A stretch of 64,000 nucleotides of DNA, from contig NZ_OY776488.1 in assembly GCF_963675635.1 (NCBI RefSeq), positions 1,773,501 through 1,837,500 on the forward strand, given 5' to 3'. Positions 1 to 64,000 of the stretch are shown here, in pieces. The stretch's first letter is position 1. Each line of letters opens with the position of its first letter. Origin of the DNA: an uncultured Pseudodesulfovibrio sp. (GTDB lineage: Bacteria > Desulfobacterota > Desulfovibrionia > Desulfovibrionales > Desulfovibrionaceae). The notes under the pieces are model-generated. The model made no database searches. It was given only the letters and a program-made list of their open reading frames with translations, and was not told where the DNA came from. The position numbers and the translations under genes were made by a program.

Positions 1-106
1 ACTCATCATATGCCAAAATCACTTGTTCAGCTCCGGCCAGGACCGGAAACAGAAACAGCGTGATGAAAACACATAAAATGCATTGAAAAGACACAACTTT
101 TTTCAT
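1..106 (-). CDS. N-terminus of an exported protein, probably a family 3 solute-binding protein (partial)
   Basis: The reverse strand opens at 106 with a start codon and runs off the left edge, giving 35 codons. The product begins MKKVVSFQ and continues with a hydrophobic stretch ending FPVLAGA, a good Sec signal peptide with cleavage after Ala-Gly-Ala. The first mature residues, EQVILAYDE, resemble the start of periplasmic amino-acid-binding proteins (SBP_bac_3), where a similar beta strand leads into the ligand site. The family call is inference from few residues; the signal peptide is seen directly. It is on the same strand as amtB-glnK but separated by about 250 bases with hairpins, so it is likely a separate unit. 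Confidence 0.55.
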   Translation of the reverse strand, partial: MKKVVSFQCILCVFITLFLFPVLAGAEQVILAYDE

Positions 107-202
107 ATAGTAATTATGCGGGAATATTCGCAATATGTCAAATACGCACGTACATATCATAAGACTGTTTATGGAGAATCTACTAAAAAAACTGTTCGGC
201 CA

Positions 203-239
203 GTCCGGGGCATGAGGGGTTGGTAATCATGCCCCGGAC
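203..239. repeat. Inverted repeat, 11-bp arms
   Basis: GTCCGGGGCAT at 203-213 is perfectly repeated in inverse at 229-239, with a 15-base loop. No T-run follows directly on either strand; on the minus strand one comes about 12 bases later. It lies between glnK and the partial gene at the left edge, so it may be a terminator, an mRNA end or a leader hairpin. Confidence 0.6.
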
Positions 240-307
240 GAAGCCGAAGTACAGGGGTGGAGGTATGCCTTAATCGTAGGTCGAAAGATTCGAATCGGAA
301 ATAGTTT

Positions 308-342
308 CAGGGCGGTCAGTATGACCGCCCTGATCGTTTTTT
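308..342. terminator. Intrinsic terminator downstream of glnK
   Basis: An 11-bp perfect stem (308-318 with 322-332) has a three-base loop. On the plus strand it is followed by TTTTTT at 337-342. On the minus strand, the direction of amtB-glnK, the tail is AAACTATTT, a weaker U-run. The stem ends about 25 bases past the glnK stop codon, which supports a role as the amtB-glnK terminator. Confidence 0.65.
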
Positions 343-356
343 GCAGTTACAGCATA

Positions 357-689
357 CTAAAGAATGCCGTCTTCACCAGTTCTGATACGCAGGGCTTTGC
401 TGAGTTCCTGTACAAAGATAACACCATCGCCTTCAGTACCTGTCTGTCCGGAGGACTGGATGGCCTCGATAGCCAGAGCTTCGAAATCATCATTCACACC
501 AATTTCAAGACGGACCTTCTTGAGCAGATTCACTTCCATCTGCACACCGCGATACGTTTCCGTGAATCCCTTCTGACGACCGGAACCGAGGATATTGGTC
601 ACGGACAAGGAGTATATCTCCTTGGCGTACAGAGCCTGCTTCACATCATTGAGCTTTTCGGGCCTGATATATGCTATTATGAGCTTCAT
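357..689 (-). CDS. glnK: PII nitrogen regulatory protein (GlnK type)
   Basis: This 110-residue protein is a full-length PII signal transducer. It binds ATP/ADP and 2-oxoglutarate and, as GlnK, docks on the AmtB trimer to close the ammonium channel. The T-loop region [12 protein letters not shown] (residues 37-48) and the C-terminal RIRTGE motif are conserved. Position 51, where enterobacterial PII has the uridylylated Tyr, is Met here (VQMEV), so the classical GlnD modification site is missing. Control is then likely by ligand binding alone. It follows amtB by 57 bases on the same strand, the usual amtB-glnK pairing. It could equally be named glnB; the pairing with amtB favours glnK. Confidence 0.95.
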
Positions 690-746
690 TATCTTATTCT
701 CCTATATTTATACTGTCTGATAATTTTCTTGCTATCCGGCTCAGCC

Positions 747-2105
747 TTACTCGTTAGAGAAAAGCTGGAAACCGTTGTACGATTCTGAACCGTGTTCCGC
801 GATATCAAGACCCTTGAGTTCTTCTTCCTTCTCGACACGAAGACCGAAAACAGCCTTGACGATGGTCATGAGGATAAAACCAGTACCGAACGCCCAGACA
901 AAGAAGGTTCCAACTCCAATGAGCTGAACCCCGAGCTGCGCCACGCCGCCGCCATAGAACAGGCCGCCGTCAGTGTTGAACAGACCACAGGCGATAGTTC
1001 CCCAGGCTCCGCACACGCCGTGAACGGAAGAGGCACCAACCGGATCGTCGATCTTCAGAACCTTGTCGATGAATTCGATGGACAGAACAACAAGGACACC
1101 TGCGATCAAACCGATAGCAATGGAAGAAATCGGTGTGACAGTTGCGCATCCGGCAGTGATACCGACCAAGCCAGCCAACGCGCCGTTGAAAGTCATGGAG
1201 ATGTCAGGCTTGTTGTAACGCAACCAGGAGATCGCCATGGCGCCGAGCACACCGGCTGCAGCTGCAAGGGAGGTGTTCATGGCAATCAGGCCAATTGTGT
1301 CATCAGCAGTTGTAGTGGAACCGGGGTTGAAACCGAACCAACCGAACCAGAGAAGGAACACACCCAGACCGGCGAGAGGAATATTGTGACCGGGAATAGC
1401 CTTGGCCTTGCCGTCTTCTGTGTACTTGCCGACACGCGGACCAAGCACCAGAGCACCGGCCAAAGCGATCCAGCCACCAACAGAGTGAACAACAGAGGAA
1501 CCGGCGAAATCACAGAATCCAAGACCTTCCAACCAGCCTGCGCCGTCGTCGCCAAGCCACAGGGAACCCCAGGCCCAATGACCTGAGATGGGGTAAATCA
1601 AACCCGTCACGACAATCGAAACGATGATGTAACTGGAAAACTTAGTGCGCTCGGCCATACCGCCCGATACAATAGTGGCAGCCGTGGCGGCAAAAACGGA
1701 CTGGAAAAACCAGAAAGTGTAGGTCCACATCATGTCGCTTTCAGCGACACCACTCAGTCCGTAGCCGGAGGTGCCGATGAAACCGCCGACATCAAGGCCG
1801 AACATCAACGCAAAGCCGAACAGGAAGAATATGACGGAACCAACTGAAAAATCCAGAAAGTTCTTCATCATGATGTTACCAGCTGATTTGGCACGGGTAA
1901 AACCAGCCTCAACACAACCGAAACCGGCCTGCATGAGCATGACCAGACATGCCGCAATCAACGTCCAAAGGATGTTGGCGTTGGACTGAGTGAGGTATTC
2001 CACCTCTTCTGCATAGGCAAAAGTGGGGGCAAGCACTGCCACCAAAACGGCTACGCTTGCGGCAAGCCTCTTGGATACATGGGTCGGGGACTTTCTCGAA
2101 AACAT
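747..2105 (-). CDS. amtB: Ammonium transporter AmtB
   Basis: The 452-residue protein is an Amt/MEP/Rh ammonium channel of the inner membrane. It has an N-terminal signal peptide ending TFAYA (about residue 32), as in E. coli AmtB, then about eleven membrane helices. The pore histidines are visible in SSVHSVGGW and GASSVHGVCGAWG, and the periplasmic recruitment segment is in the first helices. It is transcribed first in a two-gene unit with glnK, so that channel and inhibitor are made together. Upstream on the same strand is a sigma-54-like promoter, fitting nitrogen control. The start is set by the signal peptide; AGGAG lies at a normal distance before it. Confidence 0.97.
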   Translation of the reverse strand: MFSRKSPTHVSKRLAASVAVLVAVLAPTFAYAEEVEYLTQSNANILWTLIAACLVMLMQAGFGCVEAGFTRAKSAGNIMMKNFLDFSVGSVIFFLFGFALMFGLDVGGFIGTSGYGLSGVAESDMMWTYTFWFFQSVFAATAATIVSGGMAERTKFSSYIIVSIVVTGLIYPISGHWAWGSLWLGDDGAGWLEGLGFCDFAGSSVVHSVGGWIALAGALVLGPRVGKYTEDGKAKAIPGHNIPLAGLGVFLLWFGWFGFNPGSTTTADDTIGLIAMNTSLAAAAGVLGAMAISWLRYNKPDISMTFNGALAGLVGITAGCATVTPISSIAIGLIAGVLVVLSIEFIDKVLKIDDPVGASSVHGVCGAWGTIACGLFNTDGGLFYGGGVAQLGVQLIGVGTFFVWAFGTGFILMTIVKAVFGLRVEKEEELKGLDIAEHGSESYNGFQLFSNE

Positions 2106-2153
2106 TTGGGACTCCTCTTTAAATGAAATTCGTTTCTAACCTGCCCACCCTCT

Positions 2154-2171
2154 ATCAAGACTCGTGCCAAA
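2154..2171 (-). promoter_or_regulatory. Sigma-54-type promoter candidate for amtB-glnK
   Basis: Read on the minus strand the sequence is TTTGGCACGAGTCTTGAT. This matches the sigma-54 consensus TGGCAC-N5-TTGC(A/T) with exact spacing; only the C of the -12 TTGC is A. Transcription would start near 2143, about 38 bases before amtB. Sigma-54/NtrC control of amtB-glnK is established in other proteobacteria; no NtrC site was confirmed here. Confidence 0.6.
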
Positions 2172-2450
2172 GACGTTTTATATTACTATTTATGTAAAAA
2201 GTCTTTTTTAAGCACATATATTTTTATCAGAATTTAACATCTTTGTAATTTATTGCATTTTTGTATCTTCATTTTTACACTAAAATTGTCAAAAAGTATA
2301 AAACTCGCTGGCAAGACTAACGAGAGCCCCTGCTCAGTAAAAGTGAAAAAAAATGTTGTGAAAGCGTGATTGCTCTGGCGATGGAAGACGAGGGGTTCCC
2401 AGAAAGGCCAGAACGAATAATCACTTAACAGTCTGTAATACCCTCAAAAA

Positions 2451-2465
2451 GTGACCGTCGGTCAC
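2451..2465. promoter_or_regulatory. Perfect palindrome, candidate operator
   Basis: GTGACCGTCGGTCAC is a perfect inverted repeat with 7-bp arms around a single T. It sits about 55 bases upstream of the -35 hexamer of the aromatic operon. It is too tight to be a good hairpin, which favours a protein-binding site. The half-site spacing (GTGA-N7-TCAC) differs from the N6 of CRP/FNR-type sites, so the binding protein is unknown. Confidence 0.45.
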
Positions 2466-2517
2466 AAAGCATATTACTATATATTGCAGCCCCATGGAAA
2501 CGTGACGATTTTTTTTG

Positions 2518-2546
2518 TTGACAGACAACCCATGGCTGTGTAGCTA
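2518..2546 (+). promoter_or_regulatory. Candidate sigma-70 promoter of the aromatic operon
   Basis: A consensus -35 TTGACA at 2518-2523 is followed after exactly 17 bases by TAGCTA at 2541-2546, a poor -10 match. The region CTAGT next to the -10 recalls a TrpR half-site, but the second half-site is not convincing. If used, the start site would fall near 2553, at or just before the leader-peptide ATG at 2554, making that peptide nearly leaderless. Confidence 0.4.
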
Positions 2547-2553
2547 GTAAACC

Positions 2554-2649
2554 ATGAATTCCACAACTGCCTCCAACTCCTCTTTTTCCAACTTTACCTT
2601 TTGGTATTGGTATTGCCACGCTCGTGGTCTTGGGAGAGGTGTGTTGTAG
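2554..2649 (+). CDS. Attenuator leader peptide rich in Phe, Trp and Tyr
   Basis: A 31-codon reading frame starts at ATG 2554 and ends at TAG 2647; an in-frame TAA at 2548 makes this the only possible ATG start. Residues 11-20 read FSNFTFWYWY: three Phe, two Trp and two Tyr in ten residues, which chance does not readily give. Aromatic codons end at 2613, followed at once by the competing hairpins and then by the first enzyme gene of an operon that makes exactly these three amino acids. This is the arrangement of a ribosome-mediated attenuation leader. No good Shine-Dalgarno sequence precedes the ATG, which is the main weakness; leaderless initiation is possible. The peptide itself probably has no function. 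Confidence 0.85.
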   Translation: MNSTTASNSSFSNFTFWYWYCHARGLGRGVL

Positions 2650-2724
2650 CCAGGTGGTGGATACAAACTGAACAAAAAACCTCTTCAAGGGCCGCGGGCG
2701 AAAGCCGGCGGCCCTTGTTTTTTT
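2616..2724 (+). promoter_or_regulatory. Attenuator of the aromatic amino acid operon (pause hairpin, antiterminator, terminator)
   Basis: Three alternative pairings are seen. A short pause hairpin pairs CCAC 2616-2619 with GTGG 2624-2627. An antiterminator pairs CTTG 2629-2632 and AGAGGT 2635-2640 with CAAG 2686-2689 and ACCTCT 2679-2684. A terminator pairs AAGGGCCGC 2687-2695 with GCGGCCCTT 2708-2716, then a GGC/GCC inner stem closed by a GAAA tetraloop, followed by TTGTTTTTTT to 2724. Antiterminator and terminator share 2687-2689 and so exclude each other. A ribosome stalled on the aromatic codons leaves 2629-2640 free and favours read-through; one that reaches the stop at 2647 covers it and favours termination. 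The structures are read from the sequence; the mechanism is inferred from trp-type attenuators. Confidence 0.85.
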
Positions 2725-2776
2725 GGTCGACGGTTGGATACCCGCTCAATGAAGAGACAACTTCAAGGAGAAAGAA

Positions 2777-3574
2777 ATGCACATTGGTAAAGCTATCAGA
2801 CTGGAAAGGATCTTCAATCGGAACACTGGTCGAACTATCGTCGTCCCCATGGATCATGGCGTGACTGTCGGCCCCATTGACGGACTTGTCGACATGCGTG
2901 AGGCCGTAGGCAAAGTCGTTGACGGCGGCGCCAACGCGGTAATCGAACATAAAGGCCTGGTCCGCTGCGGTCACCGAGCTCAAGGCAAGGATATCGGGCT
3001 TATCGTCCATCTTTCGGCCTCCACATCGCTGTCCCCCTTCCCCAACGCCAAAACACTGGTCGCCAGTGTGGAAGACGCCGTCCGTCTCGGCGCAGACGCT
3101 GTGTCCATCCACTGCAACCTCGGCGACGAAACCGAAGCAGCCATGCTCAACGACTTCGGCAAAATTTCTTCTGACGCGGCAAACTGGGGCATGCCCCTTC
3201 TGGCCATGGTCTACGCTCGCGGCCCCAAGGTTTCCGACGAATACGCAGCCGACGTTGTAGCCCATTGCGCCCGTGTCGGCACCGAACTCGGCGCGGACGT
3301 CGTGAAGGTTCCTTACACCGGCAACATAGACACCTTTGCCCGTGTATGCGATTCATGTTGTGTCCCCGTTGTCATCGCAGGCGGCCCGAAACTTGACAGT
3401 ACCGAGGCATTCCTTCAGATGGTTCATGATTCTCTGGAAGCTGGTGGCGCGGGATTGTCCGTCGGCCGCAACGTGTTCCAGCATGATAATCCGACCCGTC
3501 TGGTCGAAGCGCTGAACATGGTCGTGCACGGAGATGAAACCGTGGAAGCCGCTCTCAATCATCTCAATGGATAA
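2777..3574 (+). CDS. 2-amino-3,7-dideoxy-D-threo-hept-6-ulosonate synthase (DhnA-type aldolase)
   Basis: The 265-residue protein belongs to the DhnA/class I fructose-bisphosphate aldolase-like family. In the archaeal-type shikimate entry it condenses L-aspartate semialdehyde with a 6-deoxy-5-ketofructose phosphate to give the precursor of 3-dehydroquinate, replacing DAHP synthase. Family signatures include [11 protein letters not shown] near residue 24, the Schiff-base lysine region [11 protein letters not shown] near 175, and the phosphate-binding IAGGPK and [16 protein letters not shown] lies six bases before the ATG. It is the first enzyme gene of the operon and is directly followed by 3-dehydroquinate synthase II, its pathway partner, which makes the assignment firm over a plain aldolase. 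Confidence 0.92.
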
Positions 3575-3586
3575 TGGTAGCGAACA

Positions 3587-4570
3587 ATGAAAAAAGTCAT
3601 CTTCAAGTCCGTCCCCTTTGACAAGAATCTCGTCACCCTTGCCCTTGAGTCGGGTGTGGACGCCGTGATGGTCGAAAAGGACCATGTCAAGGCGGTTCAA
3701 TCCCTGGGCCGCGTCACGGTCATCACTCCAGAAGACATGCCCGTGGTCGAATTGACCAAGAAGGCCGACGAAGACGTCGCCATCAAAGGCATACGGGACG
3801 GCAAGGACGTCGTTCTCAAAAAGGGGTGGGAAATCATCCCGGTCGAGAACATCCTTGCACAGGTGGACACTCTGGCACTCGAATGCGAATCTCTGGACCG
3901 GGCCGTACTGGCCGCAGGTATTCTGGAACGCGGCTGTGACACTGTAGTCGTGCTGCCCGAAGGCGTATCCGACCTCAAGCAGATCGTCTCCGAACTCAAA
4001 CTCTCGCAGGGAACCATGGACCTCCAAACCGCCGAAGTGACCGAGATTGAATCCACCGGCCTGGGCCACCGTGTTTGCGTGGACACCATTTCCGTATTGA
4101 AAAAAGGCCAGGGCATGCTCATCGGCAACTCCTCGGCCTTTTCTTTCCTTGTCCACGCCGAAACCGAATCCAATCCATATGTCGCCGCCCGCCCCTTCCG
4201 CATCAATGCGGGAGCCGTGCATGCCTATGCCCAGATGCCGGGCGACAAGACCACCTATCTTGATGAACTCGGTGCAGGTGACGACGTGCTCATCGTCGGC
4301 GCCGACGGTGCCACCAGCATCGCCACAGTAGGCCGTGTCAAGGTCGAAGTCCGCCCCATGCTGCTCATCAAGGCCGCAGTCAGGACCAAGGAAGGCGTCA
4401 AGGAAGGTCAGGTATTTCTCCAAAATGCCGAAACTATCCGCGTCGTTTCGGACAAAGGCGAGCCGGTATCCGTCGTCACCCTCAAAGTCGGCGACAAAAT
4501 CATGGTCAAAACAGATGAAGCCGGCCGACACTTCGGCATGCGCATCACGGAAGAAATCAAGGAAGCCTAA
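3587..4570 (+). CDS. 3-dehydroquinate synthase II
   Basis: The 327-residue protein matches the archaeal-type 3-dehydroquinate synthase (AroB-prime family). It oxidatively deaminates and cyclises 2-amino-3,7-dideoxyheptulosonate with NAD+ to 3-dehydroquinate. Family features include the N-terminal KSVPFDKNLVTLALESG, the central LGHRVCVDTISVLKKGQGMLIGN (split here by position, about residues 150-172) and the SFLVHAE and RPFRINAGAVHAY segments. It has no similarity to ordinary AroB. It follows the heptulosonate synthase by 12 bases, with only a weak ribosome site, suggesting coupled translation. The pair supplies all shikimate for the downstream pheA, tyrA and trp genes. Confidence 0.92.
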   Translation: MKKVIFKSVPFDKNLVTLALESGVDAVMVEKDHVKAVQSLGRVTVITPEDMPVVELTKKADEDVAIKGIRDGKDVVLKKGWEIIPVENILAQVDTLALECESLDRAVLAAGILERGCDTVVVLPEGVSDLKQIVSELKLSQGTMDLQTAEVTEIESTGLGHRVCVDTISVLKKGQGMLIGNSSAFSFLVHAETESNPYVAARPFRINAGAVHAYAQMPGDKTTYLDELGAGDDVLIVGADGATSIATVGRVKVEVRPMLLIKAAVRTKEGVKEGQVFLQNAETIRVVSDKGEPVSVVTLKVGDKIMVKTDEAGRHFGMRITEEIKEA

Positions 4571-4585
4571 GCTTCGGAGAACGTC

Positions 4586-5686
4586 ATGGCAGACAAAGAC
4601 CACAACGATATTCCCGATCTCGGCGAACTGCGGGAGTCCATAGACTCCGTGGATCAACAAATCGTGGACCTGCTCAACAAACGGGCGAACCTGAGCCTCG
4701 GCGTGGGCCGGTACAAGGCATCCAAGGGTGAGCCTATCTACAAGCCGTTCCGCGAACAGGAAGTCATGAACAAAATCGCGGATTCCAGCCCGGGCCCACT
4801 CCCGGACAAGCATCTGCGCACCATCTATCGCGAAATCATGAGTTCTTCGCGACACCTGCAACGCCCCGAACGCGTGGTCTACCTCGGTCCTGAAGGCACC
4901 TTCTCCTATTTCGCCGCCATCGAGCACATGGGCAGTGCCGCATCCCTGACTCCCAAAGCCAATTTTGAGGAAATTTTCCGGGCCGTGGCCGAGGAAGGGG
5001 CCGAACTCGGCGTCATTCCGCTGGAAAACACCATTGAAGGCACTGTAGGACAAGTCGTTGACCTGTTCATGAAATATAAGGTCTACATCCAGGCCGAAGT
5101 CTTTAGCCGCATAAGCCATTCCCTCATGTCCAAGGCCGAATCACTTGAGGACGTGGAAGTCATTTACTCCCACCCCCAACCGCTCGGCCAATGCCGCGAC
5201 TGGTTACGCACCCATCTGCCGAATGTTCCGACCATCCCCATGGAGTCAACGGCAGAAGCCGCCGAATTGGTCGCAGGCAAAAAAGCCGCCGCCGTTATCG
5301 GACATATCAAACTGGCGGACATGCATGCCATGAACGTGCTTGCGCAATCCATCGAAGACCTGCCTGACAACTGGACACGATTCCTGATCATTGGAGCAGC
5401 TCCTTCACAGGAAGACCGGCGCGACAAGACAAGCATACTTTTCACCCTGCCTGATAAGCCGGGCGCACTTGCACGCGTGTTGACCACTCTGGCTCATCAG
5501 GGCATCAACATGACCAAACTGGAGTCCCGCCCGTTCAGAGGTGAAAAATGGAAATACGTCTTCTTCACCGACCTTGAATGTGATTTGAGCGGAGACCGAT
5601 ACAAAGACGTTCTTGAGGACATTCGCCAGCAATGCCATACTCTGCGCGTCCTTGGCACATACCCTACCCAGGAGAACAGATCATGA
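4586..5686 (+). CDS. pheA: Bifunctional chorismate mutase / prephenate dehydratase
   Basis: This 366-residue P-protein converts chorismate to prephenate and then to phenylpyruvate, the route to phenylalanine. Residues about 10-95 form an AroQ-type chorismate mutase helix bundle (LRESIDSVDQQIVDLLNKRA). Residues about 98-275 are the prephenate dehydratase, starting VYLGPEGTFSYFAA. The C-terminus is an ACT domain with KTSILFTLPDKPGAL and the ESRP motif (KLESRPF) that binds Phe for feedback inhibition. GGAG precedes the ATG. Its stop codon overlaps the aroA start by four bases. Confidence 0.96.
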   Translation: MADKDHNDIPDLGELRESIDSVDQQIVDLLNKRANLSLGVGRYKASKGEPIYKPFREQEVMNKIADSSPGPLPDKHLRTIYREIMSSSRHLQRPERVVYLGPEGTFSYFAAIEHMGSAASLTPKANFEEIFRAVAEEGAELGVIPLENTIEGTVGQVVDLFMKYKVYIQAEVFSRISHSLMSKAESLEDVEVIYSHPQPLGQCRDWLRTHLPNVPTIPMESTAEAAELVAGKKAAAVIGHIKLADMHAMNVLAQSIEDLPDNWTRFLIIGAAPSQEDRRDKTSILFTLPDKPGALARVLTTLAHQGINMTKLESRPFRGEKWKYVFFTDLECDLSGDRYKDVLEDIRQQCHTLRVLGTYPTQENRS

Positions 5687-7023
5687 GCAAAGAACCGATT
5701 ATCATCAACGCCCCGGCCAGCAAGTCGCTGTCGCACCGCACACTCATTGCCGCAGCATTGGCCAACGGCGTATCCGAGATTTCCTCCATTCTGGACTCCG
5801 ACGACATCACCCGCACACGAGGTTGCCTGACAGCCTGCGGCGCGAACATCGTCGAGCAGGACGGGAAACTGATTGTCACCGGCATGGAATCCGGCCCCAA
5901 GGGCGGCAATGCCGACGGCAAACACAAGGACGAAGAGCCACACGAACTGTTCATGCACGAATCCGGAACCACCTGCCGACTGATGACTGCCGTTGCTGCA
6001 GCCGGGCATGGTTCCTTCAAGGTGCACGGTGCCCAGCGCATGCACGAACGACCCATGGCCGAATTGGTGGCAGCCCTGAAAAATCTCGGCTCCACCTTCG
6101 ATTTTGCTGAAAAAGAAGGGCACCTCCCCTTTATCATGACCAGTAAAGGCTACACTGCGAAAACAGTGGAAATAACTCTGGAAGAAAGCAGCCAATACCT
6201 CTCCGGACTGCTCCTGGGTGCGCCTTTAGCTGACCATGAGACACGTATCACCGTGACAGGAAAAAAAGCCGTATCTTGGCCGTACGTGGCCCTGACCCTT
6301 CGTATCATGGAAGATTTCAAGGTAGGATTCGAAGTCGAAATCAAGAAAGGCAACAAGTGGCAGGCCGTCCCATGGCGCTCCGTCAAAGTTGTCTCGCCGG
6401 GCAAAATCCGCTTCATCGTCAAGCCAACGGGCTACGACCCCACCCACTATCGAGTGGAAGGCGACTGGTCCAACGCCAGCTATTTTCTGGCTGCCGGAGC
6501 TGTGGGCAGACGCCCTGTGCTCATCAAGGGACTGGCCGCAGATTCACTCCAGGGTGACCGGGCTATCATGGACATTCTCAGTCAGATGGGTGCGTCCATC
6601 AAGGTCACCTTCAGCGGCATCCTCGTGGAGCCAAGCACTCTGCGCGGCGTGACCGTGGACATGAGCCGCTGCCCGGATCTGGTCCCGACAGTATCCGCTG
6701 CCGCTGCTTTCGCGACCTCGCCGACCACTATCACTAACGTGGCCCATCTGCGCATCAAGGAAACCGACCGTCTGGAAGCCTGCGCAATGGAAGTGGGCCG
6801 CACCGAGACTGAGACAGAAATCGTTGACGATTCGATCATCATTCGCCCCGGCAAACTGCGCAACGGACACAGCATAGACTTCACAACGTACGGCGACCAC
6901 CGCATGGCCATGTCCATGTCCCTTTTCCAACTGGCAGGCATTGATGTCATTCTGGACAACCCCGACTGCGTCAACAAATCATTCCCCGGATTCTGGAAGG
7001 AATGGAAGAAGATCACCGGATAG
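5683..7023 (+). CDS. aroA: 3-phosphoshikimate 1-carboxyvinyltransferase (EPSP synthase)
   Basis: The 446-residue enzyme joins shikimate 3-phosphate and phosphoenolpyruvate in the step before chorismate. It shows NAPASKSLSHR near the N-terminus (substrate-binding SKS-R), HESGTTCRLM (the GTxxR-like PEP region), KETDRL, and the C-terminal YGDHRMAM. I chose ATG 5683, which overlaps the pheA stop as ATGA and has AGGAGA just upstream, over an in-frame ATG 17 codons earlier inside pheA. Length is normal for the family. Its place between pheA and tyrA is typical of this operon type. Confidence 0.96.
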   Translation: MSKEPIIINAPASKSLSHRTLIAAALANGVSEISSILDSDDITRTRGCLTACGANIVEQDGKLIVTGMESGPKGGNADGKHKDEEPHELFMHESGTTCRLMTAVAAAGHGSFKVHGAQRMHERPMAELVAALKNLGSTFDFAEKEGHLPFIMTSKGYTAKTVEITLEESSQYLSGLLLGAPLADHETRITVTGKKAVSWPYVALTLRIMEDFKVGFEVEIKKGNKWQAVPWRSVKVVSPGKIRFIVKPTGYDPTHYRVEGDWSNASYFLAAGAVGRRPVLIKGLAADSLQGDRAIMDILSQMGASIKVTFSGILVEPSTLRGVTVDMSRCPDLVPTVSAAAAFATSPTTITNVAHLRIKETDRLEACAMEVGRTETETEIVDDSIIIRPGKLRNGHSIDFTTYGDHRMAMSMSLFQLAGIDVILDNPDCVNKSFPGFWKEWKKITG

Positions 7024-7027
7024 TATC

Positions 7028-7798
7028 ATGACAGTGGCAGGTATACATAGAATCGCCATTGCAGGTGCAAACGGCCAGATGGGCGGGCTTTTTTCCAAAG
7101 CCTTCACCGATCTCGGGTGCACTGTCGTGCCGTTGGACCTGCCATACTCCACAGAGGCAATCCAGACGGCGTTGACCGACTGCGACCTGCTTCTGCTCAG
7201 TGTCCCGGTGACAGCCATGGAATCCGTGCTTGACCAGATGGTGCCGCACTTGAACGGGACCACGATCCTGTGCGATATCGGCTCGGTCAAGATGCTCCCC
7301 ATGAAGGCCATGGTGGAGCGATATGACGGGCCTGTGGTCGGGACACACCCGCTCTTTGGTCCAATAATACCTGACGGATTCGCACCCAGAGTCGCCATTG
7401 CGCCTGGACGTGAGACCGATGCAGATGCCGCATACAGAATAACACAACTCATGCAGGCGTGCGGCTACGAATGTTTCTCGACGACAGCCGAAAAACACGA
7501 CAGGTCCATGGCCTTTGTCCAGGGGCTGAATTTCACGTCCACCGTGGCTTTTCTAGCCGCTGCCCGGGATGTGGAAGGTATCGACAACTTCATTACCCCT
7601 TCATTCAAGCGCAGATTGGACTCTGCACATAAGATGCTCACGCAGGATACGGAACTGTTTGAAATAATTTCCGAATCAAACCCGTTTCTTCAGGAAGTCA
7701 ATCGCAAATTCATGTCCTACCTCAGCCTGGCAGCAGGCGGTGATCTCGATCTGCTCGCAGACCGGGCTCAGTGGTGGTGGCGTAACGAAACTGTATAG
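7028..7798 (+). CDS. tyrA: Prephenate dehydrogenase, whose last codons form a Trp sensor
   Basis: The 256-residue protein is a TyrA-family NAD(P)-dependent dehydrogenase that takes prephenate (or arogenate) toward tyrosine. It has an N-terminal Rossmann motif IAGANGQMGGLF and the family motifs CDIGSVK and GTHPLFGP. I chose ATG 7028, four bases after aroA, rather than an in-frame start inside aroA. No ACT domain is present. The C-terminus is unusual: it ends AQWWWRNETV, with three consecutive TGG codons at 7772-7780, six codons before the stop. These sit just upstream of competing hairpins before trpE and are proposed to act as the leader segment of a trp attenuator (see separate entry). Confidence 0.93.
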   Translation: MTVAGIHRIAIAGANGQMGGLFSKAFTDLGCTVVPLDLPYSTEAIQTALTDCDLLLLSVPVTAMESVLDQMVPHLNGTTILCDIGSVKMLPMKAMVERYDGPVVGTHPLFGPIIPDGFAPRVAIAPGRETDADAAYRITQLMQACGYECFSTTAEKHDRSMAFVQGLNFTSTVAFLAAARDVEGIDNFITPSFKRRLDSAHKMLTQDTELFEIISESNPFLQEVNRKFMSYLSLAAGGDLDLLADRAQWWWRNETV

Positions 7799-7874
7799 AT
7801 GGTGCGGCTCATGCCGTTACTTGGAACTGAACGTAAACCAAGGCCGCACCCCCAGAAAGGGTACGGCCTTTTTT
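7772..7874 (+). promoter_or_regulatory. Candidate trp attenuator between tyrA and trpE using the tyrA tail as leader
   Basis: Three Trp codons end tyrA (7772-7780; stop 7796-7798). GGTGCGGC 7801-7808 is a perfect complement of GCCGCACC 7843-7850, helped by TTGG 7821-7824 with CCAA 7838-7841: an antiterminator. The terminator pairs AAGGCCG 7840-7846 and ACCC 7848-7851 with GGGT 7859-7862 and CGGCCTT 7864-7870, followed by TTTTTT to 7874. The two share 7840-7850 and exclude each other. CGGC 7805-7808 can also pair with GCCG 7813-7816. A ribosome stalled at the Trp codons would leave 7801-7808 free; one at the stop codon would cover it. The pairings are seen directly; the function is inferred. 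Confidence 0.8.
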
Positions 7875-7889
7875 CATAAGGAGAAGACA

Positions 7890-7904
7890 ATGCAAGGTAC
7901 GTGA
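7890..7904 (+). other. Four-codon open reading frame after the tyrA-trpE terminator
   Basis: AAGGAG at 7878-7883 is followed six bases later by ATG CAA GGT ACG TGA. It is a well-formed ribosome site with a minimal frame (MQGT), 16 bases past the terminator and 88 bases before trpE. It may be a remnant, or a ribosome-loading or stand-by site on the read-through transcript. No function is claimed. Confidence 0.3.
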
Positions 7905-7992
7905 AAGTCATACGAAAACCGAAAAAAAGTGAAGGGCTGGCAGGTTATCCCCCGCCCGCTCAACTAACGGAATTCAACCATAAGGACACATA

Positions 7993-9450
7993 ATGGAAAA
8001 GATTTCACTGACGCAGCACGGGAAGTGGCTCCCGGCTGACGTCCAGACCACCATATCCCTGTATATGGGATTGGTGGGCGACCAACCCGGCATTCTGCTG
8101 GAATCGGCAGAGGTGGATGGTCGCCTTGGCCGATACAGTCTGATCGCCTGGGATTATCGGCTCATGCTTCACCCGGTGGACGGCAAACTAATCGTCGACG
8201 TTGCCGATGACCGCCTTGCCCCACTGAAGGCACTGGAAGGCATGGAGTATCTTACCGGCATCAAGAAAGCCGTGGAGCTACTTTCAATCACCCAGGAGAC
8301 CACCGGCGGCAATGCCCGTGACGGCCTGCCCGGTCTGACTCGCGGACTATACGGCTACTTCGGCTACGGCATGGCCGGAATGTTCGAACGCAAGCTGACC
8401 GAGTGCTGCAAACCGGCTGACGCCGAGGCCTGCCTCGTTCTCCCCGGTCAGTTGGTGCTTTTTGACCACCTGCGTCATTCCTGCTGTTATTTAAGCCTCG
8501 ACGAAGGCGCGACACCCATGCCCGCACCTATCCAATGGGGTGCCGACCTGACCGCTCCCGAGGTCGGGACACCGACGGTCCATCCCGGCAAAGACGAATA
8601 CATGCGCGGCGTGGAACGGTGCAAGGAACTCATTGCCGAGGGCGAATGCATTCAGGTGGTACTATCCACCAGATTCACCGTGCCCCTGCCGGATGAACCA
8701 TTCAAGATTTACCGCCGCCTCAGGCAGGCCAACCCCTCGCCCTTCATGTTCTACATGAAATTCCCGGACTGTCCGTCCATGGGCAAAACCTGCGGCACAA
8801 CCCTACTCGGATCATCCCCTGAAATGATGGTCAGAAGCTCGGCGGGCCATCTCGAAGTGCGGCCCATTGCCGGGACACGCTGGAGAGGCGAAACCGAAAA
8901 GGAAGACATGCGTCTGGAGCAGGAGCTCCTGGCCGACCCCAAGGAACGGGCCGAACACGTCATGCTCGTGGACCTGGGCCGCAACGATCTGGGCCGCATC
9001 TCCAAACCCGGTACGGTTACTGTCGAAAAATTCATGAATGTCGAACGGTTTTCCCACGTCATGCACCTGACCTCATATGTGGAAGGCGAACTCAAGGAAG
9101 GTCTGGACGGCGTGGACGTTCTTCAATCCACCTTTCCGGCAGGCACGCTGTCCGGCGCACCAAAAATCCGGGCCATGGAAATCATCGCCGATCTGGAACC
9201 GCAGGAACGCGGCCCGTACGGAGGGTGTATAGGCTGGATGGGACTGGACGACGGCGTCGTCTCCCTCGATACCGGCATCACCATCAGGTCCATGTGGATT
9301 CGAAACGGCATCTGCCACTGGCAGGCCGGAGCCGGCATCGTTTACGATTCGGACGCAGAATCAGAATGGAACGAGTGTCACAACAAGGCGCGCGTCATTC
9401 TGGAGGTCATCACAGGCAAGGGAGGGACCGATGTTTTTGCTGATAGATAA
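7993..9450 (+). CDS. trpE: Anthranilate synthase component I
   Basis: The 485-residue TrpE makes anthranilate from chorismate with ammonia delivered by TrpG. The N-terminal LLES motif (residues 35-38), part of the tryptophan feedback site, is present, so the enzyme is likely Trp-inhibited. The chorismate-binding domain shows GECIQVVLSTRF, SPEMMVRSSAGHLEVRPIAGTR, and the C-terminal GAPKIRAMEII and GIVYDSDAE-xE motifs. AAGGA precedes the ATG by nine bases. The end overlaps trpG by 20 bases, which couples the two subunits. It heads the trp half of the operon, behind the tyrA-tail attenuator. Confidence 0.97.
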   Translation: MEKISLTQHGKWLPADVQTTISLYMGLVGDQPGILLESAEVDGRLGRYSLIAWDYRLMLHPVDGKLIVDVADDRLAPLKALEGMEYLTGIKKAVELLSITQETTGGNARDGLPGLTRGLYGYFGYGMAGMFERKLTECCKPADAEACLVLPGQLVLFDHLRHSCCYLSLDEGATPMPAPIQWGADLTAPEVGTPTVHPGKDEYMRGVERCKELIAEGECIQVVLSTRFTVPLPDEPFKIYRRLRQANPSPFMFYMKFPDCPSMGKTCGTTLLGSSPEMMVRSSAGHLEVRPIAGTRWRGETEKEDMRLEQELLADPKERAEHVMLVDLGRNDLGRISKPGTVTVEKFMNVERFSHVMHLTSYVEGELKEGLDGVDVLQSTFPAGTLSGAPKIRAMEIIADLEPQERGPYGGCIGWMGLDDGVVSLDTGITIRSMWIRNGICHWQAGAGIVYDSDAESEWNECHNKARVILEVITGKGGTDVFADR

Positions 9451-10003
9451 TTTCGATTCCTTCACATTCAATCTGGTGCAGGCCTTTCAACAGCTCGGAG
9501 CCGACCCTGTGGTCATCCGCAACGACCGCGAAACAGTGCTTGATCTGGCGCAAAGCGGCACGCTTGAACGTGTGTGCCTGTCCCCCGGACCAAGCAACCC
9601 GCAAAACGCCGGATTCTGTCTGGAGTTCCTGGCCCGACTGCCCAAGGAGGTTCCGGTACTCGGTGTGTGTCTTGGTCACCAGACCCTTGGCCATTTTGCC
9701 GGAGCACCCGTGGAACGCGCCGAACGCATCATGCACGGTAAGACCTCACAGGTATTCCATGAAGGACAGGGCATTTTCGCCGGACTAGATTCCCCCTTCG
9801 AGGTCTGTCGATACCATTCGCTCATCGTTCCAGCTGAAAAAGCGGCAGACAAACTCGACGTCACGGCCAGAACACGACAGGGCGAAGTCATGGGCATCCA
9901 GTACAAGGACCGTCCATGGCATGGCGTTCAGTTCCACCCGGAATCAATCCTGACGCCTGACGGCCCGAAACTGCTCCAGAACTTCCTGAATATTCAAGGA
10001 TAA
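9431..10003 (+). CDS. trpG: Anthranilate synthase glutamine amidotransferase component
   Basis: The 190-residue class I glutamine amidotransferase releases ammonia from glutamine for TrpE. The nucleophile Cys is in VLGVCLGHQ (about residue 80) and the His-Glu pair is in GVQFHPESI near the C-terminus. The N-terminus LLIDNFDSFTFN is the family start. It stands alone, not fused to TrpD, and overlaps trpE by 20 bases. The same protein type can serve as PabA; no pabB is seen here, so a dual role cannot be judged. Confidence 0.96.
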   Translation: MFLLIDNFDSFTFNLVQAFQQLGADPVVIRNDRETVLDLAQSGTLERVCLSPGPSNPQNAGFCLEFLARLPKEVPVLGVCLGHQTLGHFAGAPVERAERIMHGKTSQVFHEGQGIFAGLDSPFEVCRYHSLIVPAEKAADKLDVTARTRQGEVMGIQYKDRPWHGVQFHPESILTPDGPKLLQNFLNIQG

Positions 10004-10007
10004 TGTT

Positions 10008-11015
10008 ATGACAATACCTGAAATACTCGAAATTATCGCACAGAGAAAGTCACTTACCGATATGCAGGCGGACTTCATGTTTACCGAACTCATGGACGGC
10101 AAGATGACCGAAGCCCAGACCGGAGCCTTCCTCATGGGACTGCGGGTCAAGGGAGAAGACTCCACGGACCTTGCTGCCGGAGTGCGTGCCGGACTGGCCC
10201 ACGCCATCAAGATTCCCGGATTTGACGGCAGGCGCAAGAAGCCGGTCATCGACACCTGCGGGACAGGCGGGGACGGCCAATGTTCCTTCAACAACTCGAC
10301 AGCGGTCTCCCTGTTCCTTGCTGACATGGGATACACTGTTGCCAAACACGGCAACCGTGCCCTGTCCTCATCCTGCGGATCGGCAGACGCGCTGGAGGCC
10401 CTCGGAATCCCGCTGAATATGACTCCTGAGCAGGCTGCCGAAGGACTGGAAAAACACAACTTCGCCTTCCTGTTCGCTCCGGCCTACCACCCTGCCTTCA
10501 AACACGTCATGCCCGTACGTCAGCAACTCGGCATCCGCACCCTGTTCAACTTCATGGGCCCCCTGCTCAACCCGGCCCGCCCATCCCACCAACTCCTCGG
10601 AGTAGGCGACCCTGACCGACTGGAGCTGATGGGCGAGACCCTGCTGCTGACCGGCGTCAACCGCGCGCTCCTGTTCTCGGGCGCAGGCGGTTTCGATGAA
10701 CTGACCACCTGGGGCGTCAGCCGTGGATACATCATTCATGACGGCGTCATGGAAAAGACCACGGTCAATCCTCAACAACTGGGCTTTGATTCGCATGACC
10801 CGAAAGAGGTCGTGGTCACCAGTAAAGAAGACGCCGTGGTCAAGCTCAAGGAGATTCTCGCCGGGGACGGTCCCCGCGCCATGATGGACATGGTGGCCCT
10901 GAATCTGGCAGGGTGCCTGCATCTTTTGGACAAGGGGGCCATGGCCGAATGCGCCGAACTGGCCCGAGACACCGTATACACCGGATTGAAGAAAGGAATT
11001 CCGTATGTTGAATAA
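10008..11015 (+). CDS. trpD: Anthranilate phosphoribosyltransferase
   Basis: The 335-residue enzyme transfers phosphoribose from PRPP to anthranilate. The PRPP-binding motif DTCGTGGDG is at about residues 80-88, followed by the NNSTAVSLFLA segment and KHGNRALSSSCGSAD. The family's conserved GPLLNPARP is also visible. It starts four bases after trpG with AAGGA upstream, and its end overlaps trpC by 11 bases. Length is normal. Confidence 0.97.
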   Translation: MTIPEILEIIAQRKSLTDMQADFMFTELMDGKMTEAQTGAFLMGLRVKGEDSTDLAAGVRAGLAHAIKIPGFDGRRKKPVIDTCGTGGDGQCSFNNSTAVSLFLADMGYTVAKHGNRALSSSCGSADALEALGIPLNMTPEQAAEGLEKHNFAFLFAPAYHPAFKHVMPVRQQLGIRTLFNFMGPLLNPARPSHQLLGVGDPDRLELMGETLLLTGVNRALLFSGAGGFDELTTWGVSRGYIIHDGVMEKTTVNPQQLGFDSHDPKEVVVTSKEDAVVKLKEILAGDGPRAMMDMVALNLAGCLHLLDKGAMAECAELARDTVYTGLKKGIPYVE

Positions 11016-11772
11016 ATTCAGAGAAGCAAAGCAACTTGAGATCGACTCCCTTCGTAACGACTTCATCGAAGGCCGCGTGCCTGCCGTCTATCAGGGGAAC
11101 CGCCCTTCATTCGTGGACGCCATCAAGGCCAAAGGCCCGGGGGCGATTATTGCCGAATTCAAACCAGCCAGTCCGAGCAAGGGTATTCTGCGCGAAAACG
11201 TCAATCCCCTGGATTTTGCCGACATCTACGCCGACAACGGCGCGGCTGCCATCTCCGTTCTCACGGAACACAAATACTTCGGGGGCACCCCGGATTTCCT
11301 GTTTATGATGAGCCAGCCCGGCATTCCACTGCTGCGCAAAGACTTCATCTTCGACCCGCTCCAGGTCGCCATGACTGCCTCAAGCCCGGCCTCTGCGGTG
11401 CTGATCATTGCCCGCATGTGCGAGGACGCCAACCACCTGATGCAACTGGTGGAACTGGCCCGCATGCCCGGTCTGGCCCCGGTTGTCGAAATATTTGACC
11501 AGGCGGACCTCGACATGGCCCGTGCAGCCGGTGCCGATATCATTCAGGTGAACAACCGCAACCTCGATACTCTTGAGACTTCATTGGACCAGAGCCGGAC
11601 TTTCATCAAGCAGAAGAATGACGGCGAACTCTGGATATCCGCCAGCGGCGTGTCCGAACGTTCGCAGGTGGAGGAAATGGCAGGTCTCGGCTTTGATGCC
11701 GTACTCATCGGCACCTGTCTCATGGAAGCGGACAACCCTGGCGAAAAGCTGGCTGAATTAACAGGAGCATAG
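11005..11772 (+). CDS. trpC: Indole-3-glycerol phosphate synthase
   Basis: The 255-residue (beta-alpha)8 barrel converts carboxyphenylamino-deoxyribulose phosphate to indole-3-glycerol phosphate. Family motifs include IIAEFKPASPSKG (substrate-binding lysine) near residue 50, VLTEHKYFGG, LLRKDFIFDPLQ (catalytic Lys), QVNNRNLDT and ASGVSERSQ. It is monofunctional, not fused with TrpF. It overlaps trpD by 11 bases and ends at the trpF start. Confidence 0.96.
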   Translation: MLNKFREAKQLEIDSLRNDFIEGRVPAVYQGNRPSFVDAIKAKGPGAIIAEFKPASPSKGILRENVNPLDFADIYADNGAAAISVLTEHKYFGGTPDFLFMMSQPGIPLLRKDFIFDPLQVAMTASSPASAVLIIARMCEDANHLMQLVELARMPGLAPVVEIFDQADLDMARAAGADIIQVNNRNLDTLETSLDQSRTFIKQKNDGELWISASGVSERSQVEEMAGLGFDAVLIGTCLMEADNPGEKLAELTGA

Positions 11773-11774
11773 TG

Positions 11775-12401
11775 GTGGCAAGACCTCTGGTCAAAGTGTG
11801 CGGCATGACCCGCATGGAAGATGTGGAGCTGTGCGTCGATCTCGGCGTGGATCTGCTCGGATTCATCTTCCATCCCAAAAGCCCCCGGCAGGCCGACCCC
11901 GACTTTGTGGCCTCGGTCAAAACCGGCAAGGTCGCCAAAGTAGGCGTTTTCGTCGACCAGACCGCCGACGAGATTATCGAGATCATGGACCGATGCGGAC
12001 TGCATGCGGCCCAGCTTCACGGCGGACAGGACATGAATGCCTGTTGGAAAATCGGACCTGACCGGGTTATCCGGGTTTTCTGGCCGAACACCTACGCCTC
12101 GCCTTCCGCACTCCTTCACGACCTCGACTACTACTCCGAGGTGTGTGGACACTTCCTGCTGGACGCAGGCAGTAAAGGACAGGGCGGCACAGGCACGACC
12201 ATTGATTTTGCCATGCTTCAACATATTGAAATACAGACACCTTGGTTCCTTGCAGGCGGTCTTGGGCCGCACAATCTCAAGGAAGCCCTGGCCGTCAACC
12301 CGTCCGGATTGGACATCAACTCAGGCGTGGAACGAGAACCGGGTATCAAGGATGCATCAAAGCTGCGGGAAGTCTTCAAAATTCTCGCGGAGGAAGAATA
12401 A
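11775..12401 (+). CDS. trpF: Phosphoribosylanthranilate isomerase
   Basis: The roughly 208-residue barrel enzyme performs the Amadori rearrangement of phosphoribosylanthranilate. The start shows VKVCGMTR with the catalytic Cys, then GFIFHPKSPR, and the catalytic Asp in FLLDAGSKGQGGTGTTIDF. Two tandem GTG codons (11772 and 11775) could start it; AGGAG at 11763-11767 leaves four or seven bases, so I favour 11775. The stop TAA shares its last base with the trpB ATG, so the two are translationally coupled. Confidence 0.94.
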   Translation: MARPLVKVCGMTRMEDVELCVDLGVDLLGFIFHPKSPRQADPDFVASVKTGKVAKVGVFVDQTADEIIEIMDRCGLHAAQLHGGQDMNACWKIGPDRVIRVFWPNTYASPSALLHDLDYYSEVCGHFLLDAGSKGQGGTGTTIDFAMLQHIEIQTPWFLAGGLGPHNLKEALAVNPSGLDINSGVEREPGIKDASKLREVFKILAEEE

Positions 12402-13564
12402 TGAAAAAGGGTTATTTCGGCGATTTCGGCGGCCAGTTCATCCCTGAACTGCTCATGCCGCCGCTCATCGAGCTTGAAGAGGCCATGAAGACCATCTTGC
12501 CCTCGGAGGAATTCCAGACGCGCTTCATTCAAATGCTCAAGGAAAACGTGGGCCGTCCTTCGGCCATGACATACTGCCCGCACATGTCCAAAGACCTTGG
12601 TCTGGAACTGTGGCTCAAACGCGAAGACCTTAACCACTCCGGCGCACACAAGATCAACAACACCCTCGGTCAGGGATTGCTCGCCAAGATGATGGGAAAG
12701 GAAGTGTTGCTGGCCGAGACCGGTGCCGGCATGCACGGTGTGGCAACAACTGTCGCAGCCGCCATGCTTGACATGAAGGCCGTCATTTACATGGGAGCCA
12801 CCGACGTGGTGCGTCAGGCTCCCAACGTCAACAGGATGCGACTCATGGGTGCGGAGATCGTCTCTGTGGAGTCCGGCACCAAAACGCTCAAGGATGCCAT
12901 CAACGAGGCCATGCGCCGCTGGCTGGCTGACCAGGAAAACACCCATTACTGCTTCGGCACTGCTGCCGGACCACACCCCTTCCCGGAACTGGTGCGCGAA
13001 TTCCAGCAGGTCATATCCAGAGAGGCACGCCAGCAGTTCATTGAGCGCAATGACGGCGACCTGCCTGATGTGGTCGTGGCCTGCGTGGGCGGCGGCTCCA
13101 ATGCCATCGGCATGTTCCATCACTTCGTACCGGACGAATCCGTCAAACTCATCGGCGTGGAGGCCGCAGGCACCGGCGAACCCGGTTGCGACAATTCCGC
13201 TCCGCTCAATCTCGGTACCGACGGCGTATTGCACGGCATGAAGACCAAGCTGCTTCAGACGGACGAAGGCCAGATCCTCCCGTCCCACTCCGTGGCTCCC
13301 GGTCTGGATTATCCCGGTGTCGGACCAGAGCATGCACACCTGCAGGCCATCGGACGCGCCGACTACGTGACCATAAACGACGGTCAGGCGCTGAATGCGT
13401 TCAAGACGCTGTCCCGACGCGAAGGCATTATCCCGGCATTGGAGTCATCCCATGCCGTGGCCTACGCAATCGAGAACAAGGACAAACTGCAAGGCAAGTC
13501 CGTACTCGTGTGCCTGTCAGGACGCGGAGACAAGGACCTCGGCATTCTTGACCAGATTCTCTAG
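12401..13564 (+). CDS. trpB: Tryptophan synthase beta chain
   Basis: The 387-residue PLP enzyme joins indole and serine. The start YFGDFGGQFIPE is typical of TrpB1, the form that pairs with TrpA. The PLP lysine lies in REDLNHSGAHKINN (about residue 80), and the phosphate-binding GGGSNA segment is in VVACVGGGSNAIG. I chose ATG 12401, overlapping the trpF stop, over an in-frame start inside trpF; GGAGG lies about eight bases before it. Confidence 0.97.
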   Translation: MKKGYFGDFGGQFIPELLMPPLIELEEAMKTILPSEEFQTRFIQMLKENVGRPSAMTYCPHMSKDLGLELWLKREDLNHSGAHKINNTLGQGLLAKMMGKEVLLAETGAGMHGVATTVAAAMLDMKAVIYMGATDVVRQAPNVNRMRLMGAEIVSVESGTKTLKDAINEAMRRWLADQENTHYCFGTAAGPHPFPELVREFQQVISREARQQFIERNDGDLPDVVVACVGGGSNAIGMFHHFVPDESVKLIGVEAAGTGEPGCDNSAPLNLGTDGVLHGMKTKLLQTDEGQILPSHSVAPGLDYPGVGPEHAHLQAIGRADYVTINDGQALNAFKTLSRREGIIPALESSHAVAYAIENKDKLQGKSVLVCLSGRGDKDLGILDQIL

Positions 13565-13565
13565 G

Positions 13566-13665
13566 ATGCCCCCGGCGGCCTGAGAACCTTTTAAAAATGT
13601 TCTCAGGAATCTCCAAGGCCATTTGGCACGCTTCGCGTTGGCAACAAAGGGTTGGAGAGAATTAA
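13566..13665. repeat. Structured intergenic element between trpB and trpA
   Basis: The 130-base gap between trpB and trpA is long for this tight operon. It holds a perfect 9-bp inverted repeat, CCTGAGAAC with GTTCTCAGG, around an A/T-rich 11-base loop (13578-13606). A second small hairpin around ACGCTTCGCGT (13628-13638) follows. The pattern GATGCCCCCGGCGGCC, then a hairpin, then CGCTTCGCG recalls dispersed intergenic repeats known to me from Desulfovibrio genomes; a second copy is not in this window. It may be a REP-like element or an mRNA-stability hairpin setting the trpB:trpA ratio. Confidence 0.5.
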
Positions 13666-13694
13666 TACAGTGATAGTAGAATTTGGAGATATTC

Positions 13695-14456
13695 ATGAAT
13701 CCAATGCAAATAAAAATTGAAGAGGCAACCAGGCAGGGCAAGGTCGGTCTCATTCCATTTCTTCCAGCAGGATTTCCCAATCGGAAACAGTTCTGGAAGG
13801 AACTGGAAGAGCTGGACGCAGCCGGCGCCTCGGTCATTGAAATAGGCATGCCGTTTTCCGATCCCGTGGCAGACGGTCCGGTAGTGGAAAAAGCATCCCT
13901 CAAGTGTCTGGAAGACGGCATCAACCTCAACTGGATTCTCACGGAACTCAAGGCACGCAAAGGACAGTTCAACGCCGCCCTGCTGCTCATGGGCTACCTG
14001 AATCCGGTCTATCAGTACGGTCTGGACAGATTCGGCGAAGACTGTGAAGCGGCAGGCGTATCCGGGCTGATTATTGCGGATATTCCTCACGAAGAGTCGC
14101 AATTCGTCAAGGAGGCCGTCGAGCCACACGGCGTGGCTTTGGTCCCGCTTATCGGACTGAACACAAGTAAGGAACGCATGAAACTGTACGCTGAAAACGC
14201 GTCCGGGTTCTGCTACTTCGTGTCTGTCCTCGGCACCACCGGCCAGCGTGAGGCATTGCCAGCGCGCATCAAAGAGAAACTTACCGAGGCCAAGGAAGTC
14301 TTCGACATCCCCATTGCACTCGGCTTCGGCATCAAAAACCCGGCCCAGCTCACGGAGTTTGAAGGGTTGATGGACGCCGCCGTATTCGGCTCGGCACTCA
14401 TCAGCCACATTGAATCCGGCAAGTCGAGTGACGAATTCATGGAGCCGTGGAAATAA
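13695..14456 (+). CDS. trpA: Tryptophan synthase alpha chain
   Basis: The 253-residue barrel protein cleaves indole-3-glycerol phosphate to indole, channelled to TrpB. The catalytic Glu lies in VIEIGMPFSDPVADGPV (about residue 48) and the catalytic Asp in GLIIADIPHEES. The end has the phosphate site GFGIKNPAQ and AAVFGSALI. I chose ATG 13695, which has GGAG six bases upstream; an in-frame TTG four codons earlier has no ribosome site. Unlike the other trp genes it does not overlap its neighbour; a structured element separates it from trpB. Confidence 0.95.
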   Translation: MNPMQIKIEEATRQGKVGLIPFLPAGFPNRKQFWKELEELDAAGASVIEIGMPFSDPVADGPVVEKASLKCLEDGINLNWILTELKARKGQFNAALLLMGYLNPVYQYGLDRFGEDCEAAGVSGLIIADIPHEESQFVKEAVEPHGVALVPLIGLNTSKERMKLYAENASGFCYFVSVLGTTGQREALPARIKEKLTEAKEVFDIPIALGFGIKNPAQLTEFEGLMDAAVFGSALISHIESGKSSDEFMEPWK

Positions 14457-14524
14457 GAAAGAATACCTTCGGTACCCGAATGGGGAATCTCTTGAAAGAG
14501 GACCCACCACGTTTACGAAAATCT

Positions 14525-14565
14525 AGCCCCTGTCATATCTCTCAGATATGGCGGGGGCTTGTATT
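14525..14565 (+). terminator. Terminator of the aromatic amino acid operon
   Basis: A 16-bp stem (14525-14540 with 14544-14559, including two G-U pairs) has a three-base loop and is followed by TTGTATT. It lies about 70 bases after trpA and ends the operon. Confidence 0.8.
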
Positions 14566-14708
14566 CTGTACCCCTGAAGGTCGCTTACATATGTCGATTC
14601 AACGGTTGAACATGGCGCATGAATGACAATGGAATTGAGAGAAGCGAAACAAATCTGATCTTTTGGAGACAATGGCATCGTTCGCCATTTCCACCGCGAT
14701 GACCTGAA

Positions 14709-14743
14709 AAGGCCGGACACCCCTTTTCGGGACGTCCGGCCTT
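14709..14743. terminator. Bidirectional terminator between the trp operon and the autotransporter-like gene
   Basis: AAGGCCGGAC 14709-14718 pairs perfectly with GTCCGGCCTT 14734-14743. T-runs follow on both strands (TTGTTTT on plus, TTTTCAGG on minus). It lies 20 bases past the stop of the minus-strand gene that follows. Confidence 0.8.
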
Positions 14744-14762
14744 GTTTTCTGTCTGTATTCGT

Positions 14763-16850
14763 CTACCAGAGCTGGTAGCTGAAGCCCACGGTGGCGGTGA
14801 CGTCGGACATGGTGTCATCGTCACAGCCAAGGGCAAAGCCGAGGCTGGAGTTGGCGGACAGCCGTTCGGTGACGTCCCAGCTTGTGCCCACGCCCACGTC
14901 AGCCCAGTCCTGGTCGACCCGTGCACCGGAGTAGGAGAAGGAGCCAAGGCCAAGGGCGCTACCGCCGAGGCCGGAGGACTTGTCTTCGAAGCGATGGTCC
15001 CAAGCCGCCCAGGCCCAGGTTCCGAACTGTTCAAACAGGGCCATATCGGCCCGCAGGCCGGCACGCAGGGAGTTGGAGGTCTCATTGCGGCTGTCGAAGC
15101 TGGCCGGGAAGGGACCGCCGGATTCGGAATAGCCATCAATGTGCGTGTTCTGCCAAGTATACTCGGCAAAAGGCGTCAGGGCGAGAACATCGCTCATGCC
15201 CCGGGTCCATTGCACCCGGCCGGACAGACCGAAGACGTCGGCATCCGTAGAGCCGGTGGAGGTGGCGGACCCGGCTCCATTGGCATAACCACGCTTGAGA
15301 TCCAGAGAAACGGTCTGCCACAGGCCGGACACGCGAAATTCCAGATTCGTTCCTTCGGGGCTGTAGGCCACAAACGCACCGGGACCAACGGCCTTTATGT
15401 CCTGATTGCCGCCATAAGAGGTATCCAGATCACGGGAATCGCCGAACACGCCGCCGCCTACTCGCCATTCGCCGCGCTCCCAGGTCAGCCCCACACCGCC
15501 GTGCAGGCCGAGATCGTCGCCGTTAAGCTCGATGTTGGTGCCCACGGAGCCGACCATCCACAGGTCCAGCCGCCCCGGCATCTCGTCACCAGAAGACATG
15601 CCGCGTTCAGCACCGGAACCGCCGCCCGAAGCCGAACCGGGAGCGGATACAGCGAACTGCACACCCTGACCGCCCGCCGCGCTGCCCAGACGACTCATGG
15701 AGAGCTGCCCCATGCCGGCCACCGCCGGGCCGACCTGACCCATGGTCCCCAGGGACTGGTTAAGCTGTTCGGGGGTAATGATGCCGCCCAGCGAGACGTT
15801 GGCGATATACGTTTTGAAGCCCCCCGGCAACATGCCTGTTCCGACCATGATGGAACCATCGGCACTCACGCTCGTCACATCATACAGTGTTGAGCTGCTC
15901 GCGAGGGAGACCCCCTTCTCTTCCAGAACCTCACGCAGATTATGGTAGGTGTAGGAAGCGTTCGAGCCGGTCCAGTATGCAGCTTCGGAATATCCGCTAC
16001 CTTGAAGTATTGTCGACCCTACGACGACGGAACCACTGTTGTTTATATCCAAAAGATTCAGAGAATTGTATTTATCCGGTACCGCCATTGCGACCATTTT
16101 TTGACCCGAATGGGCATTCCAGACGTTAAACACATTAAATACGTCGCCAACTCCCGCTACCGTCGAACCATTCCCGCTTATTAAGTATTCACCGCTCCCA
16201 CTCGATTCTTCCAGGTTCACGGTCGAAGTCAACGATCCTGCGGAGTTGACGGTCCACACCAGGGCATTGCTTCCGCTATTGGTTCTTCCCGCCACTTTCC
16301 ACTCGCCTGAATTGAGTGAACTGACGGAATTCGCTGAGCTGTTTGAGGACAGGAGCACCGGAGCAAGCGATGAAGCCGTGGACCAGTCGGAAGGCGCAAT
16401 CCACAGGACTGCGTTGTTGCTGTTGGTGGAACCCGCGAGGGCAGTACCATCCGAGTTGATTGTGAGGGACCAATTACTCGAGTCTAACAGTATTCCGCTA
16501 CTCCCATTAAGGAGGTACGACGCACCGTCGTTCCGGGAATAAAGATACATCTGACCAGAAATATCGTAGACCACTTCCCCCGCATCCGACATATTGTAAA
16601 TATTATAGACTCCGGAGGCGATGTATGTCGCGCTTCCTCCGGAAACAGGCACCATGAACAACTCGTTGGAATCATCCGTATAAACAAGATTGCTTCCATC
16701 TCCACTGATCTGAATTCCGCTGCCGGGTGCACCAGTCAGGTCATCAGCCCAGGCATGAGGGCAGAGCAGCAGGGCGAACAGTGCTGAAAACAGCACGAAA
16801 CGGGTACAACGGCTGAAAAAGATACGAGATTGATAATGAATGGGCAGCAC
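14763..16850 (-). CDS. Autotransporter-like outer membrane protein with HAF-type repeats
   Basis: The product of about 695 residues has a signal peptide ending CPHAWA. The passenger has repeated motifs of the type IS-DGS-LV, INSDGTALAGS, INNSGSVVVGS and VSADGSIMVGT, like the HAF or beta-propeller repeats of autotransporters. From about residue 420 a beta-barrel follows, ending VGFSYQLW with the aromatic last residue that outer membrane proteins need. It probably displays a repeat domain on the cell surface. I chose GTG 16850 because GAGGAG lies seven bases before it; an in-frame ATG 21 codons upstream has no ribosome site and would spoil the signal peptide. The ligand or function is unknown. 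Confidence 0.8.
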   Translation of the reverse strand: MLPIHYQSRIFFSRCTRFVLFSALFALLLCPHAWADDLTGAPGSGIQISGDGSNLVYTDDSNELFMVPVSGGSATYIASGVYNIYNMSDAGEVVYDISGQMYLYSRNDGASYLLNGSSGILLDSSNWSLTINSDGTALAGSTNSNNAVLWIAPSDWSTASSLAPVLLSSNSSANSVSSLNSGEWKVAGRTNSGSNALVWTVNSAGSLTSTVNLEESSGSGEYLISGNGSTVAGVGDVFNVFNVWNAHSGQKMVAMAVPDKYNSLNLLDINNSGSVVVGSTILQGSGYSEAAYWTGSNASYTYHNLREVLEEKGVSLASSSTLYDVTSVSADGSIMVGTGMLPGGFKTYIANVSLGGIITPEQLNQSLGTMGQVGPAVAGMGQLSMSRLGSAAGGQGVQFAVSAPGSASGGGSGAERGMSSGDEMPGRLDLWMVGSVGTNIELNGDDLGLHGGVGLTWERGEWRVGGGVFGDSRDLDTSYGGNQDIKAVGPGAFVAYSPEGTNLEFRVSGLWQTVSLDLKRGYANGAGSATSTGSTDADVFGLSGRVQWTRGMSDVLALTPFAEYTWQNTHIDGYSESGGPFPASFDSRNETSNSLRAGLRADMALFEQFGTWAWAAWDHRFEDKSSGLGGSALGLGSFSYSGARVDQDWADVGVGTSWDVTERLSANSSLGFALGCDDDTMSDVTATVGFSYQLW

Positions 16851-16913
16851 GGGGAATCTCCTCGGGTATAGGTTCGCGCCTCTCCATTTTTCTGCGGCGC
16901 GGACGGGGCTCAA

Positions 16914-17252
16914 TGTGTGGAAAATTCCGGTATCTTCAGGTTCAATTGACTGTTTTTACGGTCTCTTCCCAAAAGAAAATCAAATTTTTCCCAGTTAGCG
17001 GTTCACGTACCCGATCATGTTGGAGGGGAGCAATATCACCCTGGGTGATAATTATAATAAAAATCATTGATTTCAATATTTTGAATCAAAAAATAAAATC
17101 ATTTTTCCTTCAACTGAATTGTCGGGCCACTGATATTCGCACTTCCTGAACCTGTTCAGCACTTCCTTAGGGAGGTAAAGCAAGGCTGGGACCGGCAGCT
17201 CCAATGCTTCCTTCTTGCCAAATCGGGTATATCTAATATACCTGTCCCCATC
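16914..17252. other. Divergent intergenic region with a palindrome at the glycosyltransferase start
   Basis: No gene is seen. The middle (17030-17110) is very AT-rich and may hold the divergent promoters. GGTATAT 17226-17232 and ATATACC 17236-17242 form a perfect inverted repeat around CTA. It ends ten bases before the next start codon, where a ribosome site would normally be, and could be an operator or a translation-blocking hairpin. Confidence 0.4.
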
Positions 17253-18836
17253 ATGACTTCGCCCAAAAATACATATTCCCTCAGACGGGACATGATCGCG
17301 TTTGTGATCATTGCCCTGTCCTTTGTCGTCCGATACTGGTTCGTCAACTCAGGTCAACTCAACCTGGTACAGGATGAAGCCCAATACTGGGACTGGATTC
17401 GACGCCCGCAGCTTTCCTATTATTCCAAAGGGCCGCTCATCGCATGGATGATCGCCACATGGACCGAGGTGTTCGGCAACACGGAGCTGGGTATCAGATT
17501 CGGCTCCATCATCGGCATGACGGGAATTCAGGCCGCACTATATATAGGTGTATCCAGAGTATGGCGTGAATATTCAACGGCCATATATGTCCTGCTGGTC
17601 GCCGCCACAATGCCGCTCCTGAACGGTCTGGGCATTCTCGCAACGACTGACAATCCCCTGATTTTCTGCTGGACTGTCGCCTTCTTCGCCCTGGCTGCGG
17701 CAACACGGAACACACCGGACCAGAAGCCATCGAACTGGCCCTTCATCATTCTGGTTTTCTGCATGGCTGTCGGGATTCTGGCCAAATACATGATGCTCTC
17801 CTTCCTGGGTCTGGGAATCATCTATGCCTTGATCCTGCAACTGCGCGGTCAGATGCCGCCCCGTTTCTGGGGACGATTCTTCCTGGCTTCCCTTGTCGGC
17901 ACGGTTATAGGCCTCGCCCCAATTCTACTCTGGAACATGCAAAACGACTGGGTGGCATACAAACATGTCGCCAAGCTCTCCACGGGCGTCGGCAGAGAGT
18001 TTTCCATTCGCCTCATGCCCTTCCTTGAGATGCTCGGCGCTCAGATCGGACTGCTCGCTCCATGGTGGTTCATATTCATTTTGATGGGCAGCAAAACCGC
18101 ACTCGGAAAATCCTTTGTCGGGCCGGTCGGTGCATTCGATGCCAAGTACAGACACGCTCTCCAGTCCGTCCTGTTCTTCTGGCCCCTCTGGGCGATCATC
18201 ACCTTCAAGGCGCTCTTCTCAAAAGTTGAAGCCAACTGGACAGCAGTCTCATTCATGGGCGCAGCCCTGCTTGGCGGCATGGCCCTGCACACATGGTGGC
18301 ATGCGCCCAAGCGTAGCCTGCGCAGCAAGAGTATCCTTGTCACCGTTGCCGTCGGTATCACTGCCCTGATTTATATCACGCCGATTCTGCCGGTCCCCGA
18401 CCATCTCAACCCCACCCACAGGCTCAAGGGATGGGAAGATCTCGGCAACAAAATCGAACAACTGACCAAAACAGAATTCGACGATCCTTCAAAAGTCTTC
18501 GCCATGAGCGACAATTATGGTTTCACCTCGGAACTCGCCTTCTATATTCCGGGCCAACCCATCACCTACTGCCCATGGACGGAAGACCGGCGCATGAACC
18601 AATATGACCTCTGGCCAGATCCGGCAGCCAACGGCCAATTGGGGTGGGACGGTATTCTGGTCCGCAAACGCTTCCAGCCAGGTCGTATCCCGGAACTTGA
18701 AAAAATGTTCGAGTCCGTAAGCGAGCCAATTTATTACGAGTCGACCTTCAATGGTCAGCCTGCCAGAAAGTTCACCTTGATCATATGCAAGGGATACAAC
18801 GGATACTGGCCGCAACGCGGACTCGGAAAATATTAG
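17253..18836 (+). CDS. GT39-type integral membrane glycosyltransferase
   Basis: The 527-residue protein has about ten membrane helices and the acidic motif NLVQDEAQYWDW near residue 35, followed by SYYSKGPLIAW. This is typical of GT-C transferases of the PMT/ArnT (GT39/GT83) group, which move a sugar from a polyprenyl phosphate donor to lipid A, a protein or a glycan on the periplasmic side. The C-terminal 130 residues are soluble (SDNYGFTSELAFYIPGQP) as in the bacterial subgroup. No Shine-Dalgarno sequence precedes ATG 17253; a palindrome lies there instead. It stands alone, so its substrate cannot be told from context. Confidence 0.8.
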   Translation: MTSPKNTYSLRRDMIAFVIIALSFVVRYWFVNSGQLNLVQDEAQYWDWIRRPQLSYYSKGPLIAWMIATWTEVFGNTELGIRFGSIIGMTGIQAALYIGVSRVWREYSTAIYVLLVAATMPLLNGLGILATTDNPLIFCWTVAFFALAAATRNTPDQKPSNWPFIILVFCMAVGILAKYMMLSFLGLGIIYALILQLRGQMPPRFWGRFFLASLVGTVIGLAPILLWNMQNDWVAYKHVAKLSTGVGREFSIRLMPFLEMLGAQIGLLAPWWFIFILMGSKTALGKSFVGPVGAFDAKYRHALQSVLFFWPLWAIITFKALFSKVEANWTAVSFMGAALLGGMALHTWWHAPKRSLRSKSILVTVAVGITALIYITPILPVPDHLNPTHRLKGWEDLGNKIEQLTKTEFDDPSKVFAMSDNYGFTSELAFYIPGQPITYCPWTEDRRMNQYDLWPDPAANGQLGWDGILVRKRFQPGRIPELEKMFESVSEPIYYESTFNGQPARKFTLIICKGYNGYWPQRGLGKY

Positions 18837-18849
18837 ATTCTTCGCTGGC

Positions 18850-18911
18850 AATCCACAAAAAATAGACTTTACCCCTCTGCTATGCCGGGTAAAGTCTATT
18901 TTTTGTGGATT
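18850..18911. terminator. Terminator with 25-bp perfect inverted repeat
   Basis: Arms at 18850-18874 and 18887-18911 are perfect inverse copies around a 12-base loop. The inner stem is ACTTTACCC/GGGTAAAGT and the outer part carries A6 and T6 tracts, so on either strand a GC-containing stem is followed by TATTTTTT. It ends the glycosyltransferase gene 13 bases after its stop. The outer symmetry is longer than termination requires. Confidence 0.8.
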
Positions 18912-19059
18912 AGTCGTTTTCGCCATATAACAGGCTGTAATTGCGATTCCTTTACCGCTCTAAGGCTCTGAACTGTTTCCTCGAAGTGACACCTTTCTGG
19001 CAAGATTCTTGCTTTTATCAACTCAGTGGAACCACCCCATACATACGGGAAAAGATGAC

Positions 19060-19854
19060 ATGTTCACGTTGAAAAAAGCAATTCTCATACTGGTAATATT
19101 CCTTTCACCGGGGTGTGCCGCGGTGCCATTCGGCATCGGGCTCATCCCCGGTGCGCCAGCATATTTTTCGTCACTCGTCGGAGGCAGTCAATCCATGTAC
19201 GCGACCGCGGTGGATGAACGGACCACCGAACAACAGATGATGGATGCCATCATTGCCGGTCACGCCCAGGCGGAGCTCTACAAAAGCAAAGAAATCGGGG
19301 CAGGGCAAATCTCGACCTACAGCTATTTCGGGAAACTGTACCTTGTGGGAGAATACGACTCTCAGGAGCAACTCAAATATATTTACGAGTGCGCAGACAA
19401 AGTAGAAGGAAAACGAGCCATCATCAGTTGTCTCTATCTTCGCAGTGAGACAGAAGAAAATGAATATTTCCATGAGAAAGCAAAATACGCGGAACTCCAA
19501 ACGCAGCTCATGGCGGATTTCGAAGTGACAAGTACGCCCATTGATGTCGAGATCATTCATGGAGACATGATCCTGCTTGGCGTCATCAAGGATCAGGAAG
19601 AGCGGGATCGGATCATGGCCCACGCACTGAGTGTGGATGGTATCGACCGAGTTGTCTCCTACCTCTATCATCAGGAAAACGCCGGTCCGGACCCGCACAT
19701 CATGGTGGCAGGATTGACCCCTTCATCAATGACACAAGTCGCTCCACCGCCCAAGAAAAAGCCCAAGAACACACGTTCCCGCCCTATCGTCACAAAGAAG
19801 AAAGCACCGGCAGCACCCGTTCTGGCCGTCACCAATCCGGACCGAGGACGTTAA
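19060..19854 (+). CDS. BON-domain lipoprotein
   Basis: The 264-residue product starts with MFTLKKAILILVIFLSPGC, a lipoprotein signal with Cys as the likely first mature residue (lipobox SPGC, slightly off consensus). Two BON-like units follow (about residues 50-120 and 135-205), in which a conserved Gly strand, YLVGEYDSQEQ and ILLGVIKDQEE, is recognisable, as in OsmY and DolP. The C-terminal 50 residues are Pro/Lys-rich and probably disordered. BON proteins bind membranes or envelope polymers. I chose ATG 19060 because earlier in-frame starts would add a tail before the signal peptide. Partner and exact role are unknown. Confidence 0.8.
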   Translation: MFTLKKAILILVIFLSPGCAAVPFGIGLIPGAPAYFSSLVGGSQSMYATAVDERTTEQQMMDAIIAGHAQAELYKSKEIGAGQISTYSYFGKLYLVGEYDSQEQLKYIYECADKVEGKRAIISCLYLRSETEENEYFHEKAKYAELQTQLMADFEVTSTPIDVEIIHGDMILLGVIKDQEERDRIMAHALSVDGIDRVVSYLYHQENAGPDPHIMVAGLTPSSMTQVAPPPKKKPKNTRSRPIVTKKKAPAAPVLAVTNPDRGR

Positions 19855-19888
19855 TCCTCGCCCAAGGCCACGTTCGAGTGCCCGCAAA

Positions 19889-19919
19889 AAAAGCCGCCTG
19901 TCATCCTCGGGCGGCTTTT
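19889..19919. terminator. Bidirectional terminator between convergent genes
   Basis: AAAAGCCGCC 19889-19898 pairs with GGCGGCTTTT 19910-19919, with A/T tails on both sides. It lies between the BON-domain gene and the prepilin peptidase gene, which point toward each other. Confidence 0.85.
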
Positions 19920-19951
19920 CCTCATAGTGAATCTCAGAAAAAAACCTCAAA

Positions 19952-20734
19952 TCATGAAATCCACCACTTCATGATTTCTTTGCCGTACAAAAGATACACC
20001 ATGCACCCAAGGCTAAGGAACGGACCGTAGGGAACCCTCCCCTTGATACCGTCCTTGCCTGGTCGGATTGTGTAATAAACACTACCGACAAGACCGGATA
20101 GCGAACCGATGAGAATGGTCAGGGGCAATCCGGGCAATCCGGTCATGCCGCCGATCATAGCCATGAGCTTGACGTCCCCGGTACCCAGACCTTCCTCTTT
20201 TCGCACCAGACGATACGCTTGCTGCAATATCCAAAAAGCACCCGCACCGGAGACTGCACCAAGAGTCGCACTGCGCCATCCCACACCATTTTCAAGAAAG
20301 AAACTGGCGGCAAGGGCCATACCCGCTCCGCCAAGCGTGACGCGATCAGGCAGGAGAAATGTCTCGAAATCAATAAAGCTTCCGGCAATGAGCATGACAC
20401 CAAGGACCAGATAGACAGCCCATTCCGGCGACAAGCCGAAACGATAGGCCGAAGCTAACGCCCACGCCATGCAGGAAAGTTCCACCAGCATATACTGGGC
20501 ACCGATAACGGCTTCGCAATGACGACACCGGCCTTTCAGCAGAATGAAACTGAGAAGAGGGATGGTATCAAGCAGACCAAGCGCATGTTCACAGGAAGGA
20601 CAACGAGAGCCGGTCGGCCTGAGAATGGGAACCTCGTCTATCCAGCGTTGAATGAAGATAGTAGCCAGACTGCCAAGCTCCAAACCGATGACTCCGGCAG
20701 CCAAAAAAAAGATCCATGTGGGAATAGCGTCCAT
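19952..20734 (-). CDS. Prepilin peptidase / N-methyltransferase (A24 family)
   Basis: The 260-residue inner membrane aspartic protease cleaves and N-methylates type IV prepilins or type II secretion pseudopilins. The cytoplasmic domain has two CxxC zinc pairs (CPSC and CRHC, about residues 45-75). The catalytic Asp residues lie in GSFIDFETFLLPD and in the GTGDVKLMAMIGG motif. About seven helices are visible. I chose ATG 20734, where the first hydrophobic segment begins at once and GAGGGG lies upstream, over an in-frame ATG 22 codons earlier. No pilus genes are nearby, so it serves a system elsewhere in the genome. Confidence 0.93.
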   Translation of the reverse strand: MDAIPTWIFFLAAGVIGLELGSLATIFIQRWIDEVPILRPTGSRCPSCEHALGLLDTIPLLSFILLKGRCRHCEAVIGAQYMLVELSCMAWALASAYRFGLSPEWAVYLVLGVMLIAGSFIDFETFLLPDRVTLGGAGMALAASFFLENGVGWRSATLGAVSGAGAFWILQQAYRLVRKEEGLGTGDVKLMAMIGGMTGLPGLPLTILIGSLSGLVGSVYYTIRPGKDGIKGRVPYGPFLSLGCMVYLLYGKEIMKWWIS

Positions 20735-20865
20735 AATGCCCCTCGGCACTTGAAGAGTTGCCGTTTTTACTGCATGAATACCGCGTGAGCAGCATTCCAT
20801 GAACTATCGGATTTCATGATCCGACACAAGTGGATGGCAGACAGAACGCATTAAGGGAGCCATGC

Positions 20866-22155
20866 ATGGACCATCGTTTTATTCCACATCTGACAGAAGA
20901 ACAGATCGCCGACATCCAGCTTGAAGGGTTGCAATGGACAACGGCACACGCCTACGCCAACAGTCCGTTCTATCAGGGTCGCCTGAAAGAGGCCGGGATA
21001 GCTCCTGGCGATATCAGGACTCTGGATGATCTGCAAAAGCTTCCGTTCACTACGGCGGATGATCTGAAAAACGGCTACCCTATGCCTCTGCTCTCCGTAC
21101 CCGAATCAGACGTGGTCCGTATCCACGGCTCAAGCGGCACCACCGGCAAGCGCAAAATTCTCGCATACACCCAGAAAGACATTGAAGTCTGGCGAGACAT
21201 GTTCGCCCGTTGTTACGAACTGGCCGGACTGACTGTTGAAGACCGTGTTCAGATATGTGTTGGTTATGGATTGTGGACAGCCGGCGCTGGTTTTCAACTC
21301 GGCTGCGAACGGTTCGGAGCCATGGCTCTGCCCGTTGGTCCCGGCCTGCTGGAAATTCAGCTCCAGATGCTCACCGACCTCAAATCCACCTGCCTGTGCT
21401 CCACGGCCTCAATGGCCCTACTCATGGGTGAAGAAGTCCAGAAACAGGGACTCTTCGAACAGATTGCCCTGAAAAAGGCGATATTCGGTGCCGAAGCACA
21501 TACTCCCAAGATGCGCCGCCAGTTTGAAGAAGCGCTCGGACTGGAAGACAGCTTCGACATCATCGGCATGACCGAACTCTATGGTCCCGGCACCGGCCTG
21601 GAATGTCAGGCCCACGATGGCATTCACTACTGGGCGGACCGTTTCATCATGGAAATACTGGACCCAGAGACACTGGAGCCGGTTGCTCCCGGTGAAGTGG
21701 GCGAAATGGTTGTGACCTCGCTGCAAAAAGAAGCCTCTCCGCTCATTCGCTACCGCACCCACGACCTGACCAGAAAAATTGCCGGGGACTGCGCCTGCGG
21801 TGTGACCATGCCACGCATCGACAAGATCATGGGCCGCTCAGACGACATGTTCATCTTCCGGGGCGTAAATATCTACCCCGGCCAGATCGGCTCTGTACTG
21901 GAAGAATTCAACGATCTGTCCGCTGAATACAAAATTTCCCTGACCCGACGTGACGGCTTGGACCACATGGCCGTTGACGTGGAACGGACGCCCGAAGCAA
22001 GTGCTGCGGACAACGAAAACCTCGCCAAGAAACTGGCCACTGAGATCCGCAAGCATATCCTGGTGCGCAGTGATGTCCGCATCCTCAATCCGGGCGAACT
22101 GCCGCGCAGCTTTGCCAAGGCAAAACGCGTACAGGACGAACGCGGAGAAGAGTAA
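20866..22155 (+). CDS. Phenylacetate-CoA ligase family protein
   Basis: The 429-residue adenylate-forming enzyme activates an aryl or aliphatic acid with ATP and CoA. The P-loop is SSGTTGKRK (about residues 90-98); the family motif YGPGTGLECQ and the C-terminal hinge DKIMGRSDDMFIFRGVNIYPGQI are present. It matches PaaK. In sulfate reducers such genes often act on indoleacetate or phenylacetate from amino acid breakdown, but no such pathway is adjacent, so the substrate is open. GGGAG lies before ATG 20866. The following Asp-box gene starts 16 bases later on the same strand and may be co-transcribed. Confidence 0.88.
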   Translation: MDHRFIPHLTEEQIADIQLEGLQWTTAHAYANSPFYQGRLKEAGIAPGDIRTLDDLQKLPFTTADDLKNGYPMPLLSVPESDVVRIHGSSGTTGKRKILAYTQKDIEVWRDMFARCYELAGLTVEDRVQICVGYGLWTAGAGFQLGCERFGAMALPVGPGLLEIQLQMLTDLKSTCLCSTASMALLMGEEVQKQGLFEQIALKKAIFGAEAHTPKMRRQFEEALGLEDSFDIIGMTELYGPGTGLECQAHDGIHYWADRFIMEILDPETLEPVAPGEVGEMVVTSLQKEASPLIRYRTHDLTRKIAGDCACGVTMPRIDKIMGRSDDMFIFRGVNIYPGQIGSVLEEFNDLSAEYKISLTRRDGLDHMAVDVERTPEASAADNENLAKKLATEIRKHILVRSDVRILNPGELPRSFAKAKRVQDERGEE

Positions 22156-22171
22156 GGACGGACTGCACAGC

Positions 22172-23716
22172 ATGCCGAGCCTGTCTGATAACCCCACCCG
22201 CCATGTGATTATCGACCGCAGACCGGGCCGATACATTGCCTTTCCCGACGTGATCCGCACCCGCGACGACACACTGGTGGCGGCATACAACGAGGCGGAC
22301 AGACACGTCAGACCAACCAGTCGCGTTCTTGTCGTCAAGACAAGCCGGGATAACGGCAGGACGTGGTCCGAGCCGATCTATCCTAATTCACCCGCAAGCC
22401 ATTGTCCCCGTCTCTACATAACTGCGGACAATGAGCTGATCATATCTGACAGTTCGCGCATTTTTCACCGAAGCCATGACAACGGACAATCATGGACGCC
22501 ATTTGAGACCACCGGCCTGACACACGACATGCACGACAGGATCATGGATCTCGGAAACGATGTTTTCCTGACCACCGGACACCGTCACCTCGGCAGCGAA
22601 GAATATCCGGCAATCCGGCAGCCCCCGACACAACAAATGGTTTTCCGATCTGAAGATCGCGGTCAAACGTGGGCGACACATTCCATTCTTGCCGAGCACC
22701 GGAATCTCGTCCTGTGTGAAGCGTCCATGACCAGATTGCCGGACGGCCGCATCATTGCCCTCATGCGGGAAAACAGCTTCGTATTCGAGCCGATGTACTG
22801 CGCAATCAGCATGGACAAAGGGACATCGTGGTCCGAGCCGGTGGAGACGCCACTCATGGGACACCGCCCGACCATGGGACTGATTCCTGACGGACGACTT
22901 CTGGTTACATACAGGAATGTGGGACCGGACTGGGGAACCTGCGCTTGGGTCGGCACTGTTGAAGAGCTTATGTCCGGCTTCCGGGTCCACGGACTGGCGG
23001 CAGACCCGACCAACCCGACATTCACACCGGATGGCATGCGCATCTGCAACAAACCGGGCAGCCTGTCGGTAGTTCGCTATGCCTTGCGACCCATGACTGA
23101 TCCCCGCACTGCCACGGCAACGCTGGAAGCCGAAGTCAGAATAAATACGGCTGACGCCAACGGTTGCGGCATCCGCTTCGGAACATGGTGGAAGCTCACG
23201 CCAAAACACATCACTCCGGATGCCAAGGGCGCTGCTCCTATCCCCTTACCCGCAGGACAATTCAACCACATCCGACTCCACTATGGCGATGGTCTGGTCA
23301 CTTTACATGTCAACGGAGAAAATGCGGCGACACTTGCCGTTAACCCGGACCACGCTGAAACACGTCCCATCATGTTCGGCGCACCATACCCGTTTGAAGA
23401 CAATGGTGTAGACTGCACATGGAGACGGGTGGACCTGAATATCATTGAACCTGCATACGACAGAAAACACGTCTACCAGTGGCAGGCTGAAGATGGCCTG
23501 CCTGACCAATGGGTTTATGACACTGTGCTGGAATTACAAAATGACCGCCATGCAGCGGCACCGGATTTCGGTTATTCCGGATGGACATCACTTGAAGATG
23601 GAAGTTTTTTTTGCGTGTATCACCATGGCGGAGGGAACGACCCCGACTATGAGCCGTTGCACTCAAGCCATATCACTGGGACATGGTTCACATTGGAAGA
23701 CTTCGAAACCGACTAA
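22172..23716 (+). CDS. Sialidase-like Asp-box propeller protein with an inserted LamG-like domain
   Basis: The 514-residue protein has four Asp-boxes (S-x-D-x-G-x-x-W) at about residues 58, 100, 160 and 212: SRDNGRTW, SHDNGQSW, SEDRGQTW and SMDKGTSW. These define a sialidase-type beta-propeller. Residues about 310-430 (TLEAEVRINTADANG, FNHIRLHYGDGLVTLHVNG) look like a concanavalin/LamG jellyroll inserted before the last blade, which resumes at YSGWTSLEDGSFFCVYHH. No signal peptide is visible, so it is probably cytoplasmic, unlike most sialidases. I chose ATG 22172, just after the ligase stop, since the frame upstream lies inside that gene. The substrate is unknown; a glycosidase or sugar-binding role is inference. 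Confidence 0.75.
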   Translation: MPSLSDNPTRHVIIDRRPGRYIAFPDVIRTRDDTLVAAYNEADRHVRPTSRVLVVKTSRDNGRTWSEPIYPNSPASHCPRLYITADNELIISDSSRIFHRSHDNGQSWTPFETTGLTHDMHDRIMDLGNDVFLTTGHRHLGSEEYPAIRQPPTQQMVFRSEDRGQTWATHSILAEHRNLVLCEASMTRLPDGRIIALMRENSFVFEPMYCAISMDKGTSWSEPVETPLMGHRPTMGLIPDGRLLVTYRNVGPDWGTCAWVGTVEELMSGFRVHGLAADPTNPTFTPDGMRICNKPGSLSVVRYALRPMTDPRTATATLEAEVRINTADANGCGIRFGTWWKLTPKHITPDAKGAAPIPLPAGQFNHIRLHYGDGLVTLHVNGENAATLAVNPDHAETRPIMFGAPYPFEDNGVDCTWRRVDLNIIEPAYDRKHVYQWQAEDGLPDQWVYDTVLELQNDRHAAAPDFGYSGWTSLEDGSFFCVYHHGGGNDPDYEPLHSSHITGTWFTLEDFETD

Positions 23717-23731
23717 GACAGGAGGCATCCC

Positions 23732-24031
23732 ATGGAACGTTCTGACATTGAACGGATTTTTGAGGCCTATTTTGAAAAATTCAAAAAAACCGAAGGCGAC
23801 CGCTCGGCATGGTCCGCTTTCTGGACTGAAATGACGCCCGACGGAGTGCTTGAAATCAACCTGACCAAATGCCCCAAGGGAACCACATTCAAAATTTTCG
23901 TGGATAAAAAGAAAGTTGCCGAGGCCGCAGGATGGGAAAACTATTTCCCGACCATGGAAACCATTGCCGCTCAACATCCAGGTCTTTATGACGTTGATAA
24001 AATTTTCAACGACATGGAATTCATGATCTAA
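23732..24031 (+). CDS. Conserved-looking small protein of unknown function
   Basis: The 99-residue protein follows the Asp-box gene by 15 bases with AGGAGG at a good distance. It starts MERSDIERIFEAYFEKFKKTEGDRSAW, is acidic, has no membrane segment or signal peptide, and ends LYDVDKIFNDMEFMI. I do not recognise a family. The ribosome site, codon use and operon position support a real gene. Confidence 0.7.
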   Translation: MERSDIERIFEAYFEKFKKTEGDRSAWSAFWTEMTPDGVLEINLTKCPKGTTFKIFVDKKKVAEAAGWENYFPTMETIAAQHPGLYDVDKIFNDMEFMI

Positions 24032-24040
24032 ATATGATTT

Positions 24041-24070
24041 ATGGGCGCTGCCAAACGCGCCATATTTATT
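24041..24070 (+). terminator. Weak terminator candidate
   Basis: ATGGGCGC and GCGCCAT pair around a short loop with one bulged G, followed by ATTTATTCTT. It lies ten bases after the preceding stop codon. The stem is short, so confidence is moderate. Confidence 0.45.
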
Positions 24071-24286
24071 CTTGACTGATGCACCCTACAAGCGTATGCC
24101 AATTTATCATAGGGGTCGGTAGCATTCATGGGAATGCGTCCGGTATTTCACCGGATTGTACTGACAATGGGTGGAATGATTATTGGTTGTGAAGGGCTCG
24201 CGCACTTTTATATCCTCACTCTTATTTCACCGGGTGAACGATCACCTTTTTTTTATTTTTATACTTTTTTTGGAGTTTAGTACGTA

Positions 24287-24550
24287 ATGGCTAAGAATAT
24301 TTATGTGGGCAATCTGCCCTGGAGTTCCACGGAAGAGGATGTACGCGCCACGTTTGAAACATATGGCGAAGTTATTTCCGTCAAATTGATCAATGACCGC
24401 GAAACAGGTCGCCCCCGCGGCTTTGGCTTTGTTGAAATGGAAGACCAGGGTGCCCTCGAAGCCATCAAGAACCTGGACGGCGCCGACATGGGTGGCCGCA
24501 ACATCAAAGTCAACGAAGCCCGCCCTCGCCCCGAACGTCCGCGTTGGTAG
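24287..24550 (+). CDS. Single-RRM RNA-binding protein
   Basis: The 87-residue protein is one RNA recognition motif. RNP2 is IYVGNL (residues 4-9) and RNP1 is RGFGFVEM (about residues 44-51), both with the aromatic residues that stack on RNA. The tail RPRPERPRW is basic. Bacterial RRM proteins of this size are often cold-induced RNA chaperones. The 250-base region upstream is long and includes a small hairpin (TCCGG/CCGGA at 24138-24155), consistent with a regulated leader. Its neighbours IF-1 and a DEAD-box helicase also act on RNA. Confidence 0.93.
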   Translation: MAKNIYVGNLPWSSTEEDVRATFETYGEVISVKLINDRETGRPRGFGFVEMEDQGALEAIKNLDGADMGGRNIKVNEARPRPERPRW

Positions 24551-24582
24551 ACATTGACACTCTCGTCGATTTACGACACAAC

Positions 24583-24615
24583 AAGCCCGCCCTGTCCAAA
24601 AAAGGGCGGGCTTTT
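24583..24615. terminator. Terminator after the RRM gene
   Basis: AAGCCCGCCC 24583-24592 pairs perfectly with GGGCGGGCTT 24604-24613 and is followed by TTTT. It separates the RRM gene from infA. Confidence 0.85.
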
Positions 24616-24646
24616 CCCGTCTCCAAAAAACAAGAGGAAGCAATAG

Positions 24647-24865
24647 ATGGCCAAAGAAGAAGGAATCGTCGTTCAAGGCACCGTTGAAGAAGCCTTGCCA
24701 AACGCCATGTTCCGCGTTGAACTTGAAAACGGTCACACCGTGCTGGCACACATTTCCGGCAAAATGCGCAAATTCCGCATCCGTGTCATGCCCGGCGACA
24801 CCGTCACCGTGGAACTTTCCCCATACGACCTCACTCGCGGTAGAATTACCTTCCGTCCCCGGTAG
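24647..24865 (+). CDS. infA: Translation initiation factor IF-1
   Basis: The 72-residue S1/OB-fold protein binds the ribosomal A site during initiation. The whole family pattern is present: [39 protein letters not shown] and [23 protein letters not shown] lies upstream of the ATG. Length is exactly that of bacterial IF-1. Confidence 0.98.
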
Positions 24866-24878
24866 TCGCATTCGGCGG

Positions 24879-24940
24879 TTGGGGGAAGAGGAGAGATAGG
24901 AAGCCCTAAAAATGGGTTTTGTTTTCTCCTCTTCCCCCAA
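24879..24940. repeat. Long hairpin between infA and the DEAD-box helicase
   Basis: TTGGGGGAAGAGGAGA 24879-24894 has a perfect 16-bp inverse copy at 24925-24940, and the interior AAGCCC/GGGTTT (24901-24906 with 24914-24919) pairs too. There is no T-run after the stem. One arm is nearly all purine and the other all pyrimidine. It may stabilise the infA mRNA end or be an RNase III or helicase target. Confidence 0.6.
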
Positions 24941-25067
24941 ACCCTTCACCTTCTCTCTCTCCCGCCCAAGCCATTAAGTATGCGCATGCGCGCGTCTGTG
25001 CGTTTGCGGTTATCTGTGCTATTGTCCCAGTGTTGGGTGACACCATATTTTTTCAAAAGGAATTTTT

Positions 25068-26744
25068 ATGTCCAGTTTCAAAGAACTGGGGCTGTCGGCT
25101 GCAACGCTGACCGCTCTGGAATCTAAGGGGTTCACAAGCCCCACCCCCATTCAGGCCCTGACCATCCCCATGCTGCTTGAAGGCACTGTGGATATCGTGG
25201 GCCAGGCCCAGACCGGAACCGGCAAGACTGCCGCTTTCGGCCTTCCCGTCATCGAAGCCGCCCAGGAAAAGGTGCGCCACGTCCAGTCGCTCATCCTGAC
25301 CCCCACTCGCGAACTCGCTATTCAGGTGGCCGAAGAAATCAACTCACTTAAAGGTCATAAGCGCATCCGCGTCCTGCCAGTCTATGGCGGACAAGCCATT
25401 CACATGCAGCTCAAAGCTCTGAGACAGGGCGTTGACGTTGTGGTTGGAACACCGGGTCGCATCATGGACCATCTCAAACGCGGCACACTGCACATAGACA
25501 ATCTCGATTTCTTCATCCTCGATGAAGCGGACGAGATGTGCAACATGGGCTTCGTGGACGACGTTCGCGAGATTCTTGCTTCTGCCAACGAAGATCGACG
25601 CACCCTGCTCTTCTCGGCTACCATGCCTCATGAGGTCATGCGTATCGCCAAGGAATTCATGGGCAACTTCGAAGTCGTTTCCGTAAAACCTGAAAAAAGC
25701 GACATTCCGCTCACTCGACAGATCTTCCATGAAATGGCCGATTCGGACCGCTTCGAGGCTCTGTGCCGGGTTATCGACGCCCAGCCGGACTTTTACGGCC
25801 TGGTTTTCACACGCACCCGCGCCGATGCTGACCGAGTGGCTGCTCGACTGACCGAGCGCGGCTATCCTTCCGAACCGATCCATGGTGATCTTTCGCAGGG
25901 ACAGCGAGAAAAAATCCTGGCGAGTTTCCGCGAGAAAAAGGCTACCATTCTGGTTGCAACCGATGTCGCAGCCCGCGGAATTGACGTGCCGGATCTGACC
26001 CACGTGGTCAACTTCGCTCTGCCTCAAGACCCGCAGACATATGTCCACCGTACAGGCCGTACAGGTCGCGCAGGAAAGCAGGGAGTGGCTATCACCCTGA
26101 TTGCACCGAACGAGTTTCGCCGACTCATGTACATTTCAAAAAGTTCCGGCATCGAAATCAAGAAGGAACCACTGCCTCGCATCGAGGATGTCATATACTC
26201 CAAGAAAAGCCGCGTGGTTTCCGAACTGAATTCAATCATGGACGCAGAAGACCATGGCAATTACATGGCCATGGCACGTGAACTCCTGGCGGAGAAGGAT
26301 GCCACAGACGTTGTAGCCGCTCTGCTGAAGAACACTTTCGGAGATGAACTGATCGCTTCAAGCTACAGAGAAATCGACATTACAGGAAGAGGGTCTGATT
26401 CCCGTTCCGGCTCCGGCGCTTCTGGAAGAGCTGATCTTGTCTGCGCTCTTGGCCGGGCCCATGGCATGTCACCAAAGAAATTCGTCGAATTCGTTGCTGA
26501 AACCGCCCAGATCAAGCCTTGGTCTATCCAGCACGTTCGCGTACAAGGCAACAGTACCACGTTCACTGTACCCTCTCATGAAGCTGATAAGGTCATGAAC
26601 AAGGTTAACAGCAGGGACGGTCAACCGCTCATCTCTCAAGGCGAATTCAAAAAGAAACCGTCCTATCGTCGCGACTTTCACAAGAAAGGTGCGCAACGTC
26701 CGGGCAAGCGGCCTTACATGAATAGAGGCAAGAAAAAGGACTAA
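25068..26744 (+). CDS. DEAD-box ATP-dependent RNA helicase (DeaD/CsdA type)
   Basis: The 558-residue helicase has the Q motif (FTSPTPIQ), motif I AQTGTGKT near residue 46, PTRELA, DEADEM, SAT and the C-terminal HRTGRTGRAGKQG. After the RecA-like core (to about 370) come a helical stretch and, at about 460-530, a DbpA/CsdA-like RRM fold (RAHGMSPKKFVEFVAE, WSIQHVRVQGNSTTFTVP). The tail is Lys/Arg-rich. It likely unwinds structured RNA in ribosome assembly or at low temperature. AAAGGAATT precedes the ATG. The leader has an 18-base alternating purine-pyrimidine tract at 24978-24995. Confidence 0.95.
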   Translation: MSSFKELGLSAATLTALESKGFTSPTPIQALTIPMLLEGTVDIVGQAQTGTGKTAAFGLPVIEAAQEKVRHVQSLILTPTRELAIQVAEEINSLKGHKRIRVLPVYGGQAIHMQLKALRQGVDVVVGTPGRIMDHLKRGTLHIDNLDFFILDEADEMCNMGFVDDVREILASANEDRRTLLFSATMPHEVMRIAKEFMGNFEVVSVKPEKSDIPLTRQIFHEMADSDRFEALCRVIDAQPDFYGLVFTRTRADADRVAARLTERGYPSEPIHGDLSQGQREKILASFREKKATILVATDVAARGIDVPDLTHVVNFALPQDPQTYVHRTGRTGRAGKQGVAITLIAPNEFRRLMYISKSSGIEIKKEPLPRIEDVIYSKKSRVVSELNSIMDAEDHGNYMAMARELLAEKDATDVVAALLKNTFGDELIASSYREIDITGRGSDSRSGSGASGRADLVCALGRAHGMSPKKFVEFVAETAQIKPWSIQHVRVQGNSTTFTVPSHEADKVMNKVNSRDGQPLISQGEFKKKPSYRRDFHKKGAQRPGKRPYMNRGKKKD

Positions 26745-26837
26745 ATTCCGCTTTCTAATAAAGATCTTATACTTTCAAGGTTCTTTCTCATTGCCGACCT
26801 TCGTTTGTTTTTGCTAGACAAGGCAGGCGAGGAAGCG

Positions 26838-29789
26838 ATGAAAAATGATCACGAGAAGTCGAAAGCGGAACTCATAGCGGAGTTGAAAGAACTCCGATCT
26901 ATTGCGGCGGGCACCGATGAAGGCAAATACCGCAATATAGTAGAAGGGTTGCCGCAATTCATCTTTGAACTGGATCATGCCGGGAACCTGCTGTACGCCA
27001 ACGAGTATGCTCTTGCCAATTATGGCTATTCAAAAGAGGACATCTCTAGCGGACTCAAGTTATCGGACATCATCCACCCAGACTCATACAGTCAGGCTCA
27101 AAAAAGCGTCGCTTCCATAATCGGAGGCGACGCTCTTCAGGGTGAAGAATACACAGCGCTTCGCAAGGATGGGTCCACCTTCCCCATCAAAGTCTATTCC
27201 CAGAAAATAACGGAAGAAAGCCACTCACCAGGAATACGAGGGATTGTCGTCGATCTCTCCGACATAAAAAGAGTGGAAAAAGCTCTTCTCAAAAGCGAAA
27301 ATTACTACCGCATCCTCTTTGAAAACACCGGGACTGCCACAACCATCCTCGACTCCAGCGGCACCATCCTCAGTTGCAATTCCCAATATGAAAAGCTTTC
27401 AGGCTGCTCGGCTCAAGAAGTGGAAGGGAAAATGAGCTGGTCCGATTTCGTCCCCCCGGAAGAACTGAAACGGATGACAACCTATCACACCAACCGTGCT
27501 CTCAAGGGCCATTCAGCCCCCGACAATTATGAATTTACCTTCCTTACCCGGAACGGAACCCGAAAACGGGTGCATGTATTTGTAGGCGTTATTTCTGACA
27601 CCGATGATAGGGTGTGTTCCCTCATAGACGTGACGGAAAGAGAAGAAGCCCTTCATGCCTTACGCAAAAGTGAAGAACGATATGAACTCGTTGCCAAGGG
27701 TGCCAATGACGGCCTCTGGGATTGGGATTTGACAACTAATGAAGTGTATTATTCACCTCGGTACAAGGAAATCCTCGGATACACTGATGACGATTTCCCC
27801 AACCATGTCAGCTCCTGGCAAGACAGTGTGCACCCCGAAGATATCCATCACTGCATAGCGACCAACAATCTCTGTGTACAGGGCGAACTAGATCAGTTCC
27901 AAGTAGAATTTCGCATGTTTCACAAGGATGGCTCCACCCGCTGGATACTTGGCCGTGGAGGCAACGCGAAAGACGAAAACGGCATTCCATACCGTCTGTC
28001 AGGCACACACACCGACATAACCCAGCGCAAACACGCGGAACAGGCCTTGCGCGAAAGTGAAGAACGCTACAGGACCATTTTTGAAAACGCCACAGACGGC
28101 ATCTACCAATGTACGATTGGCGGGCAATTCCTGACCGTCAACGACGCCATGACTCGTTATCTGGGCTACGACAGCCCAATAGACATGATCGATTCCATCA
28201 CTGATATCCGTCAACAAATGTGGGTCAACCCGCATGACAGAGACATCTTCCTGTTGGAATTAGCCCAAAAGGGCACGCTGCAAAACTATGAGCGACAAAT
28301 CAAACGCAAGGATGGTTCCAGAATATGGGTATCCGAGAATGTGCGTGCGATATACGACGACAACGGCACTATCGAATATTATGAAGGTTTCCTTCAGGAT
28401 ATAACCACTCGGAAATTCAACGAAAGCACGACCAAGGCTCTGTACGCTATCTCAGCAGCCATCACGATTACTCGTGATCTTTCCGAACTTTATGGGGCTA
28501 TCCACGCCATCATTGACGGAGTCATCCCGGCACGAAATTTCTTCATCGCACAGGTTAATATGGCAGCCGACATGATGCGATTCGTTTATTTTCGGGATGA
28601 GAACGATGATTACTTCGATATTAGCGACATCAGTAACCCCGAAAAGAATAGCTTATCCATCAATGTCTATCGAACCGGAAGCCCTTTCCGCTTCTCCTCG
28701 GCACGCCAAGAAGATATCACTAAGATCAATAAAATCGGCATTATCGGCACTCCACCAGAGGCATGGCTTGGCGTTCCGCTCAAATCGGGCGGCGAGGTGG
28801 TTGGAGTCATGGTTGTACAGGATTATTCGAACCCCCATCAATATTCGGAAACGGATGTAACCTTCATGACAGCCGTTTCCGAACAGGTCGCAATGGCCAT
28901 CGAACGCAAGGCCAATGAAGAATCCCTTACCCGTCTCAACGAAAAACTTGAGTCGAAAGTCGATCAGCGAACCACCGAACTCAAAGCCCAAACCGCAGAA
29001 CTCGAAGATGCCAACAAACGACTTCGGAAACTCGATGAAGTCAAATCAGCTCTGGTTTCCTCGATATCACATGAATTGCGCACGCCGCTGACATCCATTC
29101 GCGGCTTTGCCAAACTCTGTGCACGAGATTTTACCCGTTTTTTCCAGCCACTGGCGGAGAACATGGAACTCAATGCGAAAGGCGAACGCATCCGGAACAA
29201 CCTCGGAATAATTGAGACTGAAGGAGAACGACTCACTCGACTTATCAATGATTTTCTGGATATCAATCGGATTGAATCCGGCAAAGCAGCATGGCACGAC
29301 ACCTTTCTTGACCCGTGCCAAGTCATCACTAAAGCCACCACTGCGGCCTTCGGCAGCTTTGCCGCTAAATCCGGAGTCGAACTCAAGACGGTACTGCCGC
29401 CTTTTTCCCAAAAAATCCATGCAGACCCAGACAAGATCCATCAAGTACTGATTAATCTACTGAATAATGCCTATAAATTTACCAGACAAGGCACCGTCAC
29501 TGTTTCCCTGCGTGACACAGGCAACAGTATCGTCATCTCCATCAGCGATACCGGACCAGGTATCCCGCCTGAAGAACACCCCCACCTTTTTGAGAAATTC
29601 CACAAATCCCCTCTCGGAGACACTCTTCACATCGCGGATCGGGGAACAGGGCTGGGACTTGCAATATGCAAAGAGATAGTGGAGCACTACAGCGGATCAA
29701 TATGGGTAGAATCAACCCTCAATGAAGGAAGCACCTTCTCCTTTTCACTCCCGCTGAGTTCAAGCATAGAGGCAGAATGCTCGGAATAG
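26838..29789 (+). CDS. Soluble multi-PAS/GAF sensor histidine kinase
   Basis: The 983-residue kinase has no membrane helix. Four PAS domains fill about residues 30-145, 155-265, 280-400 and 405-530, the later ones with PAC ends such as GTHTDITQRKHAE. A GAF domain follows (about 545-700), then a coiled coil (LNEKLESKVDQRTTELKAQ). The HisKA H-box is SSISHELRTPLTSIRG with His 745; the ATPase domain has DTGPGIPPEEHPHLFEKF and GTGLGLAICKEIVEHYSG. I chose ATG 26838 with GAGGAA upstream; an in-frame start 11 codons earlier has no ribosome site. No response regulator is adjacent, so its partner is unknown. Confidence 0.93.
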   Translation: MKNDHEKSKAELIAELKELRSIAAGTDEGKYRNIVEGLPQFIFELDHAGNLLYANEYALANYGYSKEDISSGLKLSDIIHPDSYSQAQKSVASIIGGDALQGEEYTALRKDGSTFPIKVYSQKITEESHSPGIRGIVVDLSDIKRVEKALLKSENYYRILFENTGTATTILDSSGTILSCNSQYEKLSGCSAQEVEGKMSWSDFVPPEELKRMTTYHTNRALKGHSAPDNYEFTFLTRNGTRKRVHVFVGVISDTDDRVCSLIDVTEREEALHALRKSEERYELVAKGANDGLWDWDLTTNEVYYSPRYKEILGYTDDDFPNHVSSWQDSVHPEDIHHCIATNNLCVQGELDQFQVEFRMFHKDGSTRWILGRGGNAKDENGIPYRLSGTHTDITQRKHAEQALRESEERYRTIFENATDGIYQCTIGGQFLTVNDAMTRYLGYDSPIDMIDSITDIRQQMWVNPHDRDIFLLELAQKGTLQNYERQIKRKDGSRIWVSENVRAIYDDNGTIEYYEGFLQDITTRKFNESTTKALYAISAAITITRDLSELYGAIHAIIDGVIPARNFFIAQVNMAADMMRFVYFRDENDDYFDISDISNPEKNSLSINVYRTGSPFRFSSARQEDITKINKIGIIGTPPEAWLGVPLKSGGEVVGVMVVQDYSNPHQYSETDVTFMTAVSEQVAMAIERKANEESLTRLNEKLESKVDQRTTELKAQTAELEDANKRLRKLDEVKSALVSSISHELRTPLTSIRGFAKLCARDFTRFFQPLAENMELNAKGERIRNNLGIIETEGERLTRLINDFLDINRIESGKAAWHDTFLDPCQVITKATTAAFGSFAAKSGVELKTVLPPFSQKIHADPDKIHQVLINLLNNAYKFTRQGTVTVSLRDTGNSIVISISDTGPGIPPEEHPHLFEKFHKSPLGDTLHIADRGTGLGLAICKEIVEHYSGSIWVESTLNEGSTFSFSLPLSSSIEAECSE

Positions 29790-29889
29790 ACGCATCATTC
29801 TCATCATCAAACGACACGCTTCCAGAATTTTTCACAGCTCTTCGACTACCCCGGCTTTCTCCAGGAATACTCATCTTTTCTACTTGATA

Positions 29890-31629
29890 TCAAAGGGTAA
29901 CACACTCTTCTCTTAAAGGCAGTCGAACCGTAATGGTTGTCCCGCTCTCCTCTGAAGACTGCATTTCAATATCGCCACCATGCGATCGTGCAATAAGCAT
30001 TGCACTAAAAGTTCCCAATCCGGTGCCACCGGGCTTTCCTGCGGTAACGTACTTGTCGAAAAATGTGTTTCGTATGGATTCTGGCACGACTCCGGCATTA
30101 TGAATTCTGGCTACATAGCCATCATCATGCTGCAACCCTACGCTGATCGGCTCATTATTCCCTGCTTCAAAAGCGTTTCGCAAAAGATTGCTGAAAAGCG
30201 AAAAGACAAGCGGCTGTTCGGCGCGAATCAAAAACGTCACGCCTTTTTCCACGGGCACACCATCCACCGTCATCATGATACGGGAAACGCTGTCCTGATT
30301 GACCTGAATGGAGTTCACGACGGTATCAAGGAGTTCGACAAGGTCAAATTCCTCGAAACTAAATGCATAGGTCCCTGTTTCCAGCTTATATAAACTGATG
30401 GATTGATTGAGCAGTTCGAGCATGATGCTGCCTGCATCCTCAACAGCTTTGAGCAGCTCAGCCTGTTTCGGTGTGATATTGTCAGCCGCCCTGAGCATTC
30501 GTGGTATGCCGATGATTCCGGAAAGCGGCGACTTGAGGTCATGCCGAATTACACGAGTCACGTTTTCCTTCAGCTTATCCAGAGCCTTTCGGTTGGAAAC
30601 GTCTATCCCAACGAGGACAAATCCACTGACTTCGCCTCCGATATCCCGAAGGACACTGCCCTCCCACTGACACCAACTCGAACTTCCACACGGCCTTTTC
30701 ACCTCTGATTCCAGTTCAAGTCGACTTCCAGAAGTCAGGAACCTGTCCACATGACGAACCCATTCAGGATCAGGGGTCTCAACGCCTCGGAAAAGGACAT
30801 CCTGCACCCGGCTGCCAAGAAGGTCTGGCTCAAGACACTCCAGACAACTGAGAACCTGATTGTTCACGAATGTCACCAGACCCGAAGCGTCAAGCCGAAG
30901 AATCATGGATCGGGAATCTTCGATCAACCGTTGATACAAGGCCCGACTCTCACGCAGTTCAGCTTCCAACCTCTTGCGATGGTCGATTTCTCTGACTGAC
31001 GCACGGACACCCAGATATAATCCATCGGATGAATACACGGGAAGGCTATTGTACGCGACCCAATGGATCCGCCCGTCCCTTGCAACTATCCGGCAGTCAA
31101 AACGCATGCACTGATGCATTTTTTCAACCGATGACACCTGACCCAACACCGCCTCCCTGTCATCAGGGTGGATCAATCGATTAAACAGTTCCGGATCAAG
31201 AAAGAATTCATCAGGTCCATATCCTGTGAGTCTTTCACAGGCCGGAGAAACATACAGATAGGTATCGTTGGGTGAGAGCCAGTATTCCCAGTCATGGGTA
31301 AACTCGGCAACTGTCCTGTATCGTTCTTCACTCCGCGCCAATCGGTCTGTCGCATTACGCATATCCCGAATCATTGGAGCGACCATAAGGACACCCAAAA
31401 AAAGAAGAATTGAAATAACAAGTCCGAGACATTCATAGGACAGAGAGGATACAACGTCGGTTGAATACATCTCAACCAAAGCATGGACACGGCGAAATGC
31501 CATAATGAAGATACCAGTAGCCAAAAGAATCCAGGCCCAGCTACGACCGGTATCAACAATCAGGCGCAAAGCCAGAAAACCGGCTACAAATTGAAACAGC
31601 ATGGACGCGAGTACTACAGTAAGGTTCAT
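29890..31629 (-). CDS. Membrane PAS sensor histidine kinase of the RHDLKSPL type
   Basis: The 579-residue kinase has two or three N-terminal membrane helices (to about residue 90), two PAS domains (about 100-225 and 230-350) and an unusual H-box VTRVIRHDLKSPLSG with His 363. The ATPase domain keeps the N-box (NLLRNAFEA) and the G2 region (GGTGLGTFSA), but the G1 motif DxGxG is replaced by HNAGVVPESIRNTFFDKY. The same variant occurs in the kinase at 49242-50573, so it is a subfamily trait rather than decay. It converges on the multi-PAS kinase; no response regulator is adjacent. Confidence 0.9.
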   Translation of the reverse strand: MNLTVVLASMLFQFVAGFLALRLIVDTGRSWAWILLATGIFIMAFRRVHALVEMYSTDVVSSLSYECLGLVISILLFLGVLMVAPMIRDMRNATDRLARSEERYRTVAEFTHDWEYWLSPNDTYLYVSPACERLTGYGPDEFFLDPELFNRLIHPDDREAVLGQVSSVEKMHQCMRFDCRIVARDGRIHWVAYNSLPVYSSDGLYLGVRASVREIDHRKRLEAELRESRALYQRLIEDSRSMILRLDASGLVTFVNNQVLSCLECLEPDLLGSRVQDVLFRGVETPDPEWVRHVDRFLTSGSRLELESEVKRPCGSSSWCQWEGSVLRDIGGEVSGFVLVGIDVSNRKALDKLKENVTRVIRHDLKSPLSGIIGIPRMLRAADNITPKQAELLKAVEDAGSIMLELLNQSISLYKLETGTYAFSFEEFDLVELLDTVVNSIQVNQDSVSRIMMTVDGVPVEKGVTFLIRAEQPLVFSLFSNLLRNAFEAGNNEPISVGLQHDDGYVARIHNAGVVPESIRNTFFDKYVTAGKPGGTGLGTFSAMLIARSHGGDIEMQSSEESGTTITVRLPLREECVTL

Positions 31630-31843
31630 CCGTCTTCTCCACCGCTACTAAGGTAGATGCAAGAATTTGCCGTTCGAAAGTACTCTCAAAAATCGACTTT
31701 TGTCACCATCAATCATTCAATAGGGGGCACCCATAAAAGACAAACAATTCGTAATGAATTGCTATGCTGGGTAGAATAAAACCCCTTGATGACTAGCACT
31801 GAACTCCCATGGATCAACTATGTTGCATCGTAACAGATAGAGA

Positions 31844-32446
31844 CTACTTTCCTTGCCGCGCGTTGTAGACAGTATTCTGCGAAGCGGCAAACTCTCGATA
31901 AGCGGCTATGGCCGCATCCCGCAAGACGTCATTTGTCAGGGAAATACCGCGCCGGTCCAATTCTTCCAGCCAATTTTCACTGACCGGCCCCTCATCGAAT
32001 CCGGTGATTTCTTCCAGTTCCGGCCCGGAACCGGCAATAACCAGAGAACGCACACCGGACCACATCACGGCTCCGAAACACATGGCACACGGCCTCCAGT
32101 TGACCACCAGTTCATGGGCAGGCAGCCCGTCCGCGCCAAGATCATAGGTTCCGAGCATCTTCTGCGCCAATGACAGAGCCATAATTTCGGCATGCGCCGA
32201 CGAGCAGTTGTACGGCATGACCCTGTTCACTCCGATAACCACCAGCCGACCGGAGTCCCGCTCGAATACTCCGGCGGCAAACGGTCCTCCCGTATTGCGC
32301 AAAAAATTCTGCCGGGAAAATTCGATAACCGCCGCCATCCGCTCTTCCGGGGTCGGCATGTGCGTAGGCAGTGTATTAAGGGCTGAAACGGCCCATTCAG
32401 GCATATCAAGTGAGAAAGAAAGATCGGAAACAGAATACGGTGTCAT
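31844..32446 (-). CDS. Zinc-dependent nucleoside/nucleobase deaminase family protein
   Basis: The 200-residue protein has the cytidine deaminase-like zinc site: SSAHAEIMALSLAQ (His ligand and catalytic Glu) and WRPCAMCFGAVMWSGV (two Cys ligands). This pattern fits guanine deaminase (GuaD) or tRNA-adenosine/cytosine deaminase relatives. An extended N-terminus and the C-terminal ELDRRGISLTNDVLRDAAIAAYREF resemble GuaD-like enzymes, but the substrate is not certain. I chose ATG 32446 with GGAG upstream over an in-frame ATG 31 codons earlier. The gene stands alone. Confidence 0.82.
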   Translation of the reverse strand: MTPYSVSDLSFSLDMPEWAVSALNTLPTHMPTPEERMAAVIEFSRQNFLRNTGGPFAAGVFERDSGRLVVIGVNRVMPYNCSSAHAEIMALSLAQKMLGTYDLGADGLPAHELVVNWRPCAMCFGAVMWSGVRSLVIAGSGPELEEITGFDEGPVSENWLEELDRRGISLTNDVLRDAAIAAYREFAASQNTVYNARQGK

Positions 32447-32539
32447 TGTATGGCTCCAGTATGGGATAACGTGTTGGCGTTGCCTATCTCCATGGCGCAC
32501 AGAAATCAAGATTGGATGACACGCACTGATCGAATTCAC

Positions 32540-32844
32540 GAACGATCACACCGAAAGGGACGCACCCGATAATGAAAACAAGTGGAATTGACGCCCTATA
32601 TGGAACGGGCATGCTTGCGACATCTCATTTGGTTTTCATACCCTTTCACGCAGCGATCATTATTCCCCGTCGAATAAAAACTGCGATCAGATCCCTTCTC
32701 CCGACATTGCCATCAAGGCAGTAGTCCGTCCTTTTCACAGCGGAAAGGACCTGTTGTACCGAATCGCTTCGGCATTTCAACACTGATAAAGGATTTGTAT
32801 CCCTAGTATACTTCTTATTATCTCTCTGGCATGGAATTGTAGGC
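32540..32844. other. Intergenic region with no supported gene
   Basis: No gene is seen. A 50-codon frame from 32572 lacks recognisable features. GTCCTTTTC and GGAAAGGAC (32729-32751) can form a hairpin without a T-run. Confidence 0.4.
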
Positions 32845-33153
32845 TTGCCGTTTGGGGATGAGTACCCATTCTGGCTTGATATGTATTACATTTTCGAACC
32901 ACTCAGCTTCATAGCTTTATCTTTTTATGCATGCCTCTTCATACTCAGAAAAAGGACGCACGTATCAAAAAAAATAGCGGGAATTGCCGCTTTCAACATT
33001 CTGACTTCACTCATTGGCATCATTCTCTTCTGGCACAAGCATGGCCTCGACTTCCAATATGATCATCCGAAATTATGTATTATCCAAATAATTTTATGCA
33101 GCATCATTCTCGCTGCATCGACAGAAAAACACGGCGAAACCACCAGTACCTAA
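32845..33153 (+). CDS. Small membrane protein of unknown function
   Basis: The frame encodes up to 102 residues with three predicted membrane segments (about 14-34, 44-62 and 78-93). It starts at TTG 32845 or more likely ATG 32881; neither has a strong ribosome site. The region is AT-richer than its neighbours. A small hairpin (33154-33173) follows the stop. I do not recognise a family; it could be a phage or mobile-element remnant next to the tRNA. Confidence 0.4.
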   Translation: MPFGDEYPFWLDMYYIFEPLSFIALSFYACLFILRKRTHVSKKIAGIAAFNILTSLIGIILFWHKHGLDFQYDHPKLCIIQIILCSIILAASTEKHGETTST

Positions 33154-33173
33154 AAAGCCGGTACACCGGCTTT
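33154..33173. terminator. Short hairpin after the small membrane protein gene
   Basis: AAAGCCGG and CCGGCTTT pair perfectly around TACA, directly after the preceding stop codon. Only three T residues follow, so it is a weak terminator. Confidence 0.45.
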
Positions 33174-33193
33174 GCAGTTGGAGTTGAGACGCA

Positions 33194-33227
33194 TAACAAA
33201 AAACCCGCTCTCGGTAGAAAGCGGGTT
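33194..33227 (-). terminator. Terminator of tRNA-Arg
   Basis: On the minus strand AACCCGCT and AGCGGGTT form an 8-bp stem (33220-33227 with 33202-33209) followed by TTTTTTGTT. It lies 11 bases past the CCA end of the tRNA. Confidence 0.8.
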
Positions 33228-33238
33228 ATCATTTCAGG

Positions 33239-33315
33239 TGGTGCCCCCAGCATGATTCGAACATGCGGCACCAGGATTAGGAATCCTGTGCTCTATCCAC
33301 CTGAGCTATGGGGGC
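33239..33315 (-). tRNA. tRNA-Arg (anticodon CCT)
   Basis: Read on the minus strand, a 77-base tRNA has acceptor GCCCCCA/TGGGGGC, D stem GCTC/GAGC, anticodon stem CAGGA/TCCTG with loop TTCCTAA (anticodon CCT), T stem GCATG/CATGC with TTCGAAT loop, discriminator A and encoded CCA. It decodes AGG. Confidence 0.97.
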
Positions 33316-33414
33316 ACGGGGATTTCTCCTATCCGACAGTCCGCCAAAAGGCAAGAGTTTCGTCATTACGGCTGCCTCTCACTATTTTGTTGCGTGCAAA
33401 TTCATTCACTACTG

Positions 33415-33442
33415 TTTACAAGCCCAAAAAAAGGCCTATAGT
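33415..33442 (+). promoter_or_regulatory. Candidate promoter of the HtrA protease gene
   Basis: TTTACA at 33415-33420 and TATAGT at 33437-33442 are separated by 16 bases, each one base from the sigma-70 consensus hexamer. The htrA start codon follows 59 bases later. Confidence 0.5.
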
Positions 33443-33501
33443 CTCAAAAGCGGCAATATACCGCCATCCTGTTTTCCGCATTATTTTTTTCCGGAGGCTT
33501 T

Positions 33502-34917
33502 ATGATTCGAAAATTCAAAACACTCGCTCTCGCCTTTGCCTTTATCATGGTTGTGCCACTGACTGCACAGGCCAACGGTTTACCCGTATTTACGGAATTG
33601 GCCGCCAAGGCAGGCAAAGCTGTTGTCTTCATTTCAACAGAAAAAACTGCCGAGGCCGGTCACGGGCAGCAATTTCGTCAACAGGTGCCGGAAGGACACC
33701 CGTTCCGTGAATTCTTTGAACGGTTCGACCAATTCTTCGGCCAACAGCAGGGACAACCGCGCAAACAGATGGGGCAGGGGTCCGGTTTCGTCATCACCAG
33801 CGATGGTTTGATTGTGACTAACAACCATGTCATCGAAGGTGCTGATAAAATTACTGTTCGCTTTCAGGACAACAAAAAAATATATGAAGCCGAAGTGGTC
33901 GGCGCAGACCGCGAAACCGATCTGGCTGTCATCAAGATCAAAGCAGATACTGCCTTGGCCACCCTTCCTCTAGGCAACTCCGAAGCCATTCAGGTCGGCG
34001 AATGGGTTTTGGCAATCGGCAACCCCTTCGGCCTGGACAACACGGTCACAGCTGGCATTATCTCGGCCAAACACCGCATCATCGGTGCTGGTCCGTTTGA
34101 TAATTTCCTGCAAACCGATGCCTCCATCAACCCCGGCAACTCCGGTGGTCCGTTGCTTAACATGCGCGGCGAAGTCATCGGCATCAACACAGCAATCAAC
34201 GCTGCCGCCGACAATATCGGCTTCGCGATTCCCAGCACTCAAGCTGAAAAAATCATCCGTCAACTCCAACAGGGCAAAACCGTCCAGCGCGGCTGGCTTG
34301 GCGTGACCATCCAGCGTGTAGGTGAAACCCAGGCCAAGGCTCTCGGCCTGTCGGAACCTGTTGGCGCACTGGTCGCCTCCGTCGGCAAAGACGCTCCGGC
34401 TGACAAGGGCGGGATCAAACAGGGCGATGTCATCCTTGATGTCAACGGCCATAAAGTCGAAGACAATAACGATCTGCTGAAGCAGATTGCAGGACTGGCT
34501 CCGGGCGACAAGGCCCGTCTCGGCTTATGGCGTAACGGTAAGAAGGTAACCAAAACCGTAACGCTCGGGCAGCGCAGTGAAAAGACTCTGGCCGCCATGA
34601 GTCCCAATGACAAAGGACCGGCCAAGACCTCTGCAGTACTCGGAATGCAGTTGAAGACAGTCACCGATCAAGAAGCACAAGCTCTTGGTCTGGAAAAGAC
34701 TCAGGGCCTGCTTGTTGTCAACGTTGACCGCAACACACCAGCCGGAGAGGAAGGCATCCGCCAGGGCGACGTCATCGTTCAGGCCAACCAGAAAGATGTG
34801 AACACCGTGGCTGAGCTGGAAAGCGTCATCAAACGCGATAAGGAACGTGGAGCGGTCATGCTCCTCATAAAACGGCAGGGCCAGAACAGTTTCGTGGCAC
34901 TTCCACTCGATAAGTAA
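33502..34917 (+). CDS. Periplasmic serine protease of the DegP/HtrA family
   Basis: The 471-residue protease has a signal peptide ending TAQA. The catalytic triad is visible: His 109 in TNNHVIEG, Asp 140 in ETDLAVIKI and Ser 214 in NPGNSGGP. Two PDZ domains follow (about residues 270-355 and 375-465), as in DegP and DegQ. It degrades or refolds damaged envelope proteins. A Gln-rich LA loop (FFGQQQGQPRKQ) is present. GGAGG lies before the ATG. Confidence 0.95.
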   Translation: MIRKFKTLALAFAFIMVVPLTAQANGLPVFTELAAKAGKAVVFISTEKTAEAGHGQQFRQQVPEGHPFREFFERFDQFFGQQQGQPRKQMGQGSGFVITSDGLIVTNNHVIEGADKITVRFQDNKKIYEAEVVGADRETDLAVIKIKADTALATLPLGNSEAIQVGEWVLAIGNPFGLDNTVTAGIISAKHRIIGAGPFDNFLQTDASINPGNSGGPLLNMRGEVIGINTAINAAADNIGFAIPSTQAEKIIRQLQQGKTVQRGWLGVTIQRVGETQAKALGLSEPVGALVASVGKDAPADKGGIKQGDVILDVNGHKVEDNNDLLKQIAGLAPGDKARLGLWRNGKKVTKTVTLGQRSEKTLAAMSPNDKGPAKTSAVLGMQLKTVTDQEAQALGLEKTQGLLVVNVDRNTPAGEEGIRQGDVIVQANQKDVNTVAELESVIKRDKERGAVMLLIKRQGQNSFVALPLDK

Positions 34918-34924
34918 CCCCCAA

Positions 34925-34954
34925 GGGGGCTCCCAGGGGAGCCCCCTTCTTTTG
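34925..34954 (+). terminator. Terminator between htrA and ispE
   Basis: GGGGGCTCC and GGAGCCCCC pair perfectly around CAGG and are followed by TTCTTTT. The stem ends about 20 bases before the ispE start, so any promoter of ispE would have to lie in htrA, or ispE depends on read-through. Confidence 0.8.
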
Positions 34955-34966
34955 AGGAATACCCTA

Positions 34967-35833
34967 TTGAATCCAGCAAATCTCATCGCCCCTGCCAAAA
35001 TCAACCTCCACCTGGAAATCCTGGGATTGCGTGAAGACGGGTACCACGAACTGCGCACGCTGTTCTTTCCAGTGGATGCTCCATGCGATCTTATCAAGAT
35101 CGAACCGGGGCATGACGAACATTTTTACATCCGCTGCCCGGAAAAACCGGAACTGGAATCAACCTCCAACCTCATGTATGTAGCGTGGAAACGTTTTGGC
35201 GAAGCCACAGGTTTCCAACCTGGTATTTTCGTCACCCTGACAAAACGCATCCCTATGGGCGGCGGACTAGGCGGTGGCAGCTCCAATGCGGCAACAATGC
35301 TCATGTGGCTCAATGCGGAAGCGGGAGACAAAGCTTTGTCGCAAGAGGATATGCTCACACTGGCGGCATCGCTGGGGGCTGATGTTCCGTTCTTTTTGAT
35401 GGATGGACCGGCCTGGGCAGGAGGTATTGGTGAGCAACTTGAACCCACCACTGTGGACCTGTCTGGAATGACTCTGGTCCTTGCCTGCCCGGACATCACA
35501 GTTCCCACTCCATGGGCTTTCTCGGCATGGGATGAAAAAAACGGTTTCCCAAAGGCACCCCAATCCTTGACAACCCGAGAATCTGATACTAAGACTCCAT
35601 CTCCCGTTTCGCCCCGGGAAATGATTAACGACTTTGAGGATGTCGTCTTCGAAAAACATCCAAGACTTCAGGAAATCAAGGAATTGTTACTCTCTTCAGG
35701 GGCAGAGACAGCCGCGATGAGCGGATCGGGAGCCTCCCTGTTCGGCCTTTTTCGAAACAGGAACACAGCGACAACCGCTGCCAAGGCTCTTGAAAAAAAC
35801 GGGATTGAAATTTTCACGATGGACTGTCGATAG
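34967..35833 (+). CDS. ispE: 4-diphosphocytidyl-2-C-methyl-D-erythritol kinase
   Basis: The 288-residue GHMP kinase performs the ATP-dependent step of the MEP isoprenoid pathway. It shows PAKINLHLEILGLREDGYHEL at the start, the ATP-binding PMGGGLGGGSSNAA near residue 95 and the C-terminal MSGSGASLFG. The start is probably TTG 34967, with GAGGA eight bases before; an in-frame TTG five codons earlier overlaps that ribosome site. It precedes tRNA-Gln and prs, a common linkage in this group. Confidence 0.93.
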   Translation: MNPANLIAPAKINLHLEILGLREDGYHELRTLFFPVDAPCDLIKIEPGHDEHFYIRCPEKPELESTSNLMYVAWKRFGEATGFQPGIFVTLTKRIPMGGGLGGGSSNAATMLMWLNAEAGDKALSQEDMLTLAASLGADVPFFLMDGPAWAGGIGEQLEPTTVDLSGMTLVLACPDITVPTPWAFSAWDEKNGFPKAPQSLTTRESDTKTPSPVSPREMINDFEDVVFEKHPRLQEIKELLLSSGAETAAMSGSGASLFGLFRNRNTATTAAKALEKNGIEIFTMDCR

Positions 35834-35978
35834 GATTTTCATCGTAGATAACGGTAAAACGCGAAAGCGTATGAGCCTCCCCGACCAAGGTCGTCCGCGC
35901 AGCAGACGACAGAACGGCAAATTCCCGAAAAGGACTCATTTGCCAAGGAGAGACAGACCGCTTATCAGCAAATTTCGT

Positions 35979-36053
35979 TGGGGCGTCGTCAAGTGGTAAG
36001 ACACCAGGTTTTGGTCCTGATATTCGGGGGTTCGAATCCTCCCGCCCCAGCCA
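35979..36053 (+). tRNA. tRNA-Gln (anticodon TTG)
   Basis: The 75-base tRNA has acceptor TGGGGCG/CGCCCCA, anticodon loop TTTTGGT (anticodon TTG, decoding CAA), T stem GGGGG/CCTCC-type pairing with TTCGAAT loop, discriminator G and encoded CCA. It lies between ispE and prs on the same strand. Confidence 0.96.
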
Positions 36054-36084
36054 TTTTTCTTATAACCACGAGGTAATTGTCATC

Positions 36085-37026
36085 ATGCACGGTGAGCTGA
36101 AAATCATCAGTGGGTCCGCAAGTCCAAAACTGGCCGACGCTATCTGTGAACATCTGGGGACAAAAGCTTCCCCGGTGCTGCGCGAGCGCTTCTCCGACGG
36201 TGAAATCCGTATTGAAATCGGTGAAAATGTCCGCGGTGATGACGTCTTTGTCGTTCAGCCCACCTGCTCTCCGGTCAACTTTCACCTCATGGAACTTTGC
36301 CTCATGCTGGACGCGCTCAAGCGCGCCAGCGCATCGCGCGTCACCGCAGTCGTACCGTACTTCGGCTATGCACGCCAGGACCGCAAGGTCGTTCCCCGTG
36401 CGCCCATTTCCGCCAAGATGGTCGCGGACCTGCTCTCCACAGCAGGCATGCAGCGCTTGGTAACCATTGACCTGCACGCAGGTCAGATTCAGGGCTTTTT
36501 CAACTGTCCGGTAGACAACCTGTTTGCTGCCCCGGCCCTGCTCGAACATCTGCGCGAACGCAATGATGAAGATTTCGTCATCATCTCACCTGACGCTGGC
36601 GGCGTGGAACGTGCTCGTGCCTATGCCAAACGCCTCGGCGCATCGCTGGCTATTGTGGATAAGCGCCGAGACGCCCCGAACCAGGCAAAGGCCATGCATA
36701 TCATCGGTGATGTCAAAGACAAAGTCGCCGTCGTTATCGACGACATGATCGACACCGCAGGCACCATGTGTGCCGCTGCCAACGTCATCATGGAAAACGG
36801 TGCCAAGGACGTCCTGGCCTGTGCCACGCACCCGGTTCTGTCCGGCCCGGCTATCAAGCGCCTTGAAGAGTCCGCATTTTCCGAGGTGGTTGTCACTGAC
36901 ACCATCCCGCTCAACGAAGAAGCCCAGGGTTGCGCCAAGATCAAGCAGCGTTCCGTGGCTTCCCTGTTGGCAAAAGCTATTAATAACGTACACACGGAAT
37001 CGTCCGTGTCCGTACTTTTCGTATAA
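36085..37026 (+). CDS. prs: Ribose-phosphate pyrophosphokinase
   Basis: The 313-residue enzyme makes PRPP from ribose 5-phosphate and ATP. It shows the family start [15 protein letters not shown], the flexible-loop motif [21 protein letters not shown] and the PRPP-binding [12 protein letters not shown] (about residues 213-224). PRPP feeds purine, pyrimidine, His and Trp synthesis, including TrpD in this window. GAGG lies before the ATG. Confidence 0.98.
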
Positions 37027-37103
37027 GGGAATCGTCCCGATAACCGATTAAAGCGCGAGCGTCCGTTCAAGGTGAACGGCCAGGGCGTAACAGGAGAAAC
37101 ATC

Positions 37104-37742
37104 ATGGCTGAACTGCTGAAACTCAATGTTCAGGAACGTACAAAATTGGGCAAGGGCCCTAACCGCCGTCTTCGTACCGAGGGCATGGTCCCCGGCATCT
37201 ATTACGATGCCAAGGGCGCTAACATCCCCGTCAAGGTACCTATGATCCCCTTGCAGAAAGCATACGCCGCTCTGGGTAGCGCGCAGGTTTTCGACATGGT
37301 TCTGGAGAAAGACGGCAAGATCGAAACCATCCCTGCTCTGCTGTGGCGCGTCCGCAACGAGCCGGTCATGGGTGTTCCCGAACACGTTGACTTCTTCGGC
37401 GTGAACCTGGAGCAGGAAATCAAGATTTCCGTTCACTTCGAAATCGTTGGCAAGTCCAAGGGCGTCAAGCTCGGCGGCACCATGGAACTCTACCGTGATT
37501 CCATTGATGTCATTTGTAAGCCGCTTGACATCCCGACCTCCATCGTCATCGACATCACCGAGATGGAAGTCATGGACTCCATCCACATCGAAGACGTGGT
37601 CTTCCCTGAAGGCGTCACCCCGGTATTTGATGAGAACTACGCTGTTCTCGCAATTCTGGCTGCTCGCGATGAAGAAGACGAGTCCGATGAAGATGAAGAG
37701 CCTATTGTTACCAAGGTAACCAAGCAGGCTGACACCGAATAA
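37104..37742 (+). CDS. rplY: Large ribosomal subunit protein bL25 (CTC form)
   Basis: The 212-residue protein has the 5S-rRNA-binding L25 domain (about residues 1-95, GKGPNRRLRTEGMVPGIYY) and the CTC beta-domain (about 100-190, PEHVDFFGVNLEQEIKISVHFEIVG as successive pieces), then an acidic tail DEEDESDEDEE. AGGAGA precedes the ATG. It follows prs by 77 bases and precedes pth, the usual prs-rplY-pth order. Confidence 0.95.
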   Translation: MAELLKLNVQERTKLGKGPNRRLRTEGMVPGIYYDAKGANIPVKVPMIPLQKAYAALGSAQVFDMVLEKDGKIETIPALLWRVRNEPVMGVPEHVDFFGVNLEQEIKISVHFEIVGKSKGVKLGGTMELYRDSIDVICKPLDIPTSIVIDITEMEVMDSIHIEDVVFPEGVTPVFDENYAVLAILAARDEEDESDEDEEPIVTKVTKQADTE

Positions 37743-37768
37743 ACCCGCCTTTCGAAATACATAGACTT

Positions 37769-37803
37769 CCCGGAGCGCGGTCTCGCGTTCCGGGATTATT
37801 TTT
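37769..37803 (+). terminator. Terminator after rplY
   Basis: A 12-bp stem (37769-37780 with 37785-37796, one G-U pair) has the loop GTCT and is followed by TTATTTTT. Confidence 0.85.
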
Positions 37804-37874
37804 GCCTCCGCTCAAAGAGGCTGATAGACTAAAAGCTGTCAGCAACCGAACAACTCTTCAGACACAACCGGACC

Positions 37875-38483
37875 ATGGATTACAAAAGCGCAATCATCGG
37901 TTTGGGCAACCCTGGCCCCCAGTACGAAGATACCCGACATAACATCGGATTCATGCTCGTAGACCATCTGTTGCGTCTGGGGGGCGAACGTAAATCCATG
38001 CGACTTGAACAGATCGACGAGTCAGGAGACTATGAGCTGTGGCACGCCAAATTTGCCGGAGCCTACAGAGTGCTCGCCAAGCCGATGACCTACATGAATT
38101 TGAGCGGCAAAGCTGTTTCCAAGATCTGTGGACGCCACGGTCTTACCCCCGAAGATGTTCTTGTGGTTCACGATGAGCTTGATCTTCCTGTCGGACGGAT
38201 GAAGTTCAAGAAAGGTGGCGGGAACAACGGTCACAACGGGTTGGAATCAATTCAGGAGAGGCTCGGTACGCCCGGATTCTTTCGTCTCCGACTCGGTGTA
38301 GGCCGTCCGCTGGATCAGTACAAACCGATCAGCGACTGGGTTCTTGAGCCGTTCGAAAAAAATAATGCCGAACACCTTCCAGAAATTATCAACCATGCAG
38401 TCAAGGGGATAGATATATTCTACCGGCGCGGCATGGGGTTTGCGACCCAGCACATAAACTCATTTTCCCTGGAAGAAGAGTAA
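37875..38483 (+). CDS. pth: Peptidyl-tRNA hydrolase
   Basis: The 202-residue enzyme frees tRNA from dropped-off peptidyl-tRNA. The conserved Asn-His pair is seen in GLGNPGPQYEDTRHNIGFM (catalytic His about 23), followed by KPMTYMNLSGKAV, VVHDELDLPVG and the KKGGGNNGHNGL segment. It follows rplY in the common prs-rplY-pth order. Confidence 0.97.
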   Translation: MDYKSAIIGLGNPGPQYEDTRHNIGFMLVDHLLRLGGERKSMRLEQIDESGDYELWHAKFAGAYRVLAKPMTYMNLSGKAVSKICGRHGLTPEDVLVVHDELDLPVGRMKFKKGGGNNGHNGLESIQERLGTPGFFRLRLGVGRPLDQYKPISDWVLEPFEKNNAEHLPEIINHAVKGIDIFYRRGMGFATQHINSFSLEEE

Positions 38484-38492
38484 AGACAGTAA

Positions 38493-38515
38493 ACGTGGAC
38501 TCCTCCACGTATTTT
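38493..38515 (+). terminator. Short terminator candidate after pth
   Basis: ACGTGGA and TCCACGT pair around CTCC, followed by ATTTTCG. The stem starts ten bases after the pth stop. The T-run is short, so read-through into carD is possible. Confidence 0.55.
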
Positions 38516-38572
38516 CGATATGATGTCCTTCTGCCGCGTGTAATAAAGTATTTTCAAGGAGCTTAGGTCCCA

Positions 38573-39088
38573 GTGTTCAAGGTTAATGAATTGGTTGTGT
38601 ACCCATCCCAGGGAGTTGGCCGCGTCGAGCGAGTAGAGTCCCAGGAGATCGGCGGCGTTAAGGCCGATTTTTACATAGTCCGCATCTTGAGCAACAACGT
38701 GACCCTCATGGTTCCCGTCGCTAATGCTGAAAATGTTGGACTCAGATCCGTATGCAGCAAGCGTCTGGGGCAAGAAATTTTCGAATCCCTCAATGACCGG
38801 ACCGGGTTTACCGGATACACCGGACAGAACTGGAATCGTCGCTACCGCGAATACTCTGAAAAGCTAAAGAGTGGTGATCTGGCCGATGTCGCCTATGTTC
38901 TCAAGGAACTCTTTCTGATCGGACGAGACAAAGAACTTTCCTTTGGAGAAAGGCGTCTTTTGGAACAAGCCATGGGGCTGGTCTCAATGGAACTGGCCTA
39001 TTCTTTGGGTCGGGAGCAGGACACCATCAAGGAAGACATCAATGAAATGTTTGCCGATGTCATCGCAGCACAGGAGAAAGACGATTAA
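38573..39088 (+). CDS. CarD-family transcriptional regulator
   Basis: The 171-residue protein starts at GTG with AAGGAG about 11 bases upstream. Residues 1-65 form the CarD/CdnL RNA-polymerase-interacting domain (FKVNELVVYPSQGVGRVERVE). The rest is helical (YREYSEKLKSGDLADVAYVLKEL, GERRLLEQAMGLVSMEL), the part that contacts promoter DNA at the upstream edge of the -10. Such proteins stabilise open complexes at rRNA and other promoters. It precedes rho, another general transcription factor. Confidence 0.92.
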   Translation: MFKVNELVVYPSQGVGRVERVESQEIGGVKADFYIVRILSNNVTLMVPVANAENVGLRSVCSKRLGQEIFESLNDRTGFTGYTGQNWNRRYREYSEKLKSGDLADVAYVLKELFLIGRDKELSFGERRLLEQAMGLVSMELAYSLGREQDTIKEDINEMFADVIAAQEKDD

Positions 39089-39373
39089 CAGGCTTGTCAA
39101 GGCCTCCCATTTCATGTACGTCCTAAATCAGATGTCGCTTCGCGACACAGCTTTTATTCCCACTATTATTGATTTTCATTGAAGACCCCGAAGGCTGTTA
39201 GCGCAACTTCAACGAGAGGTATGCTGTATAGTATTACCATCTGGAACGCCGATTAGAGCGATTCATTAGCAGCATTCAAACAACCCACCTGCTTCCCAAT
39301 TTTCATACATTACGGAATACTACGATTAATACCTTCTTAATTTCCACTTAACCTCAACACAAATTTTTCGATT

Positions 39374-40759
39374 ATGGTCAACAAAAAACCTGGCAATGAA
39401 GGCAAAGGCAAAGGTTCCGCCCCCAAAAAAAGCCCCCGTGGCAAAAAGGCCGCGCCGAAACCCGAAGATAATAACAACGGCAACGGGAATGGAAATGGCA
39501 ACGGCGGCAGCCTGAACCTGACCGAGCTCAAGCTCAAGTCCATGAAAGCTCTGACCGAGCTGGCCATGGAGTTCGGTGTCGAAAACCCAAGTACCATGCG
39601 TAAGCAGGAGTTGATTTTCTCCTTATTGCAGGAGTGTGCTTCCCAGGACGGACAGATTTTCGGAGAAGGCGTTCTGGAAATCCTGCCTGATGGCTTCGGA
39701 TTCCTGCGCTCCCCCATGTATAGTTACATGGCCGGCCCCGACGATATCTATGTCTCACCTTCCCAAATTCGCCGTTTTGGTCTCCGCAAAGGAGACGTTG
39801 TCTCCGGCCAGATTCGACCACCCAAGGAAGGAGAACGGTATTTCGCTTTGCTCCGTGTTTCCGAAATCGGATTTGAAGACCCAAAACACTCCAAAAACCT
39901 CGTTCTTTTCGACAACCTGACTCCCCTCTACCCCGAAGAACAACTCAAATTGGAAAACGGGGACAAAAACTATTCTGCTCGCATCATCGACCTACTCGCT
40001 CCCATCGGTAAAGGGCAGCGCGGCGTCATCGTGGCCCCGCCCCGCACCGGTAAGACCATCATGCTCCAGACCATCGCCAATTCCATCAACGCCAACCATC
40101 CCGAGGTGGACCTCATCGTCCTGCTCATTGATGAGCGGCCCGAGGAAGTGACAGATATGCAGCGCACGGTCAAAGCCGAAGTGGTCAGCTCCACTTTCGA
40201 CGAACCACCGCAGCGACACGTTCAGGTGGCTGACATGGTCATAGAAAAGGCTAAACGCCTGGTTGAGCGCAAACGCGACGTGGTTATCCTTCTGGATTCC
40301 ATCACCCGCCTCGGACGCGCCTACAATGCCGTGACCCCCTCCAGCGGACGAGTTCTGTCCGGCGGCATTGACGCCAACGCCCTGCAACGCCCCAAACGAT
40401 TCTTCGGCGCAGCTCGCAACATCGAAGAAGGCGGCTCGCTCACCATCATCTCCACAGCTCTTATCGATACCGGCTCCCGAATGGACGAAGTCATCTTCGA
40501 AGAATTCAAGGGTACCGGCAACATGGAACTCTATCTGGATCGCCATCTCTCCGACAAACGCGTCTACCCAGCAATTGACATCAACCGTTCCGGCACCCGC
40601 AAGGAAGAATTGCTGCTGGAGGAAGATGTCCTCAACCGCGTTTGGATTCTCAGAAAACTCCTTTCCCCCATGAACTCCATAGATTCAATGGAATTCCTGC
40701 GCGGAAAGATGAAAAACACCAAAAACAACCGAGAATTCCTGGACTCAATGGCCAGATAA
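39374..40759 (+). CDS. rho: Transcription termination factor Rho
   Basis: The 461-residue hexameric RNA helicase ends transcription at Rho sites. After a disordered Lys/Gly/Asn-rich N-terminus of about 50 residues (NNNGNGNGNGNGG) comes the Rho_N region ([18 protein letters not shown]), the RNA-binding cold-shock-like domain ([16 protein letters not shown]) and the RecA core with the P-loop [18 protein letters not shown] and the Q/R-loop region. The Asn-Gly insert is larger than in E. coli Rho. About 285 bases upstream hold no gene. Confidence 0.97.
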
Positions 40760-40781
40760 GACGCAGGTACAGACTTCACAC

Positions 40782-40813
40782 AAGCGCGATCAGCAGTGGT
40801 CGCGCTTTTTTTT
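40782..40813 (+). terminator. Terminator after rho
   Basis: AAGCGCGA 40782-40789 pairs with TCGCGCTT 40800-40807 and is followed by eight T residues. Confidence 0.88.
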
Positions 40814-40869
40814 GGAGGATATCTTGCACATGGTTGCGTTGGTCCTTCAAATGATTACAATGGGCAGAC

Positions 40870-42327
40870 ATGAATAATGGAAGGAATATGAAACGACGAC
40901 TAGCGACATTACCCGCATTTTTCGCGGCCCTCCTTGTTTTTCTCGCCCCCATGGTCGATGCCCATGCCAACTCTCTGTTGGGCGATAAATTGACCCTGCG
41001 CGATGAGAACAAGATGGGACGAGAATTCGATCAGGTCATCCGCAGCCACATGAACATGGTGGGCGATACCTATATCACTGATTTTGTAGGAGAAGTCGTT
41101 GATCGGATAGTAACCGGCAAACGACCTATGCCCTTCAAAGTCCAAAGCGCGGTTATCGCCAATCCTATCATGAACGCCTTCGCCATCCCCGGCGGTTTCA
41201 TTTATATTTTTACCGGCCTCATTCAGGAAGTAACTTCCGAATCACAACTGGCCGGCGTTATCTCGCATGAGCTTGCTCACGTTTCCCAGCGCCATGTTGT
41301 CAACCGCATCGAGAAACAGAAAAAGATAGGTCTGCTTTCCACGGTCGGCGTACTGACAGGCCTGCTGCTCGGCATCGCCACAGGCAGTGGAGATGGGGCA
41401 AAGATGGGAACGGCCCTTGCCATGGGCAGCTCCGGTGCTGCCACCCAAGCAATGCTCAACTATTCGCGAGACGACGAAAACGAAGCTGACCATGTCGGGC
41501 TCAACGCTCTGGTCAAAGCTGGATACAACCCCCAAGGCATGCCTCAGATGTTCGAGATTATGCAGAAAAATAAGTGGTTTGACTCAGGTTCGCAGATGCC
41601 TGCCTACCTGTCCACTCACCCTGGAACCAGTGATCGTATCACCTATCTGAACGACCGCATTGCTCGCATGCCCAAGGAATTCACCCTGCGCAAGGACGAT
41701 AATACGCGACTGCACAGGGTTCAAGTATTGGTCCGTGCTCATATGTCCCCTGCCAACACGGCTCTGGCGTATTGGAACGACAAGATGGCCGGAGGGCTCA
41801 CCCCTATGGAAATAGCCGGACGAGGTGTGGCTCTCTACCGACTCAAGAAAATGGATGAAGCTGAAAAAGCATTTGAAACCGCACTCTCACAGGATGGTAA
41901 TGATCCGCTCATATCCAGGGAAGCCGGGATTTTCTATTTCAAAACAGGACGGGCAGACACGGCATTCGCCCTGCTCCAAAAAGCTACAATACAAAATTCA
42001 AGGGACGCAATAGGTCTGTTCTACCTGGCCCGGCTCCAAAGCGAAGCCAAACAGTACAAGCAAGCTATCGTCAACATGCAGAAAGTCGAAAAGCTGGTTC
42101 CGGAAGACTGGGAAGTCCACCATCATCTCGGAATGATACTGGGCGAATCAGGGGATAACTTCGGTGGGAATCTGCACCTGGCGTATGCAGGTGTTTACTC
42201 CATGGATATACGCAAGGCCACACTGCACGCGCAGAAGGCATCGGCACTTGCAACCACCGATGCACAGCAGGAAGAGGTCAAGAGGCTCAAGGAACTCATT
42301 GAGGAACGAGCCAAACTCAAGAAATAG
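40870..42327 (+). CDS. M48-family zinc metalloprotease with TPR-like C-terminus (BepA-like)
   Basis: The 485-residue protein has a signal peptide (MKRRLATLPAFF to VDAHA). The zinc motif HELAH is in GVISHELAHVSQRHV (about residue 136), with the third ligand Glu in DENEADHVGL. From about 300 the sequence is helical repeats (ALYRLKKMDEAEKAFETAL, AIGLFYLARLQSEAKQYKQA), like the TPR part of BepA. It likely degrades or assists stalled outer membrane proteins. The start may be ATG 40870 or ATG 40888; the GGAAGG before 40888 is very close. Confidence 0.92.
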   Translation: MNNGRNMKRRLATLPAFFAALLVFLAPMVDAHANSLLGDKLTLRDENKMGREFDQVIRSHMNMVGDTYITDFVGEVVDRIVTGKRPMPFKVQSAVIANPIMNAFAIPGGFIYIFTGLIQEVTSESQLAGVISHELAHVSQRHVVNRIEKQKKIGLLSTVGVLTGLLLGIATGSGDGAKMGTALAMGSSGAATQAMLNYSRDDENEADHVGLNALVKAGYNPQGMPQMFEIMQKNKWFDSGSQMPAYLSTHPGTSDRITYLNDRIARMPKEFTLRKDDNTRLHRVQVLVRAHMSPANTALAYWNDKMAGGLTPMEIAGRGVALYRLKKMDEAEKAFETALSQDGNDPLISREAGIFYFKTGRADTAFALLQKATIQNSRDAIGLFYLARLQSEAKQYKQAIVNMQKVEKLVPEDWEVHHHLGMILGESGDNFGGNLHLAYAGVYSMDIRKATLHAQKASALATTDAQQEEVKRLKELIEERAKLKK

Positions 42328-42329
42328 GC

Positions 42330-42374
42330 CAACCTTGTGAACCATGCCTTTTTGGCGTAGGTTGCTTTTTTTTT
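42330..42374 (+). terminator. Terminator after the M48 protease gene
   Basis: CAACCT 42330-42335 pairs with AGGTTG 42359-42364, with an inner GCC/GGC hairpin, followed by nine T residues. Confidence 0.75.
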
Positions 42375-42395
42375 CAAACAGGGACACTGAATATT

Positions 42396-43373
42396 ATGAT
42401 CGTCGCAAGGACCATAGAGGAACTTCAGGACGTCGTCGGTGGGTCATGCGTGACCATCGGAAATTTCGACGGCGTTCACAAAGGTCACCAAAAACTCATT
42501 GAACTTTCCTGCTCGCGAGCTAAAGCACGCGGCCTGACCAGTGTGGTCGTCACTTTTGATCCCCACCCTTTGCGGGTTCTGCGCAGCGACAAGACTCCGC
42601 CCTTCATTACACTGACAGAGCAGAAACTCGAGTTGATCTCACAACACGGCCCTCAGGTCTGCCTTCTTCTCGAATTCACCATGGAAATGGCCAAACTCTC
42701 GCCCGAAGATTTCGTCAAGAAATACCTTGTTGACGGGCTTTGCATGAAGGAAATGATCATCGGCTACGACTACCACCTGGGTAAAGCGCGAGCCGGGAAT
42801 TTTGAAACCCTGTCGAAACTGGGTGAAAAGTACGACTTCACAGTGGATCGACTGGACCCGGTTTCCATAGACAACGCCGTGGTCAGTTCAACCCGTATCC
42901 GAGATTTGGTACAGGCCGGAACAGTCTGGCCCGTACGCTCACTCCTCGGTCGTTTTTATCAGATCAAGGGAGAGGTGGTGCATGGCATGAACCGGGGCGG
43001 CAAACTTCTCGGTTTCCCCACCGCCAACCTCAAACTCGTGGATGAGCTTTTCCCCAAACCCGGTGTCTACGCAGTCTGGGTCGAAGTGAACAAAGAAGTC
43101 TACATGGGCGTGGCGAACATCGGGAAAAACCCGACTTTCGGGAATGACGTCCTGTCTGTGGAAGCACACATTCTTGATTTTTCCGGTGACATCTACGGAG
43201 CTGACATTCGCGTCCATTTTGTCCAGCGAATCAGAGACGAGAAGAAGTTCAACGGAATAGAAGAACTGAAAGACCGCATAGCCAAAGATGTTGAGCTCGG
43301 TCGACAACTTCTGTCTCAGCCGGAAGCATCCATTCAACTGACCCGACCCAATCTGGGCCGTACCGACGGATAA
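42396..43373 (+). CDS. ribF: Bifunctional riboflavin kinase / FAD synthetase
   Basis: The 325-residue enzyme makes FMN and then FAD. The N-terminal nucleotidyltransferase has TIGNFDGVHKGHQKLI (HxGH-type site) and SSTRIRDLVQAG. The C-terminal riboflavin kinase starts near residue 185 with VVHGMNRGGKLLGFPTANLK. It begins 22 bases after a strong terminator. No FMN riboswitch is seen. The ClC channel gene starts four bases after it. Confidence 0.96.
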   Translation: MIVARTIEELQDVVGGSCVTIGNFDGVHKGHQKLIELSCSRAKARGLTSVVVTFDPHPLRVLRSDKTPPFITLTEQKLELISQHGPQVCLLLEFTMEMAKLSPEDFVKKYLVDGLCMKEMIIGYDYHLGKARAGNFETLSKLGEKYDFTVDRLDPVSIDNAVVSSTRIRDLVQAGTVWPVRSLLGRFYQIKGEVVHGMNRGGKLLGFPTANLKLVDELFPKPGVYAVWVEVNKEVYMGVANIGKNPTFGNDVLSVEAHILDFSGDIYGADIRVHFVQRIRDEKKFNGIEELKDRIAKDVELGRQLLSQPEASIQLTRPNLGRTDG

Positions 43374-43377
43374 GCCA

Positions 43378-45240
43378 ATGCCCTTGCAAGTAATACCCAG
43401 ATTGATCAATTACTGGGCAGATTTCGTCAAATCCTACCGCATGGTCACCTCATTCAGGTGGCTGATAATCGGCGTACTGGTCGGCGCCTTGTCCGGACTG
43501 GTCGCTGTAGGCTTTTTCTGGCTCGTCGAACTGGGCAAGTTCCTTATTCAGAACAACCTTGCCGGTATCGCAGCTGTGGAACCTGCCGGAGAAGGCATCT
43601 TCCACGGTCAGACAGGTGAATTTCGACCATGGGTAATCCCGATTTTCACTACCGGAACCGCTATTCTCACAGGCTGGCTGGTCCAGCGATTCATCCCGGA
43701 AACAATGGATGGCGGTACGGACGGCACAGACGCCACCATCAACGCATTTCATAATCACGGTGGCATCATCAAGGCTCGGGTAGCCATCATCCGGGGTCTC
43801 TGCTCTGTCCTGACAATCGCTTCAGGCGGCTCTGCTGGCCGCGAAGGCCCGATCACACAGATGGGCGCTGGAGTGGGAGCCTGGCTCGCCAAGATCTTCA
43901 ACCTCTCGGCCAAAGAGCGCCGCCTGCTCCTGCTTTCAGGTGCAGCCGGAGGCCTGGGAGCCATTTTCCGAGCTCCTCTCGGCGGCGCACTCACCGCTGT
44001 GGAGGTCATTTATCGCGAAGATTTCGAGGCCGAAGCCATCCTCCCTGCGGTCATGAGTTCCGTGGTTTCCTATTCCATTTTCACTTTTTTTTATGGCACG
44101 GAACCGATCTTCGGCATTCCGAGATTCTCTTTCCATGATCCTCGTGAACTCATCTTTTATGCCCTGCTCGCCTTTGTCTGCGCTGCTGTGGGCTGGATGT
44201 ATATCAAGACATTCTACATCATAAAATACCATATCTTTTTCCCACTTAGAGAAAAGATCGGCATCATCTGGTCCATGGGAATCGGTGGACTCGCCATGGG
44301 TCTGCTCGGAATTGCCTACCCTTACACCGCGACTAACGGACTGGTCACAGGTGGCATCCTGTCGGGCGGGTACGGCTGGCTGGAACTCGCAATTCTCGGT
44401 CAGATCCCTGCACTGGGCATGTGTTATATTATCATAGGTAAAACCGTTGCCACATCCATCACCATCGGCTCCGGCATGTCAGGCGGCATGTTCGCGCCAG
44501 CCCTTTTTGTCGGCGGCATGTCCGGTGGTCTCGTAGGCAAGGTGGGACACCATTACTTTCCTGATATCGTCACCCAGCCCGGTGCATATATCCTTGTCGG
44601 TATGGCCGCATTCTTTGCAGGTGTCGCCAGCGCTCCGATCGGTCCACTCATCATGGTTACGGAGTTGACTCAGGGTTACGGCCTGCTTGCACCACTCATG
44701 CTCGCCTCAGCCATATGCATCGTACTTGGCCGCAATTACTCACTGTACGAGCATCAGGTTGAGAATAAATTCGATTCACCAGCCCACACAGAAGACGCGA
44801 CCATCAACGTGCTGGAACAGATGCATGTATCGGATTTCTATAATCCCGGCGATGTCATTGTGTTGGAAGAGGGTACCACTCTCAAGGCTCTGACGGATAT
44901 CATTGCCAATTCGAACCAACTGTACTTCCCGGTACGACGGGCAGATGATGGTGAGTATTGCGGCATGATTTCCATCCACAATGTCCGCAACTGGATGTTT
45001 GAGGAAGATCTCCATGATCTGGTAGTCGTCCGGGATCTCATGTCACGCCCGGTATATGTTCGCCCTGACTACGACCTGTATCAGGCTCTGCTTCGATTCG
45101 TGAACACCGACTACGGTCAGATTCCGGTTGTCGCCAAGGATAATACCAGCGACATCATCGGATTGATCAACCGAGACGACGTTTTTCAGGCTTATGCAGA
45201 GGCCATTGCCGAGATAAAAGGCACAGCGGAAAGCGACTAA
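43378..45240 (+). CDS. ClC-family chloride channel or antiporter with CBS pair
   Basis: The 620-residue protein has a ClC membrane domain (about residues 20-455) with the filter motifs GGSAGREGPITQMG (gating Glu) and GSGMSGGMFAPAL, and a cytoplasmic CBS pair (about 470-615, ending DIIGLINRDDVFQAY). The proton Glu of antiporters cannot be placed with certainty by eye. CBS pairs often bind nucleotides and gate the channel. It follows ribF by four bases and overlaps the convergent kinase gene by four bases at the stop codons. Confidence 0.93.
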   Translation: MPLQVIPRLINYWADFVKSYRMVTSFRWLIIGVLVGALSGLVAVGFFWLVELGKFLIQNNLAGIAAVEPAGEGIFHGQTGEFRPWVIPIFTTGTAILTGWLVQRFIPETMDGGTDGTDATINAFHNHGGIIKARVAIIRGLCSVLTIASGGSAGREGPITQMGAGVGAWLAKIFNLSAKERRLLLLSGAAGGLGAIFRAPLGGALTAVEVIYREDFEAEAILPAVMSSVVSYSIFTFFYGTEPIFGIPRFSFHDPRELIFYALLAFVCAAVGWMYIKTFYIIKYHIFFPLREKIGIIWSMGIGGLAMGLLGIAYPYTATNGLVTGGILSGGYGWLELAILGQIPALGMCYIIIGKTVATSITIGSGMSGGMFAPALFVGGMSGGLVGKVGHHYFPDIVTQPGAYILVGMAAFFAGVASAPIGPLIMVTELTQGYGLLAPLMLASAICIVLGRNYSLYEHQVENKFDSPAHTEDATINVLEQMHVSDFYNPGDVIVLEEGTTLKALTDIIANSNQLYFPVRRADDGEYCGMISIHNVRNWMFEEDLHDLVVVRDLMSRPVYVRPDYDLYQALLRFVNTDYGQIPVVAKDNTSDIIGLINRDDVFQAYAEAIAEIKGTAESD

Positions 45241-46445
45241 TCCGGCTCGGTAGCCAACAGGAAACTCGCGGTTACAGACACCCCTTTACCCGGCGGCGAT
45301 TCTATGGAGAGGTCGCCGCCCAGTTCGTCGTGCAGGATGCGTTTTGCCCGCGTCAATCCAAGCCCGACACCAGAGGCTTTAGTGGTAAAAAACGGGTCGG
45401 TTGCATACACCAGATTTTCTTCTGGAATGCCGGGACCATTATCTGAAATACGGACTCCATACAGTCTATCCACTGCGTAAAACCGCTCCGTGGCGGTCAC
45501 GTCATGCGGAAAGACATTCGTTCCGCCGACTATCTTCAGAACAACCGTAGCATGCTCACAAAAATCAACTGCATTCTGCATTATTTCCGCCAAAGCCAAT
45601 ACAGCCAATCTCGCATCCACCAGCACATAACCATCCGCCACCACAACAGTACAGTCCAGTTCCTTCCCCTGGGCTGTTGCCATTTGATGGGTCATATTCA
45701 TGGCATCTTTCACAATTTTTCGCACCGACACGACCACACGTTCACCAGCCGTCAAGGAGACATAATCGCTGATGACACTTACCAAATATTCCAGTCGCAG
45801 ACTGTTCTCTCGAACGGCTTGGGCATATTCGGACAAAGGGCTGTCCGTTGGCACTTTTTTGAGTAACAGCCCGGCCATACCACCAAGCGCCATAACCGGA
45901 TTACGTATCTGATGGGCCATGGCATTGGCAAAATTATTCAACCCTTCCACCCGTTCCACCTGTGCCTGAACCACCTGAGCAGTCCTTTCCTTGACACGCT
46001 GCTCAAGAACTTCATTCTGATGCTTCAGCACCTGCCGAGCGTGGGTGAGTTGCAGGTGCGCCCTGACCCGGGCAATGACCACTGGCGGACTTATGGGCTT
46101 GGTAATATAATCGACCGCCCCGATTTCAAATCCCTTGGTCTCTTTATCCGGGTCATCCAGCGCAGTGACAAAAATAACCGGAATATCACGGGTGATTCTA
46201 TCACTTTTCAATCTGCGACAGACTTCATACCCATCCATGCCGGGCATCATCACGTCCAGCAGGATAAGGTCAGGCGGGACTTCTCCTCGGGCATGTTCCA
46301 AGGCGGAACTCCCGTTTGTCGCTGCTATCAATGAATATGTCGATTGCAAGGCCTCGACCATGATATCGATATTCTCGGCCTGATCATCAACAATGAGTAT
46401 TTTTTCGCGGTGAGCCATAGACTTTTCTGTAACACGCTCTTTCAT
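45237..46445 (-). CDS. Response-regulator receiver / histidine kinase hybrid
   Basis: The protein of about 402 residues starts with a receiver domain ([15 protein letters not shown], phospho-Asp in [15 protein letters not shown] in YITKPISPP), then a coiled coil ([18 protein letters not shown]) and a kinase core. The H-box is [16 protein letters not shown] with His about 178; the ATPase domain has a normal G1 box [11 protein letters not shown] and G2 [13 protein letters not shown]. No transmembrane or PAS domain is present, so it likely relays a signal received from another kinase. Starts at ATG 46445 or ATG 46418 are possible, neither with a strong ribosome site. It converges on the ClC gene. 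Confidence 0.88.
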
Positions 46446-46551
46446 GCGCCGAAAGTACTTCAATGTAATAATTATGCATCAAATTGAATACGCCACAATC
46501 CGCATTTCCAGCCTTGCCTTTGTCGCTGGCGGTCTTATCTTTCGAACTATC

Positions 46552-47097
46552 ATGCAGACCTGGACCATTTCCGCCGGGCGACTCGATATTCGCCAGGGCG
46601 ACATAACCACCATTGCCGTCGATGCCATTGTCAATGCCGCCAATCCCCAATTGGCTGGTGGGGGTGGTGTTGACGGTGCTATCCACAGGGCAGCCGGTAT
46701 CGTGAAACTCCAGGCGGCATGTCAGGAAATAATTCATCAAAAAGGCATTCTACCAACTGGCGAAGCTGTCATTACACCCGGTTTCGGACTGCCATCACAC
46801 CATATTATCCATACCGTCGGCCCTATCTGGCGCGGCGGCAACAACGACGAACCCGCGAAGCTCGGCACTGCATATGCAAACTGCCTGAAGCTCGCACATG
46901 CACATGCCATCGGAACCATTGCGTTCCCGGCCATTTCCTGTGGCGCCTACGGTTATCCGATCGAAGACGCGGCGCATAGTGCGCTCACCGCCCTCAAGCA
47001 CGGGCTGGAAGCAGGACTGGTCAGGGAAGCAACAATGGTCCTACATGACGACACAGCCTATGAAACATGGGTCGCTGTCGCCAGAAAGGTGCTGTAA
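46552..47097 (+). CDS. Macrodomain protein, probable O-acetyl-ADP-ribose deacetylase
   Basis: The 181-residue protein is a single macrodomain of the YmdB/MacroD type. It shows [37 protein letters not shown], given here as the N-terminal ligand loop (residues about 13-50 cover it), then VGPIWRGG and the second loop [14 protein letters not shown]. These enzymes remove acetyl or ADP-ribosyl groups. ATG 46552 has no clear Shine-Dalgarno sequence. It precedes hslV by 27 bases and may be co-transcribed with hslVU. Confidence 0.9.
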
Positions 47098-47124
47098 CGC
47101 CTGTTACCAGGCAAGGAGAAACAC

Positions 47125-47664
47125 GTGGAACTCAGAGGAACAACTATCGTTGCTGTCAAGGACGACAACGGCACTGCCGTAGCAGGTGATGGTCAGGTCA
47201 CCATGGGGCAAGCCATTGCCATGAAGCACACCGCACGCAAAGTACGCCGTATCTTCAAGGACAAGGTAACCATCGGATTTGCCGGAGCCACTGCCGACGC
47301 CTTCACCCTGTCAGAACGATTTGAGACCAAGCTGGAGACATATTCCGGCAACCTTCTCAGGGCCGCCGTGGAGCTTGCCAAAGACTGGCGCACGGACAAA
47401 TACCTGCGCAAGCTCGAAGCCATGCTGCTGGCCGCCGACGGCGAACACATCCTGATCATCTCGGGTACCGGGGATGTCATCGAGCCGGACGACGGTGTCG
47501 CCGCCATTGGCTCCGGCGGGTCATACGCTCTGGCTGCTGCCCGCGCCCTGCAACAGAATACCGACCTGCCAGCAAAGGACATTGCCCGAAAGGCCATGGA
47601 GATCGCAGCTGATATCTGCGTCTATACAAACAATCATATCACACTGGAATCACAGGATAAGTAA
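47125..47664 (+). CDS. hslV: ATP-dependent protease subunit HslV
   Basis: The 179-residue proteasome-like peptidase starts at GTG with AAGGAGA nine bases upstream. The start [24 protein letters not shown] shows the catalytic Thr at residue 6, exposed after removal of a five-residue propeptide, longer than in E. coli. [14 protein letters not shown] is also conserved. hslU follows directly, with no gap. Confidence 0.97.
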
Positions 47665-49053
47665 ATGAGCAATCTGACACCGAGAGAAATCGTCTCCGAA
47701 CTCGACAGATACATCATCGGCCAGAACGACGCCAAACGGATGGTCGCAATAGCCATGCGCAACAGGTGGCGCAGACAGCAGATCGACCCGGAACTCCGGG
47801 ACGAAATTGCACCCAAGAATATCATTCTCATGGGCCCTACCGGCGTCGGTAAAACTGAAATTGCCCGCCGTCTGGCACGGCTGACCAACTGCCCGTTCTT
47901 CAAAGTCGAAGCCACCAAGTTCACCGAGGTCGGTTACGTGGGACGCGATGTGGAATCCATGATCCGCGACCTCATGGAAATCGGCGTGTCCATGGTTCGC
48001 AAGGAAGAGACAGAAAAAGTCCGCATCAAGGCCGAAAAAAATGCCGAGGAACGCCTGATAGACCTGCTTCTGCCCGGCAAGAAGCCGGAGAGACAAGGCT
48101 CCATGGGCTTTTTTGCAGGCAGCCAGGATGGAGCGGTTGAGCCGGTTGAACCGCCCAAAAAGGATGACGGCACCCGCGAAAAGTTTCGCCAGATGTTCCG
48201 TCAGGGGCAGCTTGATGACCGCGAAGTGGAAATGGAAGTCACGGTCCAGTCCGGCGCACAGGTCGAGATAATGGCCATCCCCGGCATGGAAGACATGGGC
48301 AACAACCTGCAAAACGCCTTTTCCAATATGTTCCCCGGCAGACGGAAAATGCGCAAGATGAAGATCAAGGATGCCTATCAGACTCTTATCGACGAAGAAG
48401 CCGACAAGCTCATCGACCCGGATGCGGTCAACGAGTTGGCCCGTGAGCGCGTTGAACAGTCCGGCATCCTGTTTGTGGACGAAATGGACAAGATCGCATC
48501 CCGCCATGACCAAACCGGCGGCGGTTCCGCCGATGTCTCTCGCGAGGGCGTGCAGCGCGACCTGCTGCCCATTGTTGAGGGGAGTGTGGTCAACACCAAG
48601 TACGGCATGATCAAGACAGACCACATTCTGTTCATTGCCGCTGGTGCGTTCCACTTTGCCAAGCCTTCTGACCTCATCCCTGAATTGCAGGGACGCTTCC
48701 CTTTGCGCGAAGAACTGTCTTCCCTGCACAAGGAAGAATTCTACCGCATTCTGACCGAACCAAAGAATGCGCTGACAGTGCAATACAAGGCACTTCTTGC
48801 GACCGAAGGTGTGACCGTTGATTACACACAGGAAGCGTTGGAAGAAATTTCAGCCATGGCTGAAAAGATCAACGAGGAAACAGAAAACATCGGCGCGCGC
48901 AGACTCTACACCATCATGGAAAAGATACTGGCAACCCTTTCTTTCGAAGCCCCGGACAAGTCAGGTCAGAAGATCGTTATCGACCGCGACTATGTCATTG
49001 ACCAGCTCGGTCAAGTGGTAGAAGACCGCGACCTATCCCGTTACATTCTGTAA
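47665..49053 (+). CDS. hslU: HslU ATPase (unfoldase) subunit
   Basis: The 462-residue AAA+ unfoldase feeds HslV. It shows [27 protein letters not shown] at the N-terminus (in pieces), the Walker [16 protein letters not shown], Walker [12 protein letters not shown], the pore motif GYVGRDVE, and the C-terminal [11 protein letters not shown] that inserts into HslV. The I-domain (about 110-240) is of normal length. Confidence 0.97.
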
Positions 49054-49076
49054 TACCCAACAAGACAGATCATACG

Positions 49077-49118
49077 AGCCGTCTTTGTCGCCATTAAAAC
49101 AACGGCAAAGACGGCTTT
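49077..49118 (+). terminator. Terminator after hslU
   Basis: AGCCGTCTTTG 49077-49087 pairs perfectly with CAAAGACGGCT 49106-49116, with an extra CG pair inside. Only three T residues follow, but position and stem strength support a terminator. Confidence 0.7.
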
Positions 49119-49241
49119 CATTGTCTAATCGCCCACCATTCCATCTAGTTACAGCGCATTCTAACCCGCTTTGCCACAGCCTGACCATTTGGTATACTGT
49201 AGTATCATGTGGTGCTTATCAACACGCAGGAAAATGTGACC

Positions 49242-50573
49242 GTGGACAACAACCGGCTTTCTACCAACGTACAATACAGCCGTTCCCTGATTGGCATTCT
49301 TGTGCTCGCTTTCATTACGGCGATCGCCTTGCCGCTGATCAACGTCAACATCATCTATCCCGCCTATTCAAAAGTTCTCGTTTCTTCCATCATGGAAGAA
49401 ACAGGGCGGTTGGCTGAATATGTCATTCCTCCAACAGCCAAACACTCCGAACTCACACACAAAGTCCTCGAAGATTCAGGATTTGCGGCCGCCATATACA
49501 GGATGGAAAACGATCTCGGCCTTTTAAAAATCAAGGTATATTCTCCGACAGGTCTTATTCTGTATTCCACGGACTTCAACGAAATAGGGACACATAGCGC
49601 AGATACCCAATCCTTAGTCAATGTTATCAAAGGAATTCCATGTGGCGAAATCAAACATGAACAAGGCATGGATATCCTTGAAACCTGTGTTCCGATTATG
49701 CGTGACGGCACCTTCCTCGGCGTCTTCGAACTGGTCTCCGATCTTTCTCCCCACATGCAGAAGCTGAGTCGAATAAACGCACTCGCCACATATGGTACTA
49801 TCCTGGCTTGTTGCAGCATCCTTGTTGTGGGTGGTATCCTGCTCAGATTCGAAGCCAACCGCATCCGCGATCGAAAACAATCCGAAATTCTCAAGGCGGA
49901 TGTCGAACAAATCACTCGACACGACATTAAATCGCCACTTATCGGCGCACTCAACGGCATAGAATATCTAAGAAAGTACACTGACATCAACGAAGATCAG
50001 AAGTCGATGCTTAACGACATGCGGACATCGGTGAGTACCGGCCTGGATCTTATCAACCGGAGCCTCGACATCTACAAGATGGAAACAGGCGAGTATCAGT
50101 ATGAACCGCAGGCCGTTGATATCCTCGCAATTGGACAACGAGTCACCGGCGATCTTTCGGGGCTCGCAACCATGAACAACGTCACCACAGCAATAACCCG
50201 CTCCGGCCGACCACTTGCGACAGAAGACTCACTGGTCATCATGGCAGAAGAAAGTCTCTGTTATTCACTGCTCGCCAATTTGATAAAGAACGGCATCGAG
50301 GCTTCGGCCCCGGACCAATGTGTGTGCATAGATTTCACTGAATCGACTCATGCAAGTATCGCCATTCATAATCCTGCCGTTGTGCCTGACGCCATCAGGG
50401 ATACTTTTTTTGAAAAATATGCCACAGCCGACAAAGCCACCGGCACCGGACTGGGGACATACTCGGCCAAACTCATGACTGAAGCCATGGGCGGGACCAT
50501 TTCACTAGAAACATCCGTAGAAAAAGGCACCACCATCACCGTGACCCTACCACTGCTCACCGTGCCGGAATAG
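49242..50573 (+). CDS. Membrane sensor histidine kinase of the RHDIKSPL type
   Basis: The protein of about 443 residues has two membrane helices (about 15-37 and 185-207) flanking a periplasmic sensor of about 145 residues (KIKVYSPTGLILYSTDFNEIG, PIMRDGTFLGVFELVSDLS), probably a dCache-like or PAS-like fold. The H-box is EQITRHDIKSPLIGAL with His about 227. As in the kinase at 29890-31629, the ATPase G1 motif is replaced by HNPAVVPDAIRDTFFEKY. I favour GTG 49242 (AGGA ten bases before) over GTG 49209. The following small gene starts 12 bases after its stop. Confidence 0.88.
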   Translation: MDNNRLSTNVQYSRSLIGILVLAFITAIALPLINVNIIYPAYSKVLVSSIMEETGRLAEYVIPPTAKHSELTHKVLEDSGFAAAIYRMENDLGLLKIKVYSPTGLILYSTDFNEIGTHSADTQSLVNVIKGIPCGEIKHEQGMDILETCVPIMRDGTFLGVFELVSDLSPHMQKLSRINALATYGTILACCSILVVGGILLRFEANRIRDRKQSEILKADVEQITRHDIKSPLIGALNGIEYLRKYTDINEDQKSMLNDMRTSVSTGLDLINRSLDIYKMETGEYQYEPQAVDILAIGQRVTGDLSGLATMNNVTTAITRSGRPLATEDSLVIMAEESLCYSLLANLIKNGIEASAPDQCVCIDFTESTHASIAIHNPAVVPDAIRDTFFEKYATADKATGTGLGTYSAKLMTEAMGGTISLETSVEKGTTITVTLPLLTVPE

Positions 50574-50585
50574 GAGGAAAAACCA

Positions 50586-50789
50586 GTGCCATACGTCAAC
50601 ATTCGCATCACCAGAGAAGGTGCAACCGCCGCCCAGAAGCAACAGCTCATCAAAGGCGTGACCGATCTGCTCGCCGATGTGCTCGGCAAGAACCCGAAGA
50701 CCACCTTTGTCATCATTGATGAAGTGGAAACAGACAACTGGGGAATTGGCGGAGAAGCTGTCACTGAGTTGCGAAAGAAACAGCCTTAA
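50586..50789 (+). CDS. 4-oxalocrotonate tautomerase family protein
   Basis: The 67-residue protein starts at GTG with AGGAGG upstream. Removal of Met exposes Pro-1 (MPYVNIRITREG), the catalytic base of the tautomerase superfamily; a conserved Arg lies at position 10 or nearby. Other family motifs are LADVLGKNPKTTFVIIDEV and WGIGGEAV. Small homologues are common without any xylene pathway, so the substrate is unknown. Confidence 0.9.
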   Translation: MPYVNIRITREGATAAQKQQLIKGVTDLLADVLGKNPKTTFVIIDEVETDNWGIGGEAVTELRKKQP

Positions 50790-50936
50790 TCACGACCCCT
50801 TTGAACCGCCTCTCGCCCGATGCAGTCCGGTAGAGCTGAGGAGCCGTTTACGGTCTCCTGTGGTCATGGTGCCGTCTTTGTGACTTGATGTCGTGATGCT
50901 GTAAGCAAAGTCAGAAAGCAACAGCCCTGCACGCTA

Positions 50937-53048
50937 TCAATCCGTCAAATGCAAAGTCATCCGCACATCCGCAACAATCGCCCTCTCATGATTGACGAGA
51001 ACCGGATTGAACTCGGCCTCCCACACCTCAGGGAGATCAATCGCCAACTGCGACATGACCATGATAATCTCTTCAATGGCTGAAAAATTCACAGGATGTT
51101 CACCCTTCAACCCTTTGAGCAACATGTAGGATTTGATTTCGCGCACGATCTCAAACGCATCCTGCCGTGAAAGTGGCGCAAGCCTGAACGAAATATCCTT
51201 CATTATTTCAACATAGATACCGCCCAGGCCAAACATCAGCATAGGACCGAATTCCTCGTCCCGCTTGAAGCCGATGATCACTTCCTTGACACCAGGAGGA
51301 GCCATTTCCTGCACCAGACAACCGGCAATATAGGCATCCCGACGCATGCGCTGAGCCTGGGCCGTGATCGATTTGAAAGTTTTCATGACTTCCCTGGCAT
51401 TCCACAAATTCACCTTGACCCCACCGACGTCTGATTTGTGGGAAATATCCGGTGATGCGATCTTCAGGACCACGGGATAACCAATCTCCTCGGCAGCAGC
51501 TACGGCTTCATCAGAGGAACGAGCCAGAACCGTCTTGGGGGTTGGCAGACCATACGCCTTGAGTACCTGTTGAGCCTCAAATTCCACAATCTCAGACTGA
51601 TTGCGTCGCATATGCTCAAGGATAACCGCCCTCGCCTGCTCAAGATCTCGCTGGACCTCGATATATTCGGGTTTGGACCGATTTTTCCAAAGATAATACT
51701 CATACATCGCTTCAATGGAATGCACCGCAGGTTCCGGAAAGGCATAACAGGGAATACCGGCATCCATGAGTATTTTTCTGGCCGAAGCCACACGGGTCTT
51801 GCCCATGAAACAGGCGAAAACCGGCTTGCCGCACTTCCGGGCCATACGAATGACAGCCTCTGCCGTTTTTTCGATTTCCACCGAAGCTGTCGGTGTGAGC
51901 AGAACCAGTATGGAATGCACCATCGGGTCTTCAGAAACCACGTCCAAAGCCTGTCTGTACCGCTTGGCATCAGCGTCACCAATGATATCCACCGGATTGT
52001 AGAAGGCTGCATAACTGGGAAGAAATTCTTGAAGCCGCTGAATAGTTTTCTGTGAAAGAGCGGCCATTGTCAGGCAGGAACGATCCGCCGCGTCCGCAGT
52101 AAGAATACCGGGACCACCTGAATTGGTCACAACCGCCAGATTCGGTCCCTTTGGCAACGGCTGATTCGAAAAAGCCTGGGCAAGGTTGAACAACGAGGAA
52201 ACATCCCCAACACGAATGACACCGGACTGATGAAATGCGGCTGAATATGACTGATCAGAACCAGCAATGGCTCCGGTGTGTGACGAAGCAGCCTTGGCAC
52301 CTGCAGCTGTCGTCCCGGACTTAATCATGATTACCGGCTTGTTTAGACAGGTTTTGCGCGCCGCCTTGAGGAAGGCGTCCCCATGCTCGACATTCTCAAT
52401 GTAACCAAGGATGACTTTCGTTTCCTTGTCCTTGTTCAGATAATCCAGCATGTCCGCTTCATCGAGAACGGCCTTGTTGCCCAAAGATATAAACTTGGAA
52501 AACCCAATATTCGCACCAAGCGCCCAATCAAGGATAGCTACACAGAGTGCGCCGGATTGGGAAAAGAAAGCGATGGAACCGGGGTTGGGCTGACCTGCCG
52601 CAAAGGAGGCATTCACGCCGTGAGCCGAATTCATCATGCCAAGGCAGTTGGGACCGAGCAGGGCTATGCCATACTTGTCGCACAAGGCGATTATTTGCTG
52701 TTCCAGAAGGTAGCCTTCCTTTCCAGCCTCCTTGAAACCGGCAGTTATCACGATGGCGGACTTCGTGCCTCGTGCACCAAGGGCTTCAATAGTCGGAATC
52801 ACATACTGTGGTGGCACGGAAATAACACCGAGATCGAGCCCTCGCGGCAGATCGGTAATATCCGTTATCACGGGCACCCCTTCGATTTCCCCGCCTTTGG
52901 GGTTCACGGGGAAAAGTTTGCCGCCGAAACCGGCTTCAACCATATTGGCGACAATGGTATGCCCCACCTTGCCAGGGGTGGCGGATGCCCCGATCACAGC
53001 AACGGTGTCAGGGTAGAAAAAAGCATGCAGATTGGTATCGACGGTCAA
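50937..53048 (-). CDS. NDP-forming acyl-CoA synthetase (acetate-CoA ligase, ADP-forming type)
   Basis: The 703-residue protein joins alpha and beta parts in one chain: a CoA-binding Rossmann domain (PDTVAVIGASATPGKVG), succinyl-CoA ligase-like domains (FFSQSGALCVAILDWA, the SSHTGAIAGSD phospho-His loop), and a C-terminal ATP-grasp domain (about 470-700, GYPVVLKIASPDISHKSDVGG in part). It interconverts acyl-CoA and acid with ATP. Some relatives lacking the active His are acetyltransferases, but the His is present here. The start is probably TTG 53048 with GAGGA upstream; earlier in-frame starts have none. Confidence 0.88.
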   Translation of the reverse strand: MTVDTNLHAFFYPDTVAVIGASATPGKVGHTIVANMVEAGFGGKLFPVNPKGGEIEGVPVITDITDLPRGLDLGVISVPPQYVIPTIEALGARGTKSAIVITAGFKEAGKEGYLLEQQIIALCDKYGIALLGPNCLGMMNSAHGVNASFAAGQPNPGSIAFFSQSGALCVAILDWALGANIGFSKFISLGNKAVLDEADMLDYLNKDKETKVILGYIENVEHGDAFLKAARKTCLNKPVIMIKSGTTAAGAKAASSHTGAIAGSDQSYSAAFHQSGVIRVGDVSSLFNLAQAFSNQPLPKGPNLAVVTNSGGPGILTADAADRSCLTMAALSQKTIQRLQEFLPSYAAFYNPVDIIGDADAKRYRQALDVVSEDPMVHSILVLLTPTASVEIEKTAEAVIRMARKCGKPVFACFMGKTRVASARKILMDAGIPCYAFPEPAVHSIEAMYEYYLWKNRSKPEYIEVQRDLEQARAVILEHMRRNQSEIVEFEAQQVLKAYGLPTPKTVLARSSDEAVAAAEEIGYPVVLKIASPDISHKSDVGGVKVNLWNAREVMKTFKSITAQAQRMRRDAYIAGCLVQEMAPPGVKEVIIGFKRDEEFGPMLMFGLGGIYVEIMKDISFRLAPLSRQDAFEIVREIKSYMLLKGLKGEHPVNFSAIEEIIMVMSQLAIDLPEVWEAEFNPVLVNHERAIVADVRMTLHLTD

Positions 53049-53156
53049 ACGTTTGATCCTCGGTGTATGAATTAAGCAACTGGTTGCTCTCGTAACCCGA
53101 ACAGCCGTCCGGGACAAGGGACAAAGCAAAGCGATCCGCCAATCCGTATTTGCCGC

Positions 53157-55463
53157 CTATTTGTCCTTTTTCTTTTCCGCAGCCTTTTTCTTTTCCTTGT
53201 CATCAACTGCTTTGGCCGCTGCAGCAGCCACTTGGGCACGCTCTCCATCAGTCATTTCTGCACCATCAGGGATATGGACGGAAACGCGAGGACGTGCAAA
53301 CTCGATACCCGCCTCGGCAAATTCCTTGCGCATTTTTGCAAGCACAAGCTTGCGCAGAACAAATTGACCGCCCGGCTTTGTCATGAACTTGACTCGCATG
53401 CGCATACCGTATTCTTCCATGGCCTTGACGCCTTGGCTCTTGATATCGCCAAGCATCACGGCATCCAGTTCCGGGACAGCACGCACTTCCTTGTTGATCT
53501 TCTTGATGATTTTTTTCACCTGCTGAATATCCGTATCGAACGGCACCAGATATTGCAGCTTCATAACCGCCCAATCGCGGGTATTGTTCTTGACCAGCTT
53601 CATGGAACCAAACGGAATGGTATACAAGAAGCCGAGGTGGTGCCTGAGTTTCAGCGAACGCACAGAGATTTCCTCAACCGTCCCCATGGCCCCGCCGGTC
53701 TCGATATAATCACCAACACGGAAAGCATCATCCGTCAGGAAGAAGATGCCGGAAATAATATCCTTGACCAAGGTCTGTGCACCGAAACCAATGGCAATGC
53801 CAAATACGGATGCACCGGCGATAAGCGGCCCGATATCCACACCGAGCGAGGACAGGATGATCAAGACCGTAACCACCAGCAAGGCGCCGAAAATAAATTT
53901 CTTCAACAATTGTAGCAGCGTGGCAAAACGATCACCACCGGGCCCGCCGCCTTCATGACCACCGCCAGCACCTTGGTCCGCCGCCTTGGCTGTCAGTTTA
54001 CGCTCGATTGATCGACTGATGAATACCCAGACAATATATGCGAGCACCAATGTAATCAGCGTGTTGAAGGCCGCACGGACCGTTGCCCGCCCCAAATCGA
54101 AATCAACGCCCCACACCCGAAGCAGACCAAAAACAAAACCTGCAAGCAGGATGAAACGGAACCCTTTACTGAGAAACTCCTGGAAGCGTGTCGCGTGTTT
54201 TTCAATCAGCCCGACAGGCTCTCCGTCATCCACGTTATCCTGATCGTCCTCACCCGAATCTTCAGGGATAGCAGGTCCGGCAATGTCGGCAGCGAATGAG
54301 ACCAATCGCTGCGTTGCCCAGTCAATGATGAGATACAAGGGTACTGCCAGCAAGGTCATAATTCCTGGCAGCATGGCTTTCGTACCAAAAATCATAAGCC
54401 CCACGACCCAAAACACCCAGAATCCCATCACATAGGCAATCGCAGCGACATGCCAGAAACCCGCAAACTGGTACCCCAGCGAACCGGGAACACTTCGTGA
54501 TTTGAGAACAACGGCTACAGGCCGGCTGTTCCACAGAATCAAAAGCACGAGAACAAAAACCACAGTCAGTCCGCATAAAGTGGAAATCAAAAGGATCAAG
54601 GCCTCACTTCCGCCCTCAAGTCGCAGAAGTGTTGTCAAAAGCAAGCCGACCGCGATAATCCGGCCGATCCAGACAAGCCATTTATACAGATATTGCGAAG
54701 CCTGATCACTCAAAGGCAGATACCTTAAAGCAGGAGCCTTGGGAGCAAGAATAAACCGAGCCACCAGCTTGACCAGTTCCAAAAAGACAATGGCTGCCAA
54801 CCATGCGATAATCACAGGCTTGCTGGCAGCACCTTCACTAAAAAGAATAAGGTATCCGGCGAAAACAACCGCCAGAATAAGGACCACGCCGAAGAGATCG
54901 AGTAATGCCCGCATGAACAACCGACCCAAACAGGTATACCACAAGGCATCCGGCTGGGTGACTTCAAAACTTTTGCGAATGTTAACGGTCTTCTTTCGAA
55001 AAACAAACATGGCTCCAAGCCAAAGCACGGTAAGAACAGCCAATGCGAAAAACAACTTACCGACAGTCAGGTTGTCGTCTCCGCCAACAATCCTTTTTAC
55101 CTTTTCAGGGAGTTCCCTCGGAGCAGCGACAGCACCAGAAAAGAGATATTCAAATCGATCCCGCAAGAACGCGGTCCCCTCACGTACACTCTGAACAAAT
55201 CCGGCAAGTCCGGTCATTTTTTCTGGTTTAGGGACAGCATCCGCTTCCTTCTTCAATTCCTGAATAAGCAGGCCGCGCACCTGTTCATCAGTCAAGGAAC
55301 CCATAATTTCCCTGATCTGATCAGGTGAGGCATCATTCGGAATCGTCACATTCTCTACAGAAGCGGCTCCGCCGCCCCCCCCAGCCATAGCTGCGGGAAC
55401 AGACACCGCCAATAGACACAGCAGAAATATGACAGAAACGAAAATGGAAAAACGTATACGCAT
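53157..55463 (-). CDS. MscS-family mechanosensitive ion channel, large form
   Basis: The 768-residue protein has a signal peptide ending PAAMA, a periplasmic stretch with EQVRGLLIQELKKEAD, about ten membrane helices and a C-terminal MscS core. The pore helix region is GASVFGIAIGFGAQTLVKDIISG and the beta domain VGDYIETGGAMGTVEEISVRS. A Glu/Gly/Asp-rich linker interrupts the helices (EDSGEDDQDNVDDGEP, GAGGGHEGGGPGGDR). It resembles MscK/YbiO-type channels. The tail is Lys/Ala-rich (KKKAAEKKKDK). I chose ATG 55463, with GGTGAGG upstream. Confidence 0.92.
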   Translation of the reverse strand: MRIRFSIFVSVIFLLCLLAVSVPAAMAGGGGGAASVENVTIPNDASPDQIREIMGSLTDEQVRGLLIQELKKEADAVPKPEKMTGLAGFVQSVREGTAFLRDRFEYLFSGAVAAPRELPEKVKRIVGGDDNLTVGKLFFALAVLTVLWLGAMFVFRKKTVNIRKSFEVTQPDALWYTCLGRLFMRALLDLFGVVLILAVVFAGYLILFSEGAASKPVIIAWLAAIVFLELVKLVARFILAPKAPALRYLPLSDQASQYLYKWLVWIGRIIAVGLLLTTLLRLEGGSEALILLISTLCGLTVVFVLVLLILWNSRPVAVVLKSRSVPGSLGYQFAGFWHVAAIAYVMGFWVFWVVGLMIFGTKAMLPGIMTLLAVPLYLIIDWATQRLVSFAADIAGPAIPEDSGEDDQDNVDDGEPVGLIEKHATRFQEFLSKGFRFILLAGFVFGLLRVWGVDFDLGRATVRAAFNTLITLVLAYIVWVFISRSIERKLTAKAADQGAGGGHEGGGPGGDRFATLLQLLKKFIFGALLVVTVLIILSSLGVDIGPLIAGASVFGIAIGFGAQTLVKDIISGIFFLTDDAFRVGDYIETGGAMGTVEEISVRSLKLRHHLGFLYTIPFGSMKLVKNNTRDWAVMKLQYLVPFDTDIQQVKKIIKKINKEVRAVPELDAVMLGDIKSQGVKAMEEYGMRMRVKFMTKPGGQFVLRKLVLAKMRKEFAEAGIEFARPRVSVHIPDGAEMTDGERAQVAAAAAKAVDDKEKKKAAEKKKDK

Positions 55464-55601
55464 GAGGTCCTCACCTTTGAACAGCAAAATCATTTACACT
55501 TTCAAAGGCATATCAAGCTCTCAGGATAATTGTAAACTCAAAAGAAAGATCTACGCCCCCGCCATCCAGCATCACCGTTTCACAAAATCATGTCTTTTCA
55601 C

Positions 55602-55630
55602 TTGACCCCACACCTTCCTCTGGTTTAAAA
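55602..55630 (+). promoter_or_regulatory. Promoter of tRNA-Thr
   Basis: TTGACC at 55602-55607 and TTAAAA at 55625-55630 are separated by 17 bases. The tRNA begins 16 bases later. Confidence 0.6.
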
Positions 55631-55645
55631 ATCGACTCCCATTTC

Positions 55646-55721
<76 letters not shown>

Positions 55722-55730
55722 AGGAAAATC

Positions 55731-55769
55731 AAGGGCTGACGCGGTTTTATAGCCGAATCAGCCCTTTTT
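55731..55769 (+). terminator. Terminator of tRNA-Thr
   Basis: AAGGGCTGA 55731-55739 pairs with TCAGCCCTT 55758-55766, followed by TTTTT. It starts ten bases after the tRNA. Confidence 0.88.
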
Positions 55770-56309
55770 CTTACTGTTAAAAACTGCCGAAAACTACCGA
55801 GAAATGGACCCCTAGCAGGGTCCATTTCTGCGTTTTGAGGTCCATATTGGGTTCCTCTAATAATTCCCTTCTCGCTCATCATACCATCCTTGGGGGCAAC
55901 AATGAGCCACGCATTCTCTAACGTCTCAAATCACATGCCCCCACACACGCACGGCAGGCCTTTCTACACCAAAAGACTCCCGTTGGAGCATGAGATACGG
56001 CGGCCTGACTTCTTCCGAGATGAAGCGGCCGAAGCAACTTAAGAAAGAAAAATACCGACTCAGCACCAAAGGCCCCTCTCAACTTTCAAAATCAGAAGTA
56101 TCCAGTGGTTAAAAAACACCACACAATCATCTTTCTCGACCTATATCATCGCTCAAAGAAAGCTGGCATTACGCCTATTTGAACATAATACTATTATTGT
56201 GCTCAACCATGGGAAAGTTACTTTCTTTTGCCGTTCTTTTGAATTCTCCATACCTATCAGTCCCCTTTTGAACATGAAGTACAAAAGAATATGGTAATGG
56301 AGGTGCATT
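55770..56309. other. Intergenic region between tRNA-Thr and the formate dehydrogenase cluster
   Basis: No gene is seen in about 540 bases. An 11-bp hairpin lies at 55801-55828 (GAAATGGACCC with its inverse copy, loop CTAGCA). An imperfect 28-bp palindrome at 56179-56206 (TTGAACATAATA and TATTGTGCTCAA, ten of twelve pairs) is about 100 bases before the small gene at 56310 and could be an operator. The flank of a tRNA 3' end is a common integration site, but no repeat of the tRNA end was found. Confidence 0.45.
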
Positions 56310-56540
56310 ATGGCACTCGATGACAAATCTATAAAAGCGCAGAGCACAGCCGACCTTCCTTTCGGAGGGCTGGGGGTGTCTCTTGAGGCGTGTGAAGAGT
56401 ATGCCCAAACGCTGGAGGTTCAAGTCATCACTTGGACTCCGGTTTCTTTTTATGACGGCATGACTTTTTATGAGCCTCCTGTGGCGCGCTCTGGCTATAG
56501 GCTCCTCACAGTGCTCGGCTGTGAGATTCGTGGACGATAA
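56310..56540 (+). CDS. Small protein of unknown function upstream of fdhA
   Basis: The 76-residue frame has GGAGG six bases before its ATG and lies 21 bases before fdhA on the same strand. The start MALDDKSIKAQST is hydrophilic and the centre reads PFGGLGVSLEACEEYAQTLEV. It has a single Cys in the middle and one near the end (LGCEIRGR), no membrane segment and no signal peptide. I do not recognise a family. The strong ribosome site and position suggest it is translated as the first gene of the formate dehydrogenase unit. Confidence 0.6.
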   Translation: MALDDKSIKAQSTADLPFGGLGVSLEACEEYAQTLEVQVITWTPVSFYDGMTFYEPPVARSGYRLLTVLGCEIRGR

Positions 56541-56561
56541 TAACAGATTAAGGATAACGGA

Positions 56562-59500
56562 ATGAAATTGAATCGCCGTGACTTTGTAAAGCTGTCTTCT
56601 GCAACAGCCCTCGGCGTCGCCTTTGGCGGCCTCGGCATGGGATGCACGAAAACAGCGGTCACAAAAATTGCTCAGATGAAACCTGACTGGAGCAAGGACA
56701 CTACTTCAGTTTGTGCTTACTGTTCTGTTGGTTGCGGACTGGTAGTCACCACCTCCCTGCGGACCAAAAGAGCTATCAACGTGGAAGGCAATCCCGATCA
56801 CCCTATTAACGAAGGTTCTCTCTGTGCAAAGGGCGCAAGCTCTATTCAGATGACCGAAAACGATTTGCGTAATGGCAAATGTCTCTACCGCGCACCGTAT
56901 TCTGGTGAATGGGAACAAAAGAGCTGGGACTGGTGTAAAAAACGCATCGCCAAGCTTGCGAAAGAATCCCGCGATAAATCTTTCCAAGAAAAGAACGATA
57001 AAGGTCAAGTAGTTAACCGTAACATGGGAGTAGCCTCCCTCGGTTCTGCGGCATTGGACAACGAAGAGTGTTATGCAATGCAGGCGTTTATGCGTTCACA
57101 GGGCATTGTCTACCTCGAACATCAGGCCCGTATCTGACACAGCGCAACTGTTGCGGCTCTGGGAGAGTCGTTCGGACGCGGTGCGATGACCAATCACTGG
57201 AATGATTTACAGAACAGTGATTGTATTTTGATCATGGGCAGCAATGCTGCCGAAAACCATCCCATTTCTTTCAAATGGGCTTTAAAAGCGCAGGCCAAGG
57301 GCGGAAAGATCATTCACGTTGATCCGCGTTTCACACGCACATCCGCTCGTTCCGACAAACACATTGCGCTTCGTTCTGGTTCTGATATCGCCGTTCTCGG
57401 CGGTATGATTAAGTATATTATTGAGAACAAACGCTATTTCCTCGATTACATGCGTGACTACACCAACGCATCTTTCATCGTTGGTGAAGATTACCAATTC
57501 GAGGATGGCCTCTTCGCTGGATTTGATTCAAAGACTGCCTCTTACGACAAGTCTAAGTGGGCGTTTGAGAATGACGCCAACGGCGTCGCCAAAATGGACA
57601 AATCCCTGAAACACCCGCGGTGCGTTTTCCAAATCGTGAAAAAGCACTACGAGCGTTACACACTGGATAACGTTTCGAACATGTCGGGTATATCCCATGA
57701 AGATCTGATCGAACTCTACGACACGTACTCTGCTACGGGTACTGCGAAAAAAGCTGGCACCATCATGTACGCAATGGGCTGGACCCAGCACTCCGTCGGT
57801 GTGCAGAACATCCGCGCCATGGCCATGATTCAGCTCCTGCTCGGCAACATCGGTATCGCCGGTGGCGGTGTAAACGCACTGCGCGGCGAATGCAACGTTC
57901 AGGGTTCCACTGACTACGCACTCCTCTACCATATCCTTCCTGGCTACATCGCAACCCCACTTGCCGGACTGGACACTCTCGACCAGTACAACAAGAAGTT
58001 TGCGCCCGTAACCAAGGATCCGATGAGCGCGAACTGGTGGCAGAACTATCCCAAGTACTCCGCCAGCCTGCTCAAGGCCATGTACTCTGATGATGATCCG
58101 AAGGACTCCTACAGCTACCTGCCGAAATTGGAAAATCACAAGGCAAGTGTCTACTCCTGGATTCCACTCATCGACCGCATGTATAACGGCGGATTCACCG
58201 GTGCATGGATTTGGGGGATGAACCCGGCCTGTTCCAGCTCCGACTCCGAGAAGACCCGTAAGGCTTTCTCTGAACTCGACTGGATGGTCAACGTCAACGT
58301 CTTTGACTGCGAGACTTCCAGCTTCTGGAAAGGGCCCGGAATGGACCCGGCCAAGGTCAAGACCGAAACGTTCTTCATTCCTTGCGCAACCGCCATCGAA
58401 AAAGAAGGTTCTGTCGCCAACTCCGGTCGCTGGATGCAGTGGCGCTATGTCGGTCCTGAACCTAAAGACGGTGTGCTCACCGACGGTCACTACTTCCACG
58501 AATTGTGGGAGGAGATGGTTCGCCTCTATAAGGAAGAAGGTGGAGCATACCCTGACCCGATCACCCGCCTGAGCTTCGAAAACATGTGCGAGGACAATGG
58601 TCATGGACATATGGAATTCAGCGCACGGAAGACCGCTAAGCTCTGTAACGGCTGGTTCACCAAGGACACAGTCGTCAAGGGCAAACAATTCAAGAAAGGA
58701 CAGCAGGTTCCGAGCTTTGCATACCTTCAGGATGATGGCTCCACCACATCCGGCAACTGGCTCTACTGCAACTCGGTGAGTGACACCGAGAACAAGTCCA
58801 TGCGCCACAATTCCGCCCAGACTCCTCTGCAGGAGAAGATCAGTCTGTACCCGAACTGGACATGGTGTTGGCCCGTCAACCGCCGTATCCTCTATAACCG
58901 AGCATCCGTCGACCTGCAGGGTAAGCCCTGGGATCCAGAACGGACCGTTATCCAGTGGAATGGCGAAAAGTGGGAAGGCGACGTTCCCGATGGTGGCTGG
59001 GCTCCCGGCACCAAGCATCCGTTCATCATGCGCAAGAATGGCTTCGGCCAGCTCTTTGGTCCCGGTCGCGCAGATGGTCCGCTGCCTGAATACTACGAGC
59101 CGCTTGAATGCCCCGTTAAGGAGCATCCTTTCTCCGGCACACTCCACAACCCGACTGCGGTTCAAGTGCAGAGTGAAGAGAAAGCTGTCTGCGATCCTCG
59201 TTACCCGTTCGTTGGTACGACCTACCGCGTAACTGAACACTGGCAGACCGGGTCCATGACTCGTTGGTGTAGCTGGTTGGTGGAAGCCGAACCGCAGATG
59301 TTTGTTGAAATCAGTCCGCAACTCGCTGAACTGCGCGGCATCGAAAACGGTGAAAAAGTCACCGTCGAAAGTGTCCGTGGATCCCTGTGGGCTATCGCAA
59401 TGGTTACCGAACGAATCCAGCCATTCAAGATTGATGGCAACGACGTTCATATGGTCGGTATGCCATGGCACTATGGCTGGGTAATGCCTGTCGATGGTGG

Positions 59501-59609
59501 CGACTCTGCAAATATTGTAACACCAAACGTTGGCGACCCGAACACTGGCATTCCTGAATACAAGGCGTTCATGGTCAACTTACGCAAGTGGAAAAAAGGG
59601 GATAAGTAA
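56562..59609 (+). CDS. fdhA: Formate dehydrogenase catalytic subunit, selenocysteine-containing, periplasmic
   Basis: The 1015-residue enzyme oxidises formate or reduces CO2 at a W- or Mo-bis-MGD centre. The in-frame TGA at 57135-57137 (residue 192) is read as selenocysteine: it lies in EHQARI-U-HSATVAALGESFGRGAMTNHW (in pieces), exactly the Sec site of this family, and the frame continues to 59609. A Tat signal is present (NRRDFVKLSS). The 4Fe-4S motif is CAYCSVGCGLVV with a later LCAKG. The signal and neighbours place it in the periplasm with FdhB and cytochrome c3. Splitting it at the TGA would give two false genes. Confidence 0.96.
57153..57171 (+). promoter_or_regulatory. Candidate bacterial SECIS hairpin of fdhA
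   Basis: GCGGCTCT pairs with AGAGTCGT (57153-57160 with 57164-57171, two G-U pairs) around a GGG loop. The loop starts 23 bases after the UGA and has G in its first positions, as expected for a bacterial SECIS bound by SelB. The pairing is by eye. Confidence 0.6.
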
Positions 59610-60361
59610 TGAATGGCAAAAGCTTTTTTGTTGATTTGACCCTTTGTACCGCATGTCGTGGTTGTCAGGTTGCCTGTAAGCAGTGGAAGAATCTCCCTGC
59701 TGAAAAGACTCGTAATGTCGGCTCCCACCAGAACCCACAAGACTTGTCTTCTAAGACTATCCGTCTCGTTCGTTTCCACGAAGTGCGTGATGCCAATAAC
59801 AAACTGCAATGGAACTTCTTCCCTGAACAGTGCCGTCACTGCCTTGAACCTCCCTGCAAGTACATCGGAAACATGTACTGCAATGATGGCATTCAGCAAG
59901 ACGCCTACACCGGGGCCGTTGTTATGAATAACCGCACAGCCAGCATTGGTGACAAGGTCACCAGTGAGGAACTGTGTCCTTACAACGTCCCACGCATGGA
60001 CGAAGAAAGCGGGCAATGGTTTAAGTGCGACATGTGCCTGGATCGTGTGCAAACCGGCCGTCTCCCAGCCTGTGTTCAAACCTGCCCAACTGGCACTATG
60101 AACTTCGGTGACCGTGAAGACATGCTTGCTCTCGCAGAAAAACGTCTGGCAGAAGTCAAGAAAACCAATCCTGATGCTTACCTGGCAGACCCCGAGTCTG
60201 TGCGTGTCATCTACTTATGCACCGCAGAGCCGGAAAGCTATAACGGCAACCTGCTCGCATCGAGGGATGGAAGCAAAATGATACGGACTGCACAGGCCAA
60301 GAGCGGCGTCAACCGACGTGATCTGCTCGCCGGTCGCTTTAGCTCCAAAGCAAAAGCGTAA
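59609..60361 (+). CDS. fdhB: Formate dehydrogenase iron-sulfur subunit
   Basis: The 250-residue protein carries four 4Fe-4S clusters, with Cys groups CTACRGCQVAC near the N-terminus, CRHCLEPPCKYIG, and CDMCLDRVQTGRLPACVQTCPTG. It passes electrons from FdhA to the cytochrome. It has neither its own signal peptide nor a membrane anchor, so it must be carried out with FdhA by Tat. Its ATG shares one base with the fdhA stop. Confidence 0.95.
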   Translation: MNGKSFFVDLTLCTACRGCQVACKQWKNLPAEKTRNVGSHQNPQDLSSKTIRLVRFHEVRDANNKLQWNFFPEQCRHCLEPPCKYIGNMYCNDGIQQDAYTGAVVMNNRTASIGDKVTSEELCPYNVPRMDEESGQWFKCDMCLDRVQTGRLPACVQTCPTGTMNFGDREDMLALAEKRLAEVKKTNPDAYLADPESVRVIYLCTAEPESYNGNLLASRDGSKMIRTAQAKSGVNRRDLLAGRFSSKAKA

Positions 60362-60385
60362 ACATACAGACTAAAAGGAAATATC

Positions 60386-60802
60386 ATGAAAAAAGTATTC
60401 ATCATGTCCCTGCTGTGTGTTTGTTGTACCGCAGTATTGGCCTTTGCTCAGAAAGAACTGGTTTCATCCATTGAAGCTCCTGACGATGACCTGGAAATCA
60501 ACTACATCGCAGGAAACAGCGAACGTGGCCTTGGAGTTATCTTCAACCACTCCAGCCATGAAGGCATTGATTGCTTCACCTGTCACCACAAAAACGAAGT
60601 AAGAGACGAACCTGAGTCTTGCGCGAACTGTCATACAGACACAGACCCCAATGCCCAAGGGGAGAAGTCTTACTTCCGTGCAATGCATGTGAAAAATCCG
60701 GAACGAACCTCTTGTCTGTCTTGTCACGAAGAAGAATTCTCTGGCGACAAAGACTTGACAGGTTGCGCTAACTCATCTTGCCATCCGACTGGCTTGCACT
60801 AG
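60386..60802 (+). CDS. Class III tetraheme cytochrome c3-type subunit of formate dehydrogenase
   Basis: The 138-residue protein has a Sec signal ending LAFA. Four heme sites are visible: CFTCH, CANCH, CLSCH and CANSSCH (a CX4CH site), plus extra His (FNHSSHEG, AMHV) for axial ligation. This matches cytochrome c3 family proteins of FdhABC3 complexes in Desulfovibrio, which pass electrons to the periplasmic cytochrome pool. It follows fdhB by 24 bases with AAGGA upstream. Confidence 0.95.
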   Translation: MKKVFIMSLLCVCCTAVLAFAQKELVSSIEAPDDDLEINYIAGNSERGLGVIFNHSSHEGIDCFTCHHKNEVRDEPESCANCHTDTDPNAQGEKSYFRAMHVKNPERTSCLSCHEEEFSGDKDLTGCANSSCHPTGLH

Positions 60803-60827
60803 AATAACACTTAAAGCCTAACGGTAT

Positions 60828-60900
60828 CCCTCGCCACAGTGCATTGTGGCGAGGGCCATAAAAGGTACACTCTTGATTGAATCAAGAGTGTACCTTTTTT
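60828..60900 (+). terminator. Tandem hairpin terminator of the fdh operon
   Basis: A 10-bp stem (60828-60837 with 60846-60855) is followed by an 18-bp perfect stem (60860-60877 with 60881-60898, loop TGA) ending in a T6 run. Confidence 0.9.
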
Positions 60901-60902
60901 CA

Positions 60903-61315
60903 ACCAGTTACGTCCGCATGAGCACCCCCCCAGCACGACAACCGAACTCCCCATTCATTTGTAAAAGGTGGCACTGTCCATGCCAAGCTCGTAACAGGGG
61001 TGCGCTCCGGGGACACCTATCTCGGGCTATTTCAAAACACTCTGGATTATCACTGTCGTAATAACGGGATATCTTCATATACAACAACCTGCGTTTGGTT
61101 AACGATACCCTTCCCCTAAACAGGAAGGGCTTGACCGAACCGGCGTTATGACAAAGAAGTTCCACTCTCTGACATACACCCATATAAGGGTGTGTGTTTA
61201 CACAGGATGGAAAATCTGGTCGGGCCACCATGAATCAATTTGCCAAGTCGTATGAGTGACGATAGTAAGGACAGTGGTTATCTGTTGAAAACACTATAGA
61301 CAACAAAGGAAGAGA
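60903..61315. other. Intergenic region with no supported gene
   Basis: About 410 bases hold no convincing gene. Hairpins lie at 61108-61129 (CCCTTCC/GGAAGGG) and 61172-61197 (ACACCC/GGGTGT extended with G-U pairs). The second is about 120 bases before the PAS gene and may belong to its leader. Confidence 0.45.
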
Positions 61316-62593
61316 ATGTCGAAGCAAACGGACGGCAGTCCCGACACCTGTACGGAGCAGGGAGAACATCTGGCAAGCTATCTGGAAGTGATGTCAGCCA
61401 TTGTCTGGCGAATTGATATCATTGGCAACGAAATTTCATTTCTCAACTCCTACGCGCTTCAACAGCATGGGGAAAAAATTCGGGCCATCATGCAAAATCC
61501 GCAATCGGCCGAGCGTATGATCCTCGCAGAAGACAGGGAACGCTTTCAGCATAGCTACAGACAGCTTCTCAATCGCCAGAAGACATCATGCGTATTCCGC
61601 ATAAAGACGGATGAAGGACTGAGTAGATGGTTCAAACTTGCAGGCATGCCGGACCCCGAACATCCCACTTGTTCTATAGGCGTGCTCATGGATGTCACCT
61701 CACACGTCAGCACGGTACTGGGCACAGAGGGCAGACCGGGGCTTTCCGTTAAAATAGACCTCATTGACGACCCGGTACTCCTTGTTCGGTTCGCGGACAG
61801 AACCGTCAGGATGGTCAACAAGGCCGCCGACAAACTGCTGGGCTACAGCCACGATCAACTGGCCGACCTGCATCTGCAGGAACTGTTACAGGACACTCCA
61901 GGGACTGATCTTTTTCAGATTTATGAGAGCCTTATTTTTTCGAACTGCTGGAAAGGTGAACTGTATATCAAAGACAATTTGGGCAGAAGCCACCAGTGCT
62001 CGGCACGAATCCAGGTCATTGCCCGAGATGAAGAGAACCTGCTTTGGATTACGTTGTCACACCTCAACGCCTGCAAGGCGTGCAAAGGAGTACCAGTCAG
62101 GGGCAACGAAGTTCTTTCTTCCTCGGCTGTCAGCAAGGCCATGCAAAAATGTTCCACGGTCAAGGAACTCCTGGAAAGCATGCTCAAGGCACTGCCGCAG
62201 AATTCCCCCACGGACGCAATCATGCTTTCAAAGATATTCATCGACGAGGGTATCGTTTCCGTCACCGGGGTCGGAGAACCATTCGGCGGCGAGCTGGAGG
62301 ATCTGATACATCCTTACGACGGCTCTATTGCCAAGAATATCGTACGCTTCGAACTCGATAAGCATGTGGTCATGGAGACCTCGAAAAGCATCAAGCCCAT
62401 TGACTGGGCACTCTTCATTCCACACGGCATTCACTCCTATTATGCGCAACCTTTTTTTAAAGACGGCATTCTGACCTGCGTTCTCATTTTCTGTTCAACG
62501 CAGAAAGGGAGTTATGATCCGGATGCAGATGCGCCCCTGTCTGCAATCCATCAGGAATTTTTCAATCAACTGGAACGTTGCCTGAAGAAATAA
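61316..62593 (+). CDS. PAS-domain protein without a recognised output domain
   Basis: The 425-residue protein has two PAS-like regions (about residues 18-135, with the PAC-like SRWFKLAGMPDPEH, and about 145-255, VRMVNKAADKLLGYSHDQLADL). A third part (about 265-420) has a GAF-like pattern (SIAKNIVRFELDKHVVMETS, YYAQPFFKDGILTCVLIF). No kinase, cyclase, EAL or HTH motif is seen. It may be a sensor that works by binding a partner. It lies between the fdh operon and a GntR regulator, and one matching operator is just after its stop. Confidence 0.8.
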   Translation: MSKQTDGSPDTCTEQGEHLASYLEVMSAIVWRIDIIGNEISFLNSYALQQHGEKIRAIMQNPQSAERMILAEDRERFQHSYRQLLNRQKTSCVFRIKTDEGLSRWFKLAGMPDPEHPTCSIGVLMDVTSHVSTVLGTEGRPGLSVKIDLIDDPVLLVRFADRTVRMVNKAADKLLGYSHDQLADLHLQELLQDTPGTDLFQIYESLIFSNCWKGELYIKDNLGRSHQCSARIQVIARDEENLLWITLSHLNACKACKGVPVRGNEVLSSSAVSKAMQKCSTVKELLESMLKALPQNSPTDAIMLSKIFIDEGIVSVTGVGEPFGGELEDLIHPYDGSIAKNIVRFELDKHVVMETSKSIKPIDWALFIPHGIHSYYAQPFFKDGILTCVLIFCSTQKGSYDPDADAPLSAIHQEFFNQLERCLKK

Positions 62594-62603
62594 CCACCAC
62601 TTC

Positions 62604-62614
62604 TGGTCCAACCA
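62604..62614. promoter_or_regulatory. GntR/FadR-type operator copy 1
   Basis: TGGTCCAACCA fits the TGGT-N3-ACCA pattern of FadR-subfamily sites. It is 11 bases after the PAS gene stop and is identical to copy 2. Confidence 0.6.
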
Positions 62615-62631
62615 AAAGGACCGATTATGAC

Positions 62632-62670
62632 AACAGTGTGCCAGACCACTTTCTGACACACTGTTTTTTT
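62632..62670 (+). terminator. Terminator after the PAS gene
   Basis: A 14-position stem with one mismatch (62632-62645 with 62652-62665) is followed by seven T residues. Confidence 0.85.
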
Positions 62671-62747
62671 ATTGGACTCTACCAACAATGTACCCATAAT
62701 TTATACACATTATTCTAGATAGTTACCGCAGCAGCAGTACACAACAA

Positions 62748-62794
62748 CACAAAACAGTCTCAAACTGGTCCAACCAGTTTGAGACTGTTTTGTG
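62748..62794. promoter_or_regulatory. 47-bp palindrome containing GntR/FadR-type operator copy 2
   Basis: Two 22-base arms (62748-62769 and 62773-62794) are perfect inverse copies around CCA. The centre is TGGTCCAACCA (62766-62776). It lies about 100 bases upstream of the GntR-family gene. The core fits an operator; the long perfect symmetry is much more than one dimer needs. Confidence 0.7.
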
Positions 62795-62871
62795 CCAAAA
62801 GCCTTGCGCCAGCTGTTCAACACTCTTAAAACTGCATGAATTGAAAGAAAACACACAATAACACTTTAAAC

Positions 62872-62882
62872 TGGTTGGACCA
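62872..62882. promoter_or_regulatory. GntR/FadR-type operator copy 3 at the regulator start
   Basis: TGGTTGGACCA is the reverse complement of copies 1 and 2. It ends three bases before the regulator ATG and takes the place of a Shine-Dalgarno sequence, suggesting autorepression. Confidence 0.65.
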
Positions 62883-62885
62883 CAT

Positions 62886-63563
62886 ATGGCTTCTGCACAA
62901 CGCCCCATACTTTGCCAAAAAGTGACTGCATTACTTCAAGGCGGCTCCTTTTCCATAGGAGATCGTCTGCCCGGTGAGCGCCGACTTGCTGAAATGTTTC
63001 AGACGAGTCGCAATACGATCAGGGAAGTGCTCTGCAACCTTGAGACCATGGGGTACCTTGAAATCAGGGAAAAAAGCGGCTGTTATCTGAAAAGCAAACA
63101 GGGGCGCATTTCCTGGGAAATGCTACGGAAACGCAAAAGCCAGACTGCCAATCACCAGTTGATTGAAACCCTCATGTTCTTCGCTCCACAATTGGCAAAA
63201 GCCGAGGCCTTGCGCCTTTCGCCAACAGACATCGCTTCTCTGGAAAAGGCCACGGCAAAGCTTGGTGAAGCTATCGTCAACTTCGACCTTCCCATGGTCA
63301 GCCGTCAATACATCGCCTTCTTCCTGGCGTTGGCCGAAGCCTCAGGCAACGACTATCTCATCCTGTTGATGAAAGAACTGTCCGTGGCTTCACAAAACCT
63401 TGAGCACGCAGGCACAGGCCTGTCCGAAGTGCAGATAGACTCACTTTTCGCCTACCATGTGGAGTTGTTCAACGCCCTGAAAAACGGGCAACCCGAACAG
63501 GCTGAGATTCTTGCCGAGCAGTGCATGTGGACGTTTCACCAACTCGTACTGCCGGAAAACTAG
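62886..63563 (+). CDS. GntR/FadR-family transcriptional regulator
   Basis: The 225-residue protein has an N-terminal winged helix of GntR type (GDRLPGERRLAEMFQTSRNTIREVLCNLETMGYLEIREKSG, about residues 24-65) and an all-helical FCD-like effector domain (about 90-220). Most FCD proteins bind an organic acid through a metal site; that site is not clear by eye here. Three TGGT-N3-ACCA sites lie around its promoter, so it probably controls its own gene and its neighbours. The effector is unknown. No good Shine-Dalgarno sequence is present. Confidence 0.9.
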   Translation: MASAQRPILCQKVTALLQGGSFSIGDRLPGERRLAEMFQTSRNTIREVLCNLETMGYLEIREKSGCYLKSKQGRISWEMLRKRKSQTANHQLIETLMFFAPQLAKAEALRLSPTDIASLEKATAKLGEAIVNFDLPMVSRQYIAFFLALAEASGNDYLILLMKELSVASQNLEHAGTGLSEVQIDSLFAYHVELFNALKNGQPEQAEILAEQCMWTFHQLVLPEN

Positions 63564-63596
63564 AGCGTATTCGCGCCACAATCAGCACAACACACC

Positions 63597-63815
63597 ATGA
63601 AACGAAGAGAATTTTTCAGCCGGTTCATTCCGAGAAAAGGGCACACCGAGGAGGTGGAGGGTGACGTTCAACAGCAGGAAAAGCCGAAAAAGGCACCCCT
63701 GACTGAGAATGAATGTTTCTTACGCGCCATGGCTCTCGGGATCGATCCGGCTACTGTAACGCCTGGGCAATTGGAAAAACTGGTTTCGGAATCTGAACCA
63801 TCAAAAAGAATGTAA
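63597..63815 (+). CDS. Small basic protein of unknown function
   Basis: The 72-residue protein starts MKRREFFSRFIPRKG, then has a Lys/Glu-rich stretch and an ordered tail NECFLRAMALGIDPATVTPGQLEKLV. The RREFFSRF start recalls a Tat motif, but no hydrophobic segment follows. It lies 33 bases after the GntR gene on the same strand and 64 before a membrane protein gene. I do not recognise a family. Confidence 0.65.
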   Translation: MKRREFFSRFIPRKGHTEEVEGDVQQQEKPKKAPLTENECFLRAMALGIDPATVTPGQLEKLVSESEPSKRM

Positions 63816-63879
63816 AAGAGCATCGTTGGTTTACGAGGATTGATCACCCTCTCCAACAAACTCGCTAAAGGAATGTAAC

Positions 63880-64000
63880 ATGGACAACAGTAGTGTCAGC
63901 TATCTTGAGAGTCGAAAGCTGGTCAAACGTTGGAACGGGCCGATCCCGGCATTGATCAACACGATTGTCATTTTTGCTTTTTTTTATGCAACATGGTGGA
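63880..64000 (+). CDS. N-terminus of a membrane protein (partial)
   Basis: ATG 63880 has AAAGGA upstream and opens a frame that runs off the right edge (40 codons seen). The product starts MDNSSVSYLESRKLVKRWNG and enters a hydrophobic helix PALINTIVIFAFFYATWW. It is likely a multi-helix inner membrane protein. It may be co-transcribed with the GntR gene and the small gene before it. No family can be named from this part. Confidence 0.6.
   Translation, partial: MDNSSVSYLESRKLVKRWNGPIPALINTIVIFAFFYATWW

Follow-up and report, generated by a model that had tools for sequence, protein, structure and literature searches.

Downstream of tyrA in an uncultured Pseudodesulfovibrio sp., a transcription terminator separates a gene that ends with a run of Trp codons from trpE, and this arrangement raises the question of whether the 3' end of a complete enzyme gene could act as the leader of a trp attenuator. 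The comparison of related loci suggests that the tyrA 3' end, with its three Trp codons, very probably doubles as a Trp-sensing leader for the trp genes in the Desulfovibrionales.

Elements of the putative attenuator in the window

The window, that is, the whole stretch of 64,000 nucleotides that was analysed, carries on its plus strand a cluster in which the genes for ADH synthase and DHQ synthase II, pheA and aroA (2777–7023, each scoring above at least one NCBIfam cut-off) lie upstream of tyrA (7028–7798; prephenate dehydrogenase, 256 aa), whose 3' end is the proposed leader reading frame. This gene is followed on the same strand by the ORF of trpE (7993–9450), the first gene that would be controlled, and by those of trpG, trpD, trpC, trpF, trpB and trpA, which extend to 14456. 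TrpE scored 440.9 bits against TIGR00564, under the cut-off of 517.7; in the profile scan trpG, trpD and trpB were above a cut-off and trpC was below its cut-offs, and trpF and trpA were named from gene order and ORF only. The gene order is identical to that of the aro-trp supraoperon of Desulfovibrio vulgaris as given in PMC1173090. In contrast to the site considered here, the attenuator predicted for that supraoperon is placed before aroA', its first gene, and not between tyrA and trpE (Table 7 of the same source, PMC1173090).

TyrA matched PF02153 (PDH_N) with 55.9 bits, above the cut-off; its NCBIfam matches are prephenate dehydrogenases, every one of them under its curated cut-off, and the protein is 85% identical to that of Pseudodesulfovibrio sp. 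OB3, the comparison with named relatives putting the window within or close to this genus. The 3' end of the gene reads ...DRAQWWWRNETV, which gives the protein tail WWW-RNETV-stop. The three consecutive Trp codons noted by the first-pass annotation near the end of tyrA, which are the proposed sensor, are TGG TGG TGG at 7772–7780 (plus strand, codons 249–251), the third being the sixth codon before the stop TAG (7796–7798), where a ribosome would mask the antiterminator strand according to a footprint model.

The same annotation had pointed out that GGTGCGGC (7801–7808) is complementary to a stretch of the terminator; it is the exact reverse complement of GCCGCACC (7843–7850), and the helix reaches nine pairs, 7801–7809 (GGTGCGGCT, the putative antiterminator 5' strand, plus strand) with 7842–7850, with a U-G as its last pair and a pairing energy of −19.1 kcal/mol. 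The strand begins 20 nt after the Trp codons. By itself, the pairing in the window is only modestly unusual (p = 0.015 vs shuffles); the fold of 7755–7880 is not more stable than shuffles (z = −0.12), and that of 7799–7880 gave z = −2.22. The main weight of evidence lies in the related loci described below. The predicted fold of this last region includes a small local hairpin (7801–7821, plus strand) that could sequester the antiterminator strand once the ribosome has been released. The terminator claimed at 7840–7874, before trpE, is plain on the plus strand and consists of a hairpin (7840–7870, −17.5 kcal/mol), which contains one internal C-A mismatch and whose left arm (7840–7851) is common to the antiterminator, and of a tract of six T (7869–7874). 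A simple terminator scan called the 7840–7870 stem just on the minus strand; the likely reason is that the C-A mismatch turns there into an allowed G-T pair.

We consider it highly likely that the locus contains a ribosome-mediated transcription attenuator of the trp genes in which the final part of the full-length tyrA serves as leader. When Trp is plentiful, the ribosome would pass the Trp codons and reach the tyrA stop, masking 7801–7809, so that 7840–7851 would fold with 7859–7870 and transcription would stop at about 7874. A shortage of Trp-tRNA would stall the ribosome at 7772–7780 and leave 7801–7809 unmasked; this strand would take 7842–7850 before the right arm is made, and the polymerase would continue into trpEGDCFBA. 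The upstream aro genes, pheA and tyrA would be transcribed in either state. We infer here the coupling of transcription and translation, the stalling of the ribosome and the response to Trp.

Distribution, spacing and covariation in the Desulfovibrionales

TyrA matches were detected in 58 of 60 relatives, in 187 of the 199 genomes of the order and in 230 of the 296 genomes of the phylum. The survey counted 157 loci of the order, taken from roughly 200 order genomes with a TyrA match, and in these loci the parts of the device (the unit running from the Trp codons to the terminator), their conservation, spacing and co-variation were observed directly. The full device is present in 95 loci; seven have tyrA and trpE linked without the device, in nine the two genes overlap, in 44 no trpE was found in the downstream stretch, and two (L014 and L155) are contig-end cases, which are within the 157 and outside the counts of loci with and without the device. 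Left out of the 157 were L115 and L125 (no motif found), L126 (the same gene as L125) and L080–L096 (outside the order). The loci share relatedness: the window is among them as L001, and L002–L004 are near-copies of one another. L044 (WWF) was scored manually as carrying the first Trp, and the starts of trpE were extrapolated from the alignment to the TrpE of the window.

Among the examined loci in which tyrA and trpE are 60 nt or more apart, the device was found in 95 of 102, window included, and in six families. A T-run hairpin is present in 97 of these 102 linked loci, including L174 and L181, which have just WW and an odd placement and were excluded from the 95. The tail is WWW in 94 of the device loci and WWF in one (L044). 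The device was also seen, among 80 named loci that come partly from the same genomes as the survey loci, in Pseudodesulfovibrio, Humidesulfovibrio, Salidesulfovibrio, Nitratidesulfovibrio, Halodesulfovibrio, Desulfomicrobium, Desulfonauticus and Desulfonatronovibrio; in the same set no device was found in Solidesulfovibrio, where tyrA and trpE overlap by 4 nt and the tail is AWW, nor in the one locus of Fundidesulfovibrio (tail GWW). Elsewhere in the phylum, 17 TyrA loci outside the order (L080–L096), a sample of about 217 non-order genomes with a TyrA match, have no WWW among their 30 C-terminal residues, and the downstream stretches examined yielded no trpE (those of L086 and L096 are cut short).

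Several loci depart from the common layout. L130 and L136, and also L228 and L240, have WWW and the tyrA-trpE linkage with no T-run terminator in the expected place; possibly the terminator has been lost or is of another kind. At L070, L071, L164–L166, L171 and L175, tyrA and trpE overlap by 1–4 nt and the tail is AWW or TWW, and attenuation may have been replaced there by translational coupling. In L009, L016, L018, L038 and L042 the gap is enlarged downstream of the terminator by inserted-looking or short-repeat DNA, and despite this the unit from the Trp codons to the terminator is intact.

In the 95 device loci, the antiterminator starts 7–22 nt (median 16) and the terminator 39–78 nt (median 60) past the last Trp codon, and the stop codon lies 6–42 nt past it. 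Because the distances of the antiterminator and the terminator are kept while the stop floats, the parts are anchored to the Trp codons. In loci with a late stop, the antiterminator strand is inside tyrA and encodes glycine-rich ends such as GGP.

The pairing of the antiterminator strand with its own terminator arm is significant (p < 0.05, dinucleotide shuffles) in 88 of the 95 loci taken individually and misses this level in seven. The mean pairing energy of a locus's own strands is −22.8 kcal/mol vs −17.7 (sd 0.32) when partners are permuted among loci, and none of 5,000 permutations was as good as the observed mean, either with all 95 loci or with the 82 that have distinct terminator arms; the relatedness of the loci remains in this test, though near relatives are among the permuted partners. 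Within 26 loci of the Pseudodesulfovibrio group, 95.0% of the cells of the antiterminator helix and 96.5% of those of the terminator helix are paired, and three and four pairs, respectively, have both of their bases changed. Compared with most of its genus, L006 has changes in each of the three arms that match one another. From 6 to 17 bases of the left arm per locus pair in both states. The covarying stems that the first-pass annotation had named as possible support are found in relatives from six families, as mutually exclusive pairings that co-vary. Together with the geometry, these pairings and their covariation agree with trp attenuation in which the tyrA end would be the leader, and so support the reading of that annotation.

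The first Trp of the run is present in all 95 loci with the device vs 33 of 60 without it (two of seven linked, one of nine overlapping, and 30 of the 44 with no trpE found downstream). It is missing from five of the seven linked loci that lack the device; L130, L136 and L147, either linked or overlapping, have kept WWW with the device absent. Linkage to the device is thus seen for the first Trp; the second and third are for the most part conserved in the protein, also where there is no attenuator. The last Trp position is occupied by F or L in five device-less loci of the 157, and by F in L044, where the device is present. On a FastTree phylogeny of TyrA, in which several long branches are joined, the device changes eight times and the first Trp nine times; five independent pairs on supported branches gave a mean of 2.6 in the expected direction, 0 in the opposite one and 2.4 with no difference, and with a median p of 0.25, not significant on that tree, the association between the device and the first Trp is suggestive.

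The footprint model indicated that a stalled ribosome leaves 85–100% of the antiterminator strand free, and that a ribosome at the stop masks at least half of the paired strand in 93 of the 95 loci (the exceptions are L037 and L132). Before the right arm exists, the modelled probability of the antiterminator is 0.52–1.00 (median 0.92) across the 95 loci. At full-length equilibrium, the terminator is favoured in both modelled states at most loci, and the two states are separated by more than 0.3 in 14 of the 95 and not in the other 81. Since equilibrium mostly fails to separate the states, the switch must be kinetic, set while the polymerase moves, as happens in classical attenuation. A cryptic Trp-rich leader read in a different frame was rejected, as only five of the 95 loci have a competing WW frame just before the terminator.

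Trp-rich tails without trpE and alternative explanations

According to the first-pass annotation, Trp-rich TyrA tails in species where tyrA is not next to trpE would refute the attenuator. Such tails are common, WWW being retained in 30 of the 44 loci with no trpE found downstream; WWW alone is therefore no evidence of the device, and it was rejected as a sufficient sign. In the large genus g15, WWW is mostly kept in TyrA and trpE lies elsewhere in the genomes searched. The attenuator reading survives because many of these trpE genes have a tandem-Trp leader of their own with like spacing. Of the upstream regions of detached trpE, from g15 and a few other genomes, 15 of 23 (14 of 22 unlinked plus L061) contain a short ORF with tandem Trp codons, an antiterminator and a terminator, and in them the stop, the terminator and the antiterminator are found 33–36, 59–69 and 4–16 nt after the Trp codons, respectively; for eight of the 22 unlinked trpE genes, no tandem-Trp leader was found within the 450 nt searched. 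The presence of these leaders indicates that the device exists in a free form where it is not fused to tyrA.

The free leaders (e.g., L188 and L191) are like the tyrA device in their tandem Trp codons and similar spacing, but unlike the tyrA-tail form they are short peptides upstream of an unlinked trpE. Eight of them have the tail GWWWR....GGDVRA, with the antiterminator 12–15 nt and the terminator 62–67 nt after the Trp codons. The DNA of four free leaders matches that of TyrA tails at 17–20 of 36 nt (chance 0.005–0.12), and a descent of the free leaders from the TyrA tail is only suggested by this likeness. At L061, a detached trpE is preceded, at about 1006–1420, by what appear to be two free Trp leaders in tandem, both of which have WWW and a hairpin resembling a terminator; the start of the first is beyond the 450-nt search window, and the systematic search recovered only the second.

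These data also bear on the explanation that the Trp run is a structural part of the last helix of TyrA and that the terminator is an ordinary, unregulated one that lowers trp expression, with no sensing of Trp. Alignments of 16 and of 41 TyrAs show no variation at W250 and W251, which fall within the predicted final helix (residues 249–255) of a structure model whose mean pLDDT is 92 for residues 241–250 and 69 for residues 251–256, and a structural role would agree with the WWW tails of the 30 loci mentioned above; it leaves unexplained, however, a co-varying strand that competes with the terminator, the distance that this strand keeps to the Trp codons while the stop floats, and the tandem-Trp leaders that stand free before a detached trpE. 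For these reasons, we consider this explanation very unlikely.

Control of pyrE by the rph-pyrE attenuator depends on the distance to the stop codon, and tandem regulatory codons are not known to play a part in it. By comparison, this type is not matched by the tyrA loci, where the spacing is constrained relative to the Trp codons and not relative to the stop. A real attenuator that answers translation of the tyrA end generally, as in rph-pyrE, and not Trp-tRNA specifically, would find a parallel in E. coli, in which pyrE expression is believed to be set by where the rph stop lies with respect to the attenuator (PMC2784333), but we give it very little credence given that the stop varies by 36 nt with the Trp-codon distance kept, and that the first Trp accompanies the device in 95 of 95 loci vs 33 of 60 without it. 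Finally, it is scarcely credible that the terminator closes an aro-pheA-tyrA operon and that trpE uses its own promoter in the gap: there is space for one in the window (118 nt from the T tract to trpE) and in a tenth of the 95 loci, where the stretch behind the hairpin exceeds 225 nt, but a scan with the sigma-70 consensus alone found no plus-strand promoter-like site in 7369–8700, and in 35 of the 95 loci the hairpin ends at most 40 nt from trpE, which leaves little room for a promoter and implies that trpE is served by readthrough.

Comparison with known attenuators and the remainder of the gap

The putative tyrA-tail attenuator resembles the trpL attenuator of E. coli, whose layout was used for comparison, in having tandem Trp codons, a nearby stop, an antiterminator and a terminator that share one arm, and trpE as the target; it differs from trpL in that the leader is a 256-codon enzyme gene and not a short dedicated peptide. 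Leaders controlled by TRAP are characterized by (G/U)AG repeats. Neither the Rfam Trp_leader model (RF00513) nor the T-box model had a match in the window at the gathering score, or in 7600–8100 at E values up to 10, and the sole Rfam match listed for 7600–8100 is to a different family and far below its gathering score; without a covariance-model match, an identity with the Rfam trp leader or the T-box was rejected.

In teaching, amino-acid attenuators are presented as having a short leader peptide that serves no other purpose. The mechanism proposed for tyrA would be classical ribosome-mediated attenuation, and what would be new is the location of amino-acid-sensing codons at the end of a full-length enzyme gene. 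The first-pass annotation had regarded the use of a full-length gene as leader as a distinct design. This holds in part: E. coli rph-pyrE is a precedent in which the leader is a full-length upstream gene and translation of the gene end bears on the attenuator (PMC2784333), but the precedent is UTP-responsive (title of Bonekamp 1984, cited in PMC2784333) and does not sense an amino acid. In the literature searched (open-licence PMC, partial), we found no enzyme gene whose terminal codons sense an amino acid, no description of a trp attenuator in a tyrA tail, and none of this kind described in the Desulfovibrionales.

If the attenuator reading is true, the sensor is carried by a full-length enzyme gene and is conserved over much of a bacterial order, and the Tyr and Trp branches are linked at the codon level. 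As a more tentative extension, which we would not yet count on, the tyrA tail could be a two-way switch, in which the stalled ribosome leaves TyrA unfinished and the trp genes on, and which was later freed as a short leader in genomes of the Desulfovibrio group. A shortage of Trp-tRNA would then stall the ribosome with a few codons of tyrA still unread, so that less prephenate would go to tyrosine, and the same stall would turn the trp genes on and direct chorismate to tryptophan; the C-terminus of TyrA would itself be the tryptophan sensor, and the relocation of the trp operon would have turned the detached tail into a short trp leader of the ordinary type. The fused and free forms offer a natural comparison of one device, and searches for leader peptides would miss attenuators that are hidden in upstream genes.

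The gap contains one more feature, located between the attenuator and trpE, a 25-codon frame (7890–7967, plus strand) that is preceded by a strong ribosome site and whose fifth codon is an in-frame TGA (MQGT-TGA-KSYENRKKVKGWQVIPRPLN). Matches to this frame were found in 19 of the 199 genomes of the order, all from the genus of the window and all with the TGA, and of 30 scanned loci of the genus, 23 have the frame at full length, five have it in reduced form and two lack it. After the TGA, the 23 full-length frames show 1802 synonymous vs 895 other pairwise codon differences. SelB is above the cut-off in the genome of the window; the frame had no Pfam match, and no strong stem was found after the TGA in six folds. 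It is a candidate for a tiny selenopeptide or for a peptide produced by TGA read-through. In L008, L009, L014, L016 and L018, only the start of the frame survives (ATG, two codons, ACR TGA AAG) and the remainder is unlike, hinting at a separate constraint on its first codons.
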